Source of the DNA: Maribacter ulvicola
Lineage (GTDB): Bacteria; Bacteroidota; Bacteroidia; Flavobacteriales; Flavobacteriaceae
DNA length: 64,000 nucleotides
Assembly: GCF_900155985.1 (NCBI RefSeq)
Contig: NZ_FTMA01000001.1
Coordinates: forward strand, 1 to 64,000
Direction of reading: 5' to 3'
The translations under genes and the position numbers were made by a program. The first letter of the stretch is position 1. Each line of letters opens with the position of its first letter. Below, one piece after another: positions 1-64,000 of this stretch. Under the pieces are notes generated by a model. That model worked only from the letters and a program-made list of their open reading frames with translations. It was not told the DNA's origin and did no database searches.

Positions 1-22
1 ACCTAACTTTATACATAACAAA

Positions 23-50
23 AAACCAGAGAAGCTAGCTTCTCTGGTTT
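23..50. terminator. Perfect 14-bp inverted repeat, probable bidirectional terminator
   Basis: Positions 23-36 and 37-50 are exact reverse complements with no spacer, so the hairpin loop forms from the central bases. The arms are edged by A-rich sequence on the left and TTT on the right, so it can act in both directions. It most likely ends transcription of a gene lying left of the window. Confidence 0.6.
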
Positions 51-112
51 AATATTAATAATTTAAAAACTGTCAACCTATTTTAGGACGACTCACATGT
101 TAAAAGCTGAAC

Positions 113-214
113 CTAAACTTCAGGTGCTTTTTTGAGATTGTTGGCGATTGCGGACAGGTGCATGACCTTGTTCGCCTGTGCGAGTCCGATTGTCTTTATT
201 TTTCGCATTCCCAT
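113..214 (-). pseudogene. C-terminal remnant of an IS1182-like transposase
   Basis: The minus strand from 214 to the TAG at 113-115 encodes 33 residues with the pieces MRKIKTIGLAQANKVM and LSAIANNLKK. This pattern (G-x-x-x-A-N...AIA-x-NLKK) resembles the extreme C-terminus of IS1182/IS5-type DDE transposases. The frame is closed immediately upstream by a TAG, and no other transposase part is visible to 473, so the element is dead. The family is assigned from memory of the tail motif; the 215-473 stretch holds nothing else I can recognise. Confidence 0.45.
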
Positions 215-473
215 GAACTAGGCAAGTATGAAAATATGAATAGATCAAGGCAATACCACTGCCCACAAGGCACTTGCTCCCTTTAGATTAATAGCATACC
301 TTAGGTATAATAAAGCTGCCGATAATGGGCATATGACGTTAATAAACAATTGTGGTTTTATGCTTGATCTAAAGACTGTTGCAGACTTTATTATATTTAA
401 CTTCTAAAAATTATTGAACATAAACCCATAACTGTTCCTATACATAAACGATAACATTCATAAAACAAAAACA

Positions 474-1655
474 ATGAAGAATCTACTTTACCTTGTATTT
501 ATCTTACTAACATTAAATGCCTGCAATAAAAATTATGACAAGGGAACATTTGGATACGATGTAGACTTCCTAAACAAAAATCTAAAAACAGTTGTTCTTA
601 AAAACAATAATGATAAACGTCAACTAGTAGTGGTTCCTGATTATCAAGGTAGGGTAATGACCAGCACTTCAAATGGTTTAAATGGCAAAAGTTATGGGTG
701 GATTAACTATGATTTAATATCATCTAACAAATTAGAAGAGCATATAAATATTTTTGGAGGAGAGGATAGATTTTGGTTAGGTCCAGAAGGAGGTCAATAT
801 TCTATTTTCTTTAAAAAGGGAGATGACTTTACCATAGACAAATGGTTTACTCCCAAACCCATAGATACAGAATCTTTTTCCTTAGTAAAAAATACGGATA
901 CTAGTGTAACTTTTAATAAAGAGATGCAATTAACTAATTACCAAGGATATGAATTTGATATTAATGTAGAAAGGACTATATCGCTATTGGAGGTAGATAA
1001 AATACAAGAAAATTTACAGATTGATATTAACGACAATATATCGTTTGTAGGGTTCCAATCCGAAAATAAAATGACCAATCTAAGTGAAACTTGGTCTAAA
1101 GACAACGGACTTCTATCTATTTGGATATTAGGTATGTTTGTTCCATCTGAAAACACAACCGTTATTATTCCCTACAAAGATTCCTTAGAGTTAAATACTC
1201 GTTATTTTGGGGAAATTAGTTCAGATAGACTAGCAATTACCAACAATGCTGTATTATTTAAAGGAGATGGAAAATACAGGTGTAAAATAGGTCTTCCGGC
1301 AAAAAATGCCTTATCCGTTTTTGGAAGCTATGATGCCAAAAACAATGTGCTTACCATTGTCAAGTATTCCAGAACAGAAGAAACTTCTTATGTAAATTCA
1401 TTATGGGAATACCAAGATAATCCATATGAGGGCGATGTCATCAACACCTACAATGACGGAGCCATGAAAAACGGGGAACAGTTAGGTCCTTTTTATGAAC
1501 TAGAATCTTCCTCTGCCGCCATAGCATTAAAAAGAGGTAATGCTATTAAGCATATTCATCAAACCTATCACTTTGAAGGGGACTTTGAAAGTATCAATAA
1601 AATAGCAAAAAAAATATTGGCGATTGATTTAGATGAAATAAGTTTCCAAAAATAA
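474..1655 (+). CDS. Uncharacterised lipoprotein, DUF6786-like
   Basis: A 393-residue protein starting with a type II signal peptide: hydrophobic residues 4-13, lipobox LNAC and predicted lipidated Cys17. The body is rich in beta strands and has recognisable blocks near residues 70-100 (LNGKSYGWINYDL, then GGEDRFWLGPEGG). I recall such blocks in Bacteroidota proteins annotated as DUF6786, a family of unknown function often found near sugar-active genes. No catalytic motif is evident. It stands alone, with a strong terminator about 140 bases downstream, and shares a neighbourhood with the GH27 and GH20 enzymes, so a carbohydrate-related periplasmic role is possible but not shown. Confidence 0.6.
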   Translation: MKNLLYLVFILLTLNACNKNYDKGTFGYDVDFLNKNLKTVVLKNNNDKRQLVVVPDYQGRVMTSTSNGLNGKSYGWINYDLISSNKLEEHINIFGGEDRFWLGPEGGQYSIFFKKGDDFTIDKWFTPKPIDTESFSLVKNTDTSVTFNKEMQLTNYQGYEFDINVERTISLLEVDKIQENLQIDINDNISFVGFQSENKMTNLSETWSKDNGLLSIWILGMFVPSENTTVIIPYKDSLELNTRYFGEISSDRLAITNNAVLFKGDGKYRCKIGLPAKNALSVFGSYDAKNNVLTIVKYSRTEETSYVNSLWEYQDNPYEGDVINTYNDGAMKNGEQLGPFYELESSSAAIALKRGNAIKHIHQTYHFEGDFESINKIAKKILAIDLDEISFQK

Positions 1656-2269
1656 AGCACGAAATTTGGCTCGGCTTATCCGTATTACAAGCTTTTAATT
1701 TGAATTATCTACCATCATGGCAAGCCTCTCTACCGGGCTTTTATTATACTACTTTAATAACTGAACGCAAATTTAGAATCTCCTGTAGAAATATTTTCTG
1801 GGGTTAAACCCAGCTTTTTTTACAAATGATGCTAAGGCAAGTCTATATCTATAGTGTTAGCTAAAAATAACCAATGCATAATAAACCCGATGAAAAAGCG
1901 CATTTTAGTAGTTGCCCGTATTTAAAATTAGCTTTTATAATAACAGCTATACCTTCCCAAAACCAAGTAACAAACACCAGTAATTAAAAGTTTTGACTTA
2001 ACATACTAACGAAAAATTCATGATAAATGGACCTCTATATGACTCTTATCCAAAACCTTGAATATGTGTTTTAGCATCTCATTAATCATTTAACAAAACA
2101 TTGACGACCAAAATTAAAAAGGACCTTATTATTTAATATATTTCTACGGAAAATAAATTCTTTGTTTTCTTTTTAATTAACTCAAAATGCAATGGTTACA
2201 GATAAACAAAAAAATCTTGTAATCATTTTAGTATCAATTCATTAAACTTTACAAATAGCAACATTTAAA
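1656..2269. other. Gene-free stretch of 614 bases
   Basis: AT-rich sequence with no credible ORF on either strand. It contains the terminator at 1798-1821. A weaker hairpin lies at 1722-1740 (AAGCC paired with GGCTT, followed by a short T-rich run) and may be a first, leaky stop signal for the upstream lipoprotein gene. I could not identify a clear promoter box before the gene at 2270. Confidence 0.5.
1798..1821 (+). terminator. Rho-independent terminator
   Basis: CTGGG at 1798-1802 pairs with CCCAG at 1809-1813 around a six-base loop. One C then precedes seven T residues (1815-1821). It lies 143 bases after the stop of the lipoprotein gene at 474-1655. Confidence 0.7.
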
Positions 2270-3409
2270 ATGAACAAAATTTTCAAAACAACATTATTAA
2301 TTTTAACTATCGTTTTTATGAATAACATTCAAGGGCAAGAAGCCAAAATACTTGTCTTAATTCATTCGGATAATGGCGGAACGTATACCTTAGCACAGGA
2401 AGTCGCAAAAGGAATTGAATCAAAAGGAAATGCTAAAGCCTTTATAAAAAAGGTAAAACCATCAGATAATCCTTCTTTAAAAAACGTACCTCTGGCTACA
2501 GTTGAAGAATTGACATCTTATAATGGAATTGCTTTTGGTTCTCCCGTATATTTTGGAAACATTAGCACACCAATGAGTGAGTTTTTTTCCAAAACAGTTG
2601 ATTTGTGGAGCAAACACGCCTTAGAAGGAATGCCTGCAACGGTATTTATGTCTGCAGGTAGTGGAGCTGGAAAGGAGCTGGCCATACAATCTTTTTGGAA
2701 CACCTTGGCCGTACACGGCATGGTCCTAGTTTCTAATGGCATTATGGGTAACGATACCATAGATAAAACTGTACCACAAGGCAATACGGTTCTGGGGGTA
2801 ACTAGTTTAGCATCCTTAAATAACATAAAAAGACCTACCAAAAGCGAGCGTCATCTAGCAAAACTTCAAGGAGAAAATTTTGCCAACGTAGCAAATGCAT
2901 TAAAGGGCACTTTCCCTACCCATAAAAAATCAATAGAAAAAAAAGAAGAAGTAGATATAAACACGGTGCTAAAAGAAAAGCAAATAAAATTACCCGAAGT
3001 CCCTAAACCTGCGGGAAGTTACCAACCCTATGTGCGTTCCGGGAATTTAATATTTATCAACCAAGTAGCGCTTAAAGATGGAAAAATTGTACATCCCGGA
3101 AAACTAGGACAGGATATTAATGAGGAGCAAGTAAATGAAGCTACTACAGCTACGATACTTAATGTTTTGTCTGTATTGCAAGACGCTGTTGGGGGAGATT
3201 TAAATAAGGTAAAAAAATGTGTGCAGTTAACCGGAATTTTTAATACCAAGGACGACTTCACTAAACACGCAGATTTAATGAATGTAGCATCTAATTTAAT
3301 GGTTGACATTTTTGGCGAAAAAGGGAAACATGCTAGAGCAACCTATGGGGCTTCCTCTATTCCCGTAAACTCTTCTGTGGAAATTCAAGCAATTTTTGAA
3401 GTAGAATAA
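2270..3409 (+). CDS. Secreted flavodoxin-RidA fusion protein
   Basis: A 379-residue protein with an N-terminal signal peptide (residues 1-23, ending near IQGQ) and two domains. Residues about 24-195 form a WrbA/flavodoxin-type FMN fold: phosphate loop HSDNGGTYTLA near residue 32, then AFGSPVYFGNISTPM. A Lys/Glu-rich linker spans about 205-245. Residues about 246-379 are a RidA (YjgF/YER057c/UK114) domain ending HARATYGASSIP...VEIQAIF, whose Arg356 matches the conserved RidA substrate-binding Arg. WrbA proteins are FMN quinone reductases and RidA proteins hydrolyse reactive imines, both normally cytoplasmic. The signal peptide and fusion make the role here uncertain. It stands alone, followed by a good terminator. 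Confidence 0.8.
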   Translation: MNKIFKTTLLILTIVFMNNIQGQEAKILVLIHSDNGGTYTLAQEVAKGIESKGNAKAFIKKVKPSDNPSLKNVPLATVEELTSYNGIAFGSPVYFGNISTPMSEFFSKTVDLWSKHALEGMPATVFMSAGSGAGKELAIQSFWNTLAVHGMVLVSNGIMGNDTIDKTVPQGNTVLGVTSLASLNNIKRPTKSERHLAKLQGENFANVANALKGTFPTHKKSIEKKEEVDINTVLKEKQIKLPEVPKPAGSYQPYVRSGNLIFINQVALKDGKIVHPGKLGQDINEEQVNEATTATILNVLSVLQDAVGGDLNKVKKCVQLTGIFNTKDDFTKHADLMNVASNLMVDIFGEKGKHARATYGASSIPVNSSVEIQAIFEVE

Positions 3410-4353
3410 ATATTAAAATATGGATAGTAAAAAACAATAAAATACAGTACTCAATTTAATTAGGATAAAGGCCGGTCACTAACAAAAACAAATTCATATT
3501 TTTCTTTAATTAATACCATTCTATTCTTAGCTCATAGATTCTACAACTAGATTCTATGAGCTTTCTTTTTAAATTTTGCCTCATTTATTCAGATAATTTA
3601 AATAGGAACTCTTCTTTAGTTATGAAAAGCTTTAATTGGGCTAGAATACATAATTCTCTACAATGGCATTGATAGACCTCATCAAAAAAAGTTACTTTTT
3701 AGTAGCTAAATTGTTTAGTCAACCATCTAAAACACATGCTATAGCAAACAAATAAGAAAAAACTATAAGTATTATAACATGTTAAAACAACGTGTGTAGA
3801 TGTAATCACTTTAAACCTAAACAAATATCCTACGAACTAATACTTATTTTACTACAATTTTACTTCTGGTATTTCACAAATTATCTAAAAATCTAACAGA
3901 TTCCTGTTAGTTCTCTATGGAAGAAATTTCTAATAATCACTTGATAGAAAAATACACAAAACAAACTTGAAGTACCTAAAGGGTAACCAAAATTATACTC
4001 AATTTTTTTAAAAACATATACTTTAAAGTAGTTGCAATCACTAGATTTTTATATCCAATAAATCTAGTTTACATAGGAGACAAAACTGCTTAGACATTCC
4101 TTTACTATTATGTAGGTTTCTTTTTCTTAAGAAAATCTTATGTAATTCTCTATTCCGTTTTTATTAGCTAAATTAGTTGTTTAATCCACACAACAAATCA
4201 TATGCAGCCCCCTAATGCTAAATCTTGTTCTACATATTACCCTACAAGCATATTTATAACTTAATAACGGAAATTAAGAAGATTACACAACCATTTAAAA
4301 TAGACATCAATTTAAAAATTGACGTGAAAGCAAGCATAAAATAGTTAACCACA
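3410..4353. other. Gene-free stretch of 944 bases
   Basis: Very AT-rich and without a supportable gene. It holds the terminator at 3529-3570 and two further small inverted repeats: CTAACAG/CTGTTAG at 3893-3910, and CTAGATTT/AAATCTAG at 4041-4067. Neither is followed by a T run. The length is unusual for this otherwise compact genome and suggests gene decay, but no protein remnant could be read. Confidence 0.5.
3529..3570 (+). terminator. Rho-independent terminator
   Basis: A 14-base arm at 3529-3542 pairs with 3549-3562 (13 of 14 positions) around a six-base loop and runs into TTTCTTTTT. It ends the flavodoxin-RidA transcript 120 bases after its stop codon. Confidence 0.75.
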
Positions 4354-5622
4354 ATGAACAAACTACTTACCATCCTTTTAATAGTATTTTTAATCTCGTG
4401 CCACACAGAAAAAAGTAAACGAGAAATAACCAATGCTCAAAATCGCACTATAAAAAATAGCCTAGATGATACCCCAAAGCCTCCAATTATGGGATGGGCT
4501 AGTTGGAATAATTATAGAATACATATCAATGAGGAAATCATAAAATCTCAAGCTGATGCCATGCTAAGTACCGGCCTAAAAGAAGTAGGTTATACCTATA
4601 TAAATACCGATGATGGCTTCTTTGGCGGTAGAGATGAAAATGGAAATATCTTACCGCATAAAGAACGTTTCCCTAACGGAATGAAATCCCTGGCAGACTA
4701 TATTCATTCTAAAGGATTAAAAGCAGGCATCTATTCGGATGCTGGAATAAACACATGTGCTTCTTACTGGGACAAAGATACTATTGGTTCCGGCATGGGG
4801 CTATATGGTCATGAGAACCAAGATTTAAAATTGTTTCTTAAGGAGTGGGACTATGATTTTATAAAAATAGACTGGTGTGGAGGTGAATGGCTAGGGCTGG
4901 ATGAGCAAACCCAATATACCGAAATAAGTAGACAAATAAGAGAAATTAAACCTAGCGCAATCTTTAATGTTTGCAGGTGGAAGTTCCCTGGTAAATGGGT
5001 TACGCAAGTAGCAGATTCTTGGCGAATATCTGGTGATATCAGCAATGACTTCAATTCAATATTACATATAATAGATTTAAATGCCGATTTATGGAAATAT
5101 GCTTCGAAGGGCAATTACAATGACATGGATATGCTTCAGGTAGGTAGGGGAATGAGCTATGAAGAAGATAAGACTCACTTTTCTATGTGGAGCATGATGC
5201 ACTCGCCACTTTTACTTGGCAATGACCTCACAAATATGAGCGACGAAACTATTGATATTATTACCAACAAAGATATTATTGCCTTGAACCAAAGCTCATA
5301 TGTATATCAAGCTAGAAGATTAATTGATTATGGAGACCTAGAAGTATGGGCAAAACCACTGGTTTCAACAATGAGTGGCGAAATTGCAGTTGCATTATTG
5401 AATAGATCCGAAAAAACCGAAAGCATAACATTCAACTTAAAATCAGTAGGCTTAGACGCTTCTAAAGAATATACAATGAAAGATTTATGGACAAAGGAAT
5501 CTTTTACAGCCTCTACTGAAGAAAAAGTGTCAAAAGAGGTTGCACCACACGGTATAGTTGTGCTTCAAATAAAAGGTAAGTCACTACCATTTAATGTATT
5601 TCAATATAAAGACAAAGATTAA
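4354..5622 (+). CDS. GH27 glycoside hydrolase lipoprotein, probable alpha-galactosidase
   Basis: A 422-residue retaining glycosidase of family GH27, which acts on alpha-galactosides (some members on alpha-GalNAc or beta-L-arabinopyranosides). Lipobox LISC gives lipid-anchored Cys16. The TIM barrel starts at PPIMGWASWNNY (residue 43). The nucleophile is Asp173 in FIKIDWCGG and the acid/base is Asp228 in SWRISGDI, both placed as in human alpha-galactosidase. A beta-sandwich follows from about residue 330. It is monocistronic, with large spacers on both sides and a terminator at 5764-5805. The next gene is a GH20 enzyme, so the two may attack the same glycan. Exact substrate cannot be read from sequence. 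Confidence 0.88.
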   Translation: MNKLLTILLIVFLISCHTEKSKREITNAQNRTIKNSLDDTPKPPIMGWASWNNYRIHINEEIIKSQADAMLSTGLKEVGYTYINTDDGFFGGRDENGNILPHKERFPNGMKSLADYIHSKGLKAGIYSDAGINTCASYWDKDTIGSGMGLYGHENQDLKLFLKEWDYDFIKIDWCGGEWLGLDEQTQYTEISRQIREIKPSAIFNVCRWKFPGKWVTQVADSWRISGDISNDFNSILHIIDLNADLWKYASKGNYNDMDMLQVGRGMSYEEDKTHFSMWSMMHSPLLLGNDLTNMSDETIDIITNKDIIALNQSSYVYQARRLIDYGDLEVWAKPLVSTMSGEIAVALLNRSEKTESITFNLKSVGLDASKEYTMKDLWTKESFTASTEEKVSKEVAPHGIVVLQIKGKSLPFNVFQYKDKD

Positions 5623-5763
5623 TCTTAAAAACCCTAATCATCTCATTCTAATTAAAATATACCAAAATGACTTCTCCTATCTATTGATTACAGCAAAACT
5701 TTTCTGCCATAGAAATAGTTGTTGTTTATCAAGTGGAGCTCACTTCAAGAATATAGCACATCA

Positions 5764-5805
5764 AAAACCATTTTATGTAAATGACCAGTCCCATAAAATG
5801 GTTTT
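5764..5805 (+). terminator. Terminator hairpin after the GH27 gene
   Basis: A 14-base arm at 5764-5777 (AAAACCATTTTATG) pairs perfectly with 5792-5805 around a 14-base loop. The distal arm ends in four T residues. It lies 142 bases downstream of the GH27 stop codon. Confidence 0.65.
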
Positions 5806-6095
5806 CTGATTATAGCTAATAGCGTATGCCATGACAAATGCATACCTAAAAGTTAAGGGTTCAGTTATTCAAAAACTTCCTTATGCCTGCCCTAAAAACT
5901 GGGTACAAAAAAATAGCTTCTAGCACACAAATTGCATGAAAATTGTGACGATAATTACAATAGATGCAACACGACCAATATATACTTTGAACTTGTGTTT
6001 TATATGTACAGTCTGTGTATATTTAGCTTATCTTGATTACAAGAATTAATTTTTACCCTAAACCATTTTTTAAAAAATACATTATCAACTAAACT

Positions 6096-6102
6096 AAGGA
6101 GG
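6096..6102 (+). promoter_or_regulatory. Strong Shine-Dalgarno sequence for the GH20 gene
   Basis: AAGGAGG lies nine bases before the ATG at 6112. Flavobacteria rarely use such sites, and I see none comparable before other genes of this window. The box fixes the start codon and suggests unusual translation control or a foreign origin for the gene. Confidence 0.6.
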
Positions 6103-6111
6103 CTGAATATT

Positions 6112-7683
6112 ATGAAGATTATTAAATATGCCATTATAACTTTACTGATCTTAACGATGACCAGTGGTTCTAAAATTAAAGATAATAACTTATGGAAAGT
6201 TGTACCTTATCCTAACTTGGTTTCTACTACCTCTGGTACATTTAACTTTAATAAAGAAATTAAAATTTCATCAACCGATGAAAGTGTAAAACAAACCATA
6301 AAGTTCTTTGAACAAAAATTTAACGATTTAGACATAGCCATTGATAATCAATCTAAAAAAACCATCAAAATTGAGATTTCTCCATCAAGCAACTTAGATC
6401 CAGAATCTTATGAGCTGAATATTTCTAAAAAACAAATTACGTTAACTGCGCCAGATTCTAAAGGTGTATTCTATGGCTTAATGACTATTTGGCAACAACT
6501 AAAATTTTCAAAACGTAAAACAATACCCTGTGGCACTATAAAAGATGAACCTCGTTTTGCCTATAGAGGCTTTATGCTTGATGAGTCTAGACACTTTTTT
6601 GGAAAGAAAAAAGTAATGGAAATTATTGACATGATGGCTACCTTTAAAATGAATAAATTTCATTGGCACTTAACAGATGCCACCGGTTGGCGAATTGAAA
6701 TTAAAGCGCTCCCTAAGCTTGCTATTATAGGCGGTCAAGGTAACCATACCAATGATAAAGCTGAAGCAAAGTATTATACACAAGAAGAAATAAAAGAAGT
6801 TATCACTTATGCAAAAGAACGATTTATAGAGATTATACCTGAAATTGACATGCCAGGACATGCCACTGCTGCCAATAAAGCATATCCTGAATTTTCAGGC
6901 GGAGGCAGTGATAAGTATCCTGAGTTTACCTTTAACCCAGGCAAAGAAAGCACATATGATCACTTAAGCAACATCTTAAAAGAGGTAGCAGAACTTTTTC
7001 CTTCTCAATATATTCATTTAGGCGGTGATGAAGTTCATTTTGGAAACGAGAGTTGGAATACCGATGATGCTGTACAATCCCTTATGAAAAGAGAAGGTTA
7101 TGAAACCCTTGTAGAAGTAGAGCACCATTTCATGCGCCGAATGCAAAAAATTCTCAATGATATGGGGAAATCACTAGCTGGTTGGGATGAAATTATCGAA
7201 TCAGGAATTAATAGTGATAATACCGCAGTGTACTGGTGGCGCCATGATAAAGAAATGCTACTGGAAAAATCGTTAGAAAATAAATTCACCACCATCCTTT
7301 GTCCACGTATCCCTCTATATTTTGACTTCCTTCAACATGATATGCACAAAAATGGCAGAACTTGGAATGGTATTGCCGAAATTGAGGGCGTTTATAAATA
7401 TCCAGACAGCACACATCTATTTTCGGAGAACGAACTACACTTGGTCAAGGGTATTCAGGCCAATTTGTGGACAGAGAAATTTGACAGTGAAGAATGGGTT
7501 GATTTTATGACTTTTCCAAGATTGTTGGCTCTTTCAGAAACTGCTTGGACCAAAAAAGACCATAAAGATTTTTCACGTTTCAATAAGAATATGCCTGTAT
7601 TGTTTGAGTTTCTAGAGGAACAAAATCTATACTATTTTAATCACTTAAACCCAGAACTTAGTGCTGAACCAACTACACACTAA
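6112..7683 (+). CDS. GH20 beta-N-acetylhexosaminidase
   Basis: A 523-residue exo-hexosaminidase that removes terminal GlcNAc or GalNAc from chitin oligomers and glycoconjugates by substrate-assisted catalysis. A signal peptide covers residues 1-20. An N-terminal alpha/beta domain (GH20b, about 30-145) is followed by the catalytic barrel beginning FAYRGFMLDESRHFF (about 148). HWHLTDATGWR is the usual GH20 strand, and the catalytic Asp306-Glu307 pair sits in HLGGDEVHFG. The length is close to the family norm. The protein is probably periplasmic or exported. The start is set by AAGGAGG nine bases upstream. It follows the GH27 gene in the same direction, but the 489-base spacer and terminator argue against an operon. 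Confidence 0.92.
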   Translation: MKIIKYAIITLLILTMTSGSKIKDNNLWKVVPYPNLVSTTSGTFNFNKEIKISSTDESVKQTIKFFEQKFNDLDIAIDNQSKKTIKIEISPSSNLDPESYELNISKKQITLTAPDSKGVFYGLMTIWQQLKFSKRKTIPCGTIKDEPRFAYRGFMLDESRHFFGKKKVMEIIDMMATFKMNKFHWHLTDATGWRIEIKALPKLAIIGGQGNHTNDKAEAKYYTQEEIKEVITYAKERFIEIIPEIDMPGHATAANKAYPEFSGGGSDKYPEFTFNPGKESTYDHLSNILKEVAELFPSQYIHLGGDEVHFGNESWNTDDAVQSLMKREGYETLVEVEHHFMRRMQKILNDMGKSLAGWDEIIESGINSDNTAVYWWRHDKEMLLEKSLENKFTTILCPRIPLYFDFLQHDMHKNGRTWNGIAEIEGVYKYPDSTHLFSENELHLVKGIQANLWTEKFDSEEWVDFMTFPRLLALSETAWTKKDHKDFSRFNKNMPVLFEFLEEQNLYYFNHLNPELSAEPTTH

Positions 7684-8007
7684 CCCTAAATTAAAGGTGT
7701 TACATCACCTATATTTAAAATAGGTATTATAAGTAGGCTATTGGAAATCATTGAGCATAAAACGTTCATTTTAATTTTCAATTTAACGAATTGGTTATCC
7801 ATCCCAAAAACTGTTTATATGTAACAGGCGAGATGTAGGCTCACCCACAAAGGGTATGCTACATTTCGCCCATTACAGTAAAGCGTACGCTGCAACCTCA
7901 GTTACCTAACGTACCAAATAAACAAAACCTAAAGTGTATTTCTAAAACATTTTTATTTTTTGTAACAAATTTTAGATTCGACTACTTAACCCGCATAATC
8001 TAAAAAA
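7684..8007. other. Gene-free stretch of 324 bases with several hairpins
   Basis: No ORF is credible. Just after the GH20 stop are two mutually exclusive hairpins: AGGTG/CACCT at 7695-7710 and ACCTAT/ATAGGT at 7707-7725. Neither has a T run. A much longer imperfect hairpin occupies 7821-7876 and is listed separately. Confidence 0.4.
7821..7876. repeat. Long imperfect hairpin of about 25-bp arms
   Basis: Positions 7821-7846 fold back on 7852-7876 around the loop ACAAA. Paired blocks are GTAA/TTAC, GGCGA/TCGCC, ATGTA/TACAT and ACCC/GGGT, with a few mismatches between. There is no T run, so it is not a canonical terminator. It could be a decayed mobile-element end or a structured transcript tail of the GH20 gene. 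Confidence 0.45.
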
Positions 8008-8319
8008 ATGAAAATGATATTTTTAAAATTACCTTCTATACTATTACTGTGTGTTCTTGTATGTAGCATAGCTACAGCGCAAGAAAAAATAAACATAGAA
8101 AATTCCGTGTTATGGAAAGTAGAACTCCAGGATCTTAATACACCATCATTCATTTTTGGGACTTTGCATATTATGTGCGAAGATGATTTTATGATTCCTG
8201 AGAAAATTCAAAATGTTCTTAGCAATGTTAACGCATTAGTTTTAGAAATCAATTTATCTGATTCTAATGAAATACAACAACTTCAAGAAGCTACAAGCAA
8301 TCCTAAAATATGGCATTAG
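8008..8319 (+). pseudogene. Truncated TraB/GumN-family protein
   Basis: It encodes a signal peptide (residues 1-25, ending SIATAQ) and the N-terminal part of a TraB/GumN domain: SVLWKVELQDLNTPSFIFGT, then LHIMCEDDFMIPEKI and VNALVLEINL. The family is normally near 280-300 residues, but this frame stops at 103. The C-terminal two thirds, including the second conserved GxxH-type half, are missing. A likely transposase tail lies downstream at 8459-8509 on the opposite strand, so an insertion followed by decay probably cut the gene. Full members are thought to be membrane-associated or periplasmic metal-dependent hydrolases; this copy is probably inactive. Confidence 0.7.
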
Positions 8320-8458
8320 CGGTATTTGTAATCACATTTACCGTTAGTAAGAATACCCTAAAAATAGTACAGATTCCGAAATCGATACTACTTTAAGAGG
8401 GAACTACATTTACACGATAATCAAAAAATTTTAATGCTCCCACGTTTGCTTCAAAATG

Positions 8459-8509
8459 TCAACTATGCTTTCCATTCAATGCTTCGTAAACCTGCCCCGG
8501 GGTTATTAC
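8459..8509 (-). pseudogene. Possible transposase C-terminal tail
   Basis: On the minus strand, 8509 to the TGA at 8459-8461 reads ITPGQVYEALNGKHS after a Val and directly after an in-frame stop. The phrase TPGQVYEALNG is reminiscent of transposase C-termini (x-P-x-x-V-Y-E-A-L-N-G). The remnant is too short to assign a family, and the call rests on motif memory. Confidence 0.3.
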
Positions 8510-8600
8510 TTAAAAAGGTAAATTGTTCAAAGACCTACCCCACACTCGTCCAATCGCTATTTGGACTTTTGAATGTACCAAGCAAGCGTCTATAAAAAGT

Positions 8601-8695
8601 AGGATAGCGAAAATGACCTGTGAACTAAACAACCATCTAAAAGGTCTGCTTGTTTTGAACTACCACTATTAAACAAATTAACCTTTCGCTATCCT
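8601..8695. repeat. 12-bp perfect inverted repeat around 71 bases
   Basis: AGGATAGCGAAA at 8601-8612 is exactly complementary to 8684-8695. Inside, GACCT (from 8615) can pair with AGGTC (8642-8646), giving a second nested stem. On the minus strand the outer stem is followed by TACTTTTT, so it could be a very large terminator structure for the gene at 8715-9131. Element termini are an alternative reading. Confidence 0.5.
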
Positions 8696-8714
8696 CTTTT
8701 AAAAAACTTCGCGT

Positions 8715-9131
8715 TTACTTAAATAAACGTATAGATGACTCTTTTAAATTCAATTTTGCCGGTTGCGGAAATTCGGCATGTACTATCAATACATTTTCAT
8801 GGTGCTGCTCTAGTTCACTCAACACATTTCTGTTCAGTAATAAAATGGTTGAATGACCGTAATGATCTAGTTTATCTAAAATGGTTTTTCCGTTAAATTC
8901 ACATACCCAATGCGTTTCTGACATATTCTCTTCGTAAAATAACTCAATAGTAGGCACCTGATAATAATTATGTTCCCCAATACCTTCTAAATCAAAAACC
9001 AAGCGAAGCAAACCACCTTCTAACTTGGCTCCCTCACTAGAAACCCCTAATTGCTCAAAAGATAACTTACCAGAAGTTGGTTCATTAAATTTTACTTTTA
9101 TCTCTCCTTGATTTATCTCTACTTTGCTCAT
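8715..9131 (-). CDS. Hypothetical protein, 138 residues
   Basis: Not recognised. The protein has no signal peptide or membrane segment and looks like a soluble, mainly beta cytoplasmic protein. It starts MSKVEINQGEIKVKF and has a central stretch of acidic and aromatic residues (VPTIELFYEENMSETHW). It lies 80 bases downstream of a methyltransferase gene on the same strand and may be cotranscribed with it. The long inverted repeat at 8601-8695 lies just past its stop. Codon use and an even composition support a real gene. Confidence 0.6.
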   Translation of the reverse strand: MSKVEINQGEIKVKFNEPTSGKLSFEQLGVSSEGAKLEGGLLRLVFDLEGIGEHNYYQVPTIELFYEENMSETHWVCEFNGKTILDKLDHYGHSTILLLNRNVLSELEQHHENVLIVHAEFPQPAKLNLKESSIRLFK

Positions 9132-9211
9132 CCCTTTTTTTGTTTATATGATCTCATCAAAGCTAGAGAACAAGGCTAATGTATGCTATGACATTTATCA
9201 GCATAGCCAAA

Positions 9212-9883
9212 TCATTCCAACCTATACAACCACGTTACAATAACACCATGTTCATCTACAACTCTTAGCAACTCTTGTTCTTCTAAAATTTTTAAATTAA
9301 ATGGAGGTTCAAGAAGTAAAATGCCGCTGTTCTTTTTTAAACGGGTTCCCTGACCTGAAATAATATCTAAATTGGGTGTAAAATCTTTATTGGGAAGATG
9401 CTCTGTAACTATCACGTATTTATAACCGCACAACCTATTGGCTACTTTCTTTACCTCTTCATTAGATATATGCTGTAACACTTGACGAAGAATGGCACAA
9501 TCTGCGTTAGGTAGTGCCTCTTTGGCGATATCTACACATAGAAATTCTAAATTAGAAATGTTATACTTTTCCTTATTGCGTTCAATAAGTTCCGGAACAA
9601 TATCTACGGCTATGGTTTTCTTGGTGTAACCAACTAGTTCTTTACCTACATTAAAATCCCCACAACCTAAATCGCATACAGATATTGGATTGTTATGAGA
9701 GCTTAAAAATGCAATTATAGCTTGTATATAAGGCGCTACGATCTCTGGATTATGAGAACCCTCACCGGAATAAAAATCTGACCCACCACTACCCCACAGG
9801 TTTTTCTCATAGACCTGCTGCATGGCCTCTTTTGTTGGCCATGGTCTTTTATTTCGTTTTGTTTTATTGTCTTTACTATTCAC
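9212..9883 (-). CDS. Class I SAM-dependent methyltransferase
   Basis: A 223-residue protein with a Rossmann-type methyltransferase core. Motif I VCDLGCGDFNVG (near residue 69) binds S-adenosylmethionine. An acidic residue ends the second strand (KTIAVDIVPELI), followed by LEFLCVDIAKEALP and ILRQVLQHISNEEV, typical of methyltransferase type 11/12 domains. The N-terminus is basic (NKTKRNKRPWPTKEAMQQVY). The substrate is not predictable. It is soluble and cytoplasmic, probably in a two-gene unit with the hypothetical protein downstream. Confidence 0.8.
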   Translation of the reverse strand: MNSKDNKTKRNKRPWPTKEAMQQVYEKNLWGSGGSDFYSGEGSHNPEIVAPYIQAIIAFLSSHNNPISVCDLGCGDFNVGKELVGYTKKTIAVDIVPELIERNKEKYNISNLEFLCVDIAKEALPNADCAILRQVLQHISNEEVKKVANRLCGYKYVIVTEHLPNKDFTPNLDIISGQGTRLKKNSGILLLEPPFNLKILEEQELLRVVDEHGVIVTWLYRLE

Positions 9884-9960
9884 CGCTATTGTATTAAAAA
9901 AAACACGTTATAAACTTTCGTTTATAACGTGTTAATATACTTTAAAATGATAAATTCTAT

Positions 9961-11763
9961 TTATTGCTGTGTAGCTACCCAAGCTTTTACCCTACGTTCC
10001 AATAGGTGCAAAGGTAAAGCACCACCACCAAGAATAGTATCATGAAAACCTTTAATATCAAACTTATTACCCAATTCGGTCTCAGCCATTTTACGCAATT
10101 CTTGAATTTTAAGCATCCCTATTTTGTATGAGGTTGCTTGCCCAGGCATGACCATATAGCGTTGTACTTCTGCCTTAATAGCCCCTTGAGAAATTGAAGA
10201 ATTTTCAGTGAAATATGTAATGGCATCGGCTTCTGTCCAACCTTTTGCGTGTAAACCTGTATCCACTACCAAGCGAATAGCTCTCCAAATTTCATTTACC
10301 AAACGACCAAAATCATAGTACGGATTCTGGTATCCGCCCATTTCTTTTGCCAATGCTTCTGAATACAAACCCCAACCTTCACTATACACACTAAAACCTG
10401 CCTGTGTTCTAAACTTAGGCACTGCCTCTAATTCTTGGGCTATAGAGATCTGCATATGGTGACCAGGGTTACCTTCATGATAGGCAACACCCTCCATTGT
10501 TGTTTTTGGCATTGCGTTCATATCTGATAAATGCACATAATAGGTCCCTTTTCTAGAGCCGTCTGGCGTACCCGCAGAATAATGTTGTGGCGCACCATCT
10601 TGCTCACGAAATGCTTCTACCCTTTTTACCTGCAACTTAGCTTTTGGTAAAATACCAAAGTAGTCCGGCAATTTTTTGATTAAATCATCCAAGTATTTTG
10701 TAGACTCATCTAAATACCCCTGTCTACCTTCATCAGTATTTGGAAAGAAAAATTGAGGGTCTGTATTTACAAATTTGAAAAAAGCGTTTAGATCTCCATC
10801 AAAACCAACTTTCTCCTTGATCGCCATCATTTCGCCCTTGATTCTAGCTACTTCTTGTAATCCTACTTCATGGATTTCCTCTGCAGTCATATCCGTGGTT
10901 GTAAAAACCTTTAACCTATGGTTATAAAATTCCTTTCCATTCTCATGGCGACTAACTCCCGTTGGGGTTTCTTCAGCGTTATCAACTTCGCTTTCTAACC
11001 AAGCCAAAAGCTTTTCATAAGATGGTATAAAATAATCACTCAGCGCTTTCTCTGCTTGTACTTTTAGTGATGTAGCCTGTTCTGCCGTTATCTTTTTTGA
11101 TGTAACTAGGGCATCGATTTTACCAGACATATCATTTAATAATGGCGCACCATCTTCTAATGATTTGGTTTGAGCGATTACCGTATTAAATGCAAATTTT
11201 GGAGGAAGATTACCGGCCGCAGCTTGTTCTTTAGCTCTTACTACCAACTGATCTATACCCCTAGATGCTTCTTTAATTCTAGAAATATAAGCGTTCATAT
11301 CTGACAGACTGTCTACCTTATGAAAATTGATCAAATAACTTGGCAATCGGGTATGCATACCTCGCATCTGGTCAAAGACATAATCTAAATTCTTAAACTT
11401 GGAACCTTCTTTTAATGTTTCGTATTGATATACCCATAAATCATAAGACGTTTTATCGGCATCGTTCAGCTTATCATAATCAAACTTCTCTTTTAACTCT
11501 TTCGTAGCATTTGCGCTCCAAGCCAACTCTTTTTCTTCTGCAGCTTTACTTAGATCATCAATTTTATCATACTGATCTTTGCGCCCTTGAGCTGTTAAAC
11601 CTAAAGGACTCATCTGTAATTGTTCTTCGTATTTTTCATTGAACCATTTATTCAATGCCACTGTTTGATCTACCTCAACTTTAGGCTCTTCTTTACAAGA
11701 AGCGAGCAGCAAAAAACTAATAAAAAAACTAGTTGCGATACCGGTGGTAATATTTTTTTTCAT
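9961..11763 (-). CDS. DUF885 family metallopeptidase-like lipoprotein
   Basis: A 600-residue protein when started at the ATG at 11763. That start puts a type II signal peptide (lipobox LASC, Cys23) at the N-terminus; the upstream ATG at 11787 would add eight residues before it and is less likely. The family signature HEGNPGHHM, an HExxPGHH motif, lies near residue 429. It resembles the zinc-binding HExxH of peptidases and suggests a hydrolase acting in the periplasm or at the surface. TFTENSSISQGAIKAEVQRY-like and MPGQATSYKIG blocks near the C-terminus are also typical. DUF885 members have been linked to peptidase activity; the substrate here is unknown. It is monocistronic, with an inverted repeat at 11797-11826 in the leader. 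Confidence 0.88.
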   Translation of the reverse strand: MKKNITTGIATSFFISFLLLASCKEEPKVEVDQTVALNKWFNEKYEEQLQMSPLGLTAQGRKDQYDKIDDLSKAAEEKELAWSANATKELKEKFDYDKLNDADKTSYDLWVYQYETLKEGSKFKNLDYVFDQMRGMHTRLPSYLINFHKVDSLSDMNAYISRIKEASRGIDQLVVRAKEQAAAGNLPPKFAFNTVIAQTKSLEDGAPLLNDMSGKIDALVTSKKITAEQATSLKVQAEKALSDYFIPSYEKLLAWLESEVDNAEETPTGVSRHENGKEFYNHRLKVFTTTDMTAEEIHEVGLQEVARIKGEMMAIKEKVGFDGDLNAFFKFVNTDPQFFFPNTDEGRQGYLDESTKYLDDLIKKLPDYFGILPKAKLQVKRVEAFREQDGAPQHYSAGTPDGSRKGTYYVHLSDMNAMPKTTMEGVAYHEGNPGHHMQISIAQELEAVPKFRTQAGFSVYSEGWGLYSEALAKEMGGYQNPYYDFGRLVNEIWRAIRLVVDTGLHAKGWTEADAITYFTENSSISQGAIKAEVQRYMVMPGQATSYKIGMLKIQELRKMAETELGNKFDIKGFHDTILGGGALPLHLLERRVKAWVATQQ

Positions 11764-11796
11764 AATAACTGAATTTGAGTTTAGCATGTTAGAATT

Positions 11797-11826
11797 CTGC
11801 TGTTATTCTTTAACTCAAAACAGCAG
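11797..11826. repeat. 8-bp inverted repeat upstream of the DUF885 gene
   Basis: CTGCTGTT at 11797-11804 pairs perfectly with AACAGCAG at 11819-11826. The repeat lies 34-63 bases before the ATG at 11763, within the probable promoter or 5' leader, so it could be an operator or a leader hairpin. Confidence 0.4.
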
Positions 11827-12075
11827 TTAGGAAAGAATTAAAGATACTGATTTTACTAAACTAAAACTTCTTTTTATGATTCCCTTTTTACCTGATGCAA
11901 TACCATAAACGCCTATAATGATTATTATTTCTATGTACTACCAAAAATCATTCGACTTCTAAAAACAGTAACCTGAGCTCATGAAGTTGGTTGGCCTAAA
12001 AAATTTCCCTGCGCATAGTTTCTATACATCGTTATCCACTAGAAGTAATGATAAAAACAATTTTGCCCCGCCTTA

Positions 12076-12699
12076 TTACGTGAGCGCTATTTTAATTCCC
12101 ATTAAAATAAACACTAAGCCACCAAGCTTATTCAACATTTTACCCGTATGCGGATTACTCTTGATCCGATTTGAAAAAACACTGGCAAATAAGGACAAAA
12201 CTATATACCACACCACGCCTATTACAGCAAAGGTAACACCTAACAAAAGGTATGGTACAGGGTTCATTTTTTCACTACTTGAAATAAACTGTGGAAAAAA
12301 AACAATAAAAAATAATGCAACTTTCGGATTTAATGAGTTTGCAAAAAAACCAGACCAAAAATCACTTTTTGTCTTCCTTTTATCTATTTTGTGTTCTTTA
12401 AACGCCCCTACATCACTCTTTTTCATAAAGGTAGAAACCCCTAAATAAATAATATAAGCGGCACCTAAATACTTAATTGCGGCAAATGCAAAATTAGATT
12501 TTGCCAACAATACAGATAAGCCCAAAGCAGCAAACAAAGTATGCGTTAATACACCGGTATTTATACCCAACGCTGCTTGTATTCCTGCCCTTCTACCTTG
12601 ACCTATAGCCTTGTTCAAGATAAAAAAGGTATCTAACCCCGGTGTCATTGTAAAAAATAGTGCTGAAACCATAAACGTTATATAATTTTCTATCCCCAT
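12076..12699 (-). CDS. LysE/RhtB family amino-acid exporter
   Basis: A 207-residue inner-membrane protein with about six hydrophobic helices. The N-terminal signature FTMTPGLDTFFILNKAIGQG (near residue 17) and GINTGVLTHTLFAALGL in the second helix are diagnostic of LysE/RhtB exporters, which export amino acids or related small molecules by proton antiport. The length matches the family. It is transcribed divergently from a LysR-type regulator 99 bases away, which probably controls it, as LysG controls lysE in other bacteria. The exported compound cannot be deduced. Confidence 0.88.
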   Translation of the reverse strand: MGIENYITFMVSALFFTMTPGLDTFFILNKAIGQGRRAGIQAALGINTGVLTHTLFAALGLSVLLAKSNFAFAAIKYLGAAYIIYLGVSTFMKKSDVGAFKEHKIDKRKTKSDFWSGFFANSLNPKVALFFIVFFPQFISSSEKMNPVPYLLLGVTFAVIGVVWYIVLSLFASVFSNRIKSNPHTGKMLNKLGGLVFILMGIKIALT

Positions 12700-12777
12700 A
12701 ATTTCTAATTATTAAAAAATCATACGGCAAAGAACCTATTTTGACACCTGACCTAAAATACATATTTTTAAGTTTTT

Positions 12778-12794
12778 AATGCATAAAACGCATT
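12778..12794. promoter_or_regulatory. LysR-type operator (T-N11-A) in the lysE-lysR intergenic region
   Basis: AATGC at 12778-12782 and GCATT at 12790-12794 form a perfect inverted repeat around seven bases, with the T-N11-A spacing (T12780, A12792) of LysR recognition sites. It lies just before the ATG at 12799, where binding would repress the regulator's own gene. Confidence 0.6.
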
Positions 12795-12798
12795 AGTA

Positions 12799-13692
12799 AT
12801 GACAACACAACAAATAAAATACTTTTTAGTACTTGCCGGTGAACTTCATTTTTGGAAGGCTTCTGAGAAAGTTTATGTTTCTCAGTCTACTTTAAGTAGA
12901 CAAATTCAATCACTTGAACAGGAGATAGGAATTAAACTCTTTGAACGAGATAAAAGAAATGTGAAATTAACTGATGCCGGCAAATTTTTACAGGAGAAAT
13001 GGACAGTTGCCATAAATGAACTTGATCATATTCAAAAGCAAGCAAAAAAAATTGATCAAGGCACATCTGGCTTTATCTCAATTTCTTACCCAGGGTCAAT
13101 TGCTTTTAGCTATTTACCGCTGTTCTTAAACGTTATAAACGAAGATTTACCGGACTTAAAATTAGAATTGACAGAACCTACAGATGAGCGTCATGAAAAG
13201 TTATTACTCAACTATGAAACAGATATTGCCTTTAATAGAGATGTAATTAACAATATACACATCTCATCTTTTAAAATTAATACAGAACCTATCTGTTTAG
13301 TTACTTCAGAAAAACATTGGTTAACAGAAAAAACTATCATAAATCTTAAAGACTTAAAAGATGAAAATTTCATAATAGCAGGCTTACATAAAACCACCTA
13401 CTTCTCCTCCCTTCTAAGAAATCTATTTTTAAAAAACGAATTTGAACCTAAAACAGTTATCGAGTCTGACTTTGGCGGTATGATCTTAAACTTGGTAGCA
13501 CAAGAATTGGGTATTTCAATACTGCCCTATTCTTACAAGTTCTCAAATGTTCCCGGTGTACAATTTATTGAATTGAATGAGAAAATAGACCTTTTTATAA
13601 ACTGGAGAAAAACTGACCCTAATAAAACTACACAAAAGGTAATTGAACTAGCAAAAACAATTAATTCTTATAAAAAATATAAATCCAAATAG
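12799..13692 (+). CDS. LysR family transcriptional regulator
   Basis: A 297-residue regulator. The N-terminal winged helix-turn-helix is complete: FLVLAGELHFWKASEKVYVS, then QSTLSRQIQSLEQEIGIKLF and ERDKRNVKLTDAGK. A LysR substrate-binding domain follows from about residue 90. Divergent orientation to the LysE exporter gene and the T-N11-A palindrome between them indicate it regulates that exporter and itself. Its 3' end overlaps the convergent DUF983 gene by 32 bases. The effector is unknown, perhaps the exported amino acid. Confidence 0.9.
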   Translation: MTTQQIKYFLVLAGELHFWKASEKVYVSQSTLSRQIQSLEQEIGIKLFERDKRNVKLTDAGKFLQEKWTVAINELDHIQKQAKKIDQGTSGFISISYPGSIAFSYLPLFLNVINEDLPDLKLELTEPTDERHEKLLLNYETDIAFNRDVINNIHISSFKINTEPICLVTSEKHWLTEKTIINLKDLKDENFIIAGLHKTTYFSSLLRNLFLKNEFEPKTVIESDFGGMILNLVAQELGISILPYSYKFSNVPGVQFIELNEKIDLFINWRKTDPNKTTQKVIELAKTINSYKKYKSK

Positions 13693-14011
13693 ATCTGGAA
13701 AGCCTAAAATTAATAGTACTTAATAACACAGCTATAGCCGCAATTATAGCGTATACTCTTACAGGCGACAAATCTACGAAGTACCAAAAGAGCACCAAGC
13801 TAACAATCATTTGCGCCACGGCCAAAGCATAGCTCACGAACATAGCACCGAAAAAGAAACCTGTTTCCTTTTCAAATTTAAAATTGCATTCAGCACACCT
13901 TTTATCCATTTTAGGCATTTTAAACAAAAAAATGTTTCCGGCATCACTAAAAACATCTCCTTTTCTACATTGGGGACATTTACACTTTAATACATCTATA
14001 ATTAAGCTCAT
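13661..14011 (-). CDS. DUF983 family membrane protein
   Basis: A 116-residue protein with an N-terminal zinc-ribbon-like region: Cys12-x2-Cys15 and Cys39-x2-Cys42, within KCPQCRKGDVF and RCAECNFKFE. Two hydrophobic helices follow at about residues 52-75 and 83-98, separated by a short loop. This layout is that of DUF983, whose function is not established. The gene converges on the lysR gene with a 32-base 3' overlap and is divergent from the araC-type gene. Confidence 0.85.
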   Translation of the reverse strand: MSLIIDVLKCKCPQCRKGDVFSDAGNIFLFKMPKMDKRCAECNFKFEKETGFFFGAMFVSYALAVAQMIVSLVLFWYFVDLSPVRVYAIIAAIAVLLSTINFRLSRSIWIYIFYKN

Positions 14012-14103
14012 GATTACAATTTATGATACCACAAAATTAAGACACAATGAAAGCGTTTCCATTATATCATTAGCTCCATTATTTGTACTTTTAGGACATT
14101 AAT

Positions 14104-14982
14104 ATGAAAATACCTGCTTTAAATATTCATCAATTTTTAGAAAACAAGCCTTTAGACAGCTTGTACGTGAACTCTTTCTCTACCCATATTGCACTTAATC
14201 AAAGTTTAATAAATAGACCACATAGTCATAACTTCTACTTATGTGTGTTATTCACAAAAGGTTCCGGCACCCATGAAATTGATTTTAACAGCTATACTAT
14301 TGAACCCGGAATAGTTTTTTTCTTAAAACCGGGTCAAACGCATTCTTGGAAATTTGACTCATCACAGCCAGAAGGATTCATTTTTTTCCATTCCCAAGAA
14401 TTTTATGAACTAAAGTTCTTAGACCATGCACTGAATTCATTTCCTTTCTACTATTCAAATCAAAATCCGCCATTTCTAAAACTATCCGAAGAAAAATTAT
14501 CTGCTATTTCATTTCATTTTATTGAACTGTTTAAAGAATATCAAGAAAGCAATTTTCTACGTGAAGCCAAAATCACTAATCTTATTAATTGTATTTATAT
14601 TGAATTGACCCGAGTGTATACGGCTGATACTACGATAGAAAAATTTGGATCTAGCAGCTACTCAAAAATACTTGAACATCTAGAAAAGCTAGTAAACACC
14701 CACTTTTACACTGAAAAATTACCTAATTTCTATGCGGACAAACTTAGTATTACCACAAAGCACTTAAATAGAGTAGTCCGCAAGACAATTAATAAAACTA
14801 CGAGCACATTAATCTCTGAGCGTATTATACTAGAAGCTAAACGATTAATAGTACATTCTGATGACAATTTAGCCGGTATTGCAAATACGTTGGAGTTTTC
14901 TGATTATGCCTATTTCTCAAAATTTTTTAAATCAAATACAGGAATGACCCCTATGGAGTTTAGAAAAATGTATTTTCACTAA
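14104..14982 (+). CDS. AraC family transcriptional regulator
   Basis: A 292-residue regulator. The N-terminal cupin-like sensor domain has RPHSHNFYLCVLFTKGSGTH (near residue 39) and EPGIVFFLKPGQTHSWKF, a small-ligand-binding AraC_binding fold. The C-terminal double helix-turn-helix spans about 185-290, ending ANTLEFSDYAYFSKFFKSNT with GMTPMEFRK, the classic second AraC helix-turn-helix. Two small genes follow closely (34 and 10 bases) in the same direction and may be its operon partners. Target and inducer are unknown. Confidence 0.9.
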   Translation: MKIPALNIHQFLENKPLDSLYVNSFSTHIALNQSLINRPHSHNFYLCVLFTKGSGTHEIDFNSYTIEPGIVFFLKPGQTHSWKFDSSQPEGFIFFHSQEFYELKFLDHALNSFPFYYSNQNPPFLKLSEEKLSAISFHFIELFKEYQESNFLREAKITNLINCIYIELTRVYTADTTIEKFGSSSYSKILEHLEKLVNTHFYTEKLPNFYADKLSITTKHLNRVVRKTINKTTSTLISERIILEAKRLIVHSDDNLAGIANTLEFSDYAYFSKFFKSNTGMTPMEFRKMYFH

Positions 14983-15016
14983 ACCATTCAACTTTACTCA
15001 ATACTCCCTACTAAAT

Positions 15017-15562
15017 ATGGAACAGATAAAAGTTATATTCTTTCTATTAGCATCATTCTTTGGCATTGAAGAAAGTAAAATTGCGGCAGACAAAAACACC
15101 GTAACGATTTACCCAAAAGATCATAAAATTGAGATTGTTCAAGAACATCTTTTTACCATCATACAAACAGAAAAAGATACCGCACTGACCTTGGCACAAT
15201 GGGAACAATTATCAAATTGGAAAGAAAACAAACTACAATGGGCTAAAGAGTTAGAAAATTTCACCAACAAAAATATGACTATTGAAAATAATGAAGGAGT
15301 TATTGTCCCACGCATATCTTTCAATTATACTGACGAAAAAGACCTACGTGCCCTGGGTATTTGGTATGACCAAGAGAAAAATCAATATTCAATTAATAAT
15401 GTGCCAAGAGAGCATACCACTAGTGAAAACGGTAAATTAGAAGGTAATTACTGGTTTTTTGACGGAGACAACACATATAGCTTTACTAATGAGGCTTTTG
15501 TTGACCTGCCTAATGAGTATAAAAAATTAAAACTTCCGATTTCTGAAATCTTGAGGGACTAA
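15017..15562 (+). CDS. Hypothetical protein, 181 residues
   Basis: Not recognised. The protein is soluble and acidic and starts MEQIKVIFFLLASFFGIEES, a mildly hydrophobic but unconvincing leader. Its middle is rich in Trp, Glu and Lys (ALTLAQWEQLSNWKENKLQW). It sits 34 bases after an AraC-type regulator and 10 bases before a SnoaL-like protein, so cotranscription with both is likely. Confidence 0.6.
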   Translation: MEQIKVIFFLLASFFGIEESKIAADKNTVTIYPKDHKIEIVQEHLFTIIQTEKDTALTLAQWEQLSNWKENKLQWAKELENFTNKNMTIENNEGVIVPRISFNYTDEKDLRALGIWYDQEKNQYSINNVPREHTTSENGKLEGNYWFFDGDNTYSFTNEAFVDLPNEYKKLKLPISEILRD

Positions 15563-15572
15563 ATTTCAAATT

Positions 15573-15950
15573 ATGGACTTACAGAAAAACAAAGAAAATG
15601 CCATTGCTTTTTACAAAACAGCTTATTTAGGACATCCAAAACTAGCTATAGAAAAATATGTAGGTAACGAATATATTCAGCACAACCCGGCAGTAGCGAA
15701 CGGTACACAAGGTTTTATCGATTACTTTGAACGTATGCAAAAAGAATACCCTGAAAAATCTATTGAATTTGTGCGCAGTATTGCAGAAGGTGACCTTGTT
15801 GCCTTACACACGCACCAAACATGGCCTGGTAACGACCAATATATTACTATGGATTTTTTCAGGTTTGATGACAACGGTAAAATTTGCGAACATTGGGATT
15901 CTATTCAGCAAATTCCCGAAGAATCAAAGAACCCGAATACGATGTATTAA
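15573..15950 (+). CDS. SnoaL-like / NTF2-fold protein
   Basis: A 125-residue single-domain protein of the NTF2-like superfamily. Blocks typical of SnoaL-like proteins are YIQHNPAVANGTQGFIDYF (near residue 34), DLVALHTHQTW and DFFRFDDNGKICEHWDSIQ, where a conserved Asp and His line the cone-shaped pocket. Family members are small ester cyclases, isomerases or ligand-binding proteins, so a specific reaction cannot be given. The gene is closely spaced with its neighbours downstream of an AraC regulator and 27 bases before the agmatinase gene. Confidence 0.82.
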   Translation: MDLQKNKENAIAFYKTAYLGHPKLAIEKYVGNEYIQHNPAVANGTQGFIDYFERMQKEYPEKSIEFVRSIAEGDLVALHTHQTWPGNDQYITMDFFRFDDNGKICEHWDSIQQIPEESKNPNTMY

Positions 15951-15977
15951 TTTAATATTAAGACCTAATACGTTATT

Positions 15978-16760
15978 ATGAAAGATATTGTAATTCAAGG
16001 AATTAATTGGGATGCCAAATCTTCTTTTCAAAGAGGTCCTGCAAAAGCTCCTGACCTCATCAGAAAAGCATTGTACAGCGACTCTATGAACTTGTATACA
16101 GAACTTGGGGTATCTATAGAAAATGATGCCATTACCGATAAGGGTGATTTTGCCATTAACGAGTATTTTGATATTGAAACTATTACCAAAAAGAATATTG
16201 AATCTGGTTCTAAACTGCTGACACTTGGCGGAGATCACTCGATTACCTTCCCCATTATAAAAGCTTTTAACGAGCACTACCCAAAACTAGACATTTTACA
16301 TATTGATGCCCACGCAGATCTGTACCATGACTATGAAGGCGACCCCTTCTCTCACGCATGCCCTTTTGCACGTATTATGGAAAATGGTTTCGCCGTAAAA
16401 TTGGTTCAAGTTGGGATAAGAACTCTGAATCCGCATCAAGCTGCACAAGCAAAAAAGTATAATGTAGATGTTCACGAAATGCGGAATTTAGATTTAAACG
16501 CTATTCCTAAATTCGAGAATCCGCTTTATATTTCTTTAGATATGGATGGCTTTGACCCCGCCTTTGCCCCGGGAGTATCTCATCACGAGCCTGGCGGACT
16601 CTCATCTAGACAAGTTTTAGACTTAATTCATAGCATAGATACCGAAGTAGTAGGTGCAGACATTGTAGAATATAACCCTGATCGAGACTTTCATGACATG
16701 ACCGCTTACTTGGCCGCAAAAATGATGAAAGAATTTTTAGGAAAATTGATGGGCAATTGA
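15978..16760 (+). CDS. speB: Ureohydrolase family protein, probable agmatinase
   Basis: A 260-residue manganese enzyme of the arginase/agmatinase/formiminoglutamase fold. All metal-binding motifs are present: GGDHS with His87, DAHAD with Asp110, His112 and Asp114, and DMDGFDPAFAPG with Asp188 and Asp190. FAPGVSHHEPGG is typical of agmatinases and arginases. Agmatinase converts agmatine to putrescine plus urea. Arginase is the main alternative, since the sequence does not separate the two cleanly. The protein is shorter than E. coli SpeB (306). It lies 2.4 kb before the arginine biosynthesis cluster, so nitrogen metabolism may be linked. Confidence 0.85.
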   Translation: MKDIVIQGINWDAKSSFQRGPAKAPDLIRKALYSDSMNLYTELGVSIENDAITDKGDFAINEYFDIETITKKNIESGSKLLTLGGDHSITFPIIKAFNEHYPKLDILHIDAHADLYHDYEGDPFSHACPFARIMENGFAVKLVQVGIRTLNPHQAAQAKKYNVDVHEMRNLDLNAIPKFENPLYISLDMDGFDPAFAPGVSHHEPGGLSSRQVLDLIHSIDTEVVGADIVEYNPDRDFHDMTAYLAAKMMKEFLGKLMGN

Positions 16761-16816
16761 AATCATTTTTCAATAAAAAACCAGTAAATTGACCTGTTAC
16801 TAAACCCAAACCCCTA

Positions 16817-18160
16817 ATGCCCATTACCTTTAAAAATTTTCTGAAACTCCACAAAGTTTCCTTGACTTTAGCGGTATTAAGTTTTGTGTTTTATTACACC
16901 TTCGCCTATCATTTAGACCGTTCAGATTTTATAAAGTTGCTCTCCCTTTTTGTAGCTCTTTTCTTTTTTTGTTTTAAGCTGATACAATTTGAAAAACTAA
17001 ATTTCAGGTTCTTATTAAGCATCGGTGTTATTTTTAGACTCATTTTTCTATTTACCGAACCTAACCTTTCTCAAGATTTTTATCGTTTTATATGGGACGG
17101 TCATTTGGTCTCTAGCGGTGCCAACCCCTATTTACACACACCCAATCAGTTAATTGAAAACATCGCATCTATAATACCAAATGCCAATATTTTATATGAA
17201 GGCATGGGTAGCTTAAGCGCACGCCATTACAGCAATTACCCACCCCTGAACCAGCTCATTTTTGCCTTAGCAGCACTATTAGGCGGCAAAAGTATCTTTG
17301 GTTCTCTATTTACCATGCGTGCCATTATTATTCTTGCAGACGTTGGCATATTCTATTTTGGCAGAAAGTTGCTGAAAAACCTGAATAGATCTCCGCATTT
17401 AATTTTCTGGTATTTTTTAAATCCGTTAGTTATTGTAGAACTCACGGGCAACCTTCATTTTGAGGGCGTCATGCTGTTTTTCTTCATTCTAGCCCTGTTT
17501 TTACTATCCTTGGATAAATGGAAAACTGCCGGTATTGTTTTAGCATGTTCCATATCTATAAAATTGGTTCCACTTCTATTCTTACCACTGTTCTTTAAAT
17601 ATTTAGGCTGGAAAAAGAGTATAGTATTCTATACCATTATAGGCATAACATCCATTATGCTATTTCTACCGTTCAACACCCCAGAATTTATAGCTAATTA
17701 TAGCAAGACTTTAAAACTATGGTTTTCTAATTTTGAGTTCAATTCTAGTATCTATAACGTCGCTAAAAAAACTGCTATTTATTTTGATGCAAAGCCTTGG
17801 GAGTTCATCAAGGAATATGGTAAAATTACACCAATGCTCACTATTGCAACAGTAGGCCTATTTACATTTTTACCTAAAAAATATGACCTAAACAGAGTGC
17901 TTTGGTCTATTATGTGGGTTTTGACCATCTATTATTTCATATCTACTACCGTGCACCCATGGTATCCCATATTTCTAGTATTACTTTCCATTTTTACTAC
18001 CTATAGATATGCCATTATTTGGTCTGCGGCCATTGTATTAAGCTACTTTGCTTATTCTCAGGCAGATTTCAAAGAAAACCTATGGCTTTTGAGTATTGAG
18101 TATATTTCAGTGTATGGCTATTTGTTTTATGAAATTGTTTCACATAATAACAAAAAGTGA
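16817..18160 (+). CDS. Polytopic membrane protein, GT-C glycosyltransferase-like
   Basis: A 447-residue integral membrane protein with about 11-12 hydrophobic segments. The loop after the second or third segment carries SQDFYRFIWDGHLVSSGANP, and later HYSNYPPLNQLIF. Such acidic first-loop motifs followed by a YPP block are typical of DUF2029/GT87-like GT-C glycosyltransferases that use polyprenyl-phosphate sugars. It would act in the inner membrane, possibly on lipid-linked glycans. It starts 56 bases after the agmatinase gene. Donor and acceptor are unknown. Confidence 0.7.
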   Translation: MPITFKNFLKLHKVSLTLAVLSFVFYYTFAYHLDRSDFIKLLSLFVALFFFCFKLIQFEKLNFRFLLSIGVIFRLIFLFTEPNLSQDFYRFIWDGHLVSSGANPYLHTPNQLIENIASIIPNANILYEGMGSLSARHYSNYPPLNQLIFALAALLGGKSIFGSLFTMRAIIILADVGIFYFGRKLLKNLNRSPHLIFWYFLNPLVIVELTGNLHFEGVMLFFFILALFLLSLDKWKTAGIVLACSISIKLVPLLFLPLFFKYLGWKKSIVFYTIIGITSIMLFLPFNTPEFIANYSKTLKLWFSNFEFNSSIYNVAKKTAIYFDAKPWEFIKEYGKITPMLTIATVGLFTFLPKKYDLNRVLWSIMWVLTIYYFISTTVHPWYPIFLVLLSIFTTYRYAIIWSAAIVLSYFAYSQADFKENLWLLSIEYISVYGYLFYEIVSHNNKK

Positions 18161-18224
18161 AGTTTTTGTAAAAATTATACTATGGGTGATGTCAAATAAA
18201 TATAATTTGTACATTTACCCCATA

Positions 18225-18311
18225 ATGAACGAAAAAAACTACTTTTTATATAGCACCATGAGCCCAGTTGCTCTTGCTCGCCCGTTCACATCTCGCCGTC
18301 GTCGCCCGTAA
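18225..18311 (+). CDS. Arginine-rich leader peptide of the arginine cluster
   Basis: A 28-codon ORF (ATG 18225, TAA 18309-18311) whose product ends ARPFTSRRRRP, so five of the last ten residues are Arg. The Arg codons are CGC, CGC, CGT, CGT, CGC, giving a GC-rich patch in a strongly AT-rich region. It lies 85 bases upstream of the first gene (GNAT) of an eleven-kb arginine/proline cluster. In amino-acid attenuation a ribosome stalls on codons for the pathway's end product when the charged tRNA is scarce. Position, length and codon content fit that role. An in-frame extension upstream to 18096 overlaps the preceding gene and is not needed. Function is inferred from context. Confidence 0.7.
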   Translation: MNEKNYFLYSTMSPVALARPFTSRRRRP

Positions 18312-18396
18312 GGGTAAGATATAATTATGGAATTAGGTGAGTCCATTTCCGCACAGAAAATCAAAACTTTTTTTACACTTTTAAATCTAACTGGCA
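18312..18396 (+). promoter_or_regulatory. Putative attenuator region after the Arg leader
   Basis: Between the leader stop and the GNAT start lie CCCGTAAGGG (18305-18314, a small hairpin straddling the stop), the pair ATGGA/TCCAT around ten bases (within about 18327-18347), and a run of seven T at 18368-18374. GGTGAG near 18337 can pair, with one G-U, to CTCGCC inside the Arg codons. That would let ribosome position alter folding. I cannot define one terminator/antiterminator pair with certainty. Confidence 0.4.
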
Positions 18397-19029
18397 ATGA
18401 ACTTAATTGTTGCTAACGAATCACATTTTAAATACGCTGAGGATATCTGTGATACCATAGCTGAATCTGCCAAAGTACGCGGTACCGGTATTGCAAAACG
18501 TACTCCTGAGTATATTCAAAGAAAACTGTCTAACGGCAATGCAATCCTAGCTTTGGACGGAGATAAATTTGCGGGCTTCTGCTACATTGAGGTTTGGGGA
18601 CATGAAAAATTTGTTGCCAATTCCGGACTCATAGTACACCCAGATTATAGAGGTCAAGGTCTTGCCAAAAGTATTAAGGCAAAGATTTTTGAGCTTAGCA
18701 GAGCGAAGTTTCCAGATGCTAAAATTTTTGGTATCACCACTGGTTTAGCTGTTATGAAAATCAACTACGAACTTGGTTATAAGCCCGTTACATTTTCTGA
18801 ATTAACGGATGACCCAGAATTCTGGAAAGGCTGCCAAACTTGTAAAAACTTCGATGTTCTTACAAGAACGGAGCAAAAAATGTGCTTGTGCACAGGTATG
18901 CTATATGATGGGGCTACCAAGAAAAAAGCTGAAGAGACCAAAAAAATGAACGGTAAGGCATTCACAAGATTAAAAAGTATTAAAGAGAGTTTATTTCTGA
19001 GAAGAAAAGAAGAAAAAAGTAAACCATAG
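18397..19029 (+). CDS. GNAT acyltransferase, likely N-acylglutamate synthase of arginine synthesis
   Basis: A 210-residue GCN5-type acyltransferase. The acyl-CoA-binding motif is SGLIVHPDYRGQGLAKSI (near residue 69-90). Unusually for the fold it also has Cys146-x2-Cys149 and Cys163-x-Cys165, which may hold a metal. It is the first gene after the Arg leader and heads the arg cluster, which has argB, argC, argD, argE, argF', argG and argH but neither a classical argA nor argJ. I infer it acylates glutamate with acetyl- or, given ArgF' Ser89, succinyl-CoA. The alternative is an unrelated GNAT carried in the operon. Confidence 0.7.
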   Translation: MNLIVANESHFKYAEDICDTIAESAKVRGTGIAKRTPEYIQRKLSNGNAILALDGDKFAGFCYIEVWGHEKFVANSGLIVHPDYRGQGLAKSIKAKIFELSRAKFPDAKIFGITTGLAVMKINYELGYKPVTFSELTDDPEFWKGCQTCKNFDVLTRTEQKMCLCTGMLYDGATKKKAEETKKMNGKAFTRLKSIKESLFLRRKEEKSKP

Positions 19030-19139
19030 CAATTAAATATATGGGTTGAATGATGAAAACAACAATCTATTTTCTCTATTCTAGCCCTATCAAACCAAAA
19101 TAATAATTACCCGGCATCACCGGAATTGAACTTATTACA

Positions 19140-20327
19140 ATGAAAAAATTAGTACTAGCATACAGTGGCGGATTAGATACATCTTATTGCGCTAAACATT
19201 TATCAAAAGACAAAGGATTTGAAGTTCATGCTGTAAGTGTAAATACCGGCGGATTTACTTCAGATGAAATAAAGGAAATTGAAAAAAAATCTATAGAACT
19301 AGGTGCAACCTCTTACACTTCTATAGATGCTGTACAGATCTTTTATGATAAAGTGGTCAAATACCTTATTTTCGGTAACGTATTAAAAAACAACACCTAC
19401 CCTCTTTCTGTAAGTGCTGAACGTATTGTACAGGCTATTGAAATTGTAAACTATGCCAAAAAAATAGGTGCTGGTTATATTGCACATGGTAGTACCGGTG
19501 CAGGTAACGATCAAGTTCGTTTTGATATGATTTTCCAGATCATTGCCCCAGAAATAGAAATCGTTACGCCAATTAGAGATAACAAACTAGCTAGAGAAGA
19601 AGAGATCGCATACCTAAAAGAAAACGGTGTAGACTACCCTTGGGAGAAAGCTAAATACTCTATAAACAGAGGACTTTGGGGAACATCGGTTGGTGGTGAA
19701 GAAACCTTAACTTCTGAAAAAGCATTACCTGATACTGCTTACCCAAGCCAATTACAGGAAAAGAACCCAACAGATGTAAAACTTACTTTTGAAAAAGGTG
19801 AACTAATTGCTATTGATGGGGAAAAAGATACTGCCGTCGCGAACATTGAAAAACTAGAAGCATTAGCTTCAAAGTACGCTATTGGTAGAGATATTCATGT
19901 TGGTGATACAATTATAGGTACAAAAGGTAGAGTTGGTTTTGAGGCACCAGCTTCATTAATCATCATAAAAGCACATCATTTGTTAGAAAAGCATACGCTT
20001 ACAAAATGGCAACAATACCAGAAAGAACAACAAGGTAACTTTTACGGAATGTTATTGCATGAGGGTAATTACCTAGATGCCGTAATGAGAAATATAGAAA
20101 CTTTCTTGACCGATACCCAAAAAACCGTTTCTGGAGATGTTTTCGTTGGCTTATATCCTTTTCAGTTTAGATTGCACGGTATTTCATCTAAACACGATTT
20201 AATGACCGATGCCTTTGGTAAATACGGAGAAGTAAATAAAGGATGGACCGCTGATGACGCTAAAGGATTTATTAAGATACTATCAAATTCCGGAAAAATA
20301 TATAACCATGTTAATGGAGATAAATAG
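19140..20327 (+). CDS. argG: Argininosuccinate synthase
   Basis: A 395-residue cytoplasmic ligase that condenses citrulline and aspartate using ATP. The N-terminal PP-loop LAYSGGLDTSYC (residues 5-16) binds ATP. HGSTGAGNDQVRFD and YSINRGLWGTSVGG are typical family blocks. The length matches the family. It follows the GNAT gene by 110 bases and precedes argC by 140 bases in the same direction, so it is probably part of the leader-controlled cluster. Confidence 0.96.
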   Translation: MKKLVLAYSGGLDTSYCAKHLSKDKGFEVHAVSVNTGGFTSDEIKEIEKKSIELGATSYTSIDAVQIFYDKVVKYLIFGNVLKNNTYPLSVSAERIVQAIEIVNYAKKIGAGYIAHGSTGAGNDQVRFDMIFQIIAPEIEIVTPIRDNKLAREEEIAYLKENGVDYPWEKAKYSINRGLWGTSVGGEETLTSEKALPDTAYPSQLQEKNPTDVKLTFEKGELIAIDGEKDTAVANIEKLEALASKYAIGRDIHVGDTIIGTKGRVGFEAPASLIIIKAHHLLEKHTLTKWQQYQKEQQGNFYGMLLHEGNYLDAVMRNIETFLTDTQKTVSGDVFVGLYPFQFRLHGISSKHDLMTDAFGKYGEVNKGWTADDAKGFIKILSNSGKIYNHVNGDK

Positions 20328-20350
20328 ATAATTAGGAGTTAGGAAAAATA

Positions 20351-20441
20351 GTATTAAGTAATGGGTACAAAGTATTAAGTTAAAAGGTTCAAGGCAAGCC
20401 TCTGAGCATTAAAATCTAGATTATTGAGTAAACCAAGTACT
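20351..20441. repeat. Degenerate dispersed repeats in the argG-argC spacer
   Basis: The ten-mer AGTATTAAGT occurs at 20350-20359 and again at 20371-20380. The 20-mer at 20351-20370 is matched at 17 of 20 positions by 21458-21477 in the argC-proC spacer. The block at 20420-20441 (GAGTAAACCAAGTACT) resembles 22370-22392 in the proC-argD spacer. Three successive operon spacers therefore carry related non-coding sequence. Confidence 0.5.
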
Positions 20442-20467
20442 TCGTACTAATTACACAAAAGAAAATT

Positions 20468-21442
20468 ATGATTAAAACAGGTATTATTGGTGGTTCTGGT
20501 TATACGGGCGGGGAGCTTATTCGCATCTTATTGAATCATCCGGCAACGGAAATAGATTTTGTTTTCAGCACCACAAGGGCTGGAAAAAAGGTAACTACTG
20601 CACATCCGGATTTATTAGGGATTACTGACCTAGAATTTACGGGAGATGTCAACCTTAATGTTAATGTTGTTTTTCTATGTTTAGGCCATGGAAACTCCAC
20701 CGCATTTTTAAAGGCTCATGATTTTTCATCCGATACTGTAATCATTGATTTAAGTAATGATTTTAGATTACATGCCGATGCCGATTTTAATGGAAAACAA
20801 TTTGTGTACGGTTTACCAGAATTATTTAAATCTGATATTGAAAACGCAAAATATATAGCTAATCCCGGTTGCTTTGCTACGGCAATTCAATTAGCGTTAT
20901 TACCGTTAGCGAAAGAGAACCTTTTAGAAAATGAAGTTCATATCAATGCCGTAACCGGTAGTACCGGCGCAGGTGTTAGTCCGTCTGCAACTTCTCATTT
21001 TTCATGGAGAAATAATAATGTGAGTTGGTACAAGCCTTTTACCCATCAACATTTGGGAGAAATTAATGAAAGTCTTCATTCTTTCCAAGAAAATACGGGC
21101 AAGCTATTTTTTATGCCCAATAGAGGAAACTTTACGCGTGGAATCCTAGCCACTTCTTACACCAAATTTGATGGTAGTATAGCCGAAGCCAAAAAAACCT
21201 ATGAAGATTTTTATAAGGATGCTGTATTCACCCATATGTCTCAAGAACCTATAAATCTAAAACAAGTGGTCAATACCAATCAGTGTCACATACATTTACA
21301 CAAACATGAAGATATATTGTTGATTACATCTGCCATTGACAATTTATTAAAAGGTGCATCTGGACAAGCGGTACAGAATATGAATTTAATATTCGGGCTA
21401 GAAGAAAATCTAGGCTTGAATTTAAAGGCAGGTGTCTTTTAG
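20468..21442 (+). CDS. argC: N-acyl-gamma-glutamyl-phosphate reductase
   Basis: A 324-residue NADPH-dependent reductase making N-acylglutamate semialdehyde, the third arginine step. The Rossmann motif GIIGGSGYTGGELIRIL starts at residue 4. The active-site Cys is in YIANPGCFATAIQLALLP, and TGSTGAGVSPSATSHF follows. The protein is close to the usual 310-345 residues. It lies between argG and proC. The acyl group, acetyl or succinyl, is not decided by this protein. Confidence 0.96.
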   Translation: MIKTGIIGGSGYTGGELIRILLNHPATEIDFVFSTTRAGKKVTTAHPDLLGITDLEFTGDVNLNVNVVFLCLGHGNSTAFLKAHDFSSDTVIIDLSNDFRLHADADFNGKQFVYGLPELFKSDIENAKYIANPGCFATAIQLALLPLAKENLLENEVHINAVTGSTGAGVSPSATSHFSWRNNNVSWYKPFTHQHLGEINESLHSFQENTGKLFFMPNRGNFTRGILATSYTKFDGSIAEAKKTYEDFYKDAVFTHMSQEPINLKQVVNTNQCHIHLHKHEDILLITSAIDNLLKGASGQAVQNMNLIFGLEENLGLNLKAGVF

Positions 21443-21491
21443 AAAAAAAAGTAAAAAGTACTATGTAATTGGTACAAGAAAAATATAAAAA

Positions 21492-22286
21492 ATGAAAATA
21501 GCGATTATAGGTGCAGGTAATTTAGGACTTTCTATTGCAAACGGAATTCTAAAAAGTAATGGTGCCACTAGCATGTACCTTACCAAAAGAGATACAAAAT
21601 CTATTGCCAATTTTGAAAAATTTGACAAGGTTACGGTTACTGATGATAACCGCTTGGCCGTACAAAATTCAGACATTTTAATTTTTGCAGTGCAACCGGT
21701 TCATTTTGTCGCAATTTTAGAAAGCATAAAAGACCTATTGACCGAAAATCACGTGGTAATATCTACCATAACAGGTTTCAGTATCGAAAAAATGGAAGCG
21801 GTTATTGGTAAGGACAACTACATTGTTAGAAGTATGCCCAATACTGCTATTTCTGTTGGTAAATCTATGACCTGTATCTGTAGTAATGAAAAAGGGAAAA
21901 AACGTATTGACCTAACTAAGGCAATTTTTAATAGAATGGGACATTCTATGGAAATACCCGAAAACCAAATGCAAGCTGCAACTGTTATTTGCGCAAGTGG
22001 CGTAGCGTTTTGGATGCGCTTAATACGGGCTACCACCCAAGGCGCTATACAACTTGGCTTCGATGCCAAAGAGGCACAAGAATTAGCGATGCACACTTGT
22101 AATGGCGCCGCAGGCTTACTTATAGAATCTGGCAACCACCCAGAAGAGGAGATTGATCGTGTTACCACACCTATGGGCTGTACCATTACCGGATTGAACG
22201 AAATGGAACACCAAGGGCTAAGCTCATCATTAATACAAGGTATTATTGCCTCTTACGATAAGATTACCGAATTTAAAACAAAGTAA
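21492..22286 (+). CDS. proC: Pyrroline-5-carboxylate reductase
   Basis: A 264-residue NAD(P)H-dependent enzyme for the last proline step. The N-terminal dinucleotide fold begins KIAIIGAGNLGLSIANGI. The family blocks VVISTITGFSIEKME, RSMPNTAISVGKSMTC and the C-terminal TPMGCTITGLNEME are present, the last corresponding to the P5C-binding TxxGGTT-like motif with variation. Its position inside the arg cluster, with proA and proB downstream, couples proline and arginine synthesis from glutamate. Confidence 0.93.
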   Translation: MKIAIIGAGNLGLSIANGILKSNGATSMYLTKRDTKSIANFEKFDKVTVTDDNRLAVQNSDILIFAVQPVHFVAILESIKDLLTENHVVISTITGFSIEKMEAVIGKDNYIVRSMPNTAISVGKSMTCICSNEKGKKRIDLTKAIFNRMGHSMEIPENQMQAATVICASGVAFWMRLIRATTQGAIQLGFDAKEAQELAMHTCNGAAGLLIESGNHPEEEIDRVTTPMGCTITGLNEMEHQGLSSSLIQGIIASYDKITEFKTK

Positions 22287-22428
22287 ATAACCTTAGAGAA
22301 AGTTCGCGGGGTCTTGAATTGAAAATATAATTATTATTTAGAAGCAACTATCACAGAATTTTAACCTCGATTTTCGAGTAAAACAAGCTACTGAACCCGT
22401 TCACTTTTGAACTTGAACCTATTGAATT

Positions 22429-23553
22429 ATGAAATTATTTGACGTTTACCCACTATATAATGTTACTCCCGTTTCTGCGAAAGGAATTGTTGTAACCGAC
22501 GATAAAGGACAAGATTACTTAGATTTTTACGGTGGGCATGCCGTAATTTCTATTGGTCATACCCACCCACATTATGTACAGCGTTTAAAAGATCAACTGG
22601 ATAAAATAGGATTTTATAGTAATGCGGTACAAAATCCTTTACAAGTAGAACTTGCCGAAAAATTGGGTGCGGCTTCTGGTTGCGAAGATTACAATTTATT
22701 TTTATGTAACTCTGGTGCCGAGGCTAATGAGAATGCACTAAAAATGGCATCTTTTGTTACCGGAAAATCTAAAGTTATTGCCTTTAACAACGGGTTTCAT
22801 GGGCGTACCTCTGCTGCAGTTGCAGCAACGGACAACCCCTCTATAAACGCTGAACTTAACCAGCAACATGAAGTTGTTTTTCTTGACCTCAACGACATCA
22901 AAGGTTTTGAAAGAGAAATTTCAAAAAATGTATGTGCCGTAATTATCGAACCTATACAAGGTGTAGGCGGATTAGATGAACCTACTACCGCATTTATACA
23001 GCAAGTAGCATCGCTATGTAAAGAAAATGATGCGCTTTTAATTGCCGATGAGGTACAATGTGGCTTTGGCAGAAGTGGAAAATTCTTCGGATTTCAACAT
23101 CATAACATTCAACCGGATATTATCAGTATTGCAAAAGGTATGGGTAACGGCTTCCCTGTAGGCGGTGTTCTTATTCAAGAGAACATTAAAGCAAAATACG
23201 GAATGTTGGGTACTACTTTTGGCGGAAATCACTTAGCATGTGTTGCCACCATGGCTGTACTTGAAGTTATAGAAAAAGAAAACCTGATTGCCAATGCGCA
23301 AGAATTAGGAGTTTACTTTAATGAGAGAGCAAAAGAAATTCCGCAAGTAAAACGTGTAAAAGGAAGAGGTTTGATGTTAGGGTTGGAGTTCGATTTTCAA
23401 GTTGCCGATCTACGCAAAAAATTAATTCATGAACACTTCCTTTTTACAGGTGGGGCAAAAGACAAAACCGTTCTTAGAATTTTACCGGCATTAAATATTA
23501 CCAAACAAGATTTAGATGTGTTTTTCACCGCTCTTAAGACTGCTTTATCATGA
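22429..23553 (+). CDS. argD: N-acylornithine aminotransferase
   Basis: A 374-residue PLP-dependent class III aminotransferase converting N-acylglutamate semialdehyde to N-acylornithine. It has LFLCNSGAEANENALKMA, NNGFHGRTSAAVAATD, ALLIADEVQCGFGRSGKFF and the PLP lysine in ISIAKGMGNGFPVGG. The slightly short length is usual for Bacteroidota ArgD. Its last four bases overlap the proA start (ATGA), so the two are translationally coupled. A succinylornithine form is likely if ArgF' uses succinyl substrates. Confidence 0.94.
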   Translation: MKLFDVYPLYNVTPVSAKGIVVTDDKGQDYLDFYGGHAVISIGHTHPHYVQRLKDQLDKIGFYSNAVQNPLQVELAEKLGAASGCEDYNLFLCNSGAEANENALKMASFVTGKSKVIAFNNGFHGRTSAAVAATDNPSINAELNQQHEVVFLDLNDIKGFEREISKNVCAVIIEPIQGVGGLDEPTTAFIQQVASLCKENDALLIADEVQCGFGRSGKFFGFQHHNIQPDIISIAKGMGNGFPVGGVLIQENIKAKYGMLGTTFGGNHLACVATMAVLEVIEKENLIANAQELGVYFNERAKEIPQVKRVKGRGLMLGLEFDFQVADLRKKLIHEHFLFTGGAKDKTVLRILPALNITKQDLDVFFTALKTALS

Positions 23554-24746
23554 AAACAACACTAAGCTTAGCAAAAAGAAATGCCGTATTAAAACGTATG
23601 GCAGAATTGGTTCAACAAGAAGAATCAATGCTAATGTCTGCCAACGAGAAAGATTTAAATTCTTTTGAATCTGGGGACATTGCCATGATCGATCGGTTAA
23701 AAGTGAATAAAGATAAGGTAGCTGAAATGGTATCTTCCTTAAAAAAATTAGCGGCGCTACCAGATCCTTTGCATGTAGAACGTTTTCAATTTACACATGA
23801 TAACGGATTAGAAATCAGTAACAAAACGGCTCCGTTTGGCACAATCATGATTATTTATGAATCTAGGCCAGATGTTACTATTGAAGCTGCCGGAATCGCT
23901 TTTAAATCTGGAAATAAAATATTACTGAAAGGTGGTAAAGAGTCCCTAAACTCCAACTTAGTTCTGGTCAATCTATGGCATAAAGCATTAGAATCTTGTG
24001 ACTGTGCTACAGATTGGGTTAGCTACCTAAACTATTCTAGAACAGAAACACAACAGTTTTTAGAAAATCCCACGCAAAAGCTCGATTTAATAGTTCCTCG
24101 CGGTGGCGAAAAACTAATTGCTTTTGTTAAGCAACATGCTCAGTGCCCTGTAATTGTAAGTGGTCGTGGCAATAACTTTGTCTATGTTTCTCATGAGGCA
24201 GATTTGCAAATGGCTTTAGATGTTATTGTGAACGCAAAGACGACTAAAATATCTGCTTGTAACGCAGTTGATAAAGTAATTATATCTAGAGATTTACCCC
24301 GTAAAGCAGAATTTTTAAGTCACTTGATTCAGACTTTAAAAAAACATAATGTAGAAATCTTAACCGATGCCAAATTAGCCGGTATGGATGGTACTTCTGA
24401 AATGCAAAACGAATCTGTTTGGTATGAAGAATTTCTAGATTATAAAATAGTACTTGGGCAAGTGCCTGATTTGGATGAAGCCATACAGCTAATCAATACC
24501 TACGGTGGCGGACATTCAGCTTCCATCATTACAAAAGACGAGGAAGAGGCAGACATTTTTATGCAGTCAGTAGATACGGCAGCTGTGTACCATAATGCAT
24601 CTACCCGTTTTACCGATGGCGGACAATTTGGTTTAGGCGGTGAACTTGCTATCAGTACCGATAAATTGCACCAACGCGGACCAATTGGCTTACAACACCT
24701 AGTGACCAATAAATGGTATGTAAAAGGGAATGGGCAGGTTAGATAG
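23550..24746 (+). CDS. proA: Glutamate-5-semialdehyde dehydrogenase
   Basis: A 398-residue NADPH-dependent enzyme for the second proline step. Family blocks are PFGTIMIIYESRPDVTIEAA, GNKILLKGGKES, LIVPRGGEKLIAFV and the catalytic Cys in TTKISACNAVDKVI. The C-terminal TRFTDGGQFGLGGELAIS and QRGPIGLQHLVTNK are typical. It is coupled to argD by a four-base overlap, and proB follows 104 bases on. Confidence 0.95.
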   Translation: MKTTLSLAKRNAVLKRMAELVQQEESMLMSANEKDLNSFESGDIAMIDRLKVNKDKVAEMVSSLKKLAALPDPLHVERFQFTHDNGLEISNKTAPFGTIMIIYESRPDVTIEAAGIAFKSGNKILLKGGKESLNSNLVLVNLWHKALESCDCATDWVSYLNYSRTETQQFLENPTQKLDLIVPRGGEKLIAFVKQHAQCPVIVSGRGNNFVYVSHEADLQMALDVIVNAKTTKISACNAVDKVIISRDLPRKAEFLSHLIQTLKKHNVEILTDAKLAGMDGTSEMQNESVWYEEFLDYKIVLGQVPDLDEAIQLINTYGGGHSASIITKDEEEADIFMQSVDTAAVYHNASTRFTDGGQFGLGGELAISTDKLHQRGPIGLQHLVTNKWYVKGNGQVR

Positions 24747-24850
24747 GTAATTGGTTGTTCGTTTTTCGTAAAATAAATAATAATAGTGTCGGGTTGTGCG
24801 CAATCAAAACTTAAAAAAGGGCTAATAGTTAAGACTAAAAGCAAACAAGC

Positions 24851-25618
24851 ATGTTGAAAAAGAGAATTTTATTGAAATTAGGTTCCAATACCTTAACTAA
24901 AGACACTGACCATATTTCTCGTGGTAAAATAGAGGATATTGGCAGGCAAATAGCTGCTTTAAAAGATCAATATGAATTTATCATTGTGAGTTCTGGGGCT
25001 ATTGCTGCTGCTAAACAATTTGTAAAAATTGAACATAACGGAGAGGAAATCAATGTAAAACAGGCATTGGCATCTATTGGCCAGCCACATCTAATGCGTA
25101 TTTTTCAAGAGAATTTTAGAGAACTAGGGCTTTTTACATCGCAGTGTTTGTTATCCTATTCCGATTTTGAAAATGAACAGACCAGAGTGAATATTAAAAA
25201 TACGATAAATGTTCTCGTTGCCAATAACTTCATCCCTATCATCAACGAAAACGACACCGTAGCCACTGATGAAATTAAATTTGGAGATAACGATAAACTA
25301 GCAGGTTTAACGGCATCGCTTTTATCAGCAGACATCTTAATTATTGCCACCAATACGGACGGAATTTATACAAAAATGTCATTAGCCACTTCTTCTCCTA
25401 AAACCATAGTATCGGCATCGGATTTAAGTGAATTACTAAAAGAAATTGGTGCATCTACATCTACCCATGGCACTGGCGGTATGCAATCTAAAATAGACGC
25501 AGCCACCATTGCTCAAAAAGCAGGTATTGAAACTTGGATTACCAATGGTTTAAAAGATCACTTTATTACTGACGCCCTTGAAAATAAAAGCACATTTACA
25601 AAAATTAAAGCATCATGA
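24851..25618 (+). CDS. proB: Glutamate 5-kinase, short form without PUA domain
   Basis: A 255-residue amino-acid kinase catalysing the first proline step. It has LLKLGSNTLT at the N-terminus, IVSSGAIAAAK, PIINENDTVATDEIKFGDND and GTGGMQSKIDAATIAQKAG. The C-terminal PUA domain found in E. coli ProB (367 residues) is absent, as in many short forms, and the frame ends cleanly. Its last four bases overlap the argF' start. Feedback control by proline may differ from the long form. Confidence 0.93.
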   Translation: MLKKRILLKLGSNTLTKDTDHISRGKIEDIGRQIAALKDQYEFIIVSSGAIAAAKQFVKIEHNGEEINVKQALASIGQPHLMRIFQENFRELGLFTSQCLLSYSDFENEQTRVNIKNTINVLVANNFIPIINENDTVATDEIKFGDNDKLAGLTASLLSADILIIATNTDGIYTKMSLATSSPKTIVSASDLSELLKEIGASTSTHGTGGMQSKIDAATIAQKAGIETWITNGLKDHFITDALENKSTFTKIKAS

Positions 25619-26553
25619 ATTATCTTTCTATAAATGATATCGACTCTTTATCTACCTGGGTAAAGGAAGCTATATCGCTTAAAAAACAACCTAAAAAACA
25701 CAAAGCTCTTGGTAGCGATAAAACTATTGGGCTCCTATTTTTTAACAACTCGCTTCGTACACGTTTAAGCACCCAAAAAGCGGCTATGAACTTAGGCATG
25801 GAAGTCATTGTTATGAATTTTGGTAGTGAAGGCTGGGCTTTAGAATATGCCGATGGTACCATTATGGACCAAGGTACTTCTGAGCATGTTAAAGAAGCAG
25901 CACAAGTAATTTCTCAATATTGTGATATTATTGCCATTCGTGCTTTTGCAGGTTTAAAAAACAAGGCATTAGATGAAGCCGAAGAAGTCTTGAGCGGGTT
26001 TAAGACATACGCATCTGTGCCTATCGTTAACATGGAAAGTTCCGTAGGGCACCCGTTACAAGCACTTACAGATGCCATAACTTTAGAGGAACATAATTTT
26101 AAAAACAACCCAAAAGTGGTTTTATCATGGGCTCCACACCCAAAAGCTTTGCCACATGCGGTTGCTAATTCTTTCATACAAATGATGCAAAAGCAAAACG
26201 CTGAATTTGTGATAACTCATCCCAAAGGATATGAGCTAGACCCAAACATCACAAAAGACTGCACTATTGAGCACGATCAAGAAAAAGCTTTAGAAAATGC
26301 AGACTTTGTGTACGTAAAAAACTGGAGTAGTTATACTGATTATGGTCAAATAAAATCTCAAGATTCTAATTGGCAAATGACCCTTGAAAAATTAGGGAAT
26401 GCTAAATTTATGCACTGCTTACCAGTTCGTAGAAATGTAGTAGTGGCTGATGAAGTTTTAGATAGCGAACAATCATTGGTCATTGAACAGGCGAACAACA
26501 GAACCTTTGCCGCACAATTGGTGTTGAAAAAAATTCTGGATAATTTAAAATAG
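25615..26553 (+). CDS. argF': N-acylornithine carbamoyltransferase, probably succinyl-specific
   Basis: A 312-residue transcarbamylase converting N-acylornithine to N-acylcitrulline. The carbamoyl-phosphate site SLRTR is at residues 46-50, the C-terminal signature is HCLPVRRNVVVADEV, and GTIMDQGTSEH spans residues 81-91. In the N-acetylornithine enzyme of Xanthomonas the specificity residue is Glu92 (TEEH), and in the Bacteroides succinyl enzyme it is Pro90 (KPEH). Here Ser89 (TSEH) occupies that place. Published substitutions at Glu92, including Ser, shift the enzyme towards succinylornithine. I made the alignment from memory. Start overlaps proB by four bases. Confidence 0.9.
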   Translation: MNYLSINDIDSLSTWVKEAISLKKQPKKHKALGSDKTIGLLFFNNSLRTRLSTQKAAMNLGMEVIVMNFGSEGWALEYADGTIMDQGTSEHVKEAAQVISQYCDIIAIRAFAGLKNKALDEAEEVLSGFKTYASVPIVNMESSVGHPLQALTDAITLEEHNFKNNPKVVLSWAPHPKALPHAVANSFIQMMQKQNAEFVITHPKGYELDPNITKDCTIEHDQEKALENADFVYVKNWSSYTDYGQIKSQDSNWQMTLEKLGNAKFMHCLPVRRNVVVADEVLDSEQSLVIEQANNRTFAAQLVLKKILDNLK

Positions 26554-26559
26554 ATAGAA

Positions 26560-27312
26560 GTGCAAAAACTTGAGAATAAAGTAGCCATAATTACAGGTGC
26601 AACAAGTGGTATGGGCAAAGCCATTGCCATTAATTTTGTAGCCAATGGCGCAAAGGTTATTCTCTCTGGTCGTGATACCACCAGAGGTAACGCGTTAGTT
26701 ACGGAACTAGGTGATAATAGTATATTTATAGCCGGTGACATAAGAAGTGCCTCGTATAATGAACTACTAGTGCGCAAAGCAATTGAGCACTTTGACAAGC
26801 TAGATATTCTTTCCCTAAATGCCGGTATACTAGGTATTGGCAGTATTACTGATTTACCAGAAGATTTATGGAAAAGTACATTGGACACAAATTTGTCCTC
26901 TATTTTCTATTTATCTAAATATGCGATACCCGAGCTTCAGAAAAATGAAGATGCCTCTATATTAATCAATGCTTCGATTGCCGCTTATAAAAGTTTTCCA
27001 AATCATCCGGCATATTGTGCATCCAAGGCAGGTTCGTTAGCCTTAATGCGACAAATGGCAGTAGAATATGCTCCTGAAATTAGAGTCAATGCCATTTGCC
27101 CAGGACCAGTGGACACTCCCTTGCTTTGGAATTCTGCAAAAGCATTTAACAACCCAGAAAAAGCTGTAGAAGAGGCTGGAGAAAAAACACTATTAAAAAG
27201 ATTAGGAACTCCTAAAGACATTGCTAGCCTAGCTCTGTTTTTAGTATCGGAAGATGCTTCATGGATTACCGGAACCGCAATGACCATTGATGGTGGTATA
27301 TTAAATGTTTAA
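26560..27312 (+). CDS. SDR family oxidoreductase inside the arginine operon
   Basis: A 250-residue classical short-chain dehydrogenase with a GTG start (26560), six bases after argF'. The cofactor motif TGATSGMGKA is near residue 14, NAG lies in LSLNAGILG, the catalytic Ser is in INASIAAY, and the Tyr-Lys pair is in HPAYCASKAG. The C-terminal GTAMTIDGGI is usual. It probably reduces or oxidises a carbonyl/alcohol with NAD(P)(H). No known arginine or proline step needs an SDR, yet it is wedged between argF' and argB, so the role is unclear. The substrate is not predictable. Confidence 0.88.
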   Translation: MQKLENKVAIITGATSGMGKAIAINFVANGAKVILSGRDTTRGNALVTELGDNSIFIAGDIRSASYNELLVRKAIEHFDKLDILSLNAGILGIGSITDLPEDLWKSTLDTNLSSIFYLSKYAIPELQKNEDASILINASIAAYKSFPNHPAYCASKAGSLALMRQMAVEYAPEIRVNAICPGPVDTPLLWNSAKAFNNPEKAVEEAGEKTLLKRLGTPKDIASLALFLVSEDASWITGTAMTIDGGILNV

Positions 27313-27313
27313 T

Positions 27314-28093
27314 ATGAAAGAAAAATTATCCATTATAAAAATTGGCGGCAATGTCATTGAAGATACAAATGCTTTAGATACATTCCTTACCGCTTTTTCC
27401 AAAATTGAAGGCTTAAAAATATTAGTACATGGTGGTGGTAAACTAGCAACACAATTAGCTACCAAACTTGGTATTGAATCTAAAATGATAGATGGCAGAC
27501 GTATTACCGATGCCGAAACAGTAGATATCATTACCATGGTGTATGGCGGATTGGCAAACAAGAAAATTGTTGCACAACTTCAAGCTAAAAATATAAATGC
27601 CATTGGATTAAGCGGTGCAGATGGCAATAGTATACAGGCACATAAACGCCCTGTAAAAGAAATTGATTACGGATTTGTTGGTGATATTGATAGTATAAAT
27701 TCAGAATTGCTAACAACGCTTCTGTCTACCAATTTAACACCTATATTCTGTGCCTTATCTCACGATGGCGCTGGGCAATTATTAAATACCAATGCAGACA
27801 CTATTGCCTCTGAAATTGCCATTGGCATGGCATCTACCTATGAAACCACTTTGTATTATTGCTTTGAAAAAAAAGGGGTTTTAATGGATATCGCTGACAA
27901 CAATAATGTAGTTAAGCACATCAACACTAATACATATAAAACACTTTTATCTGACGGAATAATTGCTGACGGAATGCTACCAAAACTTCATAATTGCTTT
28001 CATGCATTGAACAATAGTGTTGCAAAAGTATGCTTGGGCGATGTTACCATGCTCGATAAAAAAACAGAACTGTTCACTACAATACAACTTTAA
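27314..28093 (+). CDS. argB: N-acylglutamate kinase
   Basis: A 259-residue amino-acid kinase catalysing the second arginine step. The start at 27314 (MKEKLSIIKIGGNVI) immediately follows the SDR stop. An ATG three codons earlier (27305) would overlap the SDR by eight bases and is less likely. Motifs include KIGGNVIED, ILVHGGGKLATQLA, GRRITDAETVDI and IGLSGADGN. The length is as expected for ArgB. It is usually the arginine-feedback point, but no feedback residues were judged here. Confidence 0.94.
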   Translation: MKEKLSIIKIGGNVIEDTNALDTFLTAFSKIEGLKILVHGGGKLATQLATKLGIESKMIDGRRITDAETVDIITMVYGGLANKKIVAQLQAKNINAIGLSGADGNSIQAHKRPVKEIDYGFVGDIDSINSELLTTLLSTNLTPIFCALSHDGAGQLLNTNADTIASEIAIGMASTYETTLYYCFEKKGVLMDIADNNNVVKHINTNTYKTLLSDGIIADGMLPKLHNCFHALNNSVAKVCLGDVTMLDKKTELFTTIQL

Positions 28094-28094
28094 G

Positions 28095-29168
28095 ATGACC
28101 CAAACAGAACTTACAAAAAGTGCCATAGCCTTATTAAAAGAACTCATTTCAATAGAGTCCTTTTCTAAAGAAGAAGATAAAACCGCTGATGCCATACAAG
28201 CCTGGCTGGCAAAATATAACATACCGACCAAAAGGGACGGTAATAATGTTATCGCGAAGAATAAATTTTGGGACGATGCTAAACCTACCTTATTATTAAA
28301 CTCGCACCACGATACGGTAAAACCAAATTCTGCATATACCAAAGACCCTTTTCATCCACACGTGGAAGATGGTAAATTATTTGGATTAGGAAGTAATGAT
28401 GCTGGTGGACCATTGGTATCACTGCTTGCTACCTTTGTTCACTATTATAATGCTGAAGATAATAATCATAATATTTTAATGGTGGCATCAGCTGAAGAAG
28501 AAAATGCCGGTGAAAATAGTTTACGCGGATTATTACCAAGACTTCCGCATATAGATGTTGCCATTGTAGGCGAGCCCACACTTATGTTGCTCGCTATTGC
28601 AGAAAAAGGATTGGTTGTTTTTGATGCGGTTGTTAAAGGTACTCCCTCTCACGCTGCACACCCTAATGATAATAATTCCATTTATAATACTATTCAGGTT
28701 TTAGAATGGTTCAAGAATTATACCTTTGAAAAAACTTCTGACGCATTAGGCGATGTCAAAATGACCGTTACTCAAATTAGTGCAGGAACGCAACACAATG
28801 TAGTACCGGCACAAGTAGATTTGGTAGTAGATGTTCGTGTTAATGACTGCTATAGTAATAAAGAAATTGCAGATTTACTGAAGAAGGATGCGCCATGCGA
28901 ATTAAAGGAACGATCTTTACGTTTAAATTCATCGAAAATAGATAAAGACCATCCGTTGGTAAAATCCGGTATTGCCTTGGGCAGAACCACATATGGCTCT
29001 CCTACACTATCAGATCAAGCGGCATTAAGCTGCCAATCATTGAAATTAGGACCAGGAGACAGCACACGCTCCCACTCCGCCAACGAGTTTATCTATGTTC
29101 ATGAAATTGAAGAAGGCATAGATTTGTATATTAAACTATTAAAAGGCTTCCTTTCAATTAACAATTAA
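28095..29168 (+). CDS. argE: M20 family deacylase, N-acylcitrulline/ornithine deacylase
   Basis: A 357-residue zinc hydrolase started at the ATG at 28095, one base after the argB stop. An upstream in-frame ATG at 28017 lies inside argB and is rejected. M20 motifs are LLNSHHDTVKPN (His-x-Asp zinc ligands), GLGSNDAGGPLVSLLA, VASAEEENAG (catalytic and ligand Glu) and PGDSTRSHSANEFI near the C-terminus. In an ArgF' pathway this enzyme removes the acyl group from N-acylcitrulline. Its last codons, SINN, lie within an AT-rich repeat. Confidence 0.88.
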   Translation: MTQTELTKSAIALLKELISIESFSKEEDKTADAIQAWLAKYNIPTKRDGNNVIAKNKFWDDAKPTLLLNSHHDTVKPNSAYTKDPFHPHVEDGKLFGLGSNDAGGPLVSLLATFVHYYNAEDNNHNILMVASAEEENAGENSLRGLLPRLPHIDVAIVGEPTLMLLAIAEKGLVVFDAVVKGTPSHAAHPNDNNSIYNTIQVLEWFKNYTFEKTSDALGDVKMTVTQISAGTQHNVVPAQVDLVVDVRVNDCYSNKEIADLLKKDAPCELKERSLRLNSSKIDKDHPLVKSGIALGRTTYGSPTLSDQAALSCQSLKLGPGDSTRSHSANEFIYVHEIEEGIDLYIKLLKGFLSINN

Positions 29169-29220
29169 CAATAACCAATTACCAATAAGCATTGTTCATT
29201 ACTTAATTGATAATTGATAA
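29155..29220. repeat. AT-rich heptamer-like repeats in the argE-argH spacer
   Basis: Degenerate tandem units of the type CAATTAA/CCAATTA fill 29155-29187. Inverted counterparts (TTGATAA units) fill about 29204-29220, so the stretch could fold into a weak hairpin. The first units encode the last residues of argE. Such low-complexity spacers recur in flavobacterial genomes. Confidence 0.5.
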
Positions 29221-29230
29221 CTGACAACAT

Positions 29231-30511
29231 ATGAAACTCTGGGATAAAGGATTTAGCACTGATAAAAAAATTGACCATTTCACGGTTGGTAATGATAGGG
29301 AATTGGATCTGCATTTGGCAAAATATGATGTAATAGCATCTAAAGCACATGCCAAAATGCTAGGTGAAATTGGTTTAATAACTCCTAAAGAAACCAAAGA
29401 ACTGGTTAATGAGTTGAACAATATTGGGGCGCGTATAGAAAAAGGAACTTTTTCTATCGAAAATTCTTTTGAAGACATGCATTCTAAAATTGAATACATG
29501 CTGACCTTAAGCTTAGGTGATACGGGTAAAAAAATACATACGGCACGTTCAAGAAACGACCAAGTTCTTGTAGCAATGCATTTATATTTAAAGGATGAAT
29601 TGACCGAGATCAAGTCCATGACAAAATCACTTTTCAACCTCTTAATTCTTAAAGCACAGGAGCATAAAGATGTATTACTACCAGGTTATACGCATTTACA
29701 AATTGCCATGCCATCTTCATTTGGGTTATGGTTTTCCGCCTATGCCGAGAGTTTAATAGATGACTTATACTTTATAGAAGCTGCATATAAAGTTGCAGAT
29801 CAAAACCCTTTAGGAAGTGCAGCAGGTTATGGAAGTTCATTTGCAATTGACCGTAGATTTACAACGAAAGAAATGGGCTTTAGTACACTAAAATACAATG
29901 TGGTCGCCGCACAAATGAGTAGAGGAAAAGCAGAAAAAGCAACTGCCTTTGGTATTGCTAATATTGCCGCTACCCTTTCTAAAATGGCCATGGATATCTG
30001 CCTGTACATGAGTCAGAATTTTGATTTTATCTCATTCCCAGATGAGTTGACCACAGGTTCTAGCATTATGCCACATAAGAAAAACCCTGATGTGTTTGAG
30101 TTGGTTCGTGGTAAGTGCAACAAGCTACAGTCTATTCCTAATCAATTGACTTTAGTGATCAATAATTTGCCAAGTGGATATCACCGAGATTTACAATTAG
30201 TGAAAGAAATTATTGTACCTGCAATTCAGGATATGAAAGCTTGTTTAGAGATTTTAACTTTTAGCCTAAAAGAAATTAAGGTCAACAAAAACATTCTAGA
30301 TGATCCAAAGTATGATTATCTATTCAGTGTAGACACCTTAAATGAATTGGTACAAAATGGAATGCCTTTTAGAGATGCCTATAAAAAAATGGGTATGGAA
30401 ATTAACGAAGGTACGTTTACACCAAAAAGAGATATTCACCACTCTCATGAAGGTAGCTTAGGTAATTTATGTTTGAAGGAAATTAACGATAAGATGAAAA
30501 AGCTTAACTAA
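29231..30511 (+). CDS. argH: Argininosuccinate lyase
   Basis: A 426-residue lyase of the fumarase/aspartase superfamily that splits argininosuccinate into arginine and fumarate, the last step. It has KIHTARSRNDQVLVAMHLYL, LPGYTHLQIAMPSSFGLW and the signature loop GSSIMPHKKNPDVFELVRG with the catalytic Ser. It is shorter than the usual 455-465 residues, which is common in this phylum. It ends the cluster; its 3' end overlaps the convergent YihY gene by eight bases. Confidence 0.95.
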   Translation: MKLWDKGFSTDKKIDHFTVGNDRELDLHLAKYDVIASKAHAKMLGEIGLITPKETKELVNELNNIGARIEKGTFSIENSFEDMHSKIEYMLTLSLGDTGKKIHTARSRNDQVLVAMHLYLKDELTEIKSMTKSLFNLLILKAQEHKDVLLPGYTHLQIAMPSSFGLWFSAYAESLIDDLYFIEAAYKVADQNPLGSAAGYGSSFAIDRRFTTKEMGFSTLKYNVVAAQMSRGKAEKATAFGIANIAATLSKMAMDICLYMSQNFDFISFPDELTTGSSIMPHKKNPDVFELVRGKCNKLQSIPNQLTLVINNLPSGYHRDLQLVKEIIVPAIQDMKACLEILTFSLKEIKVNKNILDDPKYDYLFSVDTLNELVQNGMPFRDAYKKMGMEINEGTFTPKRDIHHSHEGSLGNLCLKEINDKMKKLN

Positions 30512-31388
30512 TCTTCACATACTTATCCGAATAAATCTTGGTAAACTGCGCCCCAAAGGTGACAATTAAGCTAGAATAGGACACCCAAAGCATTACTAAA
30601 ATAATACTCCCGGCCGCGCCATACGTTGAGCCGGGCTCTGCCTTACCAAAATAGAAAGCTAAAGCATATTTACCAATTAAAAATAGTAGTGCAGTAAGTG
30701 CTGCGCCAACCTTAACCGCTTTCCAGCGTACATGGGTACTAGGTAAATACTTAAACATAGCCCCAAATAACAAGTAAATAAATCCTAGGGATAATAGTAG
30801 ATCCAATACAAAACTAAGTTCTAACATTCCTTCTGGCAATAAGCTAGAAAGTTGGGTTGAGAATGCAGACAATAATGAGGTCAACACAAAACTTACCAAT
30901 AACAAAAAACCTAATATTAAAATAAATCCGAAGCCTTTTAAACGCATAAATAATGTTGAAAGAAACTCATTTGAGTATTTCGGTTTTGCCTCCCAAACAT
31001 CGTTCAATGCATTTTGTAATTGATAAAACACCCCTGTTGCACCATAAATTAGCACTCCTACTCCTAATAATGTAGCCACCAAAGAAGTTTGTTCATTCCC
31101 CTGATTTTTAATAATATCTTGGATAGATTGTGCTGTATCCGGACCCATTGCTGATGAAATTTCAGCATACAATTCTCCCTGAACAATCTCTTTTCCCCAT
31201 ATACCACCAACCAACTCTAAAATTAAAATCAACAAACCAGGTAAGGAAAGGATAGCATAGTAAGCAATTACAGCACTAATTTGAAATGGCTCTTTATCTA
31301 TCCATATATTAAAGGTTTTTCCCAATAATTTAGGTAGATGCGTAAGCTTGAATTTATGATGCTGTTTATTTTCCGTTGTTTTAGTCAT
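30504..31388 (-). CDS. YihY/BrkB family inner-membrane protein
   Basis: A 294-residue membrane protein with about six hydrophobic helices. Family features include PFQISAVIAYYAILSLPGLL near residue 36, GATGVFYQLQNALNDVWEAK, and the C-terminal LVMLWVSYSSLIVTFGAQF. The family was once called ribonuclease BN in error and is now viewed as a membrane protein of uncertain, possibly transport or envelope, function. It is convergent with argH and overlaps it by eight bases. Confidence 0.88.
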   Translation of the reverse strand: MTKTTENKQHHKFKLTHLPKLLGKTFNIWIDKEPFQISAVIAYYAILSLPGLLILILELVGGIWGKEIVQGELYAEISSAMGPDTAQSIQDIIKNQGNEQTSLVATLLGVGVLIYGATGVFYQLQNALNDVWEAKPKYSNEFLSTLFMRLKGFGFILILGFLLLVSFVLTSLLSAFSTQLSSLLPEGMLELSFVLDLLLSLGFIYLLFGAMFKYLPSTHVRWKAVKVGAALTALLFLIGKYALAFYFGKAEPGSTYGAAGSIILVMLWVSYSSLIVTFGAQFTKIYSDKYVKIS

Positions 31389-32224
31389 ACGTACCCGAAA
31401 TAGATTCGAATAAAATTACCCGTACATCCTTTAACTTAATAGTTCTAAACCTTAAAATACTAGCTCTTTTCTCAAGTTAAGATTGAAATACAATTAAAAA
31501 TCTCTAAATAAATTGTGTATGAATTCTAAATTCTTCTTTACTGATTTAGAAATTATAAATGAACAAAGCTCTGTTTCTAACATAAAGCGAAACTATTCCA
31601 TGCAAATAATAAAGGAATACCAGTATTCATAATTTTCTTGAACTTGATTTCTTTGTAAGGGTCAAAAACCGCACTGATCTTCAGATTTTTCTTAACAGTG
31701 ATTTTTAGACTGATTAAAGTTGAAAATTACGGACCCAACACCACTTAGCTAATCTTAAAAGTCAATGCCAAACTTCATGCCTAAAATGACCCAGAAAGGC
31801 TCTATAACGCTCTGCCGTTCGTTGTTAGATCTGCTCAAATAGACTCTGCCACTAGTGGTGTACTTACAACATTGGCATGCCAACTTTTTAAATAATTGAA
31901 ACAAGAATCTTATGATTCGTTTAACTTTTCTTCCTGCAATGTAACGATTAAAAAGCCCTCTGCTAATTTAGCCTAGGACATTCTAATATGCTACAATTAT
32001 TCTAATTTGTCTTTATCTAAAGTTCTGGAATTGTTCAGTTCAGCCTATATGCCAAACAAAATATTTTTCTATTACTTCATCTATCCTACACTAGTAGCAT
32101 GTTTAAGGTTTTTGAAAGATTTGCTTGTTATGACAACACGCATTGTAAATCCCCGTATTCTTAAACTTCATGTGCTGAAATACCTTCTTGTTCTACAGTT
32201 TTGAAAGTAGCCAGAAACAATATA
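31389..32224. other. Gene-free stretch of 836 bases
   Basis: No intact gene is supported. A start-less open frame on the minus strand (31755-31967) may be a relic and is listed separately. A 65-codon frame beginning with TTG at 32007 lacks coding character. No clear terminator for the convergent genes on either side was found. Confidence 0.45.
31755..31967 (-). pseudogene. Possible relic of an outer-membrane protein C-terminus
   Basis: The minus strand is open for 70 sense codons without a start, from just after a TAA at 31968-31970 to the TAA at 31755-31757. The end reads VIEPFWVILGMKFGIDF, with alternating hydrophobic residues and a terminal Phe like beta-barrel C-termini. The upstream part (FKKLACQCCKYTTSG) is not barrel-like. 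Chance openness in AT-rich DNA is a real alternative. Confidence 0.22.
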
Positions 32225-33067
32225 TTACTTGATCATCTTAAGATTTATAACCTCTTGATCTGTTAAATACCTCCAGTGCCCCCTTGGTAAATCTTTTTTA
32301 GTAAGACCACCATAAACAACCCTATCCATTTTTTGGATCTTGTACCCTAAACTTTCAAAAATACGTTCAACAATCTTATTTCTAGAACTATATATTTCAA
32401 TACCGACTTCTCTTTTTGGAGCATCAGCTATAAAACTTACATCTTGTACACGAACTGCCTTTTCATCAATGACTACACCTTCTTGTATCTTCTTGAGATC
32501 AGCACTTCTTAATTCTTGATCTAAAACCAAATGATAGATCTTACGCATACCGTTTATAGGGCTTTTCAAAACCTTGGTCATGCTACCGTCATTGGTAAAT
32601 AATAGCAAACCTGTATGCTCTTTTTCTAATTTATCTACTGGTAATAATTTTGACTTGGATGCACTAGATATTAATCCGGAAACATGTCTTTTACCCCGTT
32701 CATCTCTTATCGTCGTCACAAAATCTTTGGGCTTGTTCAGCAATACATACTCTCTCTTGACAGGATTTAATAATTGACCATCGAATTTAACCTCATCGCT
32801 CAATTTTACCTTATAACCCATTTCTGTAATTGGCTTTCCATTTACAGTTACATTACCGGCAGCAATGTATATATCTGCATCTCTACGAGAACATACTCCA
32901 GAGTTGGCAACATATTTATTTAATCTAATAGAATTTGGATCTTGGGGTTTGGCGGGCGTCACATTTTTCTTAATGGGCGCATTACCACGAGCATAGCTCT
33001 TCTTCTTGAAATTACCACCTTGCCTACCTGAAGCATTTTTTCCTCTACTAGAATCATCCCTACTCAT
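32225..33067 (-). CDS. rluB: RluB/RsuA-like pseudouridine synthase lacking the catalytic Asp
   Basis: A 280-residue protein from the ATG at 33067 (MSRDDSSRGK). A basic, Gly/Arg-rich tail comes first, then an S4 RNA-binding domain (IRLNKYVANSGVCSRRDAD, near residue 47) and an RsuA/RluB-type synthase domain ending near RGHWRYLTDQEV. Active enzymes carry GRLD, whose Asp forms the covalent adduct. Here the aligned motif is Asp145-Lys-Leu-Glu148 within LLPVDKLEKEHTGLLLF, so Glu replaces the catalytic Asp. The fold and the TNDG motif are intact, suggesting altered or absent catalysis. It is the last gene of the mvaD-kinase-ubiA unit. Confidence 0.85.
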   Translation of the reverse strand: MSRDDSSRGKNASGRQGGNFKKKSYARGNAPIKKNVTPAKPQDPNSIRLNKYVANSGVCSRRDADIYIAAGNVTVNGKPITEMGYKVKLSDEVKFDGQLLNPVKREYVLLNKPKDFVTTIRDERGKRHVSGLISSASKSKLLPVDKLEKEHTGLLLFTNDGSMTKVLKSPINGMRKIYHLVLDQELRSADLKKIQEGVVIDEKAVRVQDVSFIADAPKREVGIEIYSSRNKIVERIFESLGYKIQKMDRVVYGGLTKKDLPRGHWRYLTDQEVINLKMIK

Positions 33068-33142
33068 AACTGTACTAATTTTGTGCAAAGGTAGCAAATT
33101 GCATTGCGCTTCAAATAGTTATATGTAACATATTACGAACAA

Positions 33143-34048
33143 CTATAATATTCTGTTTAAAACCAGGTGCACGTCTATAAGAAGAATACTAAAAACACCC
33201 ATTACTATGATCAGTTTAAGAATATTATGAAGCCAAACATAATCTTTTCGGACATTTGCCTTAAAAAGTAGCACTATAAACAAGACCATTAATAATATGG
33301 AAAGCATAAAATAATAGTTCATGTAGCCTACATCAAACTTAAAAATCAACAATAATGAGGGCACAAGGGTCAAAAAAACCAATAAACTAATAATAAGTTT
33401 AGAAGTTTGTGCACCATATAGTATTGGGATAGTCCTATAATTTTGAGCTAAATCTCCAGAGATATTCTCCAAATCCTTGATCATTTCACGTGCAAGTATT
33501 AACAGGAACAGAAATACCGCATGAACAAATATGACCGTCTGAATATTCTTGTAGTATATAAATACTACAAAAAACGGTGTAATGGCCAATGTAGCAGAAA
33601 TGAAATTGCCTAAGAATGGAATTTTCTTCAGTTTATGTGAATAGATCCAAATACCGAAAATATAAGATGAGAAAAAGAAAACTGCTTTAAAAGAAACATA
33701 GCTTGCAACGACTACTGCTAAAAAATTAAGCACAAAATAGGTCGTTAACTTAAACCGTTGACTTACCAAACGATCTAACATACTTTTTCGTGGTTTATTA
33801 ATAAGATCTTTCTCTGCGTCGTAGAAATTATTAATAATATAACCTCCGGCAATAACCAAAGCAGATGCCAACACAATAACAAAAAGACTAATATCAAATA
33901 CTACTTTACGCACCGGAAGCTCTGGCGCAAGGATATAAATAGACGCTAGATATTGAGCTAGAGCGATAACTAAAATATTATACCCTCTAACCACGGAAAA
34001 CAGACTCAGCACTTTTAAAAGTAAGAGTTTATTTCTTCTACTAAGCAT
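33143..34048 (-). CDS. UbiA family prenyltransferase
   Basis: A 301-residue inner-membrane protein with about nine helices. The first Asp-rich motif is NNFYDAEKDLINKPRKSM (near residue 66), which binds Mg2+-prenyl diphosphate. The second conserved region is REMIKDLENISGDLAQNYRT. UbiA enzymes attach prenyl chains to acceptors; the geranylgeranylglycerol-phosphate synthase-like or quinone-type acceptor cannot be chosen from sequence. It lies directly after the two mevalonate-pathway genes, which supply the isoprenoid substrate, and 14 bases separate it from the kinase. Confidence 0.88.
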   Translation of the reverse strand: MLSRRNKLLLLKVLSLFSVVRGYNILVIALAQYLASIYILAPELPVRKVVFDISLFVIVLASALVIAGGYIINNFYDAEKDLINKPRKSMLDRLVSQRFKLTTYFVLNFLAVVVASYVSFKAVFFFSSYIFGIWIYSHKLKKIPFLGNFISATLAITPFFVVFIYYKNIQTVIFVHAVFLFLLILAREMIKDLENISGDLAQNYRTIPILYGAQTSKLIISLLVFLTLVPSLLLIFKFDVGYMNYYFMLSILLMVLFIVLLFKANVRKDYVWLHNILKLIIVMGVFSILLIDVHLVLNRIL

Positions 34049-34061
34049 TTATGAAAATTAC

Positions 34062-35000
34062 CTAAAAATTATAGACTACTTCTAGTTTATAGTCTTTTAA
34101 CGCAGTTTTAGCTTTTTCAAAATCTTCTGTAAAACCTAAAATATAACCACCTCCACCTGAGCCACAAAGCTTTAGATAGTAATCATTAGTATCTATTCCG
34201 TTTTTCCATAAGGCATGGAATTTTGCAGGAATCATAGGTTTAAAATTATCTAAAACAACGTGTGATAGTTGTTTTAAATTGCCAAACAAAGATTGAATAT
34301 TACCATTTACAAAATCTTCTACACAAGCGTCTGTATGCTTTATGAATTGATTTTTCAGCATTTTACGGAACCCGTCATTTTTCATTTGTTCCATGAAAAT
34401 CTGAACCATAGGTGCAGTTTCTCCAATAATACCACTATCTAATAAAAATACAGCTCCTTTACCTTCTGCATTTTGAGAAGGAATACTGGTAGATTCAATA
34501 CTGTCTTTTGAATTTATAAGAATAGGAAGACTTAAATAGCTATTTAAAGGGTCTAAACCAGATGATTTACCGTGAAAAAACGATTCCATTTTACCGAATA
34601 TCGTTTTAAGTTTTAATAGTTTTTCTCTGGTTAAATTCTCAAGGACCGTTATTTTATCTTGTGCATATTTATCATAAATAGCCGCAACTAAAGCACCACT
34701 ACTACCTACACCATACCCTTGCGGTATAGAACTATCAAAATACATACCCTCTGAAACGTCTGCTTTTAAAAGGTCTAAGTCAAAAGAAACCAAGCTTGGT
34801 TCTTTTGTGGTAAGCTCTTCTAGGTAAATGGCAAATGACCCTAGACTTTCATTAGATTTTGTCGCCTCTTTAGAAACGCTGGCATTAGATTTCAAAGCTC
34901 CCTTATAAAAATTATAGGGTATTGATAATCCTTTGGAATCTTTGATGATACCATACTCTCCGAAGAGAAGAATTTTTGAATAAAAAAGAGGTCCTTTCAT
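34062..35000 (-). CDS. mvk: GHMP kinase, probable mevalonate kinase
   Basis: A 312-residue GHMP-family kinase. The N-terminus reads YSKILLFGEYGIIKDSKGLS, the phosphate loop is GYGVGSSGALVAAIYDKYA (near residue 93), and the C-terminal motif is LKLCGSGGGGYILGF. Between mvaD and ubiA it most likely phosphorylates mevalonate, though phosphomevalonate kinase of the same superfamily is the alternative. It is cytoplasmic. The spacer to mvaD contains two palindromes (35065-35120). Confidence 0.85.
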   Translation of the reverse strand: MKGPLFYSKILLFGEYGIIKDSKGLSIPYNFYKGALKSNASVSKEATKSNESLGSFAIYLEELTTKEPSLVSFDLDLLKADVSEGMYFDSSIPQGYGVGSSGALVAAIYDKYAQDKITVLENLTREKLLKLKTIFGKMESFFHGKSSGLDPLNSYLSLPILINSKDSIESTSIPSQNAEGKGAVFLLDSGIIGETAPMVQIFMEQMKNDGFRKMLKNQFIKHTDACVEDFVNGNIQSLFGNLKQLSHVVLDNFKPMIPAKFHALWKNGIDTNDYYLKLCGSGGGGYILGFTEDFEKAKTALKDYKLEVVYNF

Positions 35001-35064
35001 TTTAAAAACTAAGCTAACATTGAAACTTATATAAATATAGTCAAAGATCTACATAAAGTTGAAC

Positions 35065-35120
35065 GTTTAACCCTAAAAGGTTAAACAAATTACATAAATC
35101 ACTCCTTTATAAACGTTTAT
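35065..35120. repeat. Two palindromes in the mvaD-kinase spacer
   Basis: GTTTAACC at 35065-35072 pairs perfectly with GGTTAAAC at 35079-35086. ATAAACGTTTAT at 35109-35120 is a perfect 12-bp palindrome. No T run follows on the minus strand, so a regulatory or mRNA-processing role within the operon is more likely than termination. Confidence 0.4.
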
Positions 35121-35145
35121 TATAAAGAAATAGTACCTAAATCAC

Positions 35146-36228
35146 CTACAACTTCTTAGCACCCAGACCAATTCGATCACAAATATACTGCCCATTTTGA
35201 CAAAAAGGAACCAACTTCTCTTTTATAAATGGAAAAACGACATCTTTTTCATTTTCAGGGTATAACACATGTACATTGGCTCCTGCATCTAAAGTAAAGC
35301 AAACATGAGTTTTAGATGCCTCCCTAAATTTCCATATCTCATTGATAATAGAAAGCGTATTTGGCTTCATTAATATAAAATACGGATTGCTTGTCATCAT
35401 CATAGCATGCAATGTAAGCGCCTCACTTTCAATTACACGAATAAAAGCATCTAAATCACCTTCTAATAAAACCGATTTCAACTTCTCTAAATTGTTATGT
35501 GCCTGATCAAATCTTTGAGTTGCGAACGGGTGCCCGTACATTAACTCATGACCAACCGTACTACTCACCTGCTTTTCTCCCTTATCTACTAATAATATGG
35601 TATCATGAAAATTATTGAATACATTATGTACTGCATAAGGATATTTGATCCCGAACAGGTTAGAACTTCCTTCAATAGAATTGGTTTCTCCCCATTGCAC
35701 TAAAGGTCCTTCAATACTGCGACAAGCACTACCTGAACCCAAGCGGGCTAAAAACGAGGCTTTTCTTTTGAAATCTTCATCAGAAACAAACTCTGAGAAT
35801 GACCTTTCCATCTGCATAAAACACAATGCCAAAGCAGACATACCACTCGCTGATGATGCTATACCACTACTATGCGGAAAAGAATTTGATGTATTTATAA
35901 CAAAATGATACTCTTTTAGAAACGGGAGATAAGTCTCTATCCTTTTTAGAAATGTACTTATTTTTGGCTTGAACTCTTCCTTTGCCTCGCCTTCAAACAA
36001 AAGATCAAATGAAAACTCATTACTTTTTTGATTCCTTTTTTTATACTGAACACTGGTTTTAGTAACACATGCCGCCAAAGTAAAACTAATAGATGGGTTT
36101 GCAGGAATCTGATTCTCCCTCTTTCCCCAATACTTTACCAAGGCAATATTACTGGGCGAAGCATACGATACCGTACCTTCTTCTTTCAATGTGGTATATG
36201 CTTCTGGAATAAAATCTTTTTCTGACAT
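35146..36228 (-). CDS. mvaD: Diphosphomevalonate decarboxylase
   Basis: A 360-residue GHMP-family enzyme making isopentenyl diphosphate from mevalonate diphosphate with ATP. The ATG at 36228 (MSEKDFIPEAY) is preferred; a Met 14 codons upstream gives an unlikely extension. Motifs are SNIALVKYWGKRE, SFPHSSGIASSASGMSALAL and LGSGSACRSIEGP, and the catalytic Asp is in FTLDAGANVHVLY. It is first in a minus-strand operon with the GHMP kinase, UbiA and RluB-like genes. The mevalonate route is the usual isoprenoid source in Flavobacteriia. Confidence 0.94.
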   Translation of the reverse strand: MSEKDFIPEAYTTLKEEGTVSYASPSNIALVKYWGKRENQIPANPSISFTLAACVTKTSVQYKKRNQKSNEFSFDLLFEGEAKEEFKPKISTFLKRIETYLPFLKEYHFVINTSNSFPHSSGIASSASGMSALALCFMQMERSFSEFVSDEDFKRKASFLARLGSGSACRSIEGPLVQWGETNSIEGSSNLFGIKYPYAVHNVFNNFHDTILLVDKGEKQVSSTVGHELMYGHPFATQRFDQAHNNLEKLKSVLLEGDLDAFIRVIESEALTLHAMMMTSNPYFILMKPNTLSIINEIWKFREASKTHVCFTLDAGANVHVLYPENEKDVVFPFIKEKLVPFCQNGQYICDRIGLGAKKL

Positions 36229-36309
36229 TGAATTTTCAATTTGTGCAAATATAGTTTTTAGGGCAATCAATTAAAATAAATCCTTATTTTAGGGTTAAAC
36301 ACCTAGCAA

Positions 36310-36783
36310 TTGAAAAGAAAGCTTACATATATAATTATTGGTATTTTCATATGCTCTACCATAGGATTTTTAAGCAGTGTAGTTACTCAAAACTCAGTAA
36401 ATGATTGGTATTTGACATTGCACAAGCCAAATTTTAATCCCCCAAACTGGATTTTTGCCCCTGTTTGGACCGTATTATATATTTTGATGGGTGTTTCTGT
36501 TGGTTGGGTGTGGGCTAAAGGTTTTCATCATAAATGGGTAAAAACCGGATTGTATCATTTTGGGCTTCAGCTGCTTTTAAATGCACTTTGGAGTATTATT
36601 TTTTTTGGACTCAAACAACCCTTCTTCGCACTGCTAATTATAATTACTCTAGTAATAGTGCTTTCATTGACCATTAAGTGGTTTAAGGTAGTTAGCAAAT
36701 TTGCTGCTTACTTATTAATCCCTTATTTAATTTGGGTGTGCTTTGCCACAGTTTTAAATTTCAAAATTTGGGAGTTGAATTAA
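36310..36783 (+). CDS. tspO: TspO/MBR family membrane protein
   Basis: A 157-residue protein starting with TTG (36310), with five hydrophobic helices. The family signature is KPNFNPPNWIFAPVWTVLYI (near residue 40), followed by GLQLLLNALWSIIFFGLKQP. TspO proteins bind porphyrins, cholesterol-like ligands and carotenoid intermediates and affect oxidative stress responses. It is divergent from mvaD by 82 bases and convergent with the DUF1697 gene, sharing stop-codon bases TTAA at 36780-36783. Confidence 0.9.
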   Translation: MKRKLTYIIIGIFICSTIGFLSSVVTQNSVNDWYLTLHKPNFNPPNWIFAPVWTVLYILMGVSVGWVWAKGFHHKWVKTGLYHFGLQLLLNALWSIIFFGLKQPFFALLIIITLVIVLSLTIKWFKVVSKFAAYLLIPYLIWVCFATVLNFKIWELN

Positions 36784-37319
36784 CTCCCCATTTCTAACAA
36801 TTTATTCAGTGTCCTATAATTTCTGGTAGTTGCCAAAACCTTTAGCTTTCGCTCAATGAGGTTATTGTTCAATTTTGCTTTACCATACCCAATAGTACAC
36901 TTTAAGTATATACAATTGTCTGAAACCGAAAACTCTTCATTTTCAAAAGATTCGGTTTTAAAGGTATTCAGCATCTCGGTATTAGGAAGGTGAGCAATTA
37001 GAACAAAATAGAGCTGCTTTCTAATGGTTTCATCACTTGTTGCAAACGGATTACCATGTAATACCTCAGCCACTTGATCAATAGTTTTTATAAGTACAGG
37101 TATCTGAAAACCAAATTGCTTTAAAATAGCCTTAGACAATAATTCTTCTAATTTGGAAGTATTGTGAACTGCGCTTTTAAAAACTATATTACCGCTTTGA
37201 ATGTATGTTTCAGCATCTTTCAGATGTATACTTTCACATAATTCTCGCAGTTCAGCCATTGGAATTTTATTTTTTCCGCTGACATTTATCCCTCTTAAGA
37301 ATGCAATGTATGTTAGCAT
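36780..37319 (-). CDS. DUF1697 family protein
   Basis: A 179-residue cytoplasmic protein of DUF1697. The N-terminal TYIAFLRGINVSGKNKIPMA and the following YIQSGNIVFKS are diagnostic, and the C-terminal ATTRNYRTLNKLLEM is also typical. The function of the family is unknown. It lies one base after the YhiN-type flavoprotein gene in the same direction, and so probably belongs to a GDPD-YhiN-DUF1697 transcription unit. Confidence 0.9.
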   Translation of the reverse strand: MLTYIAFLRGINVSGKNKIPMAELRELCESIHLKDAETYIQSGNIVFKSAVHNTSKLEELLSKAILKQFGFQIPVLIKTIDQVAEVLHGNPFATSDETIRKQLYFVLIAHLPNTEMLNTFKTESFENEEFSVSDNCIYLKCTIGYGKAKLNNNLIERKLKVLATTRNYRTLNKLLEMGS

Positions 37320-37320
37320 T

Positions 37321-38601
37321 TTAATACGTGTTTGCGTTCAACTCGTCTACCACTCCGTTGGCAGCAATATAACCACCTGTCCAGGCATTTTGAAAATTGA
37401 ATCCGCCCGTTATGGCATCTACATTTATAATCTCACCTGCAAAATACAGGTTAGGTAGCATTTTGCTTTGGTAAGTTTTAAAGTTGATTTCTTTTAAATC
37501 TACACCACCGGCAGTTACAAACTCCTCTTTAAAAGTACTTTTTCCATTTACTTGAAAAATACCCGCAGTTAATTGCTCTGCCAAAGATGTTAATTGTGGT
37601 TTTGATACTTCTGGCCATGTTATTGTATCATCTATACCAGCTGCTTTTACCAAATTTGCCCATAAACGTTTTGGAATATCCAACACCTTGGTTCTTAGAA
37701 CAGTTTTCTTTTCAACTTGCTTTACCTTTAAAAACAACTCCAATAATCCGTTTTGGTGATAATCCGGAACCCAATTCACTTGAATTTTAAATTGATAGTT
37801 ATAGGCTTCTAGGCTTCTTGCTCCCCATGCAGAGAGCTTTAAAATAGCTGGTCCGCTCATTCCCCAATGCGTAACCAACAGTGGCCCTTCCGAAAACAAA
37901 CCCGAAACATCTGATTTTGTTTTTGAAGATTTTTTACCAAAATTCTTTTTCGGTATTACCTTTACCTCGGCATGTGTAGCTACACCCGGTATTTCAGAAA
38001 TACGCTCATCTTTTATATTGAACGTAAATAAGGATGGTACTGGCGAAACAATGGTATGTCCTAGTTCTTCAATATATTTCCACATTTTAGGATTGCTTCC
38101 AGTGGCCAAAATGAGTTTTTTGCAGTACATAAAACTCTCGCCTACGGCAACCTTCCACTTTTTTATTCCTTCTTCATCAATTTGCTCAATTCCCGCTACA
38201 GCACAAAGTGTCTTTATCTGAATTCCCAATCTATCTGCCTCTGAAATAAAACAATCTATTATGGTCTGAGAAGAATTACTAACAGGGAACATTCTGCCAT
38301 CTTCCTCTATTTTTAAAGCAACACCACGTTCTTCAAAAAAACCCACGGTATCACCACTTGCATAGGTATGAAATGGACCTAAAAGTTCTTTTTCTCCTCT
38401 TGGATAGTTCTTGCTTAAATCTGCAGGGTTAAATTCTGCGTGGGTAACATTACAACGTCCTCCTCCAGATATTTTTACCTTGTTAAGCACATCTTTTCCT
38501 CGTTCTAAAATTGCAATCTTTGTGTTTGGTCTCTTCTCTGCTATATGTATTGCGGCATAGAAACCCGCTGCACCGCCACCAATTACTAAAACGTCATACA
38601 T
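37321..38601 (-). CDS. YhiN/HI0933-family flavoprotein
   Basis: A 426-residue FAD-dependent oxidoreductase. The N-terminal dinucleotide motif VLVIGGGAAGFYAAIHIA is followed by the HI0933 signature KVKISGGGRCNVTHA (near residue 43). The C-terminal FAGEIINVDAITGGFNFQNA with GGYIA closes the FAD site. Family members include BaiN-type reductases, but substrates are mostly unknown. The start codon overlaps the stop of the glycerophosphodiesterase gene by one base (TAATG), showing translational coupling. Confidence 0.9.
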   Translation of the reverse strand: MYDVLVIGGGAAGFYAAIHIAEKRPNTKIAILERGKDVLNKVKISGGGRCNVTHAEFNPADLSKNYPRGEKELLGPFHTYASGDTVGFFEERGVALKIEEDGRMFPVSNSSQTIIDCFISEADRLGIQIKTLCAVAGIEQIDEEGIKKWKVAVGESFMYCKKLILATGSNPKMWKYIEELGHTIVSPVPSLFTFNIKDERISEIPGVATHAEVKVIPKKNFGKKSSKTKSDVSGLFSEGPLLVTHWGMSGPAILKLSAWGARSLEAYNYQFKIQVNWVPDYHQNGLLELFLKVKQVEKKTVLRTKVLDIPKRLWANLVKAAGIDDTITWPEVSKPQLTSLAEQLTAGIFQVNGKSTFKEEFVTAGGVDLKEINFKTYQSKMLPNLYFAGEIINVDAITGGFNFQNAWTGGYIAANGVVDELNANTY

Positions 38602-39347
38602 TAGTTTACCCGTTCAGGAAAGTTTGTAATAATACCATCTACAGAAATACGTTTCATAGCTTCTATATCTGCAGGTTCATTAACCGTCCATGTATATATT
38701 TTAAATCCCGCATCTTTAATCGCATTTGCCTTCTCTACATCTAGGTTTTTAAAATACGGATTAATGGCTACGGCATTCAATTCTTTGGCTACAGGTATAG
38801 CATCAACAGGATTTTTATCTGTTAACACTGCAATAGCCACATTTGGGTTATGCTTGCGCATTTCCTTAAGCTCGTCCCAATTAAAGCTAGAAATGATAAA
38901 GTTTTCTGGTGACCAGTTTCTTTGTTCGATATAGTAATTCATGATATGATTTACCTTATCTGCTGTTCCGGCACCTTTCAACTCTATGTTTAGGGCTACT
39001 TTATTATCAATTAATTTTAAGACATCTTGTAGCATCGGTATTTTATGACCACCTTCAACAATGACCTTCATTAAATCAACTATGTAATAACCTTCAATAT
39101 TACCGGGTGCATTGGTTAATCTATCAAGTGTATCATCATGGAAAACAACAATCTCACCACTCTTAATTTTAAAAACATCGACCTCTATCATATCTACACC
39201 AAGATCCATTGCCTTCTGTATAGACGGCAAGGTGTTTTCAGTTTCATGCCCCATAGCTCCTCTATGACCAATTACTAAGGGTTCTTCTTTCATATGACAA
39301 GATGCTAGGGTGAGACAAATAATGACTAAGGTAATTCTGCTAAACAT
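38601..39347 (-). CDS. Glycerophosphodiester phosphodiesterase lipoprotein
   Basis: A 248-residue enzyme with lipobox LASC (Cys17). The GDPD domain has VIGHRGAMGHETENTLPS (catalytic His-Arg and metal Glu), MIEVDVFKIKSGEIVVFHDD (Glu-x-Asp and second His) and the C-terminal YTWTVNEPADI. It hydrolyses glycerophosphodiesters to glycerol-3-phosphate and an alcohol, probably in the periplasm. The next upstream gene is the GH13 amylase with a 3-base gap, so it may be read through from the LacI-controlled unit. Confidence 0.92.
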   Translation of the reverse strand: MFSRITLVIICLTLASCHMKEEPLVIGHRGAMGHETENTLPSIQKAMDLGVDMIEVDVFKIKSGEIVVFHDDTLDRLTNAPGNIEGYYIVDLMKVIVEGGHKIPMLQDVLKLIDNKVALNIELKGAGTADKVNHIMNYYIEQRNWSPENFIISSFNWDELKEMRKHNPNVAIAVLTDKNPVDAIPVAKELNAVAINPYFKNLDVEKANAIKDAGFKIYTWTVNEPADIEAMKRISVDGIITNFPERVN

Positions 39348-39350
39348 AGG

Positions 39351-41126
39351 CTATATATTTAATTCAAAAATAAAGGATTCTAAAGGATTTAAGGTGATGG
39401 CAATATGACCTTCTCCGTTTACTACCCTCAAAGTAGCATCATGACCATATAGCGCATCATTCAATAAATAACTACCATCTTTTAATTTCCACAAATTCAC
39501 TAAATCTACCGGTATTTTTAAATCGAATGAAAAGTGGTCGTTGACATCAAAATTTGAAACTATAATCAGTTTTTGATGCTCGGACCAGCGAACGTATGAC
39601 AACACCCGGTGATTGTAATTTTCAGTAATTTCTTTATTATAAAAATGAATCTCCCTATAAGCCCCCATTAAAGCTTCACTACTAATGGTGAAATTCAACA
39701 ATCGCTTATAGAAATCTCGTAAAGATGCTTCTTCTTGGGTAGATTGACCGCCATCGAATTTTTTGTCATTTACCCATCTTTGGTGATGGGGAACACCTAT
39801 ATAATCGAAAATGGACGTTCTTGACGGACTCCCAAATCCTGCATGTTCTGCAGCAGGCTCACCTACTTCTTGCCCAAAATATATCATGGTCGGTGATGTA
39901 CTGATCGTAGCAGAAACCACCATTGCAGGCCTACCAATCTCGGCATTGCCTACAAACTCCGGACTGGCAATACGCTGCTCATCATGATTCTCTAAAAAGT
40001 GAAGCATGTTATGCTCAATATCTTTTAAATTATTCTGGACAACCGGCAAATGATCAGACCAACCATAGCCTTTCATAATATGCTTTATACCATCATAAAA
40101 ATCTACCTTATCATATAAATAATCCATTTTACCTTTATGGATATAGGTTCTATATAAATCTGGATTATACACTTCTGCCATGATAAAAGCATTGGGGTTT
40201 TTCATTTTGATGGATGAATTCATAAAGCTCCAGAACTCTACAGGAACCATTTCTGCCATATCATATCTAAAACCGTCAACCCCCATTGCCAACCAATACA
40301 AGGCAATATCCCTGAATTTACGCCAAGAACTAGGCACCACTCTTTTTTTCCAAAAATTAAAATGCTCTTTGTAATCTTTATCACCAAAATCATTTGGTAG
40401 CATATCAAAATCTAACCTACCATCTGGTCTTACCCCGTAATTTATTCTAACGGTTTCATACCAATCATTCATATCTGGTTGCGGGCTACGAGAACCATTA
40501 CCGGTCCACTTTGCAGGAATCTCTTTTAATTCAGCATATGAAAAATCTGGAACATCCCCACCTAACGGAACATAACCATGTCGCCATATTGGAGTTTGAA
40601 ATTCCGTTCCCGGGATGTAATAAAAATTATTATCTTTTTGATATTCTACTGAAGTATCATCGCCATACCCAAAATCAGAAACACCCTTTGGGTTTGTCTT
40701 ACCTTCATACTTTCTAGCTACATGATTAGGTACAATATCTATAAGTACCTTCATACCCGCTTCATGCGTGCGATCAATCAACGATTTGAATTCCTTTAAC
40801 CTTTTTGAAGGGTCTTTAGCCAAATCTGGGTTAACATTGTAATAATCCTTAACCGCATATGGCGATCCCGCCCTACCTTTAACCACTGCCGGATCATCAT
40901 TAGAAATACCAATTTCAGTATAATCATTGATAACCGCATGATGCGGAATACCGGTAAACCAAATATGGGTAATACCCAAATCTTTAATTTCTGCGAGTGC
41001 CTTTTTATTAAAATCGGCAAATTTACCTACTCCGTTTTCCTCAATAGTGCCCCACGGCTTGTTATTAGTATTCGTATTACCAAAAAGCCTGGTAAAAACA
41101 TGATAAATTACAATCTTACTATTCAT
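39351..41126 (-). CDS. GH13 alpha-amylase family enzyme, cytoplasmic
   Basis: A 591-residue GH13 glucan hydrolase without a signal peptide, so it acts in the cytoplasm. Conserved regions are VLIDIVPNHVARKYEG, GFRYDMAEM with nucleophile Asp289, IMAEVYN with acid/base Glu318 and FLENHDEQR with Asp382. A C-terminal beta domain follows from about 500. Substrates are probably short maltodextrins; cyclodextrinase/neopullulanase-like action is possible. It lies 45 bases after the GH65 phosphorylase gene in the lacI-pgmB-GH65 unit. Confidence 0.92.
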   Translation of the reverse strand: MNSKIVIYHVFTRLFGNTNTNNKPWGTIEENGVGKFADFNKKALAEIKDLGITHIWFTGIPHHAVINDYTEIGISNDDPAVVKGRAGSPYAVKDYYNVNPDLAKDPSKRLKEFKSLIDRTHEAGMKVLIDIVPNHVARKYEGKTNPKGVSDFGYGDDTSVEYQKDNNFYYIPGTEFQTPIWRHGYVPLGGDVPDFSYAELKEIPAKWTGNGSRSPQPDMNDWYETVRINYGVRPDGRLDFDMLPNDFGDKDYKEHFNFWKKRVVPSSWRKFRDIALYWLAMGVDGFRYDMAEMVPVEFWSFMNSSIKMKNPNAFIMAEVYNPDLYRTYIHKGKMDYLYDKVDFYDGIKHIMKGYGWSDHLPVVQNNLKDIEHNMLHFLENHDEQRIASPEFVGNAEIGRPAMVVSATISTSPTMIYFGQEVGEPAAEHAGFGSPSRTSIFDYIGVPHHQRWVNDKKFDGGQSTQEEASLRDFYKRLLNFTISSEALMGAYREIHFYNKEITENYNHRVLSYVRWSEHQKLIIVSNFDVNDHFSFDLKIPVDLVNLWKLKDGSYLLNDALYGHDATLRVVNGEGHIAITLNPLESFIFELNI

Positions 41127-41171
41127 GAGGCAATCAGATTTTAAACTTTAAAGTACTAAACTAAAGACTTA

Positions 41172-43475
41172 TTACACAGTAGTCAATTCATCTGGTAATA
41201 AAGCTACTTTCTTTCCATTTACTCGAATGGTCACTTCTTCGGTTCCTTTCAAATGAAAAGTAGTCTCCTTGGCAGTGACATTTACTTTAATAATTCTATT
41301 TCTAAAATTGACCTTAAATGAATATGCCTTCCACTGATTTGGTATTTGAGGCTTGAACGATAATTTATCATTAACAACTCGCATGCCACCAAAGCCTTCA
41401 ACAATACTCATCCAAGTACCGGCCATAGATGTAATATGCAAACCTTCTTCTACCTCTTTATTATAATCATCTAAATCTAATCTAGATGTTCTTAAGTAAA
41501 AATTATAAGCCTGTTCCATTCTACCCAATTTAGCCGCCTGAATACTATGCACGCATGGCGACAATGAGGATTCATGAACGGTGAAAGGTTCGTAAAAATC
41601 GAAATGCTTTTCTAAATCTTCCGTAGAGAAATCTTCTTCAAAAAAGTAAAAGCCCTGCAGAACATCAGCTTGTTTTATATACGGAGATCTTAAAATTCTA
41701 TCCCAACTCCATTTTTGGTTAATTGGTCTTTCTGACTTTGGCAGTTCATCTACCCGTACCAAATCTTTATCTAAAAAGCCATCTTGCTGTAAGAACACCC
41801 CATGTTCTTTGGAATATGGAAAGTACATTTTATTGGCTACTTTCTTCCATTTATCACACTCCCTATCCGTAAGTTTTGTTTTACCTATTATTCTATGATA
41901 ATCATCTGGATATCCGTTTTTAACCTTATCTAATTGCGTTAGCGTATAATTAATACACCATTTCGCCAAATAGTTGGTATACCAGTTGTTGTTGACATTA
42001 TTCTCATATTCATTAGGTCCCGTAACCCCAAGCATTACATATTTGTTCTTATCCTTGGATAAGTTTACACGCTGATGCCAAAATCTAGAAATACCAATAA
42101 GCACCTCTAACCCCATTTCTGGTATGTAGCTATAATCACCTGTGTACCTAAAGTAATTGTGAATTGCAAAAGCAATGGCTCCGTTTCTATGAATCTCTTC
42201 AAAGGTGATTTCCCACTCGTTATGGCACTCTTCACCATTCATGGTTACCATGGGGTACAATGCCGCACCATTAGAAAATCCTAATTTCTTTGCGTTTTCT
42301 ATAGCCTTTTCCAAATGGTTGTATCGATATTTCAACAACTTTCTAGCTACCTTATCATCCTTGGTAGCCATGTAAAAGGGTATACAATATGCTTCGGTAT
42401 CCCAATAGGTACTACCACCATACTTTTCACCGGTAAAACCTTTAGGACCAATATTTAGTCTAGAGTCTGTTCCTAAATAGGTCTGGTTTAATTGGAAAAT
42501 ATTAAAACGAATACCTTGTTGCGCCTTTGTATCGCCTTCAATAACAATATCGCTCATTTCCCATATAGCAGCCCAAGCATCTTTTTGTTTTTGCATTAAT
42601 CCATCAAAACCAATAGCACTAACTTCACTTAAGCTATTTTTGGCAACCTGTACCAATTCTTCATTTGGGTGATTTCTTGAAACTACATAACCACCAAACT
42701 TCGTTAAGGTAATAGAAGTATTGGCTTTAACGTTTTGCTCAAATTTTAAAGACACAAAATTATCTGTCTTTTCTAAAGGCACACCCGTTACTTCATGGCC
42801 ATCATACTCCAAAGAGGCCTGCATAAACGTACAGGTCTTAAATTCAGTTTTCATGGTATGCGCCTCTATAAAGGCACGATTATCATCAGCATTAACCTTT
42901 GTGGTGTTCCAGAATTTATCATCCCAGTTGCTATCCTCATTGGTTATACCACTATCCAAATAAGGCTCAAATACTACAGAAGCATCTGAATTTAAAACCT
43001 TTACAGAATATGAAATGGCACCTACGGCATCAATATCTAAACTTAAAAATCGTTTTACTACTACATCGATTTCAACATTGTTTGCCGATACCGCTTGAAA
43101 GCTACGGGTATAAATACCCTCTTGCATATTCAACTCCCTTCTAAATTTGGATACTTTTTTACACGTAGCTAAATCGAATTCTTCTTCATTTAAATAAATC
43201 TTGATTCCAATCCAATTTGGAGCGTTCAACACCTTTGCGAAATACTCTGGATATCCATTTTTCCACCAACCCACACGGGTTTTATCCGGATAGTAAACAC
43301 CCGCAATATAACTACCTTGAAAAGTCTCTCCTGTATAGGTTTCCTCAAAATTGGCTCTTTGCCCCATGGCACCGTTACCAATACTAAAAATACTTTCAGA
43401 AGATTTCATGTTTTCACTGTCAAAGCCTTCTTCAATAATGGACCAGTTATCTGGTTTTATATAATCTTGATTCAT
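41172..43475 (-). CDS. GH65 disaccharide phosphorylase, probable maltose phosphorylase
   Basis: A 767-residue inverting phosphorylase. The N-terminal beta-sandwich has FSIGNGAMGQRANFEETY. The (alpha/alpha)6 catalytic domain has YWDTEAYCIPFY and CHNEWEITFEEIHRNGA, with Glu420 at the position proposed as general acid in maltose phosphorylases, and the phosphate-site region HITSMAGTW. It would split maltose with phosphate into glucose and beta-glucose-1-phosphate. Trehalose, kojibiose and nigerose phosphorylases share the fold, but the GH13 and SusCD context favours maltose. The pgmB partner lies 56 bases upstream. Confidence 0.92.
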   Translation of the reverse strand: MNQDYIKPDNWSIIEEGFDSENMKSSESIFSIGNGAMGQRANFEETYTGETFQGSYIAGVYYPDKTRVGWWKNGYPEYFAKVLNAPNWIGIKIYLNEEEFDLATCKKVSKFRRELNMQEGIYTRSFQAVSANNVEIDVVVKRFLSLDIDAVGAISYSVKVLNSDASVVFEPYLDSGITNEDSNWDDKFWNTTKVNADDNRAFIEAHTMKTEFKTCTFMQASLEYDGHEVTGVPLEKTDNFVSLKFEQNVKANTSITLTKFGGYVVSRNHPNEELVQVAKNSLSEVSAIGFDGLMQKQKDAWAAIWEMSDIVIEGDTKAQQGIRFNIFQLNQTYLGTDSRLNIGPKGFTGEKYGGSTYWDTEAYCIPFYMATKDDKVARKLLKYRYNHLEKAIENAKKLGFSNGAALYPMVTMNGEECHNEWEITFEEIHRNGAIAFAIHNYFRYTGDYSYIPEMGLEVLIGISRFWHQRVNLSKDKNKYVMLGVTGPNEYENNVNNNWYTNYLAKWCINYTLTQLDKVKNGYPDDYHRIIGKTKLTDRECDKWKKVANKMYFPYSKEHGVFLQQDGFLDKDLVRVDELPKSERPINQKWSWDRILRSPYIKQADVLQGFYFFEEDFSTEDLEKHFDFYEPFTVHESSLSPCVHSIQAAKLGRMEQAYNFYLRTSRLDLDDYNKEVEEGLHITSMAGTWMSIVEGFGGMRVVNDKLSFKPQIPNQWKAYSFKVNFRNRIIKVNVTAKETTFHLKGTEEVTIRVNGKKVALLPDELTTV

Positions 43476-43531
43476 TAATTTAATATTGAGTTGAAATCAA
43501 AAATAGAATAAGAATAAATAGGTATCCTTAT

Positions 43532-44200
43532 TTATTTTTTATGATTTTTATTAAGTAATAATTCTAAAAAACTATCGTCTATTTCTGTAAAATCCTTGAA
43601 ATTATAATCGGCCTCATATAGTATCTCGGCATCACCAATACCAATACTTACCATACCTGCGGCATTGGCTGCTTGTATACCCGCAACCGCATCTTCAAAA
43701 ACCACACATGAAATTGGCGTAACACCTAAATTTTCAGCTGCAATTAAAAACACCTCTGGATCCGGCTTTGCTTTTGTAACATTATTACCATCCACAATAC
43801 TATCAAAATATGGTAATAAGTCAACTTTCTTTAAAATAGGTTTTGCATTTTTACTTGCAGACCCCAATGCAATAGGCATATTCTTTTTCCTTAAATACTC
43901 TAGCACTCGTGGAACATCTGGCAGAATTTCACTGGCATCCATCTTTTCAATGTAAGCAAGGTAATCTACGTTTTTCTCTACCATCCAAGTATTAAACTGC
44001 TCTTGGGTCGCTTTTACATTGCCTATATCTAAAAGAATTTCCAAGCACCTTTTTCTACTTACTCCTTTAAAAAGTTCATTTTGTTCTTTTGTAAATTCAA
44101 AACCTAATTCGTTGGCTAGTTTACGCCATGCTAAATAATGGTATTTTGCGGTATCGACGATGACACCGTCCAAATCAAATATAAATCCTACTTTATTCAT
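43532..44200 (-). CDS. pgmB: Beta-phosphoglucomutase
   Basis: A 222-residue HAD-superfamily enzyme converting beta-glucose-1-phosphate to glucose-6-phosphate. The catalytic pair Asp9 and Asp11 is in FIFDLDGVIVDTAKYHYLAW. The cap domain and PIALGSASKNAKPILKK, TKAKPDPEVFLIAA and VVFEDAVAGIQAANAAGM complete the HAD motifs. It consumes the product of the neighbouring GH65 phosphorylase. It is 13 bases after lacI, so the two are cotranscribed. Confidence 0.95.
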   Translation of the reverse strand: MNKVGFIFDLDGVIVDTAKYHYLAWRKLANELGFEFTKEQNELFKGVSRKRCLEILLDIGNVKATQEQFNTWMVEKNVDYLAYIEKMDASEILPDVPRVLEYLRKKNMPIALGSASKNAKPILKKVDLLPYFDSIVDGNNVTKAKPDPEVFLIAAENLGVTPISCVVFEDAVAGIQAANAAGMVSIGIGDAEILYEADYNFKDFTEIDDSFLELLLNKNHKK

Positions 44201-44213
44201 TTTCTTACTCCTA

Positions 44214-45236
44214 TTAATTAATTGTAGAACCGCGTTTTATTAAAGTAGCATTGATAACCTCGGTTCTAAAAGGTTCTTCTTCCATTTCTGCAGATTCTAT
44301 TCTATCTATTAACAATTTTGCAGCTTTTTCTCCCATTTTTTCACCATGTTGGGCTACCGTACTTAATTTAGGCGAAGAATTTTGCGAGAGTATGCCATCT
44401 GTAAAACCAATTATAGATATATCATCTGGAACAGTATACCCTAAATGCTGAATTATACCCATACATTGAACGGCAAAAATTTCATTAACACACAATACCG
44501 CTTCAACCTCATTATTTTGAAAAAATTTGGTAATAAGATCCGTATTGTCTTTATTATGGGGCAATGTCAATATTAAATTATCATCTGCCTTTAAGTTATT
44601 TAATTTCAACCCTTCTAAATAACCATTTTTTCTATTCTCACTAACATTGAAATACCTTTCTGTGGTTATTAACGCTATTTTTTTAGCTCCAGATAGTACA
44701 AAGTGACTTACCGCTTCACTTGCTATTTCAAAATCATTCAGTATTACTTTATCACAAGCTATTTCCTGGGTTATACGATCAAAAAGGACAATAGGTATAC
44801 CCTGATCTAACAATTCTTTCAAATGGGTAAAGTCATTCTTTTTTTGTGTTTCAGCACTTAAGGAAAGTATAAACCCGTCTATACTACCGTTAGCCAACAT
44901 TTCCATATTAATAACCTCTTTATCAAAAGACTCATCAGAAATACAAATAATAACATTGTATCCCATACTATTGGCATACTTCTCTATACCCCTAAACACG
45001 GTGGTAAAAAAATGGTGTACAATATCAGGTATTACTACGCCAATATTTTTGGTTCTCCTGTTCTTAAGACTAAGTGCTATATTATTAGGACGGTAGTTAT
45101 AGAATTTGGCAAATGCTTTTATTCTATCTTTAGTTTCCTTACTAATTTCCTTACTATTTTTTAAGGCTTTTGAGACCGTAGAAATAGATACATCTAGTTC
45201 TTTAGCAATATCTTTTAATGTTATTTTAGATTTCAA
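44214..45236 (-). CDS. LacI family regulator of the alpha-glucan locus
   Basis: A 340-residue regulator. The helix-turn-helix and hinge are complete: TLKDIAKELDVSISTVSKAL, then NSKEISKETKDRIKAFA. The periplasmic-binding-protein-like effector domain follows (NIGVVIPDIVHHFFTTVFRG). It is first in the minus-strand lacI-pgmB-GH65-GH13 unit and divergent from susC. A LacI-type operator at 45448-45463 in the shared 320-base region is the likely target. The inducer is probably maltose or a phosphorylated product. Confidence 0.93.
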   Translation of the reverse strand: MKSKITLKDIAKELDVSISTVSKALKNSKEISKETKDRIKAFAKFYNYRPNNIALSLKNRRTKNIGVVIPDIVHHFFTTVFRGIEKYANSMGYNVIICISDESFDKEVINMEMLANGSIDGFILSLSAETQKKNDFTHLKELLDQGIPIVLFDRITQEIACDKVILNDFEIASEAVSHFVLSGAKKIALITTERYFNVSENRKNGYLEGLKLNNLKADDNLILTLPHNKDNTDLITKFFQNNEVEAVLCVNEIFAVQCMGIIQHLGYTVPDDISIIGFTDGILSQNSSPKLSTVAQHGEKMGEKAAKLLIDRIESAEMEEEPFRTEVINATLIKRGSTIN

Positions 45237-45556
45237 TAAAGAGGTTTTAAGTTTTAAGATATGAACTTAAATTATTCAAAAAGTTAAAGTTCCGTAAAGA
45301 CCGGTAATTGGTAAATATATAGAAAAAAGTATTTTTTATATATTTGCTATATTATTATATATTCATATTTAATCCTGTACTTAATTGAGAATATAATAAA
45401 ATCACCCTGTATCATTCAGTATACTCTCAAAATTAAAAGTTATTAACACGAAACCGTTTTCGTAACTTTTTAACATTGCTTAAACGACCTTCGACACGCC
45501 TTTTTACATATTTTTAACAATTGAAATTAAATTAACTCAACTTAAATTAACAATTT
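45237..45556. promoter_or_regulatory. Divergent lacI-susC control region
   Basis: A 320-base region between the lacI and susC starts. It contains a perfect Bacteroidota -7 box TATATTTG (TAnnTTTG) at 45339-45346 on the plus strand, without a well-placed -33 TTTG, and the LacI-type operator at 45448-45463. I found no clear minus-strand promoter. Confidence 0.5.
45448..45463. promoter_or_regulatory. LacI-type operator upstream of susC
   Basis: ACGAAACCGTTTTCGT matches its own reverse complement at 14 of 16 positions and has the central CG typical of LacI-family sites. It lies 94 bases before the susC start and about 100 bases after the -7 box, where binding could block initiation or elongation. 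Confidence 0.7.
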
Positions 45557-48500
45557 ATGAAGATTACATTCCTAAAAAGTTTGTTTGTTCTAGGAGCATT
45601 TTTGTGCTTTGGGGCCATACAGGCACAAGAAGTATCTGGAACGGTTTCAGATGCAAGTGGACCTTTACCAGGAGCTAGCGTTCTTGAAAAAGGGACAACG
45701 AACGGTACCCAAACCGATTTCGATGGTAATTATATATTATCAACGGAAGAAGGAGCCGTACTTATAGTAAGTTACATTGGCTACAAAACCCAAGAGGTAG
45801 CGGTAAACGGTAGAACTTCAATTAATTTTACCTTAGAAGAAGATGCACAGGCACTGGAAGAAGTAGTCATAATTGGTTATGGTACTACCACAATCAAAGA
45901 TGCTACTGGCTCTGTATCTGCAGTTACTTCAGAAGAATTTAACAGTGGTGTTATTTCTTCTCCTGAACAATTGATTCAAGGTAAGACTGCCGGTGTTAAT
46001 ATAGCCCAGACCAGCGGTGAACCGGGTGCAGGGGTGAATATAAGAATTAGAGGTTCTAGCTCTGTTCGATCAAACAATACTCCGTTATTCGTAGTTGATG
46101 GTGTTCCTTTAGGAGGTGAAAGTTCTTCTGCAGGTGGCGCAAATGTTGGTTTCGGTTCTACGGCAACAAAGAACCCGTTAAACTTCTTGAACCCATCTGA
46201 TATTGAGAGTATGAGTATTCTTAAAGATGCATCGGCAACGGCTATCTACGGTTCTCGTGGTGCAAATGGGGTTGTAATAATTACGACTAAAAGCGGTAAA
46301 GGAAGTCAAGGCGGTACATTTGATTTTAGCTCAACATTGAGCATATCTTCACCAGCAGACGAATATGATCTATTAAATAGAGAACAGTATTTAAGCGCGG
46401 TAGCACAATACGGGAATGATCCTGCAACGGCAGATTTTGGCAACGACACCGATTGGCAAGATTTTATAACTCGTACAACTGCTTCTCAGAATCAAAACCT
46501 ATCTTACTCGAACAACTATGGCTCTGGTAACGTTAGAGCTACATTTGGCTATGGAAAGCAATTTGGTATTATTGAAAAGTCTGAACTTGAAAGAATAACA
46601 GGAAGACTTAACTGGAATCAACGATTTTTAGATGATAAGCTGTTATTAGGGTTACAAACAACAATATCTAGAGTCAATGATGCTTCTCCTCCTATTGGTG
46701 GACAAGCAGGCTCAAGAGGAGATATTTTAGGAGCTGCTTATTTTGCAAATCCTACATGGCCTACTAGTTCTGAATTTAATTTATCAGGAAACATTAACCC
46801 TGCTAATATGTTAGCCTTTACCCAGAATGAAAGCCATACGGATAGAGTGCTATTAAACGGTTCTGCAGAATACAAATTCACCAGTGAATTTAGCGGAAAG
46901 GTTAATTTGGGTTATGATAAATCTGATGCAGCAAATACTGCGGTTGTTTCCTCAAATGCCGATAACTTAGGTAGAGGAGCACAAGGTAATGGTGTTGGTG
47001 CTTATTACACGTTAGAAACCGTAAACAAATTATTCGAAACTACAGTGAACTACAAGAAAGATTTTGACACTTGGAACATAGATGCTCTTGTAGGATACTC
47101 ATACCAAGAATTCAATAGATCTGGCCGTAATGTTGATGCCTACGGATTTTCAACTACAGATTTAAATGCTATGGGTTTAGCTATGGAAAATTCGGTAAAT
47201 GCCATTGAAAGCAATATTTCAGGTTCTTACCAACAATATGGTTATGATAGTAGTTCAAACAATCTTACCATAAATAGAATATTGCCGGCATCAAATACAG
47301 AAACTGTTGCTCGCCCAGATGGTACATCTGTACGTACCTTGGTTGCTAACAAGTATGACTTTACAGACGAGCTACAATCGTATTTTGGTAGAGTTCAACT
47401 TAGCTTTCAAAACAAATATCTATTTACAGGAACATTAAGAGCAGATGGTTCGTCTAGATTTGGACCAGAAAATCAGTACGGATACTTCCCTTCTGGAGCT
47501 TTTGCATGGAAAATTGCCGAAGAAGATTTTATAGGTGATGCTTTCTCTACCCTTAAGTTGAGACTAGGTGCTGGTATAACCGGTAACCAAGAAGGATTAG
47601 GACATGCGCAATTCTTGAGAAGAACAAGATTTGGAGACCCATCAATTTCAGACGGTGGCGACTTAAACTTGGCAGGTACAACACCAGTTGCAACAGCTAA
47701 CCCTTTACTAAAATGGGAAGAAACCGTTGATTATAACTTAGGTATTGATTTTGGTTTTAATGCTGATCGTTTAAGTGGTAGTGTTGACGTGTATAGAAAA
47801 GCGACTAATGACTTGTTAATTAGAACGGCAGCGCCTTCACCTTCTACCGATCCTTTCTTTTTCCGTAATTTAAGTGATGGTACGGTAATAAACCAAGGTA
47901 TAGAATTTGCCATTAATTATGATTGGATACAAACTGAAGACGTAACATTCTCTAGTTCATTCAACATTGCATATAATAGTAATGAAGTTAAAGATTTTGC
48001 TGGCTTTATCGATACAGGCCAAATTAGAGGTCAAGGTTTGTCAAATGCTTTTGCACAAAGATTATCAGGAGGACAATCATTATTCTCATATTACATGGCA
48101 GTGTATACTGGTCTTGATGCAGACGGGCAGCCAACATATGAAGATGTTGATGGTAATGGTTCAGTAGACACAAGTTTAGATAAGAAATTTGTAGGCGAAG
48201 ATGCTTTACCGGACATTACTTCTGGGCTTTCCTTAAACCTTTCTGTGAAGAACTGGGATCTATCTACATTCCTTTCAGGACAATTTGGATTTTCGGTATA
48301 CAACAACACAGCAAATGCTTATTTCACTTCTGGTGCAATTACCGGTTCACGTAACGTAACAACAGATGTTATCACAAGTGGAGAGGCAGTTGGTACTGGA
48401 GCCGCAGTTTCAACAAGATATTTAGAAAAAGGAGATTTCGTTAGATTACAGAATGCTTCTGTTGGCTATAATGTACCGTTAAGCGGTGAAGGCGTTCTAA

Positions 48501-48682
48501 ATTCATTAAGATTTTCATTAACTGGCCAGAATTTGTTTTTAATAACAGGTTATTCAGGTCTTGATCCTGAAGTTTCAACGAACACAGGAGATTTAGGCTC
48601 AGGAATACCATCTGCCGGTATTGATTATGGTGCTTTTCCTAGAGCAAGAACTTTCACTCTTGGTATTAATGCTTCATTTTAA
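45557..48682 (+). CDS. susC: SusC-type TonB-dependent outer-membrane transporter
   Basis: A 1,041-residue outer-membrane receptor for oligosaccharide import. A signal peptide (about residues 1-24) is followed by a carboxypeptidase-regulatory-like domain (VSGTVSDASGPLPGASVLEK, DFDGNYILS). The SusC region EEVVIIGYGTTTIKDATGSV leads to the plug (VNIRIRGSSSVRSNNTPLFV, then DGVPLG and ASATAIYGSRGANGVVIIT). The barrel closes with RTFTLGINASF. Pairing with SusD and the neighbouring maltose enzymes predicts maltodextrin uptake. The promoter region holds a LacI operator. Confidence 0.95.
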   Translation: MKITFLKSLFVLGAFLCFGAIQAQEVSGTVSDASGPLPGASVLEKGTTNGTQTDFDGNYILSTEEGAVLIVSYIGYKTQEVAVNGRTSINFTLEEDAQALEEVVIIGYGTTTIKDATGSVSAVTSEEFNSGVISSPEQLIQGKTAGVNIAQTSGEPGAGVNIRIRGSSSVRSNNTPLFVVDGVPLGGESSSAGGANVGFGSTATKNPLNFLNPSDIESMSILKDASATAIYGSRGANGVVIITTKSGKGSQGGTFDFSSTLSISSPADEYDLLNREQYLSAVAQYGNDPATADFGNDTDWQDFITRTTASQNQNLSYSNNYGSGNVRATFGYGKQFGIIEKSELERITGRLNWNQRFLDDKLLLGLQTTISRVNDASPPIGGQAGSRGDILGAAYFANPTWPTSSEFNLSGNINPANMLAFTQNESHTDRVLLNGSAEYKFTSEFSGKVNLGYDKSDAANTAVVSSNADNLGRGAQGNGVGAYYTLETVNKLFETTVNYKKDFDTWNIDALVGYSYQEFNRSGRNVDAYGFSTTDLNAMGLAMENSVNAIESNISGSYQQYGYDSSSNNLTINRILPASNTETVARPDGTSVRTLVANKYDFTDELQSYFGRVQLSFQNKYLFTGTLRADGSSRFGPENQYGYFPSGAFAWKIAEEDFIGDAFSTLKLRLGAGITGNQEGLGHAQFLRRTRFGDPSISDGGDLNLAGTTPVATANPLLKWEETVDYNLGIDFGFNADRLSGSVDVYRKATNDLLIRTAAPSPSTDPFFFRNLSDGTVINQGIEFAINYDWIQTEDVTFSSSFNIAYNSNEVKDFAGFIDTGQIRGQGLSNAFAQRLSGGQSLFSYYMAVYTGLDADGQPTYEDVDGNGSVDTSLDKKFVGEDALPDITSGLSLNLSVKNWDLSTFLSGQFGFSVYNNTANAYFTSGAITGSRNVTTDVITSGEAVGTGAAVSTRYLEKGDFVRLQNASVGYNVPLSGEGVLNSLRFSLTGQNLFLITGYSGLDPEVSTNTGDLGSGIPSAGIDYGAFPRARTFTLGINASF

Positions 48683-48691
48683 AAAAAAATT

Positions 48692-50299
48692 ATGAGAAAA
48701 AATAAATATAAATTTTTATTAGCTGCATCTGCACTAGTAATAGCCTCATGTACAAACCTTGAGGTTTCAGAAACAGATTCAATAATTACACCTACCAATG
48801 CAGACGGAACCACTTTTAACGGAGTGGAAAATACGGAATCGGCATTAGACGAGGCATACAACAGAATACGTAGTTATTGGGATACACAAGAAAACCAATA
48901 CGCCCTTAGCGAGGTAACTACAGATGAATTTATAATCCCTACAAGAGGAACGGACTGGGGCGACAACGGTTTATGGAGGGTATTACACCAACATTCATGG
49001 ACATTTGAACACCAGTTTATCAATAACACATGGAATAACTGGAACACCCTACAACTGTTAGCTACTGAAATTATAGACCCTAAAAGTTCAGCGTCTGTAC
49101 AACAAATTGCCGAAGCAAAATTTATTAGAGCTTATGCGCAGTGGTATATTCTAGATTTTTGGGGAATTGTACCTGTTAGAGATTTAAGTTTACCTCCTTC
49201 AGTATTACCAGAAGTTTTAGATTCTCAAACTGCTATGGAAAATATAATTGCAGATTTAAACGCTGCAATTTCAGATTTACCTTCAGTTAGCCCTGGTGCA
49301 GATACAGAAAGAGCAAATAAAGCAGTGGCTCGATTTATGCTTGCAAAAGTTTTACTTAATAAGCACATCTATACTAACTCTGGCTCTGCGGCTACAGCTG
49401 ATATGGACCAAGTAATATCTTTGGTAGACGCTATTACAGATGAAGGGTATGCACTACAGGAAGGCTATTTTGATCTTTTCAGAAATCAAGCAAACAATGA
49501 GACTATCTTCTCAACACCTGCCTCTAATGGGTCAAGAATCTGGAATACATTACACTACAATTTAGCTAACGAAGTTGGTGAAGGCGGTGGCTGGAACGGA
49601 TTTAGTACACTTGCTGAATTTTATGACCTTTTTGAAGGTGATGAAAACTTAAATACGCCAGGATCAGGCCAAGAGGAGCGTAGAGGAGCTGTGCCATTAA
49701 AAGCGTTGGATGCTGGTGCTGAAGGTACTACCGATGCCAATAATGATGGCTTTGCCGATAAAACCAATGTTGGTTTCGGTTTTCTAATTGGCCAACAATA
49801 TGCTGTAGACGGTACAGCATTGAATGACAGAAACGGTGCCCCATTAGACTTTAAAAGGGATTTCACCGATGCTTCAGGACAATTGAATCTACAAAACAAT
49901 AGTGAAACTACTGGGATTAGAGTTTTAAAATACCATCCAAGATACGGTGATTTTGTGCCTCATCAAGTATTGTTTAGATATGCCGATGCCTATTTGATGA
50001 AAGCAGAAGCAATGATGAGAAACGGTAGCGATATTACATCAATGGTAAATGAATTGAGAACCTTAAGAGGCGCAACTGCATTAGCTGCTGTTACAGAAGC
50101 TGACCTTTTAGCAGAAAGAGGTAGAGAACTTTATGCAGAAGGTTGGAGAAGAAATGATTTGATACGTTTTGGACAATACACAAGAGACTGGGTATTTAAG
50201 GAGTCTACTTCAGTAGGTAATGAAACAAAACACTTATTTCCTATACCTGCCGCTCAATTGATTACAAATCCTAACTTGGTACAGAATCCAGGGTACTAA
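48692..50299 (+). CDS. susD: SusD/RagB-type surface glycan-binding lipoprotein
   Basis: A 535-residue lipoprotein (lipobox IASC, Cys20), the lid subunit of the SusCD importer. Typical parts are the N-terminal TPR-like helices (ESALDEAYNRIRSYWD), EAKFIRAYAQWYILDFWG, and the C-terminal VLFRYADAYLMKAEAMMRNG and ERGRELYAEGWRRNDLIRFG. It follows susC by nine bases and is ended by a strong terminator. No susE/susF-like gene follows. Confidence 0.95.
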   Translation: MRKNKYKFLLAASALVIASCTNLEVSETDSIITPTNADGTTFNGVENTESALDEAYNRIRSYWDTQENQYALSEVTTDEFIIPTRGTDWGDNGLWRVLHQHSWTFEHQFINNTWNNWNTLQLLATEIIDPKSSASVQQIAEAKFIRAYAQWYILDFWGIVPVRDLSLPPSVLPEVLDSQTAMENIIADLNAAISDLPSVSPGADTERANKAVARFMLAKVLLNKHIYTNSGSAATADMDQVISLVDAITDEGYALQEGYFDLFRNQANNETIFSTPASNGSRIWNTLHYNLANEVGEGGGWNGFSTLAEFYDLFEGDENLNTPGSGQEERRGAVPLKALDAGAEGTTDANNDGFADKTNVGFGFLIGQQYAVDGTALNDRNGAPLDFKRDFTDASGQLNLQNNSETTGIRVLKYHPRYGDFVPHQVLFRYADAYLMKAEAMMRNGSDITSMVNELRTLRGATALAAVTEADLLAERGRELYAEGWRRNDLIRFGQYTRDWVFKESTSVGNETKHLFPIPAAQLITNPNLVQNPGY

Positions 50300-50325
50300 G
50301 TAGAAATAAGTTTAAGTTTAAGTTG

Positions 50326-50359
50326 AAAGGCCTCCAATGTTTTATTGGGGGCCTTTTTT
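50326..50359 (+). terminator. Rho-independent terminator after susD
   Basis: AAAGGCCTCCAAT at 50326-50338 pairs with the arm from 50344 to about 50356 around a five-base loop, with one G-T mismatch. It ends in six T residues (50354-50359), 27 bases after the susD stop. Confidence 0.85.
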
Positions 50360-50851
50360 CTTTGTAATAATATGAATACTATTACAAATTTTTATACATC
50401 ATACACGTATCTACATAACCTAATTCTAGGTAAATAAATCCTTAAGATGTGGTTCCTATAATTTCAAAACCATACCTTTTTCCGAAGTTTAAACGTGCTA
50501 ATATTGGTACATATAGCCATACTAAATTAAATTCCAATACTTTTTTCTCGTACAAATTAGATGACACGTTCAGATAGGTTTTTACAGCTACCCGCACCTT
50601 GTGCCACAAAGGGTACCCTGTAGCTAAAATTTAGGATGTGACTTCCTAAATCTATTTGATTTGACTTTATAATAATATAACCTATAACCTTGCTCACCCA
50701 AACCAATGTATCTTAAGATTACCTTGATGATATTTGCACTAAATACAAAGGAATCTTCTTTCTTTATTACCCTAATAAATACATCCAAGACCGCGTCATA
50801 ATCTTAAATAGTAAACCTAGTACACCCCACTACCTAGAGCAAATTAAAGTC

Positions 50852-50886
50852 AAAAAAAAAGCCGCATCAAATAATTGACCCGGCTC
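50852..50886 (-). terminator. Rho-independent terminator of the symporter gene
   Basis: Read on the minus strand, AGCCG pairs with CGGCT and, inside, TCAA pairs with TTGA. Nine T residues follow (plus-strand A run at 50852-50860). It lies 26 bases after the symporter stop codon. Confidence 0.8.
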
Positions 50887-50911
50887 AAAAGATTTTAAAT
50901 ATATTTTTTAT

Positions 50912-52564
50912 TTATTTGGCAAAATACACATAGATACCGATTACAATACAACAAATTATTAAACCTGCCTGGTTAACATATTTATATGGCGTAATAGACA
51001 CTTGATCCGTATACTCCAAAACAAAAGGTTCTTTTCTTGGTCTAATAGCTCCAATAACCAACATGATGACAATATTGGTTACAAATAATATTGCCATAAT
51101 ATGTAAGAAATGAGGGTATGCTTCCGCTTCTATTAATTTCAACTGTACAGGATCGGTAATCCCCTTAGCATTTGCATCTGCCAAAGCAGCATCAACAAAC
51201 TTATTCTTTAACCAAAACTGACTTATAATATACAATGCAGAACCTGAAAGTATGCCCACTTTCGCAGCAATTGCCGGCACTCTTTTTGTTAAATAACCCA
51301 CTACGATTATAGTAAATATAGGAATGCTATAAATTCCATTAATCTCTTGTAGGTAATTAAACAAACTACCTGCATTGGCTATAAGTGGCGCAATGAACAT
51401 TGCGGCTAAGGCTAAGCAAATTCCAAATATCTTACCATATTTCACCACTGTTGTTTCTGGCGCATCAGGATTAATATGTTGTTTATAAATATCAATACCG
51501 AACAGGGTTACAGAGCTATTTAAAACACTATTGAAAGAACTTAAGATTGCCCCGAACAATACAGCCGCAAAAAAACCGACCAATGGTTTTGGTAATACTG
51601 CACGTACCAATTCTGGATACGCCAAATCACTAGAATCTAATCCACCATCAAAATAATGGTAAGCAATCATACCAGGTAAGACCAAAATCAATGGTCCTAA
51701 TATCTTTAAAAATGAAGCCAACAAAAGTCCTTTTTGACCTTCTGCCAGGTTTTTTGCACCTAGAGCTCTTTGTATAATCTGCTGGTTAGTTCCCCAATAA
51801 AATAACTGTACCAACATCATTCCCGTAAAAATAGTTGCAAAAGGAACTTCTTGTCCGGCATTACCGGTAGAATCAAATCGTTCCGGATTTGAACTAATCA
51901 AAATATCCAAACCTTCAAAAACACTACCATCTCCAATGGCCATTAATCCAAAAACCGGTATCAACAAACCACCAATCAACAATCCAACTGCATTAATAGA
52001 ATCTGAAACCGCTACTGCTTTCAATCCTCCAAAAACAGCGTATACCGAACCAATAAGTCCAATACCCCAAATGCAAATTACCAAAGCCGTACTATCAGAA
52101 ACCCCTAATAAAGTTGGTACATCAAACATACCGCTAATAGCAACAGACCCAGAATAAAGAATTACAGGGAGTAATACTACCACATAGCCTGTTAAAAACA
52201 ACCCTGAAGTAATGGTTTTTGTAGTAACATCAAATCGTTTCGCCAAAAATTGGGGTATGGTAGTCAACCCACCCTTTAAATACCTTGGCAACAGAAAGAT
52301 AGCAGTGACCACTATAGCAATGGCCGCTAAAGTCTCCCAAGCCATTACAGACAACCCATCTGTATATGCACTTCCATTTAAACCTACAATTTGCTCCGTG
52401 GACAAATTTGTCAATAGTAACGACCCAGCAATAACCCCTGCCGTTAAACTACGCCCACCAAGAAAATAACCATCAGAGGTTTGCTCATTGGTTGTTCTTG
52501 TCGCAAAATATGAAACTACGGCCACTAAAATAGTAAAGCCTAAAAAAGATAAAATCCCTATCAT
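50912..52564 (-). CDS. SSS (SLC5-type) sodium:solute symporter
   Basis: A 550-residue inner-membrane protein with about 13-14 helices. Family motifs are DGYFLGGRSLTAGVIAGSLL (near residue 31), STEQIVGLNGSAY and VYAVFGGLKAVAVSD. The late segment ALGAKNLAEGQKGLLLASFL is typical of the sugar-type branch (SGLT/vSGLT-like). It probably imports a sugar or similar solute with sodium. It lies between the alpha-glucan locus and the VCBS-protein genes and could serve either. It is monocistronic with its own terminator. Confidence 0.9.
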   Translation of the reverse strand: MIGILSFLGFTILVAVVSYFATRTTNEQTSDGYFLGGRSLTAGVIAGSLLLTNLSTEQIVGLNGSAYTDGLSVMAWETLAAIAIVVTAIFLLPRYLKGGLTTIPQFLAKRFDVTTKTITSGLFLTGYVVVLLPVILYSGSVAISGMFDVPTLLGVSDSTALVICIWGIGLIGSVYAVFGGLKAVAVSDSINAVGLLIGGLLIPVFGLMAIGDGSVFEGLDILISSNPERFDSTGNAGQEVPFATIFTGMMLVQLFYWGTNQQIIQRALGAKNLAEGQKGLLLASFLKILGPLILVLPGMIAYHYFDGGLDSSDLAYPELVRAVLPKPLVGFFAAVLFGAILSSFNSVLNSSVTLFGIDIYKQHINPDAPETTVVKYGKIFGICLALAAMFIAPLIANAGSLFNYLQEINGIYSIPIFTIIVVGYLTKRVPAIAAKVGILSGSALYIISQFWLKNKFVDAALADANAKGITDPVQLKLIEAEAYPHFLHIMAILFVTNIVIMLVIGAIRPRKEPFVLEYTDQVSITPYKYVNQAGLIICCIVIGIYVYFAK

Positions 52565-52840
52565 TTGTTGAGTTGTTTGTTACTTAGTCAATGATAAATA
52601 TATTAGATTATTTTCATTACTTCTAAAAAGAAGCAGCAAAATCTTATAATTCATATTTTTCTACAGTTCCTACAACGATTTCTTTAAATTTTAACGTTGA
52701 CTTTTGAGCAAAAAGCCTAGCAAATAGTAGGTATTTGGCTATATTGCAAACTAATTTTGAACGCCCTTAAGAATAGGTTATCAACTCAACCCTAATAGTT
52801 TACAAAAGAACTCAAAGTACTATTTCAAATATACTCAAGA

Positions 52841-55800
52841 ATGAACTTCAATTTGTTTAAACTAAGCTGTATCGGCTTATTTTTATCCCTACTATATTCC
52901 TGTGGCTCTAACGAAGAATCGCACTCTTCAAATAAAAAGGAAACACCTACATTGTTCACCTTATTAACCTCTGAAGAAACAGGTATCTCTTTTGTGAATA
53001 AAGTAGCAAACTCAAAACAATTCAACATCTTCAAATACCGAAATTTTTATAACGGAGGCGGTGTGGCTATTGGTGATATTAACAACGACGGATTATCAGA
53101 TGTTTTCCTGACGGGAAACATGGAGCCAAATAAACTATTCTTGAACAAAGGTGATTTGAAATTTGAAGATATTTCTGAAACTGCTGGAATTAAAGGTAAT
53201 AAACCGTGGTCTACAGGTGTTGTGATGGCAGACATCAATAATGATGGTTTTCTTGATATCTATGTCAGTAATGCCGGTAATATGAAAGGTAACAACCATG
53301 ACAACGACCTGTATATTAATAATGGTGATGGTACTTTTACAGAAAAAGCTCATGAATTTAATTTGGCAGAAACAGGGTTTTCTACACACGCCTCTTTCTT
53401 TGATTATGACAAAGACGGCGATTTGGATGCTTATATTTTAAACAATAGCAACATTCCCGTAAGCAGTCTTGGTTATGCAGAACAGCGCGAAGTAAGAGCA
53501 CAAGATTGGGAAGGCGTTCCTAAAATTTTTAGAGGTGTAGGCGATATGCTTTTGAGGAACGATAATGGCAAATTTATAGATGTCAGTGAAGATGCAGGTA
53601 TTTATGGTAGTCTTATTGGTTTTGGCCTTGGTGTTATGGTTGTAGATATTAATAATGATCTATACCCAGACATTTATGTTTCTAATGACTTTTACGAAAG
53701 GGATTACCTATACATTAACAACCAAGACGGAACGTTTAGAGAAGAAGTTCAAAAATGGACAAATCATTTAAGTTTATCTGCCATGGGTGTAGATATGGCA
53801 GACATCAATAACGACGGACTTACAGATATTTTCATTACAGATATGCTCCCTGAACCTGATCAACGTGTAAAATCCGTTATGGAATTTGAAGGTTATAATA
53901 TTTTTAAACTTAAACAGAGTAAAGATTTTCACCAACAATATATACAGAACACACTGCAACTTAACAACGGCAATGGTTCTTTTTCTGAAATTGCCTATTA
54001 CAGTGGTGTAGAGGCTACTGATTGGAGTTGGTCCGGACTTTTGTTCGATATGGATAATGACGGACTAAAAGATATCTACGTTACCAATGGTATTAATCAT
54101 GATCTTACAGATTTGGATTTCGTTGATTTCTTTGCCAACGAAATCATTCAAAAAATGGCTTTAACGGGTAGAAAAGAATCTATAGATTCTATCATAAATA
54201 AAATGCCAGTTACACCACTACCAAATTACGCATACCGTAACAATGGTGATATTACCTTTAGCAAATACAATAAAGAATGGGGATTTGAAATCCCTAGTCG
54301 TTCTAATGGATCTGCATACGGCGATCTAGATAATGATGGTGACTTAGATCTGATCGTGAACAATGTGAACATGGAGACTTTCGTATACCGAAACAATTCT
54401 GAATCACAGTCTAAAAATAACTCCATCACCCTAAAATTTAATGGTACTGACGGGAACAAGTTTGGTATTGGCACTATTGCTCGCCTATATTACCCAGATA
54501 ACATTATAGACCAGACTTTAATGCCATCTAGAGGTTTTCAATCTTCGGTAGATTACCCTATGACTATTGGTTTAGGTACAACCAAAATTTTAGATTCCAT
54601 TCGTATTATATGGCCAAACGACGCTACTGTTAAACTAGATAAGGTAAAAGCAAACCAGACGCTTACATTTATTCAAGATGAAGCTACCGAAATATTCAAA
54701 ATTAAAAAGACTGAAACCCCTACTCTTTTAAAATCAATAGACAACAATACATTATTAGCCCATAAAGAAAACAACTATATGGACTTTGACAATGAAGGAT
54801 TGATTGCCAAATCTTTGGCGGAAGAAGGACCTGGCTTAGCCGTTGGCGATGTTAATGGTGATGGTAACGATGATATTTTTATTGGTGGCGCTAAAAAACA
54901 AGCTGGCGCTTTATACTTACATAGTGGCAATGGTTCCCTTTCAAAACCCATTATAAGGTTTTTTGAGGCTGAAGCACTATTGGAAGATACTACCGCTTCC
55001 TTTTTAGATGCTGACCAAGATGGGGACCTTGATCTTATGGTAGGTACCGGTGGCAATGAAATAGGAATGCAAAGTTCTTACGGAGTTAGATTATACATAA
55101 ATGACGGTAAGGGTAATTTCTCATTGAGCTCTAACAAACTACCTAGTGTAAATAAGAACGTTGCCGTAATTGCTCCCTCTGATTTTGATGGAGATGGTGA
55201 TGTAGATGTTTTTGTAGGCTCTAGAAGTGTTGTAGGCACCTATGGAATTAACCCTGACCACCTATTTCTACTAAACAACGGTGATGGTTCTTTTACAGAT
55301 GTTACAGAACGTTCCGCTTACGATCTCAAAGATGCAGGGATGGTAACCGATGCCAAGTGGATAGATATGGATGGTGATGGCAAAGACGACCTAGTAACCG
55401 TTTCTGATTGGGGAAGCCCTAAAATTTATAAAAACTCCGGTAGAAGACTTAGTAATTCTAAAAGCTCCTTAGACAGTTTAAATGGTTGGTGGGGTGCCGT
55501 TGAAGGTTATGATTTGGACAATGATGGCGACCAAGATTTAATTCTTGGTAACATGGGCAGCAATCTTCATTACAAACCTGCTCCGGGCAAACCAATGAAA
55601 ATGTGGGTGAACGATTTTGACAATAATGGTACCATTGAGCAAATTACCACACAATATTATGACAATGGTGATTACCCCTTGCATCAGAAAAAAGAAATAA
55701 CCACACAAATATTGGCATTAAAAAAGAAGAACATAAAAGCTTCGGAATATGCAACAAAGACAATTCAAGAACTATTTCCAAAAAATGTTATTGAAAACTC

Positions 55801-56197
55801 TATTCAAAAGCAAGCAAATATTTCTGAATCTATTATTGCCATTAACGATGGTAATGGCAATTACACAATTAAATTGCTACCACCACAAGTACAATTCTCT
55901 TGCATTTGCGGTATTCAATGCCTGGACGTCAATAAAGACGGTAACCTAGACCTTGTCATGGCAGGTAATAATTTTGAATTTAAACCCCAATACTCTAGGT
56001 TAGATGCCAATTATGGAAATGTACTTTTGGGTGATGGTAATCTAAATTTTGAATGGCAAAATTATTCTGACAGTGGTTTTTTCATTCGCAATGAGGTAAA
56101 GCAATTACAAATAATTAAGGATAAAAATGGAAATGAGTTCATCATTGCCGCTATTAACGATGATACTCCAAAATTGTATAAACTAAATGAAAAATAG
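52841..56197 (+). CDS. FG-GAP/VCBS repeat and ASPIC/UnbV lipoprotein (CRTAC1-like), copy 1
   Basis: A 1,118-residue exported lipoprotein (Cys21 in LYSCGS). It has about a dozen calcium-loop repeats of the DxNxDGxxD type, e.g. GDINNDGLSDVFLTGN, ADINNDGFLDIYVSN and GDLDNDGDLDLIVNN, in two seven-bladed-propeller-like halves. The repeat VDINNDLYPD lacks the usual Gly. An ASPIC/UnbV domain (about 525-600, ending SIRIIWPND) sits between the halves. Such proteins are surface or secreted and are common next to SusCD pairs, but their ligand is unknown. Its end overlaps the next paralogue by 11 bases. Confidence 0.92.
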   Translation: MNFNLFKLSCIGLFLSLLYSCGSNEESHSSNKKETPTLFTLLTSEETGISFVNKVANSKQFNIFKYRNFYNGGGVAIGDINNDGLSDVFLTGNMEPNKLFLNKGDLKFEDISETAGIKGNKPWSTGVVMADINNDGFLDIYVSNAGNMKGNNHDNDLYINNGDGTFTEKAHEFNLAETGFSTHASFFDYDKDGDLDAYILNNSNIPVSSLGYAEQREVRAQDWEGVPKIFRGVGDMLLRNDNGKFIDVSEDAGIYGSLIGFGLGVMVVDINNDLYPDIYVSNDFYERDYLYINNQDGTFREEVQKWTNHLSLSAMGVDMADINNDGLTDIFITDMLPEPDQRVKSVMEFEGYNIFKLKQSKDFHQQYIQNTLQLNNGNGSFSEIAYYSGVEATDWSWSGLLFDMDNDGLKDIYVTNGINHDLTDLDFVDFFANEIIQKMALTGRKESIDSIINKMPVTPLPNYAYRNNGDITFSKYNKEWGFEIPSRSNGSAYGDLDNDGDLDLIVNNVNMETFVYRNNSESQSKNNSITLKFNGTDGNKFGIGTIARLYYPDNIIDQTLMPSRGFQSSVDYPMTIGLGTTKILDSIRIIWPNDATVKLDKVKANQTLTFIQDEATEIFKIKKTETPTLLKSIDNNTLLAHKENNYMDFDNEGLIAKSLAEEGPGLAVGDVNGDGNDDIFIGGAKKQAGALYLHSGNGSLSKPIIRFFEAEALLEDTTASFLDADQDGDLDLMVGTGGNEIGMQSSYGVRLYINDGKGNFSLSSNKLPSVNKNVAVIAPSDFDGDGDVDVFVGSRSVVGTYGINPDHLFLLNNGDGSFTDVTERSAYDLKDAGMVTDAKWIDMDGDGKDDLVTVSDWGSPKIYKNSGRRLSNSKSSLDSLNGWWGAVEGYDLDNDGDQDLILGNMGSNLHYKPAPGKPMKMWVNDFDNNGTIEQITTQYYDNGDYPLHQKKEITTQILALKKKNIKASEYATKTIQELFPKNVIENSIQKQANISESIIAINDGNGNYTIKLLPPQVQFSCICGIQCLDVNKDGNLDLVMAGNNFEFKPQYSRLDANYGNVLLGDGNLNFEWQNYSDSGFFIRNEVKQLQIIKDKNGNEFIIAAINDDTPKLYKLNEK

Positions 56198-59100
56198 CAT
56201 ACTTTATATATGTGCTTTGGTATTTGCTTTTAGTTGCAAACAAAACTCTGGGGAGTTATTTGTAAAACGTTCTGCTGATGATACCGGTATTGTTTTTGAA
56301 AATACACTCACAGAAACCAAAGATTTAAGCATCTTAGACTACCTCTATTTTTATAACGGTGGTGGTGTTGCCATTGGCGATATTAACAACGATAGCTTAC
56401 CTGATATTTATTTTTCAGGCAATCAAGTAAAGAACAAACTATACCTCAATAAAGGGAACCTTAAATTTGAAGAAATTACTAAAAATGCAGGTGTTGAGGG
56501 TAATAGTTCATGGAATACCGGTGCTGTTATGGGTGATGTTAATGGTGACGGACTTTTAGATATTTATGTATGTGCTGTTGTTGGCCTTAACGGTTTCAAT
56601 GGCTATAATGAACTTTTTATAAATCAAGGAGATGCTACCTTTAAAGAAAGTGCCGCGGAATATGGATTGGATTTTGAATCCTATAGTTCTTCTGCCGCTT
56701 TTTTAGATTATGACCTTGACGGTGATTTAGACATGTACCTACTTAACCACGCCATACATACCCAAGATTCTTATGGCAATGCACAAATTCGCCTTAAACG
56801 TAATTATGAAACTGGTGACAAATTGCTACGTAATGACAATGGAAAATTTATAGATGTTAGTGAAGAGGCTGGTATTTATGGTGGTGTAAATGGTTATGGA
56901 TTAGGTATCGCTGTTTCTGATTTTAACCAAGATGGCTACCCCGATCTTTATATTGGTAATGATTTTCATGAGGATGATTATTACTACCTAAATAATGGCG
57001 ACGGAACGTTCAAGGAAAGTTTAAAGGAAGCTTTTGGTCATACTACTCGTTTCTCTATGGGTAGTGATGTTGCGGATATAAACCATGATGGCTTGCCAGA
57101 CTTAATCTCCTTAGATATGTTGGGCAAAGATGAAATTGTCTTAAAATCTTCTGAAGGTGACGATGACATTCAAATTCAAAAAATGAAGACCAAGACATTT
57201 GGTTATCACAATCAGTACACTAGAAATATGCTCTTTATAAACCAACCTAATGGAAAGTTTTTAGAAACCGCATTACAAAGTGGTGTGGCAGCCACAGATT
57301 GGAGTTGGAGCGCCCTTTTTGGGGATTTCAACCAAGACGGAGAACAGGATCTATATATAAGTAACGGTATTCCTAAACGACCTGATGACCTTGATTATAT
57401 CAACTATATATCTAATGAGAATATTAAGTCTAAAATAAATAACACCAACCTTGTCGATCAAAAAGCACTAAAAATGATGCCTTCTGGTTTTATTGGAAAC
57501 ATGATTTTTAAAGGGGCTAAAGACCTTCAATTTAAGGACGAATCCAGATCTTGGATTTCACAAGACACTATTATTTCTGGTGCTACAGCCTATAGTGACT
57601 TAGATAATGATGGTGACTTAGACCTGGTTACCAACAATTTATACAGTAAAGCAGAAATTCAAGAAAACACTACCAACAGTCAACGCAATTGGTTAAAAAT
57701 AAAATTGAACTATAACGAAAAAAACAAATTGGGTATTGGCACCAAAGTATTCTCATACGCCAACGGTATGCAACAATTTAAAGAAATGTATACCGTACGT
57801 GGATTTCAGGCTTCTTCTGAACCTGTTATCCATTTTGGATATGGTGAACTTAAAAACATTGATTCCTTAAAAATTATATGGCCTGACAAAAGCTCTCAAT
57901 TGGTGAAAAATATTGCAACTAACCAAATGCTTTATATCAGTCCTAAAAACACCAAACCTTATAATTATAACGCTCTAAGAGAGCATAAAAATATTCTGTT
58001 TGAAAAAACCTCAGATAACCTAGGTATTAATTATTTGCATATTGAAGATGCCTACAGTGATTATTTACGTCAGAAACTAATCCCATATCAAATGTCAGAT
58101 AGAGGTCCTGCAGTTAGTATAGGGGATTTAAATGACGATGGAAAAGACGATATATTCTTTGGTGGCGCCAAATTCATTCCTTCACAAATATACATTCAGG
58201 GCGACACTACTTTTCAATTAAAAAACTACCTAGAGATTAAAAAAGATAGCATCAAGGAAGATATCGCTTCCATAATTGGCGATTTTAATTTGGATGGTAA
58301 AAATGATCTCATACTAGGTACAGGTGGTGCAGATTTCTTTAATGAAATGAAGCCACTTACCGATTCTTATTATGTAAGGAACGATAGCACTTTCATTCAC
58401 AAAGAATTTCCAGAAATGTTCGAGAATGCATCCGTTCTTTTAAAACTAGATTATGACCATGATAATGATTTAGATGTTATTGTTAGCAACCAATCTATAA
58501 GTGCAGATTATGGAAATGCACCAAACAGCTATCTTTTAAATAATACAAATGGTAATTTTAAGGTAGCCTCCAGTCCGTTTGAGAAACTAGGCATGGTAAC
58601 AGACGCCATTGTTACCGATTTTAACAATGACGGTTGGGAAGACCTTCTTTTTGTTGGAGAATGGATGTCTCCTAGATTCTTTCAAAATAACAAAGGCACA
58701 TTTATAGAAATCTATCCGTTAGAAAATGAAAAAATAAATGGTTTATGGCAATCCGTTATCAATTTTGATATTGACGGTGACGGTGACCAAGATTACCTTT
58801 TAGGCAACTGGGGATTGAATACCAAATTTAATGCATCAGAAAACCACCCTATGAAAATGTTCTATGGTGATCTTGATAAAAACGGGGCAACAGAAACTAT
58901 TGTCAGCACTAACAAAGATGGCAAAGATTACCCCGTAGACGGTTTAAAAGAATTATCTAGCCAACTGGTGTCTCTTCGTAAAAACTTCAATACTTATAGT
59001 TCTTTCGCAGGGAAATCAATGGAAGAGATCTTAGGAGAGAATATGCTATCAAACGCAGCGGTTCTAGAAGTTCACACTTTAAGTTCTGGCTATTTACAAA

Positions 59101-59438
59101 ACAACGATGGCGAATTTACTTATGTGCCTTTTAATTATAAATTACAGCTGGCGCCCATTATGGCGTTCTTGGAATTTGATTTTAATGGGGATAATAAAAC
59201 AGAAGTTTTAGCTACAGGAAATTATTTTGGTGTTAAACCATACCATGGTCGTTTTGATTCTTTTCCCGGGGTATTGATCGAAGACAGTACCAAGTTCACC
59301 TTGGCGAACAAACTTGGCTTAGACCTCACAGGAAAATCAATTAGAGGCATGAACATCATTAACTTTAACAACAACAAATATCTTTTACTCACCTTTAATA
59401 ACGAGGCAGCAGAAGTATATAAAATTCTTAAACCATAA
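56187..59438 (+). CDS. FG-GAP/VCBS repeat and ASPIC/UnbV lipoprotein (CRTAC1-like), copy 2
   Basis: A 1,083-residue paralogue of the preceding protein with the same layout: lipobox AFSC (Cys17), repeated calcium loops (GDVNGDGLLDIYVCAV, SDFNQDGYPDLYIGND, SDLDNDGDLDLVTNN), an ASPIC/UnbV domain at about 500-575 and a second propeller half (GDLNDDGKDDIFFGGA and later). The shared block TDWSWS...LFDMDNDG/LFGDFNQDG shows a tandem duplication. The 11-base overlap with copy 1 and the 4-base gap to the haloperoxidase gene indicate one operon. Confidence 0.92.
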   Translation: MKNSILYICALVFAFSCKQNSGELFVKRSADDTGIVFENTLTETKDLSILDYLYFYNGGGVAIGDINNDSLPDIYFSGNQVKNKLYLNKGNLKFEEITKNAGVEGNSSWNTGAVMGDVNGDGLLDIYVCAVVGLNGFNGYNELFINQGDATFKESAAEYGLDFESYSSSAAFLDYDLDGDLDMYLLNHAIHTQDSYGNAQIRLKRNYETGDKLLRNDNGKFIDVSEEAGIYGGVNGYGLGIAVSDFNQDGYPDLYIGNDFHEDDYYYLNNGDGTFKESLKEAFGHTTRFSMGSDVADINHDGLPDLISLDMLGKDEIVLKSSEGDDDIQIQKMKTKTFGYHNQYTRNMLFINQPNGKFLETALQSGVAATDWSWSALFGDFNQDGEQDLYISNGIPKRPDDLDYINYISNENIKSKINNTNLVDQKALKMMPSGFIGNMIFKGAKDLQFKDESRSWISQDTIISGATAYSDLDNDGDLDLVTNNLYSKAEIQENTTNSQRNWLKIKLNYNEKNKLGIGTKVFSYANGMQQFKEMYTVRGFQASSEPVIHFGYGELKNIDSLKIIWPDKSSQLVKNIATNQMLYISPKNTKPYNYNALREHKNILFEKTSDNLGINYLHIEDAYSDYLRQKLIPYQMSDRGPAVSIGDLNDDGKDDIFFGGAKFIPSQIYIQGDTTFQLKNYLEIKKDSIKEDIASIIGDFNLDGKNDLILGTGGADFFNEMKPLTDSYYVRNDSTFIHKEFPEMFENASVLLKLDYDHDNDLDVIVSNQSISADYGNAPNSYLLNNTNGNFKVASSPFEKLGMVTDAIVTDFNNDGWEDLLFVGEWMSPRFFQNNKGTFIEIYPLENEKINGLWQSVINFDIDGDGDQDYLLGNWGLNTKFNASENHPMKMFYGDLDKNGATETIVSTNKDGKDYPVDGLKELSSQLVSLRKNFNTYSSFAGKSMEEILGENMLSNAAVLEVHTLSSGYLQNNDGEFTYVPFNYKLQLAPIMAFLEFDFNGDNKTEVLATGNYFGVKPYHGRFDSFPGVLIEDSTKFTLANKLGLDLTGKSIRGMNIINFNNNKYLLLTFNNEAAEVYKILKP

Positions 59439-59442
59439 TACA

Positions 59443-60774
59443 ATGAAGAGGTATATTTTAATTCTAATAGCAGGTGTTTTTTTAATGAACTGTACCGCTA
59501 AAAAAGAAGAACCCATAGTGGTATCACCTGATCAGTTACATAACGTTATTGATCATGTAATAGATATTATGATTCATGATATTTTCTCACCACCGGTAGC
59601 GAGTAGAATTTTTGCTTATCCAAATATTGCCGCTTACGAAATAGTAGCTCAAACAAATCCTGATTATCAAACCTTGGCAGGTCAGCTTCCAGATTTGAAA
59701 CCTATTCCGGAAATGGATACCATCTCTGGCATTAACCCTCAATTATCGGCTTTGATCGCACATATGAATATCAGCAAACAGCTTATTTTCTCTGAGGATA
59801 AATTCGATGTTTTACAAGATAGCTTGTTCACAAAGTGGAAAAAAATGAACGAGCCAGAATTTGAAGCTTCTAAAACCTACGGATTAAAAGTTGCCGACCA
59901 CATAAAGGAATGGATGAACAAAGACAATTATAGTCAAACACGCTCCATGCCTAAATTTACGGTAGATACAGATGACCAAGCCAGATGGCAGCCAACACCG
60001 CCAGCTTATATGGATGGTATTGAACCACATTGGAGTAAAATTCGTCCATTTATTATTGACTCCGCATCACAATTTAAACCAATTCCGCCACCAGCCTTTT
60101 CACTAGAAAAGGACTCTGATTTTTACAAAGAACTAATAGAGGTCTATAACATCAGCAATGATATTACTAAAAATGGTGACGAATCTGATGAAATAGCTAT
60201 CGCTAAATTTTGGGACTGCAACCCGTATGTCTCTGTAACAAGAGGCCATCTTATGTTCGCCACTAAAAAAATTACACCAGGCGCGCATTGGATCGGAATT
60301 ACAAAAATTGCCAGTAAAAAAATCAATAGTAATTTTGACGATACTATTTTTGCCTACACCAAAGTTTCCATGGCCATTGCTGACGGATTCATTAGTTGTT
60401 GGGATGAAAAGTATCGCAGTAATTTAATTAGACCAGAGACCTTGATCAACCAACACATTGATGAAAACTGGAAACCTATTTTACAAACACCTCCTTTCCC
60501 AGAATACACTAGTGGCCACAGTGTAGTATCCGGTGCCGCAGCAACCGCCTTGACCAGTATTTATGAAGAAGACTTCAGCTTTGAAGACGACACCGAAACA
60601 CCATACGGTCTACCTATTAGAAAATTCAATTCTTTTAGTGAAGCTGCAGATGAAGCTGCTATTAGTAGAATGTATGGTGGTATTCACTATAGATCTGCAA
60701 TAGAAGTTGGGGTTGATCAAGGGCGTAAAATTGGTGCACTTTTGAATACTAAAATTAAGATGAAAAACAATTAG
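59443..60774 (+). CDS. Vanadium-haloperoxidase/PAP2-type lipoprotein
   Basis: A 443-residue lipoprotein (lipobox LMNC, Cys17). The vanadate/phosphate pocket is complete with the spacing of fungal chloroperoxidase: Lys323-x6-Arg330-Pro, Ser357-Gly-His359 in EYTSGHSVV, and Arg409-x5-His415 in SRMYGGIHYRS. With vanadate such proteins oxidise halides; with phosphate the same pocket works as an acid phosphatase, and sequence alone does not decide. The neighbourhood KFWDCNPYVSVTRGHLMFA is common in Bacteroidota homologues. It is cotranscribed with the two VCBS lipoproteins. Confidence 0.88.
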   Translation: MKRYILILIAGVFLMNCTAKKEEPIVVSPDQLHNVIDHVIDIMIHDIFSPPVASRIFAYPNIAAYEIVAQTNPDYQTLAGQLPDLKPIPEMDTISGINPQLSALIAHMNISKQLIFSEDKFDVLQDSLFTKWKKMNEPEFEASKTYGLKVADHIKEWMNKDNYSQTRSMPKFTVDTDDQARWQPTPPAYMDGIEPHWSKIRPFIIDSASQFKPIPPPAFSLEKDSDFYKELIEVYNISNDITKNGDESDEIAIAKFWDCNPYVSVTRGHLMFATKKITPGAHWIGITKIASKKINSNFDDTIFAYTKVSMAIADGFISCWDEKYRSNLIRPETLINQHIDENWKPILQTPPFPEYTSGHSVVSGAAATALTSIYEEDFSFEDDTETPYGLPIRKFNSFSEAADEAAISRMYGGIHYRSAIEVGVDQGRKIGALLNTKIKMKNN

Positions 60775-60797
60775 ATTTTAGTATATAATTAGATTTT

Positions 60798-61697
60798 ATG
60801 AAGAAAGTCAGTTCCCTCATTATAGCAGCTATATCTATTGCAATTTTATGGTATTTTTTCATAAAACCACAAGATTATCAAATAAGAGTCATTGCCAAAT
60901 CTAACACTGGCATTGTCAACCAATCATTAAAATTGTGGAACAAAACGTTACCAAAAGCTTCTATACGCCAAATAGAGGACCTTACACATCTAGAACAAGT
61001 AATCATCACCGGCGATTCTACACATATGTACAAGTGGAACATTGCCCCCATCACCGATTCAACATCTCAATTAGTGATAGATGTAAAAGACCTAAACCAC
61101 AGTTTTGCAAATAAACTCACCATTCCTTTTACAGACACTAACTTTGAAAAGCAAGCTAGAAAAACCGTTACCGATTTTATAGAAAAATTAAACACCCATA
61201 GAAAAGAATTTAAAGTTACGTTTGTTGGAGAAGACCAATTGCCATCTACCTATTGTGCTTGTGTAGAACATAACACCGTTCAAAGTAAAAAAGCACTTGG
61301 TATGATGGAAAGTTATCCATTTTTAAATTCTGTAATTGTCAGTAATGGTATTCAATTGAATGGTGTTCCTTTTATTGAAACTACAAATTGGAATATGCAA
61401 AATGATAGCATCTCCTTTAACTTTTGCTATCCTATAATTAAAACCGATTCATTACCAACCATAAAGCATTTAGTTTACAAACAATTTACAGGTAGAAAAT
61501 CCTTAAAGGCTATTTATAATGGTAATTATATAACTTCTGATAGAGCGTGGTACACACTATTAGATTATGCTAACCAGAACAATATAGGCATCGTTAAAGA
61601 ACCAATAGAGTTCTTTTTTAACAACCCAAATATGGGTGGAGACGCATTACGTTGGAAAGCAGAAGTATTCATGCCCTTAACAGATCAAGATGAGTAA
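60798..61697 (+). CDS. Membrane-anchored GyrI-like (effector-binding) domain protein
   Basis: A 299-residue protein with one N-terminal membrane anchor (about residues 5-21). Residues about 25-150 resemble the SRPBCC-like lead of such proteins, and the C-terminal part has HLVYKQFTGRKSLKAIYNG and WKAEVFMPL, typical of GyrI-like/AraC effector-binding domains that hold small ligands. The function is unknown; there is no DNA-binding domain. It is 23 bases after the haloperoxidase gene, and its end overlaps the next gene by eight bases. Confidence 0.7.
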   Translation: MKKVSSLIIAAISIAILWYFFIKPQDYQIRVIAKSNTGIVNQSLKLWNKTLPKASIRQIEDLTHLEQVIITGDSTHMYKWNIAPITDSTSQLVIDVKDLNHSFANKLTIPFTDTNFEKQARKTVTDFIEKLNTHRKEFKVTFVGEDQLPSTYCACVEHNTVQSKKALGMMESYPFLNSVIVSNGIQLNGVPFIETTNWNMQNDSISFNFCYPIIKTDSLPTIKHLVYKQFTGRKSLKAIYNGNYITSDRAWYTLLDYANQNNIGIVKEPIEFFFNNPNMGGDALRWKAEVFMPLTDQDE

Positions 61698-62547
61698 AAT
61701 AACCCTTACCATCATATTAATCATTTCTACACTTAACTCTTGTTCCAACCACGGTCAACTGAAGGTAATTGCAGACCTTCCCGGCAGTTTAAATGAGAAT
61801 TCCGGTATTGCTAGCTATGGAGATTCAACGGTGTGGTTCATTGAAGATAGCGGCAATAAAGATGAAATTTACCAAGTTAACCTCAAGGGAGATATTCTTA
61901 AAAGCTTAGAGGTTAAAAACGGAAAAAACCATGACTGGGAAGACCTTGCAACAGACGTATCTGGCAATCTTTATATAGCTGATATTGGTAATAATGATAA
62001 CGACCGTAAGAATTTGATGATTCTGAAACTACCAAACCCAACTATTGAACCCGGAGACAAAATAGACGCAGAAAAGATTGAGCTTTATTACCCTGACCAA
62101 AAGAAATTCCCTCCAAAGAAAGATGCTTTTTTCTATGATTCTGAAGCCATATTTCACCATGGCAACAAAATTTATATTGTAACTAAGAATAGATCAAAGT
62201 CATTTACGGGCGAAGCTCATATTTACTCTGTACCAGATACGAAAGGAAAATACGAAGCTACACTAGTTGGTTCCTTTATACCTTGTACAGATTGGAAAAT
62301 ATGTCAAATTACTTCCATAGATATCTCTCCAAGAGGAGATAAAATTGTAGCCCTTAGCTATGGAAAACTCTTTGTTTTTACAGATTTTACTTGGGATAAT
62401 TTCACCAAGGGTAACATGCAAGAAATTGATTTAGGAGCACGCTCTCAATTAGAATCCGTTTGTTTTCTTAATGATGACACCTTACTGATTTCCGATGAAA
62501 AAGCTCATGGTGAAGGTGGAAACCTGTACACCTTTTCTTTAAAATAA
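61690..62547 (+). CDS. Beta-propeller-type lipoprotein
   Basis: A 285-residue lipoprotein (lipobox LNSC, Cys18). The body shows propeller-like repeats (WFIEDSGNKDEIYQVNLKG, WEDLATDVSGNLYIADIGNN, FYDSEAIFHHGNKIYIVTKN). DWEDLA with DIGNN is a pattern I know from uncharacterised Bacteroidota proteins often called NHL- or SdiA-regulated-like. No enzymatic motif is evident. It overlaps the preceding gene by eight bases and is convergent with the large outer-membrane protein gene nine bases on. Confidence 0.72.
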   Translation: MSKITLTIILIISTLNSCSNHGQLKVIADLPGSLNENSGIASYGDSTVWFIEDSGNKDEIYQVNLKGDILKSLEVKNGKNHDWEDLATDVSGNLYIADIGNNDNDRKNLMILKLPNPTIEPGDKIDAEKIELYYPDQKKFPPKKDAFFYDSEAIFHHGNKIYIVTKNRSKSFTGEAHIYSVPDTKGKYEATLVGSFIPCTDWKICQITSIDISPRGDKIVALSYGKLFVFTDFTWDNFTKGNMQEIDLGARSQLESVCFLNDDTLLISDEKAHGEGGNLYTFSLK

Positions 62548-62556
62548 TTCACTTTA

Positions 62557-64000
62557 TTAAAAACCGAAACCTAGTCCAAATGTAAATCGTGGTCCGTCTT
62601 CACTTGCAAATATTGCCGTGTTCACAGAGATAATATCCGAAGCATTTAAAAAGAACCCACCACCATAAGAAGTATGCCAACTACCAGAACTCATTTCCGG
62701 CACCCATACTCTACCATAATCAAATCCGGCAAAAAGACCCATTGCCGTTGGCAGCAATCTTGTACGTTTCTTTTTTAAGCTAAATCTAATATCCGTGTTT
62801 TGATAATATGATGTTTTTCCTGTAAAACGTTGGTTTCTAAATCCACGAAGACCATCTAAACCACCAATACTTGCTGCTTGGTAAAACTCATATTCATCAC
62901 CAATATTAAAATGTGCTTTCCATTTAGTTGCCAAAACCAATCTACCATTTGATATCAATTTATAATCAAAACTTAAGCTTGGTATGATATATCCAAAACT
63001 ACCGCCCTCTTTAGATAGATTTTCTTTATACCCAGCTTCTAATGACGTACCCATCCCTAAAGTAGGGAATGCTTTATTATCCCTATTTTCATAAGTATAA
63101 GCAGCATGCGCACCTACAAAATCACTATTGGTTTCCTCTCCGTTTTGCTGATAGAATGTATTTATAAATCTGTCATTGGTTTCTTCAACGCTGATATTCT
63201 CATAAGACAATCCTAATTTAACCTTAGCGCCCAACTGACCTCTCCATACCAATGAAGGAGAAAAATCTATCTGTCTTAATTTTACCCTGTTATAGTCCAA
63301 GTCTAATTCATCATCAAAGTTATCTGTATCGTTTCCAAACCCAAAAAAGTTAACAGCGAAATTAGGGCTGGTAAATCTCGCTTTCAATTCTGCATTCCAA
63401 TTCTCGAATATATGTGCAAATTCTCCTTCATACTTAAAGTCAAAACCACTTGTAGCAAAATAATAAGATGCAGCAAATGTGTGCTGTTGCGTAAAAGGGT
63501 TTTGTCTAAAACCGTTATACGTATAGGTATTTACAAAACCTATTCGCATACCATCATCTGGGTTAAAGCCTATAGTAGGTATAATTTGATTAAAACTATT
63601 TCTCAATTTTAGCGGCTGGTAGGTGTTCAGCTCATAATCATCTGACAATTTTACCTTTGCTCCTCCTGTTTCTTCAAAAGTGTTCTTCTTACTTTTAAAA
63701 TCATATAAGGCAACATTTCTACCCTCTTCTATCCTATAAATATCATTATTATGACCACCAACGATACGAACCTTTACACCAGAAAAATTAGACGGATTTT
63801 TTACCTCAAAAATATCGTCATCATCTAATCCAAAAACCCAAAGTTCTTTCGTATCTTCTTTTGTAAATACTTTATAATAGAACAATCGTTTTTTCTTATC
63901 GCCTATATTTCTAAACACTTTTACTTCGGTCTCTTCATTGTTCAACCTATTAATTTCAAACCAATCGTCTTTATCAGTCCCTGCAACTACCGCGTATTTA
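62557..64000 (-). CDS. C-terminal part of a large BamA/TamA-like outer-membrane protein (runs out of window)
   Basis: The frame is open from the right edge (reading YAVVAGTDKDDWFEINRL) to the stop at 62557, so the start lies beyond 64000. The visible 480 residues have a beta-rich lead (ELWVFGLDDDDIFEV, VRIVGGHNNDIYRI) and then a bacterial surface antigen (D15) barrel. The barrel includes GLRGFRNQRFTGKTSYYQN, matching the VRGF-like lid motif, and ends RFTFGLGFGF with a terminal Phe. Similar Bacteroidota proteins carry an N-terminal metallophosphoesterase domain, but that part is not in the window. It is outer-membrane located. Confidence 0.8.
   Translation of the reverse strand, partial: KYAVVAGTDKDDWFEINRLNNEETEVKVFRNIGDKKKRLFYYKVFTKEDTKELWVFGLDDDDIFEVKNPSNFSGVKVRIVGGHNNDIYRIEEGRNVALYDFKSKKNTFEETGGAKVKLSDDYELNTYQPLKLRNSFNQIIPTIGFNPDDGMRIGFVNTYTYNGFRQNPFTQQHTFAASYYFATSGFDFKYEGEFAHIFENWNAELKARFTSPNFAVNFFGFGNDTDNFDDELDLDYNRVKLRQIDFSPSLVWRGQLGAKVKLGLSYENISVEETNDRFINTFYQQNGEETNSDFVGAHAAYTYENRDNKAFPTLGMGTSLEAGYKENLSKEGGSFGYIIPSLSFDYKLISNGRLVLATKWKAHFNIGDEYEFYQAASIGGLDGLRGFRNQRFTGKTSYYQNTDIRFSLKKKRTRLLPTAMGLFAGFDYGRVWVPEMSSGSWHTSYGGGFFLNASDIISVNTAIFASEDGPRFTFGLGFGF

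Follow-up and report, generated by a model that had tools for sequence, protein, structure and literature searches.

How is arginine synthesis regulated in bacteria that lack ArgR? ArgR, acting with ARG boxes, provides arginine feedback on arg genes, and to our knowledge the regulation of the pathway in Bacteroidota without this protein is an open question. It is posed in concrete form by a locus of Maribacter ulvicola (Flavobacteriaceae), where a short open reading frame (ORF) with a terminal run of Arg codons precedes a cluster of arginine and proline biosynthesis genes. ArgR (PF01316) is absent from the genome of this organism, and a search of 199 genomes of the family returned one match, borderline at the cut-off and in a 312-aa frame; the control for this search gave matches in 9 of 14 genomes, a Bacteroides included. 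The window referred to below is the whole stretch of DNA analysed (64,000 nt; contig NZ_FTMA01000001.1, positions 1 to 64,000), and its relevant features are the following.

18201..18212, forward strand: promoter -7-like element TATAATTTGTAC, a TTGTAC-type box found upstream of the ATG in relatives
18225..18311, forward strand: leader peptide ORF (uORF2 type), MNEKNYFLYSTMSPVALARPFTSRRRRP and stop; ATG at 18225, TAA at 18309-18311, 28 codons
18294..18308, forward strand: Arg-Arg-Arg-Arg-Pro run CGC CGT CGT CGC CCG, the proposed stall site, with a CGY bias across 80 leaders
18304..18315, forward strand: hairpin I, GCCC-GUAA-GGGU (RNAalifold); its loop contains the UAA stop, and its 5' arm consists of the last Arg codon plus the Pro codon
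18329..18350, forward strand: hairpin II, GGAAUUAGGUGAGUCCAUUUCC (RNAalifold), with loop UGAGU, a bulged A and two G-C pairs closing the loop
18368..18374, forward strand: seven-T run in an A-rich then T-rich, G-poor spacer, with no abutting hairpin in the window
18397..19029, forward strand: GNAT acetyltransferase gene, the first of the cluster (Pfam PF00583, PF13508)
19140..30511, forward strand: argG, argC, proC, argD, proA, proB, argF', SDR, argB, argE-like and argH, assigned by family matches and gene order (SDR and argE-like by eye)

The arginine and proline cluster

Ten of the genes were named from family matches together with gene order, and the SDR and the argE-like peptidase by eye from their translations; argF' encodes an acetylornithine-type carbamoyltransferase (NCBIfam PRK04523, just below the cut-off). 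A preliminary description of the locus had given the cluster a length of 11 kb. The arg/pro cluster does lie downstream of the ORF, but it extends over about 12 kb (18397-30511). The position of its first gene suggests that the GNAT protein might be the acylglutamate synthase of the pathway. This protein (18397-19029) carries a C-terminal Cys cluster, CQTC...CLC, and has a weak NCBIfam match alone. Two genes upstream of GNAT, on the same strand, an agmatinase-family enzyme is encoded at 15978-16760 (TIGR01230, above the cut-off).

A conserved arginine leader peptide

The ORF itself is as first described: it has 28 codons, ends in ARPFTSRRRRP and is separated by 85 nt from the GNAT ATG at 18397, and its five Arg codons (CGC at 18279, CGC at 18294, CGT at 18297, CGT at 18300 and CGC at 18303) are without exception CGC or CGT. 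The GC-rich island that had been claimed here is likewise real, as the 15-mer CGCCGTCGTCGCCCG has 87% G+C in a window of 35% G+C, and 15-mers this rich in G+C number 3 among the 63,986 of the window. The sequence CGYCGYCGYCGYCC occurs a single time in the 4.5-Mb genome; its reversed control is also single, so that the motif alone is no proof and the proof has to come from conservation.

Conservation was followed in 80 named loci, the best among 518 with a gene for a GNAT relative, a set biased to close relatives in which the homologues closest to that of the window belong to Maribacter. A leader ORF with its Arg codons is conserved upstream of the GNAT gene in all 80 of them. Thus the codons on which the preliminary description had built its case are kept across related genomes, and the upstream regions to which it had pointed do, in other Flavobacteriaceae, contain short ORFs with C-terminal Arg runs before GNAT-argG. 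A simple rule recovers an upstream ORF with an Arg run in 79 of these best 80 loci, and in the 80th, L110, alignment reveals the leader with one Arg substituted. An in-frame ATG-started ORF of 22-34 codons is present in 80 of the 80. The composition of the peptide is equally distinctive: Arg accounts for 15.9% of the residues in the 80 leaders versus 2.4% of the codons in 18 window genes, and the Arg codons are CGY in 325 of 341 cases versus 46 of 127 in those genes. On comparative sequence grounds, the 28-codon ORF that precedes the arg/pro cluster is confirmed as a conserved arginine leader peptide.

Proline is enriched as well, at 11.6% of residues in the 80 leaders versus 2.9% of codons in the 18 window genes, and the operon also makes proline, which together raise the idea of a joint arginine/proline sensor. 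Among 112 loci of at least 9 kb, argG, argC and argD lie downstream of the element in every case and proC in 96, but proA and proB could be found in 38 and 40, respectively (within the 8.5 kb fetched). Moreover, L182, L196 and L198 have lost the Pro that follows the Arg run but retain Arg, and we regard joint sensing as unlikely.

The same residues bear on a second alternative, in which the nascent peptide itself would bind arginine or a relative in the exit tunnel and arrest the ribosome at the Pro-stop. Ligand-dependent arrest at a Pro-stop is familiar from SpeFL, TnaC and the fungal arginine attenuator peptide, and in the leaders discussed here RRP directly precedes the stop in 79 of the 80 named loci (best 80 of 518). 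Against an arrest sensor, the peptide outside the Arg run drifts strongly among relatives, the Pro-stop is missing in the three loci just named, and the ORF continues beyond Arg-Pro in L158, L162, L163, L253 and L273; both of the latter readings come from a peptide listing that omits about seven loci (L218-L225). An arrest peptide thus seems improbable. Some constraint does act on the N-terminal part: with the last six codons removed, pN/pS is 0.43, 0.76 and 0.42 in the 26-, 27- and 28-codon classes, set against 0.74, 0.67 and 0.78 in the +1-frame control, so that predicted coding constraint is seen in the 26- and 28-codon classes and is absent from the 27-codon class.

The Arg-rich end holds in a broader collection of 173 loci (81 close and 92 diverse, from 201 searched), chosen by a pattern for hairpin II that fixes its loop as UGNGU. 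In these pattern-chosen loci, ORFs ending near the hairpins have at least two Arg in the last 12 residues in 173 of 173 cases, compared with 62 of 173 after shuffling, and at least three in 167, compared with 15 (one shuffle per locus). The start codon of the leader could be located in 171 of the 173 and is ATG in 117, TTG in 29 and GTG in 25.

A promoter-like box upstream of the leader

Of 81 sequences, 80 have a TTGTAC-type box 11-14 nt 5' of the leader ATG. For L043, the one that does not, the script had chosen an ATG further upstream, and the box is visible in the alignment. The box of the window, TATAATTTGTAC, is similar to the flavobacterial promoter motif TAnnTTTG that is given in the available part of a study of Flavobacterium psychrophilum (PMC9723704), and contains one base more. 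A promoter downstream of the ORF, which the preliminary description had named as incompatible with its reading, finds no candidate, as neither a TAnnTTTG nor a TAnnnTTTG box was found between 18311 and 18397. The promoter-like box upstream of the ORF suggests that transcription would start just 5' of the leader.

Tandem leaders in relatives

Many relatives carry a second Arg-rich reading frame, uORF1 (ATG-started, 15-30 codons), in tandem with the first. It is present in 41 of the 92 diverse loci versus 1 of 92 shuffled (one shuffle each), and in 1 of the 81 loci of the Maribacter-like set (1 shuffled). The lineage of the window accordingly has one predicted leader, and many relatives have two. 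The 41 loci fall among L192-L276, with uORF1 located some 110-230 nt 5' of the apex of hairpin II and MKNLKNKIRCTIPGLPVRSRRRF as a typical peptide. The first 45 nt of uORF1 show complementarity to the 70 nt that follow its stop, with a z of -1.75 (n=39), and RNAalifold found no structure over the tandem uORF1 regions. In one locus, L203, uORF1 is retained, ending in PVRFRRRL, and the uORF2/hairpin element is undetected.

The search for an intrinsic terminator

The preliminary description had read the seven-T run behind the leader as part of classical attenuation. The run is indeed present at 18368-18374, and intrinsic termination at this site, in the manner of trp and his leaders, would have precedents in the same genome. 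Its hisG leader, MKNRTTHHHFHIHAQAR, whose ATG lies inside a longer TTG-started frame, is followed by a strong hairpin and T-tract (-16.6 kcal/mol) and is by prediction a textbook attenuator; its ilvD leader, MNLSKLNNELVIVIPNRG, likewise precedes a strong hairpin and T-tract (-18.8 kcal/mol). At L304, MKNRTTHHHFHIHAQAR and a 12-pair AAACCCGTTTGA/TCAAACGGGTTT terminator hairpin occupy the region about 155-40 nt upstream of hisG, and at L305 the Val/Ile leader MNLSKLNNELVIVIPNRG and a strong terminator hairpin lie about 325-200 nt upstream of ilvD.

The arginine leader does not follow suit. No hairpin abuts the T-run, and a scan for folds combined with T-tracts found no such terminator in the arginine leader of the window. 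A separate terminator scan also returned none in the window; it missed the clear hisG terminator and listed a different hairpin near ilvD, and for both reasons it was passed over in favour of the fold-plus-T-tract scan. Some combination of hairpin and T-tract occurs in 36 of 173 leaders (window included), which could be taken in favour of termination, but these hairpins are weak and reach -8 kcal/mol or below in 2 alone. In 3 of the 81 close and 13 of the 92 diverse loci, at least four T lie within 12 nt of the stem of hairpin II. The T-run is not conserved as such; what recurs among relatives is a patch rich in T, some 14-28 nt upstream of the GNAT AUG, within a spacer that, across the 173 loci, runs from hairpin II to the AUG in the order C-rich, A-rich, T-rich, A-rich with very little G. 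We therefore consider it quite unlikely that the leader works by classical attenuation, with the seven-T run belonging to an intrinsic terminator. A tract rich in C would fit a Rho site, but silent positions near the Arg run show no C enrichment that would speak for selection, so that the C-richness near the run may be a mere product of Arg and Pro codons.

A two-hairpin RNA element

Two alignment blocks are conserved beyond what the peptide explains, namely CGYCGCCCGTAAGGGT, which spans the stop codon, and a block like GGAAWTAGGTGAGTCCAWTTCC further downstream. RNAalifold folds the alignment of relatives into the two hairpins listed above, and covariation supports them, so that the conserved RNA folding that the preliminary description had held worth computing does exist. 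Folded on its own, the window leader does no better than its shuffles (z 0.06); the structure is based on comparison, not on energy. In alignment A3, of 95 rows, 98.8% of the cells are paired and 8 of the 12 pairs have changed on both sides. The double-change cells number 102, compared with a shuffled mean of 24.9, and the covariation score is 0.334, compared with 0.140 after shuffling and at most 0.092 with the strands slid; A3 was fitted to the structure of the model, which biases it toward that structure, a bias that the slid-strand control addresses.

In hairpin II, double changes are seen at each of the six pairs of the lower stem and at one apical pair, with compensated pairings such as GGAGUU/AACUCC, GAGGC/GCCUC with a GA/UC apex, and GAAAAC/GUUUUC. 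The window itself has one U-U mismatch in the lower stem, as do 9 of the 62 rows of alignment A2, window included. Above this variable stem the apex is close to invariant: among 95 model-aligned sequences, the loop is UG[A/U/C]GU (UGAGU, UGUGU or UGCGU) in 91, the apical pairs are GG/CC in 90 and the bulged A is present in 88, the loop counts being taken from the model alignment since the pattern behind the 173 loci presets UGNGU. Hairpin I is paired in 100% of its A3 cells and varies little, with 1 of its 4 pairs altered on both sides. The exceptions are L182 and L198, where it reads GCAC/GUGC and the peptides end in RRTFVRA and RRTSVRV, so that Pro and the position of the stop are altered and Arg is unaltered.

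A constant loop, a conserved bulge and a leader whose last codons double as a hairpin arm are also what a translation-independent RNA would present, be it a riboswitch or a protein-binding pair of hairpins, with the Arg codons as a by-product of hairpin I. Yet hairpin I of the window extends to the last Arg codon alone, and the run upstream of it is conserved as Arg. The uORF1 peptides, which are outside the hairpins, are Arg-rich too, and the in-frame ORF stays open in 80 of 80 named loci. An RNA acting independently of translation is, in our view, very unlikely. Rfam 15, with its T-box, riboswitch and Flavo-1 models, gave no match at gathering level in the window, and at E up to 5 it yielded two sub-threshold matches, to miRNA and snoRNA models, in 18150-18450. 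The covariance model of the element could serve as the seed of a new Rfam family.

Several partners for the hairpins were considered and given up or weakened. AGGUGA of hairpin II, as a Shine-Dalgarno-like sequence that binds the anti-SD, is weakened by the replacement of GG/CC with GA/UC in L159, L224 and L263, and so is a CGCC/GGUG antistructure, since these loci keep the hairpin and their Arg run has not changed to match the GA/UC apex. Complements of UGAGU, UGUGU and UGCGU were unenriched and offered no kissing partner for the hairpin II loop. Pairing between the mRNA start and the hairpin linker (CCATAAT/ATTATGG) is lost in relatives, judged from the alignment by eye.

Distribution of the element

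GNAT relatives at E up to 1e-40 are encoded in 130 of the 199 family genomes (nearly one per genus), of which 15 were already in the locus set; the loci fetched were 115 from the family plus 5 from elsewhere in the order. With the covariance models R1 and R2, the element is found upstream of GNAT-argG in 108 of the 115 Flavobacteriaceae loci. Of the first 98 loci (L170-L267), R1 detects it in 94, in every case at E of 0.002 or below, on the gene strand and 39-238 nt (median 47) upstream of the GNAT start; R2, which was built from these matches, adds, at E up to 0.01, L204 and 13 of the 17 loci left. The seven family loci in which the two models miss it are L203, L264, L267, L280, L281, L284 and L283, the last with a sub-threshold E of 0.14 at the expected position.

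The five loci from other families of the order gave no match at E 0.01, and two of them, L286 and L289, score 0.09 and 0.07 at the expected position, where Arg-rich ORFs are located. Inspected by eye, L283, L286 and L289 have Arg-rich leaders upstream of GNAT before different hairpins, with the loops UCCGU in L283 and UACGU in L286. Such leaders with other hairpins in distant loci hint that the arrangement could have a deeper origin. Whole-genome searches gave matches in 25 of 296 genomes of the order (21 in the family, 4 weak ones outside) and in 24 of 395 genomes of the phylum (16 in the family, 8 outside at E up to 0.01); the matches outside the family look like chance, those of the phylum set resembling, by eye, coding sequence or a CRISPR-like repeat. 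One genus of the family, labelled g22, is absent from the matches in both the order and the phylum sets, and phage records gave no match to the element.

No second copy was found in the M. ulvicola genome, where the best other model match has an E of 0.35. The motif TAGGTGAGTCC, with at most one mismatch, occurs at 30 sites in this genome versus 13 for its reversed control, and a CGY-CGY pair within 60 nt before such sites was seen at 0 of 28 others (the 29 non-locus sites minus L113).

Proposed mechanism

Our preferred reading, which we consider probable, is an arginine-sensing leader-peptide attenuator with an output other than an intrinsic terminator. Transcription would begin just before the leader ORF, and a ribosome would translate the peptide. 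With Arg-tRNA scarce, the ribosome would stall on the CGY run, the last codons of which form the 5' arm of hairpin I. Given the known size of its footprint, a ribosome with any of the run's codons in the A site would cover hairpin I; stalling in arginine shortage would consequently prevent hairpin I from forming, and the arg genes would stay on. With arginine plentiful, the ribosome would finish at the UAA in the loop of hairpin I and depart, hairpins I and II could then form together, and expression would drop through Rho-dependent termination, mRNA decay or reduced translation. Both stalling as the signal and the sign of the response are what we infer from this arrangement. The preliminary description was thus right about the sensor and wrong about the effector, there being no terminator at the T-run.

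Searches for a mutually exclusive antistructure found none, apart from a weak complementarity between the Arg run and hairpin II (z = -0.66, 133 loci) that is broken where the apex is GA/UC; for the leader ORF as a whole versus hairpin II, z = 0.03 (133 loci). A hairpin loop that stays near-constant across about a hundred genera points to a binding partner, and we infer that the loop of hairpin II is a docking site. A wider reading can be entertained tentatively, as a possibility rather than an expectation: a family-wide arginine switch that replaces ArgR, in which one or two tandem leaders gate the two-hairpin RNA, a trans factor (an RNA-binding protein, Rho or a nuclease) reads the UG[A/U/C]GU loop, and the whole arginine operon is controlled without an intrinsic terminator. 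A leader switch devoid of a terminator could reveal a new factor.

Comparison with known systems

The closest parallel is orf34/SpeFL, the leader of Salmonella speF, in which, according to the part of PMC6386406 available, arginine is sensed by ribosome pausing at consecutive Arg codons and the output combines Rho termination with an RNA structure cut by RNase G, no intrinsic terminator having been found. As far as that part of the source goes, the two leaders have in common a short ORF with consecutive Arg codons and no intrinsic terminator, and the use of Arg codons, Rho and RNase G by orf34 establishes that a terminator-free output is possible. They differ in that orf34 belongs to polyamine synthesis and encodes a conserved DUF2618 peptide with two Arg codons, at positions 12-13 (PMC6386406), whereas the run of the Flavobacteriaceae leader is terminal, its peptide is otherwise variable, its target is arginine biosynthesis and its RNA is a different one. 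The speF core HIRRT, as given there, is absent by eye from the leader peptides of the 80 named loci, which are followed by GNAT-argG and not by speF.

Within the Bacteroidota, the available section of PMC9723704 proposes that leader peptides ahead of amino-acid operons bring about attenuation in F. psychrophilum, and says of its pheA and hisG elements that other genera have them too; these structured 5' leaders come from the same family and likewise concern amino acids, and no arginine leader is named in that section. Leader-peptide-like sORFs are mentioned for Bacteroides in the portion of PMC7366714 available. The accessible text of PMC6847099, which states that the phylum naturally lacks Shine-Dalgarno sequences, makes no mention of arginine, attenuation, or upstream or short ORFs. 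The preliminary description's remark that an arginine leader had not been described in Bacteroidota therefore stands in part: no paper among the matches listed, in which subscription journals are sparsely covered, reports an arginine leader peptide before arg genes in this phylum, but attenuation by amino-acid leaders had already been proposed for F. psychrophilum (PMC9723704, in the section available).

Compared with attenuators of the trp/his type, the arginine leader has the run of end-product codons (a predicted ORF, 80 of 80 named loci) and the place between a putative promoter and the cognate operon (box in 80 of 81; argG/argC/argD in 112 of 112), and no intrinsic terminator was found after the ORF. 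With the his and ilv attenuators it shares a run of codons for the end product before a biosynthetic gene; the his and ilv leaders of its own genome have strong terminator hairpins, whereas the arginine leader has none. With the ArgR system it would share feedback by arginine, in a genome where ArgR was not found and a family where it is borderline in 1 of 199. The element is a likely arginine sensor with defined boundaries and a covarying RNA partner: the family-wide arginine leader and its new covarying RNA are genuine, and an attenuator-like switch without an intrinsic terminator is most likely what they constitute.
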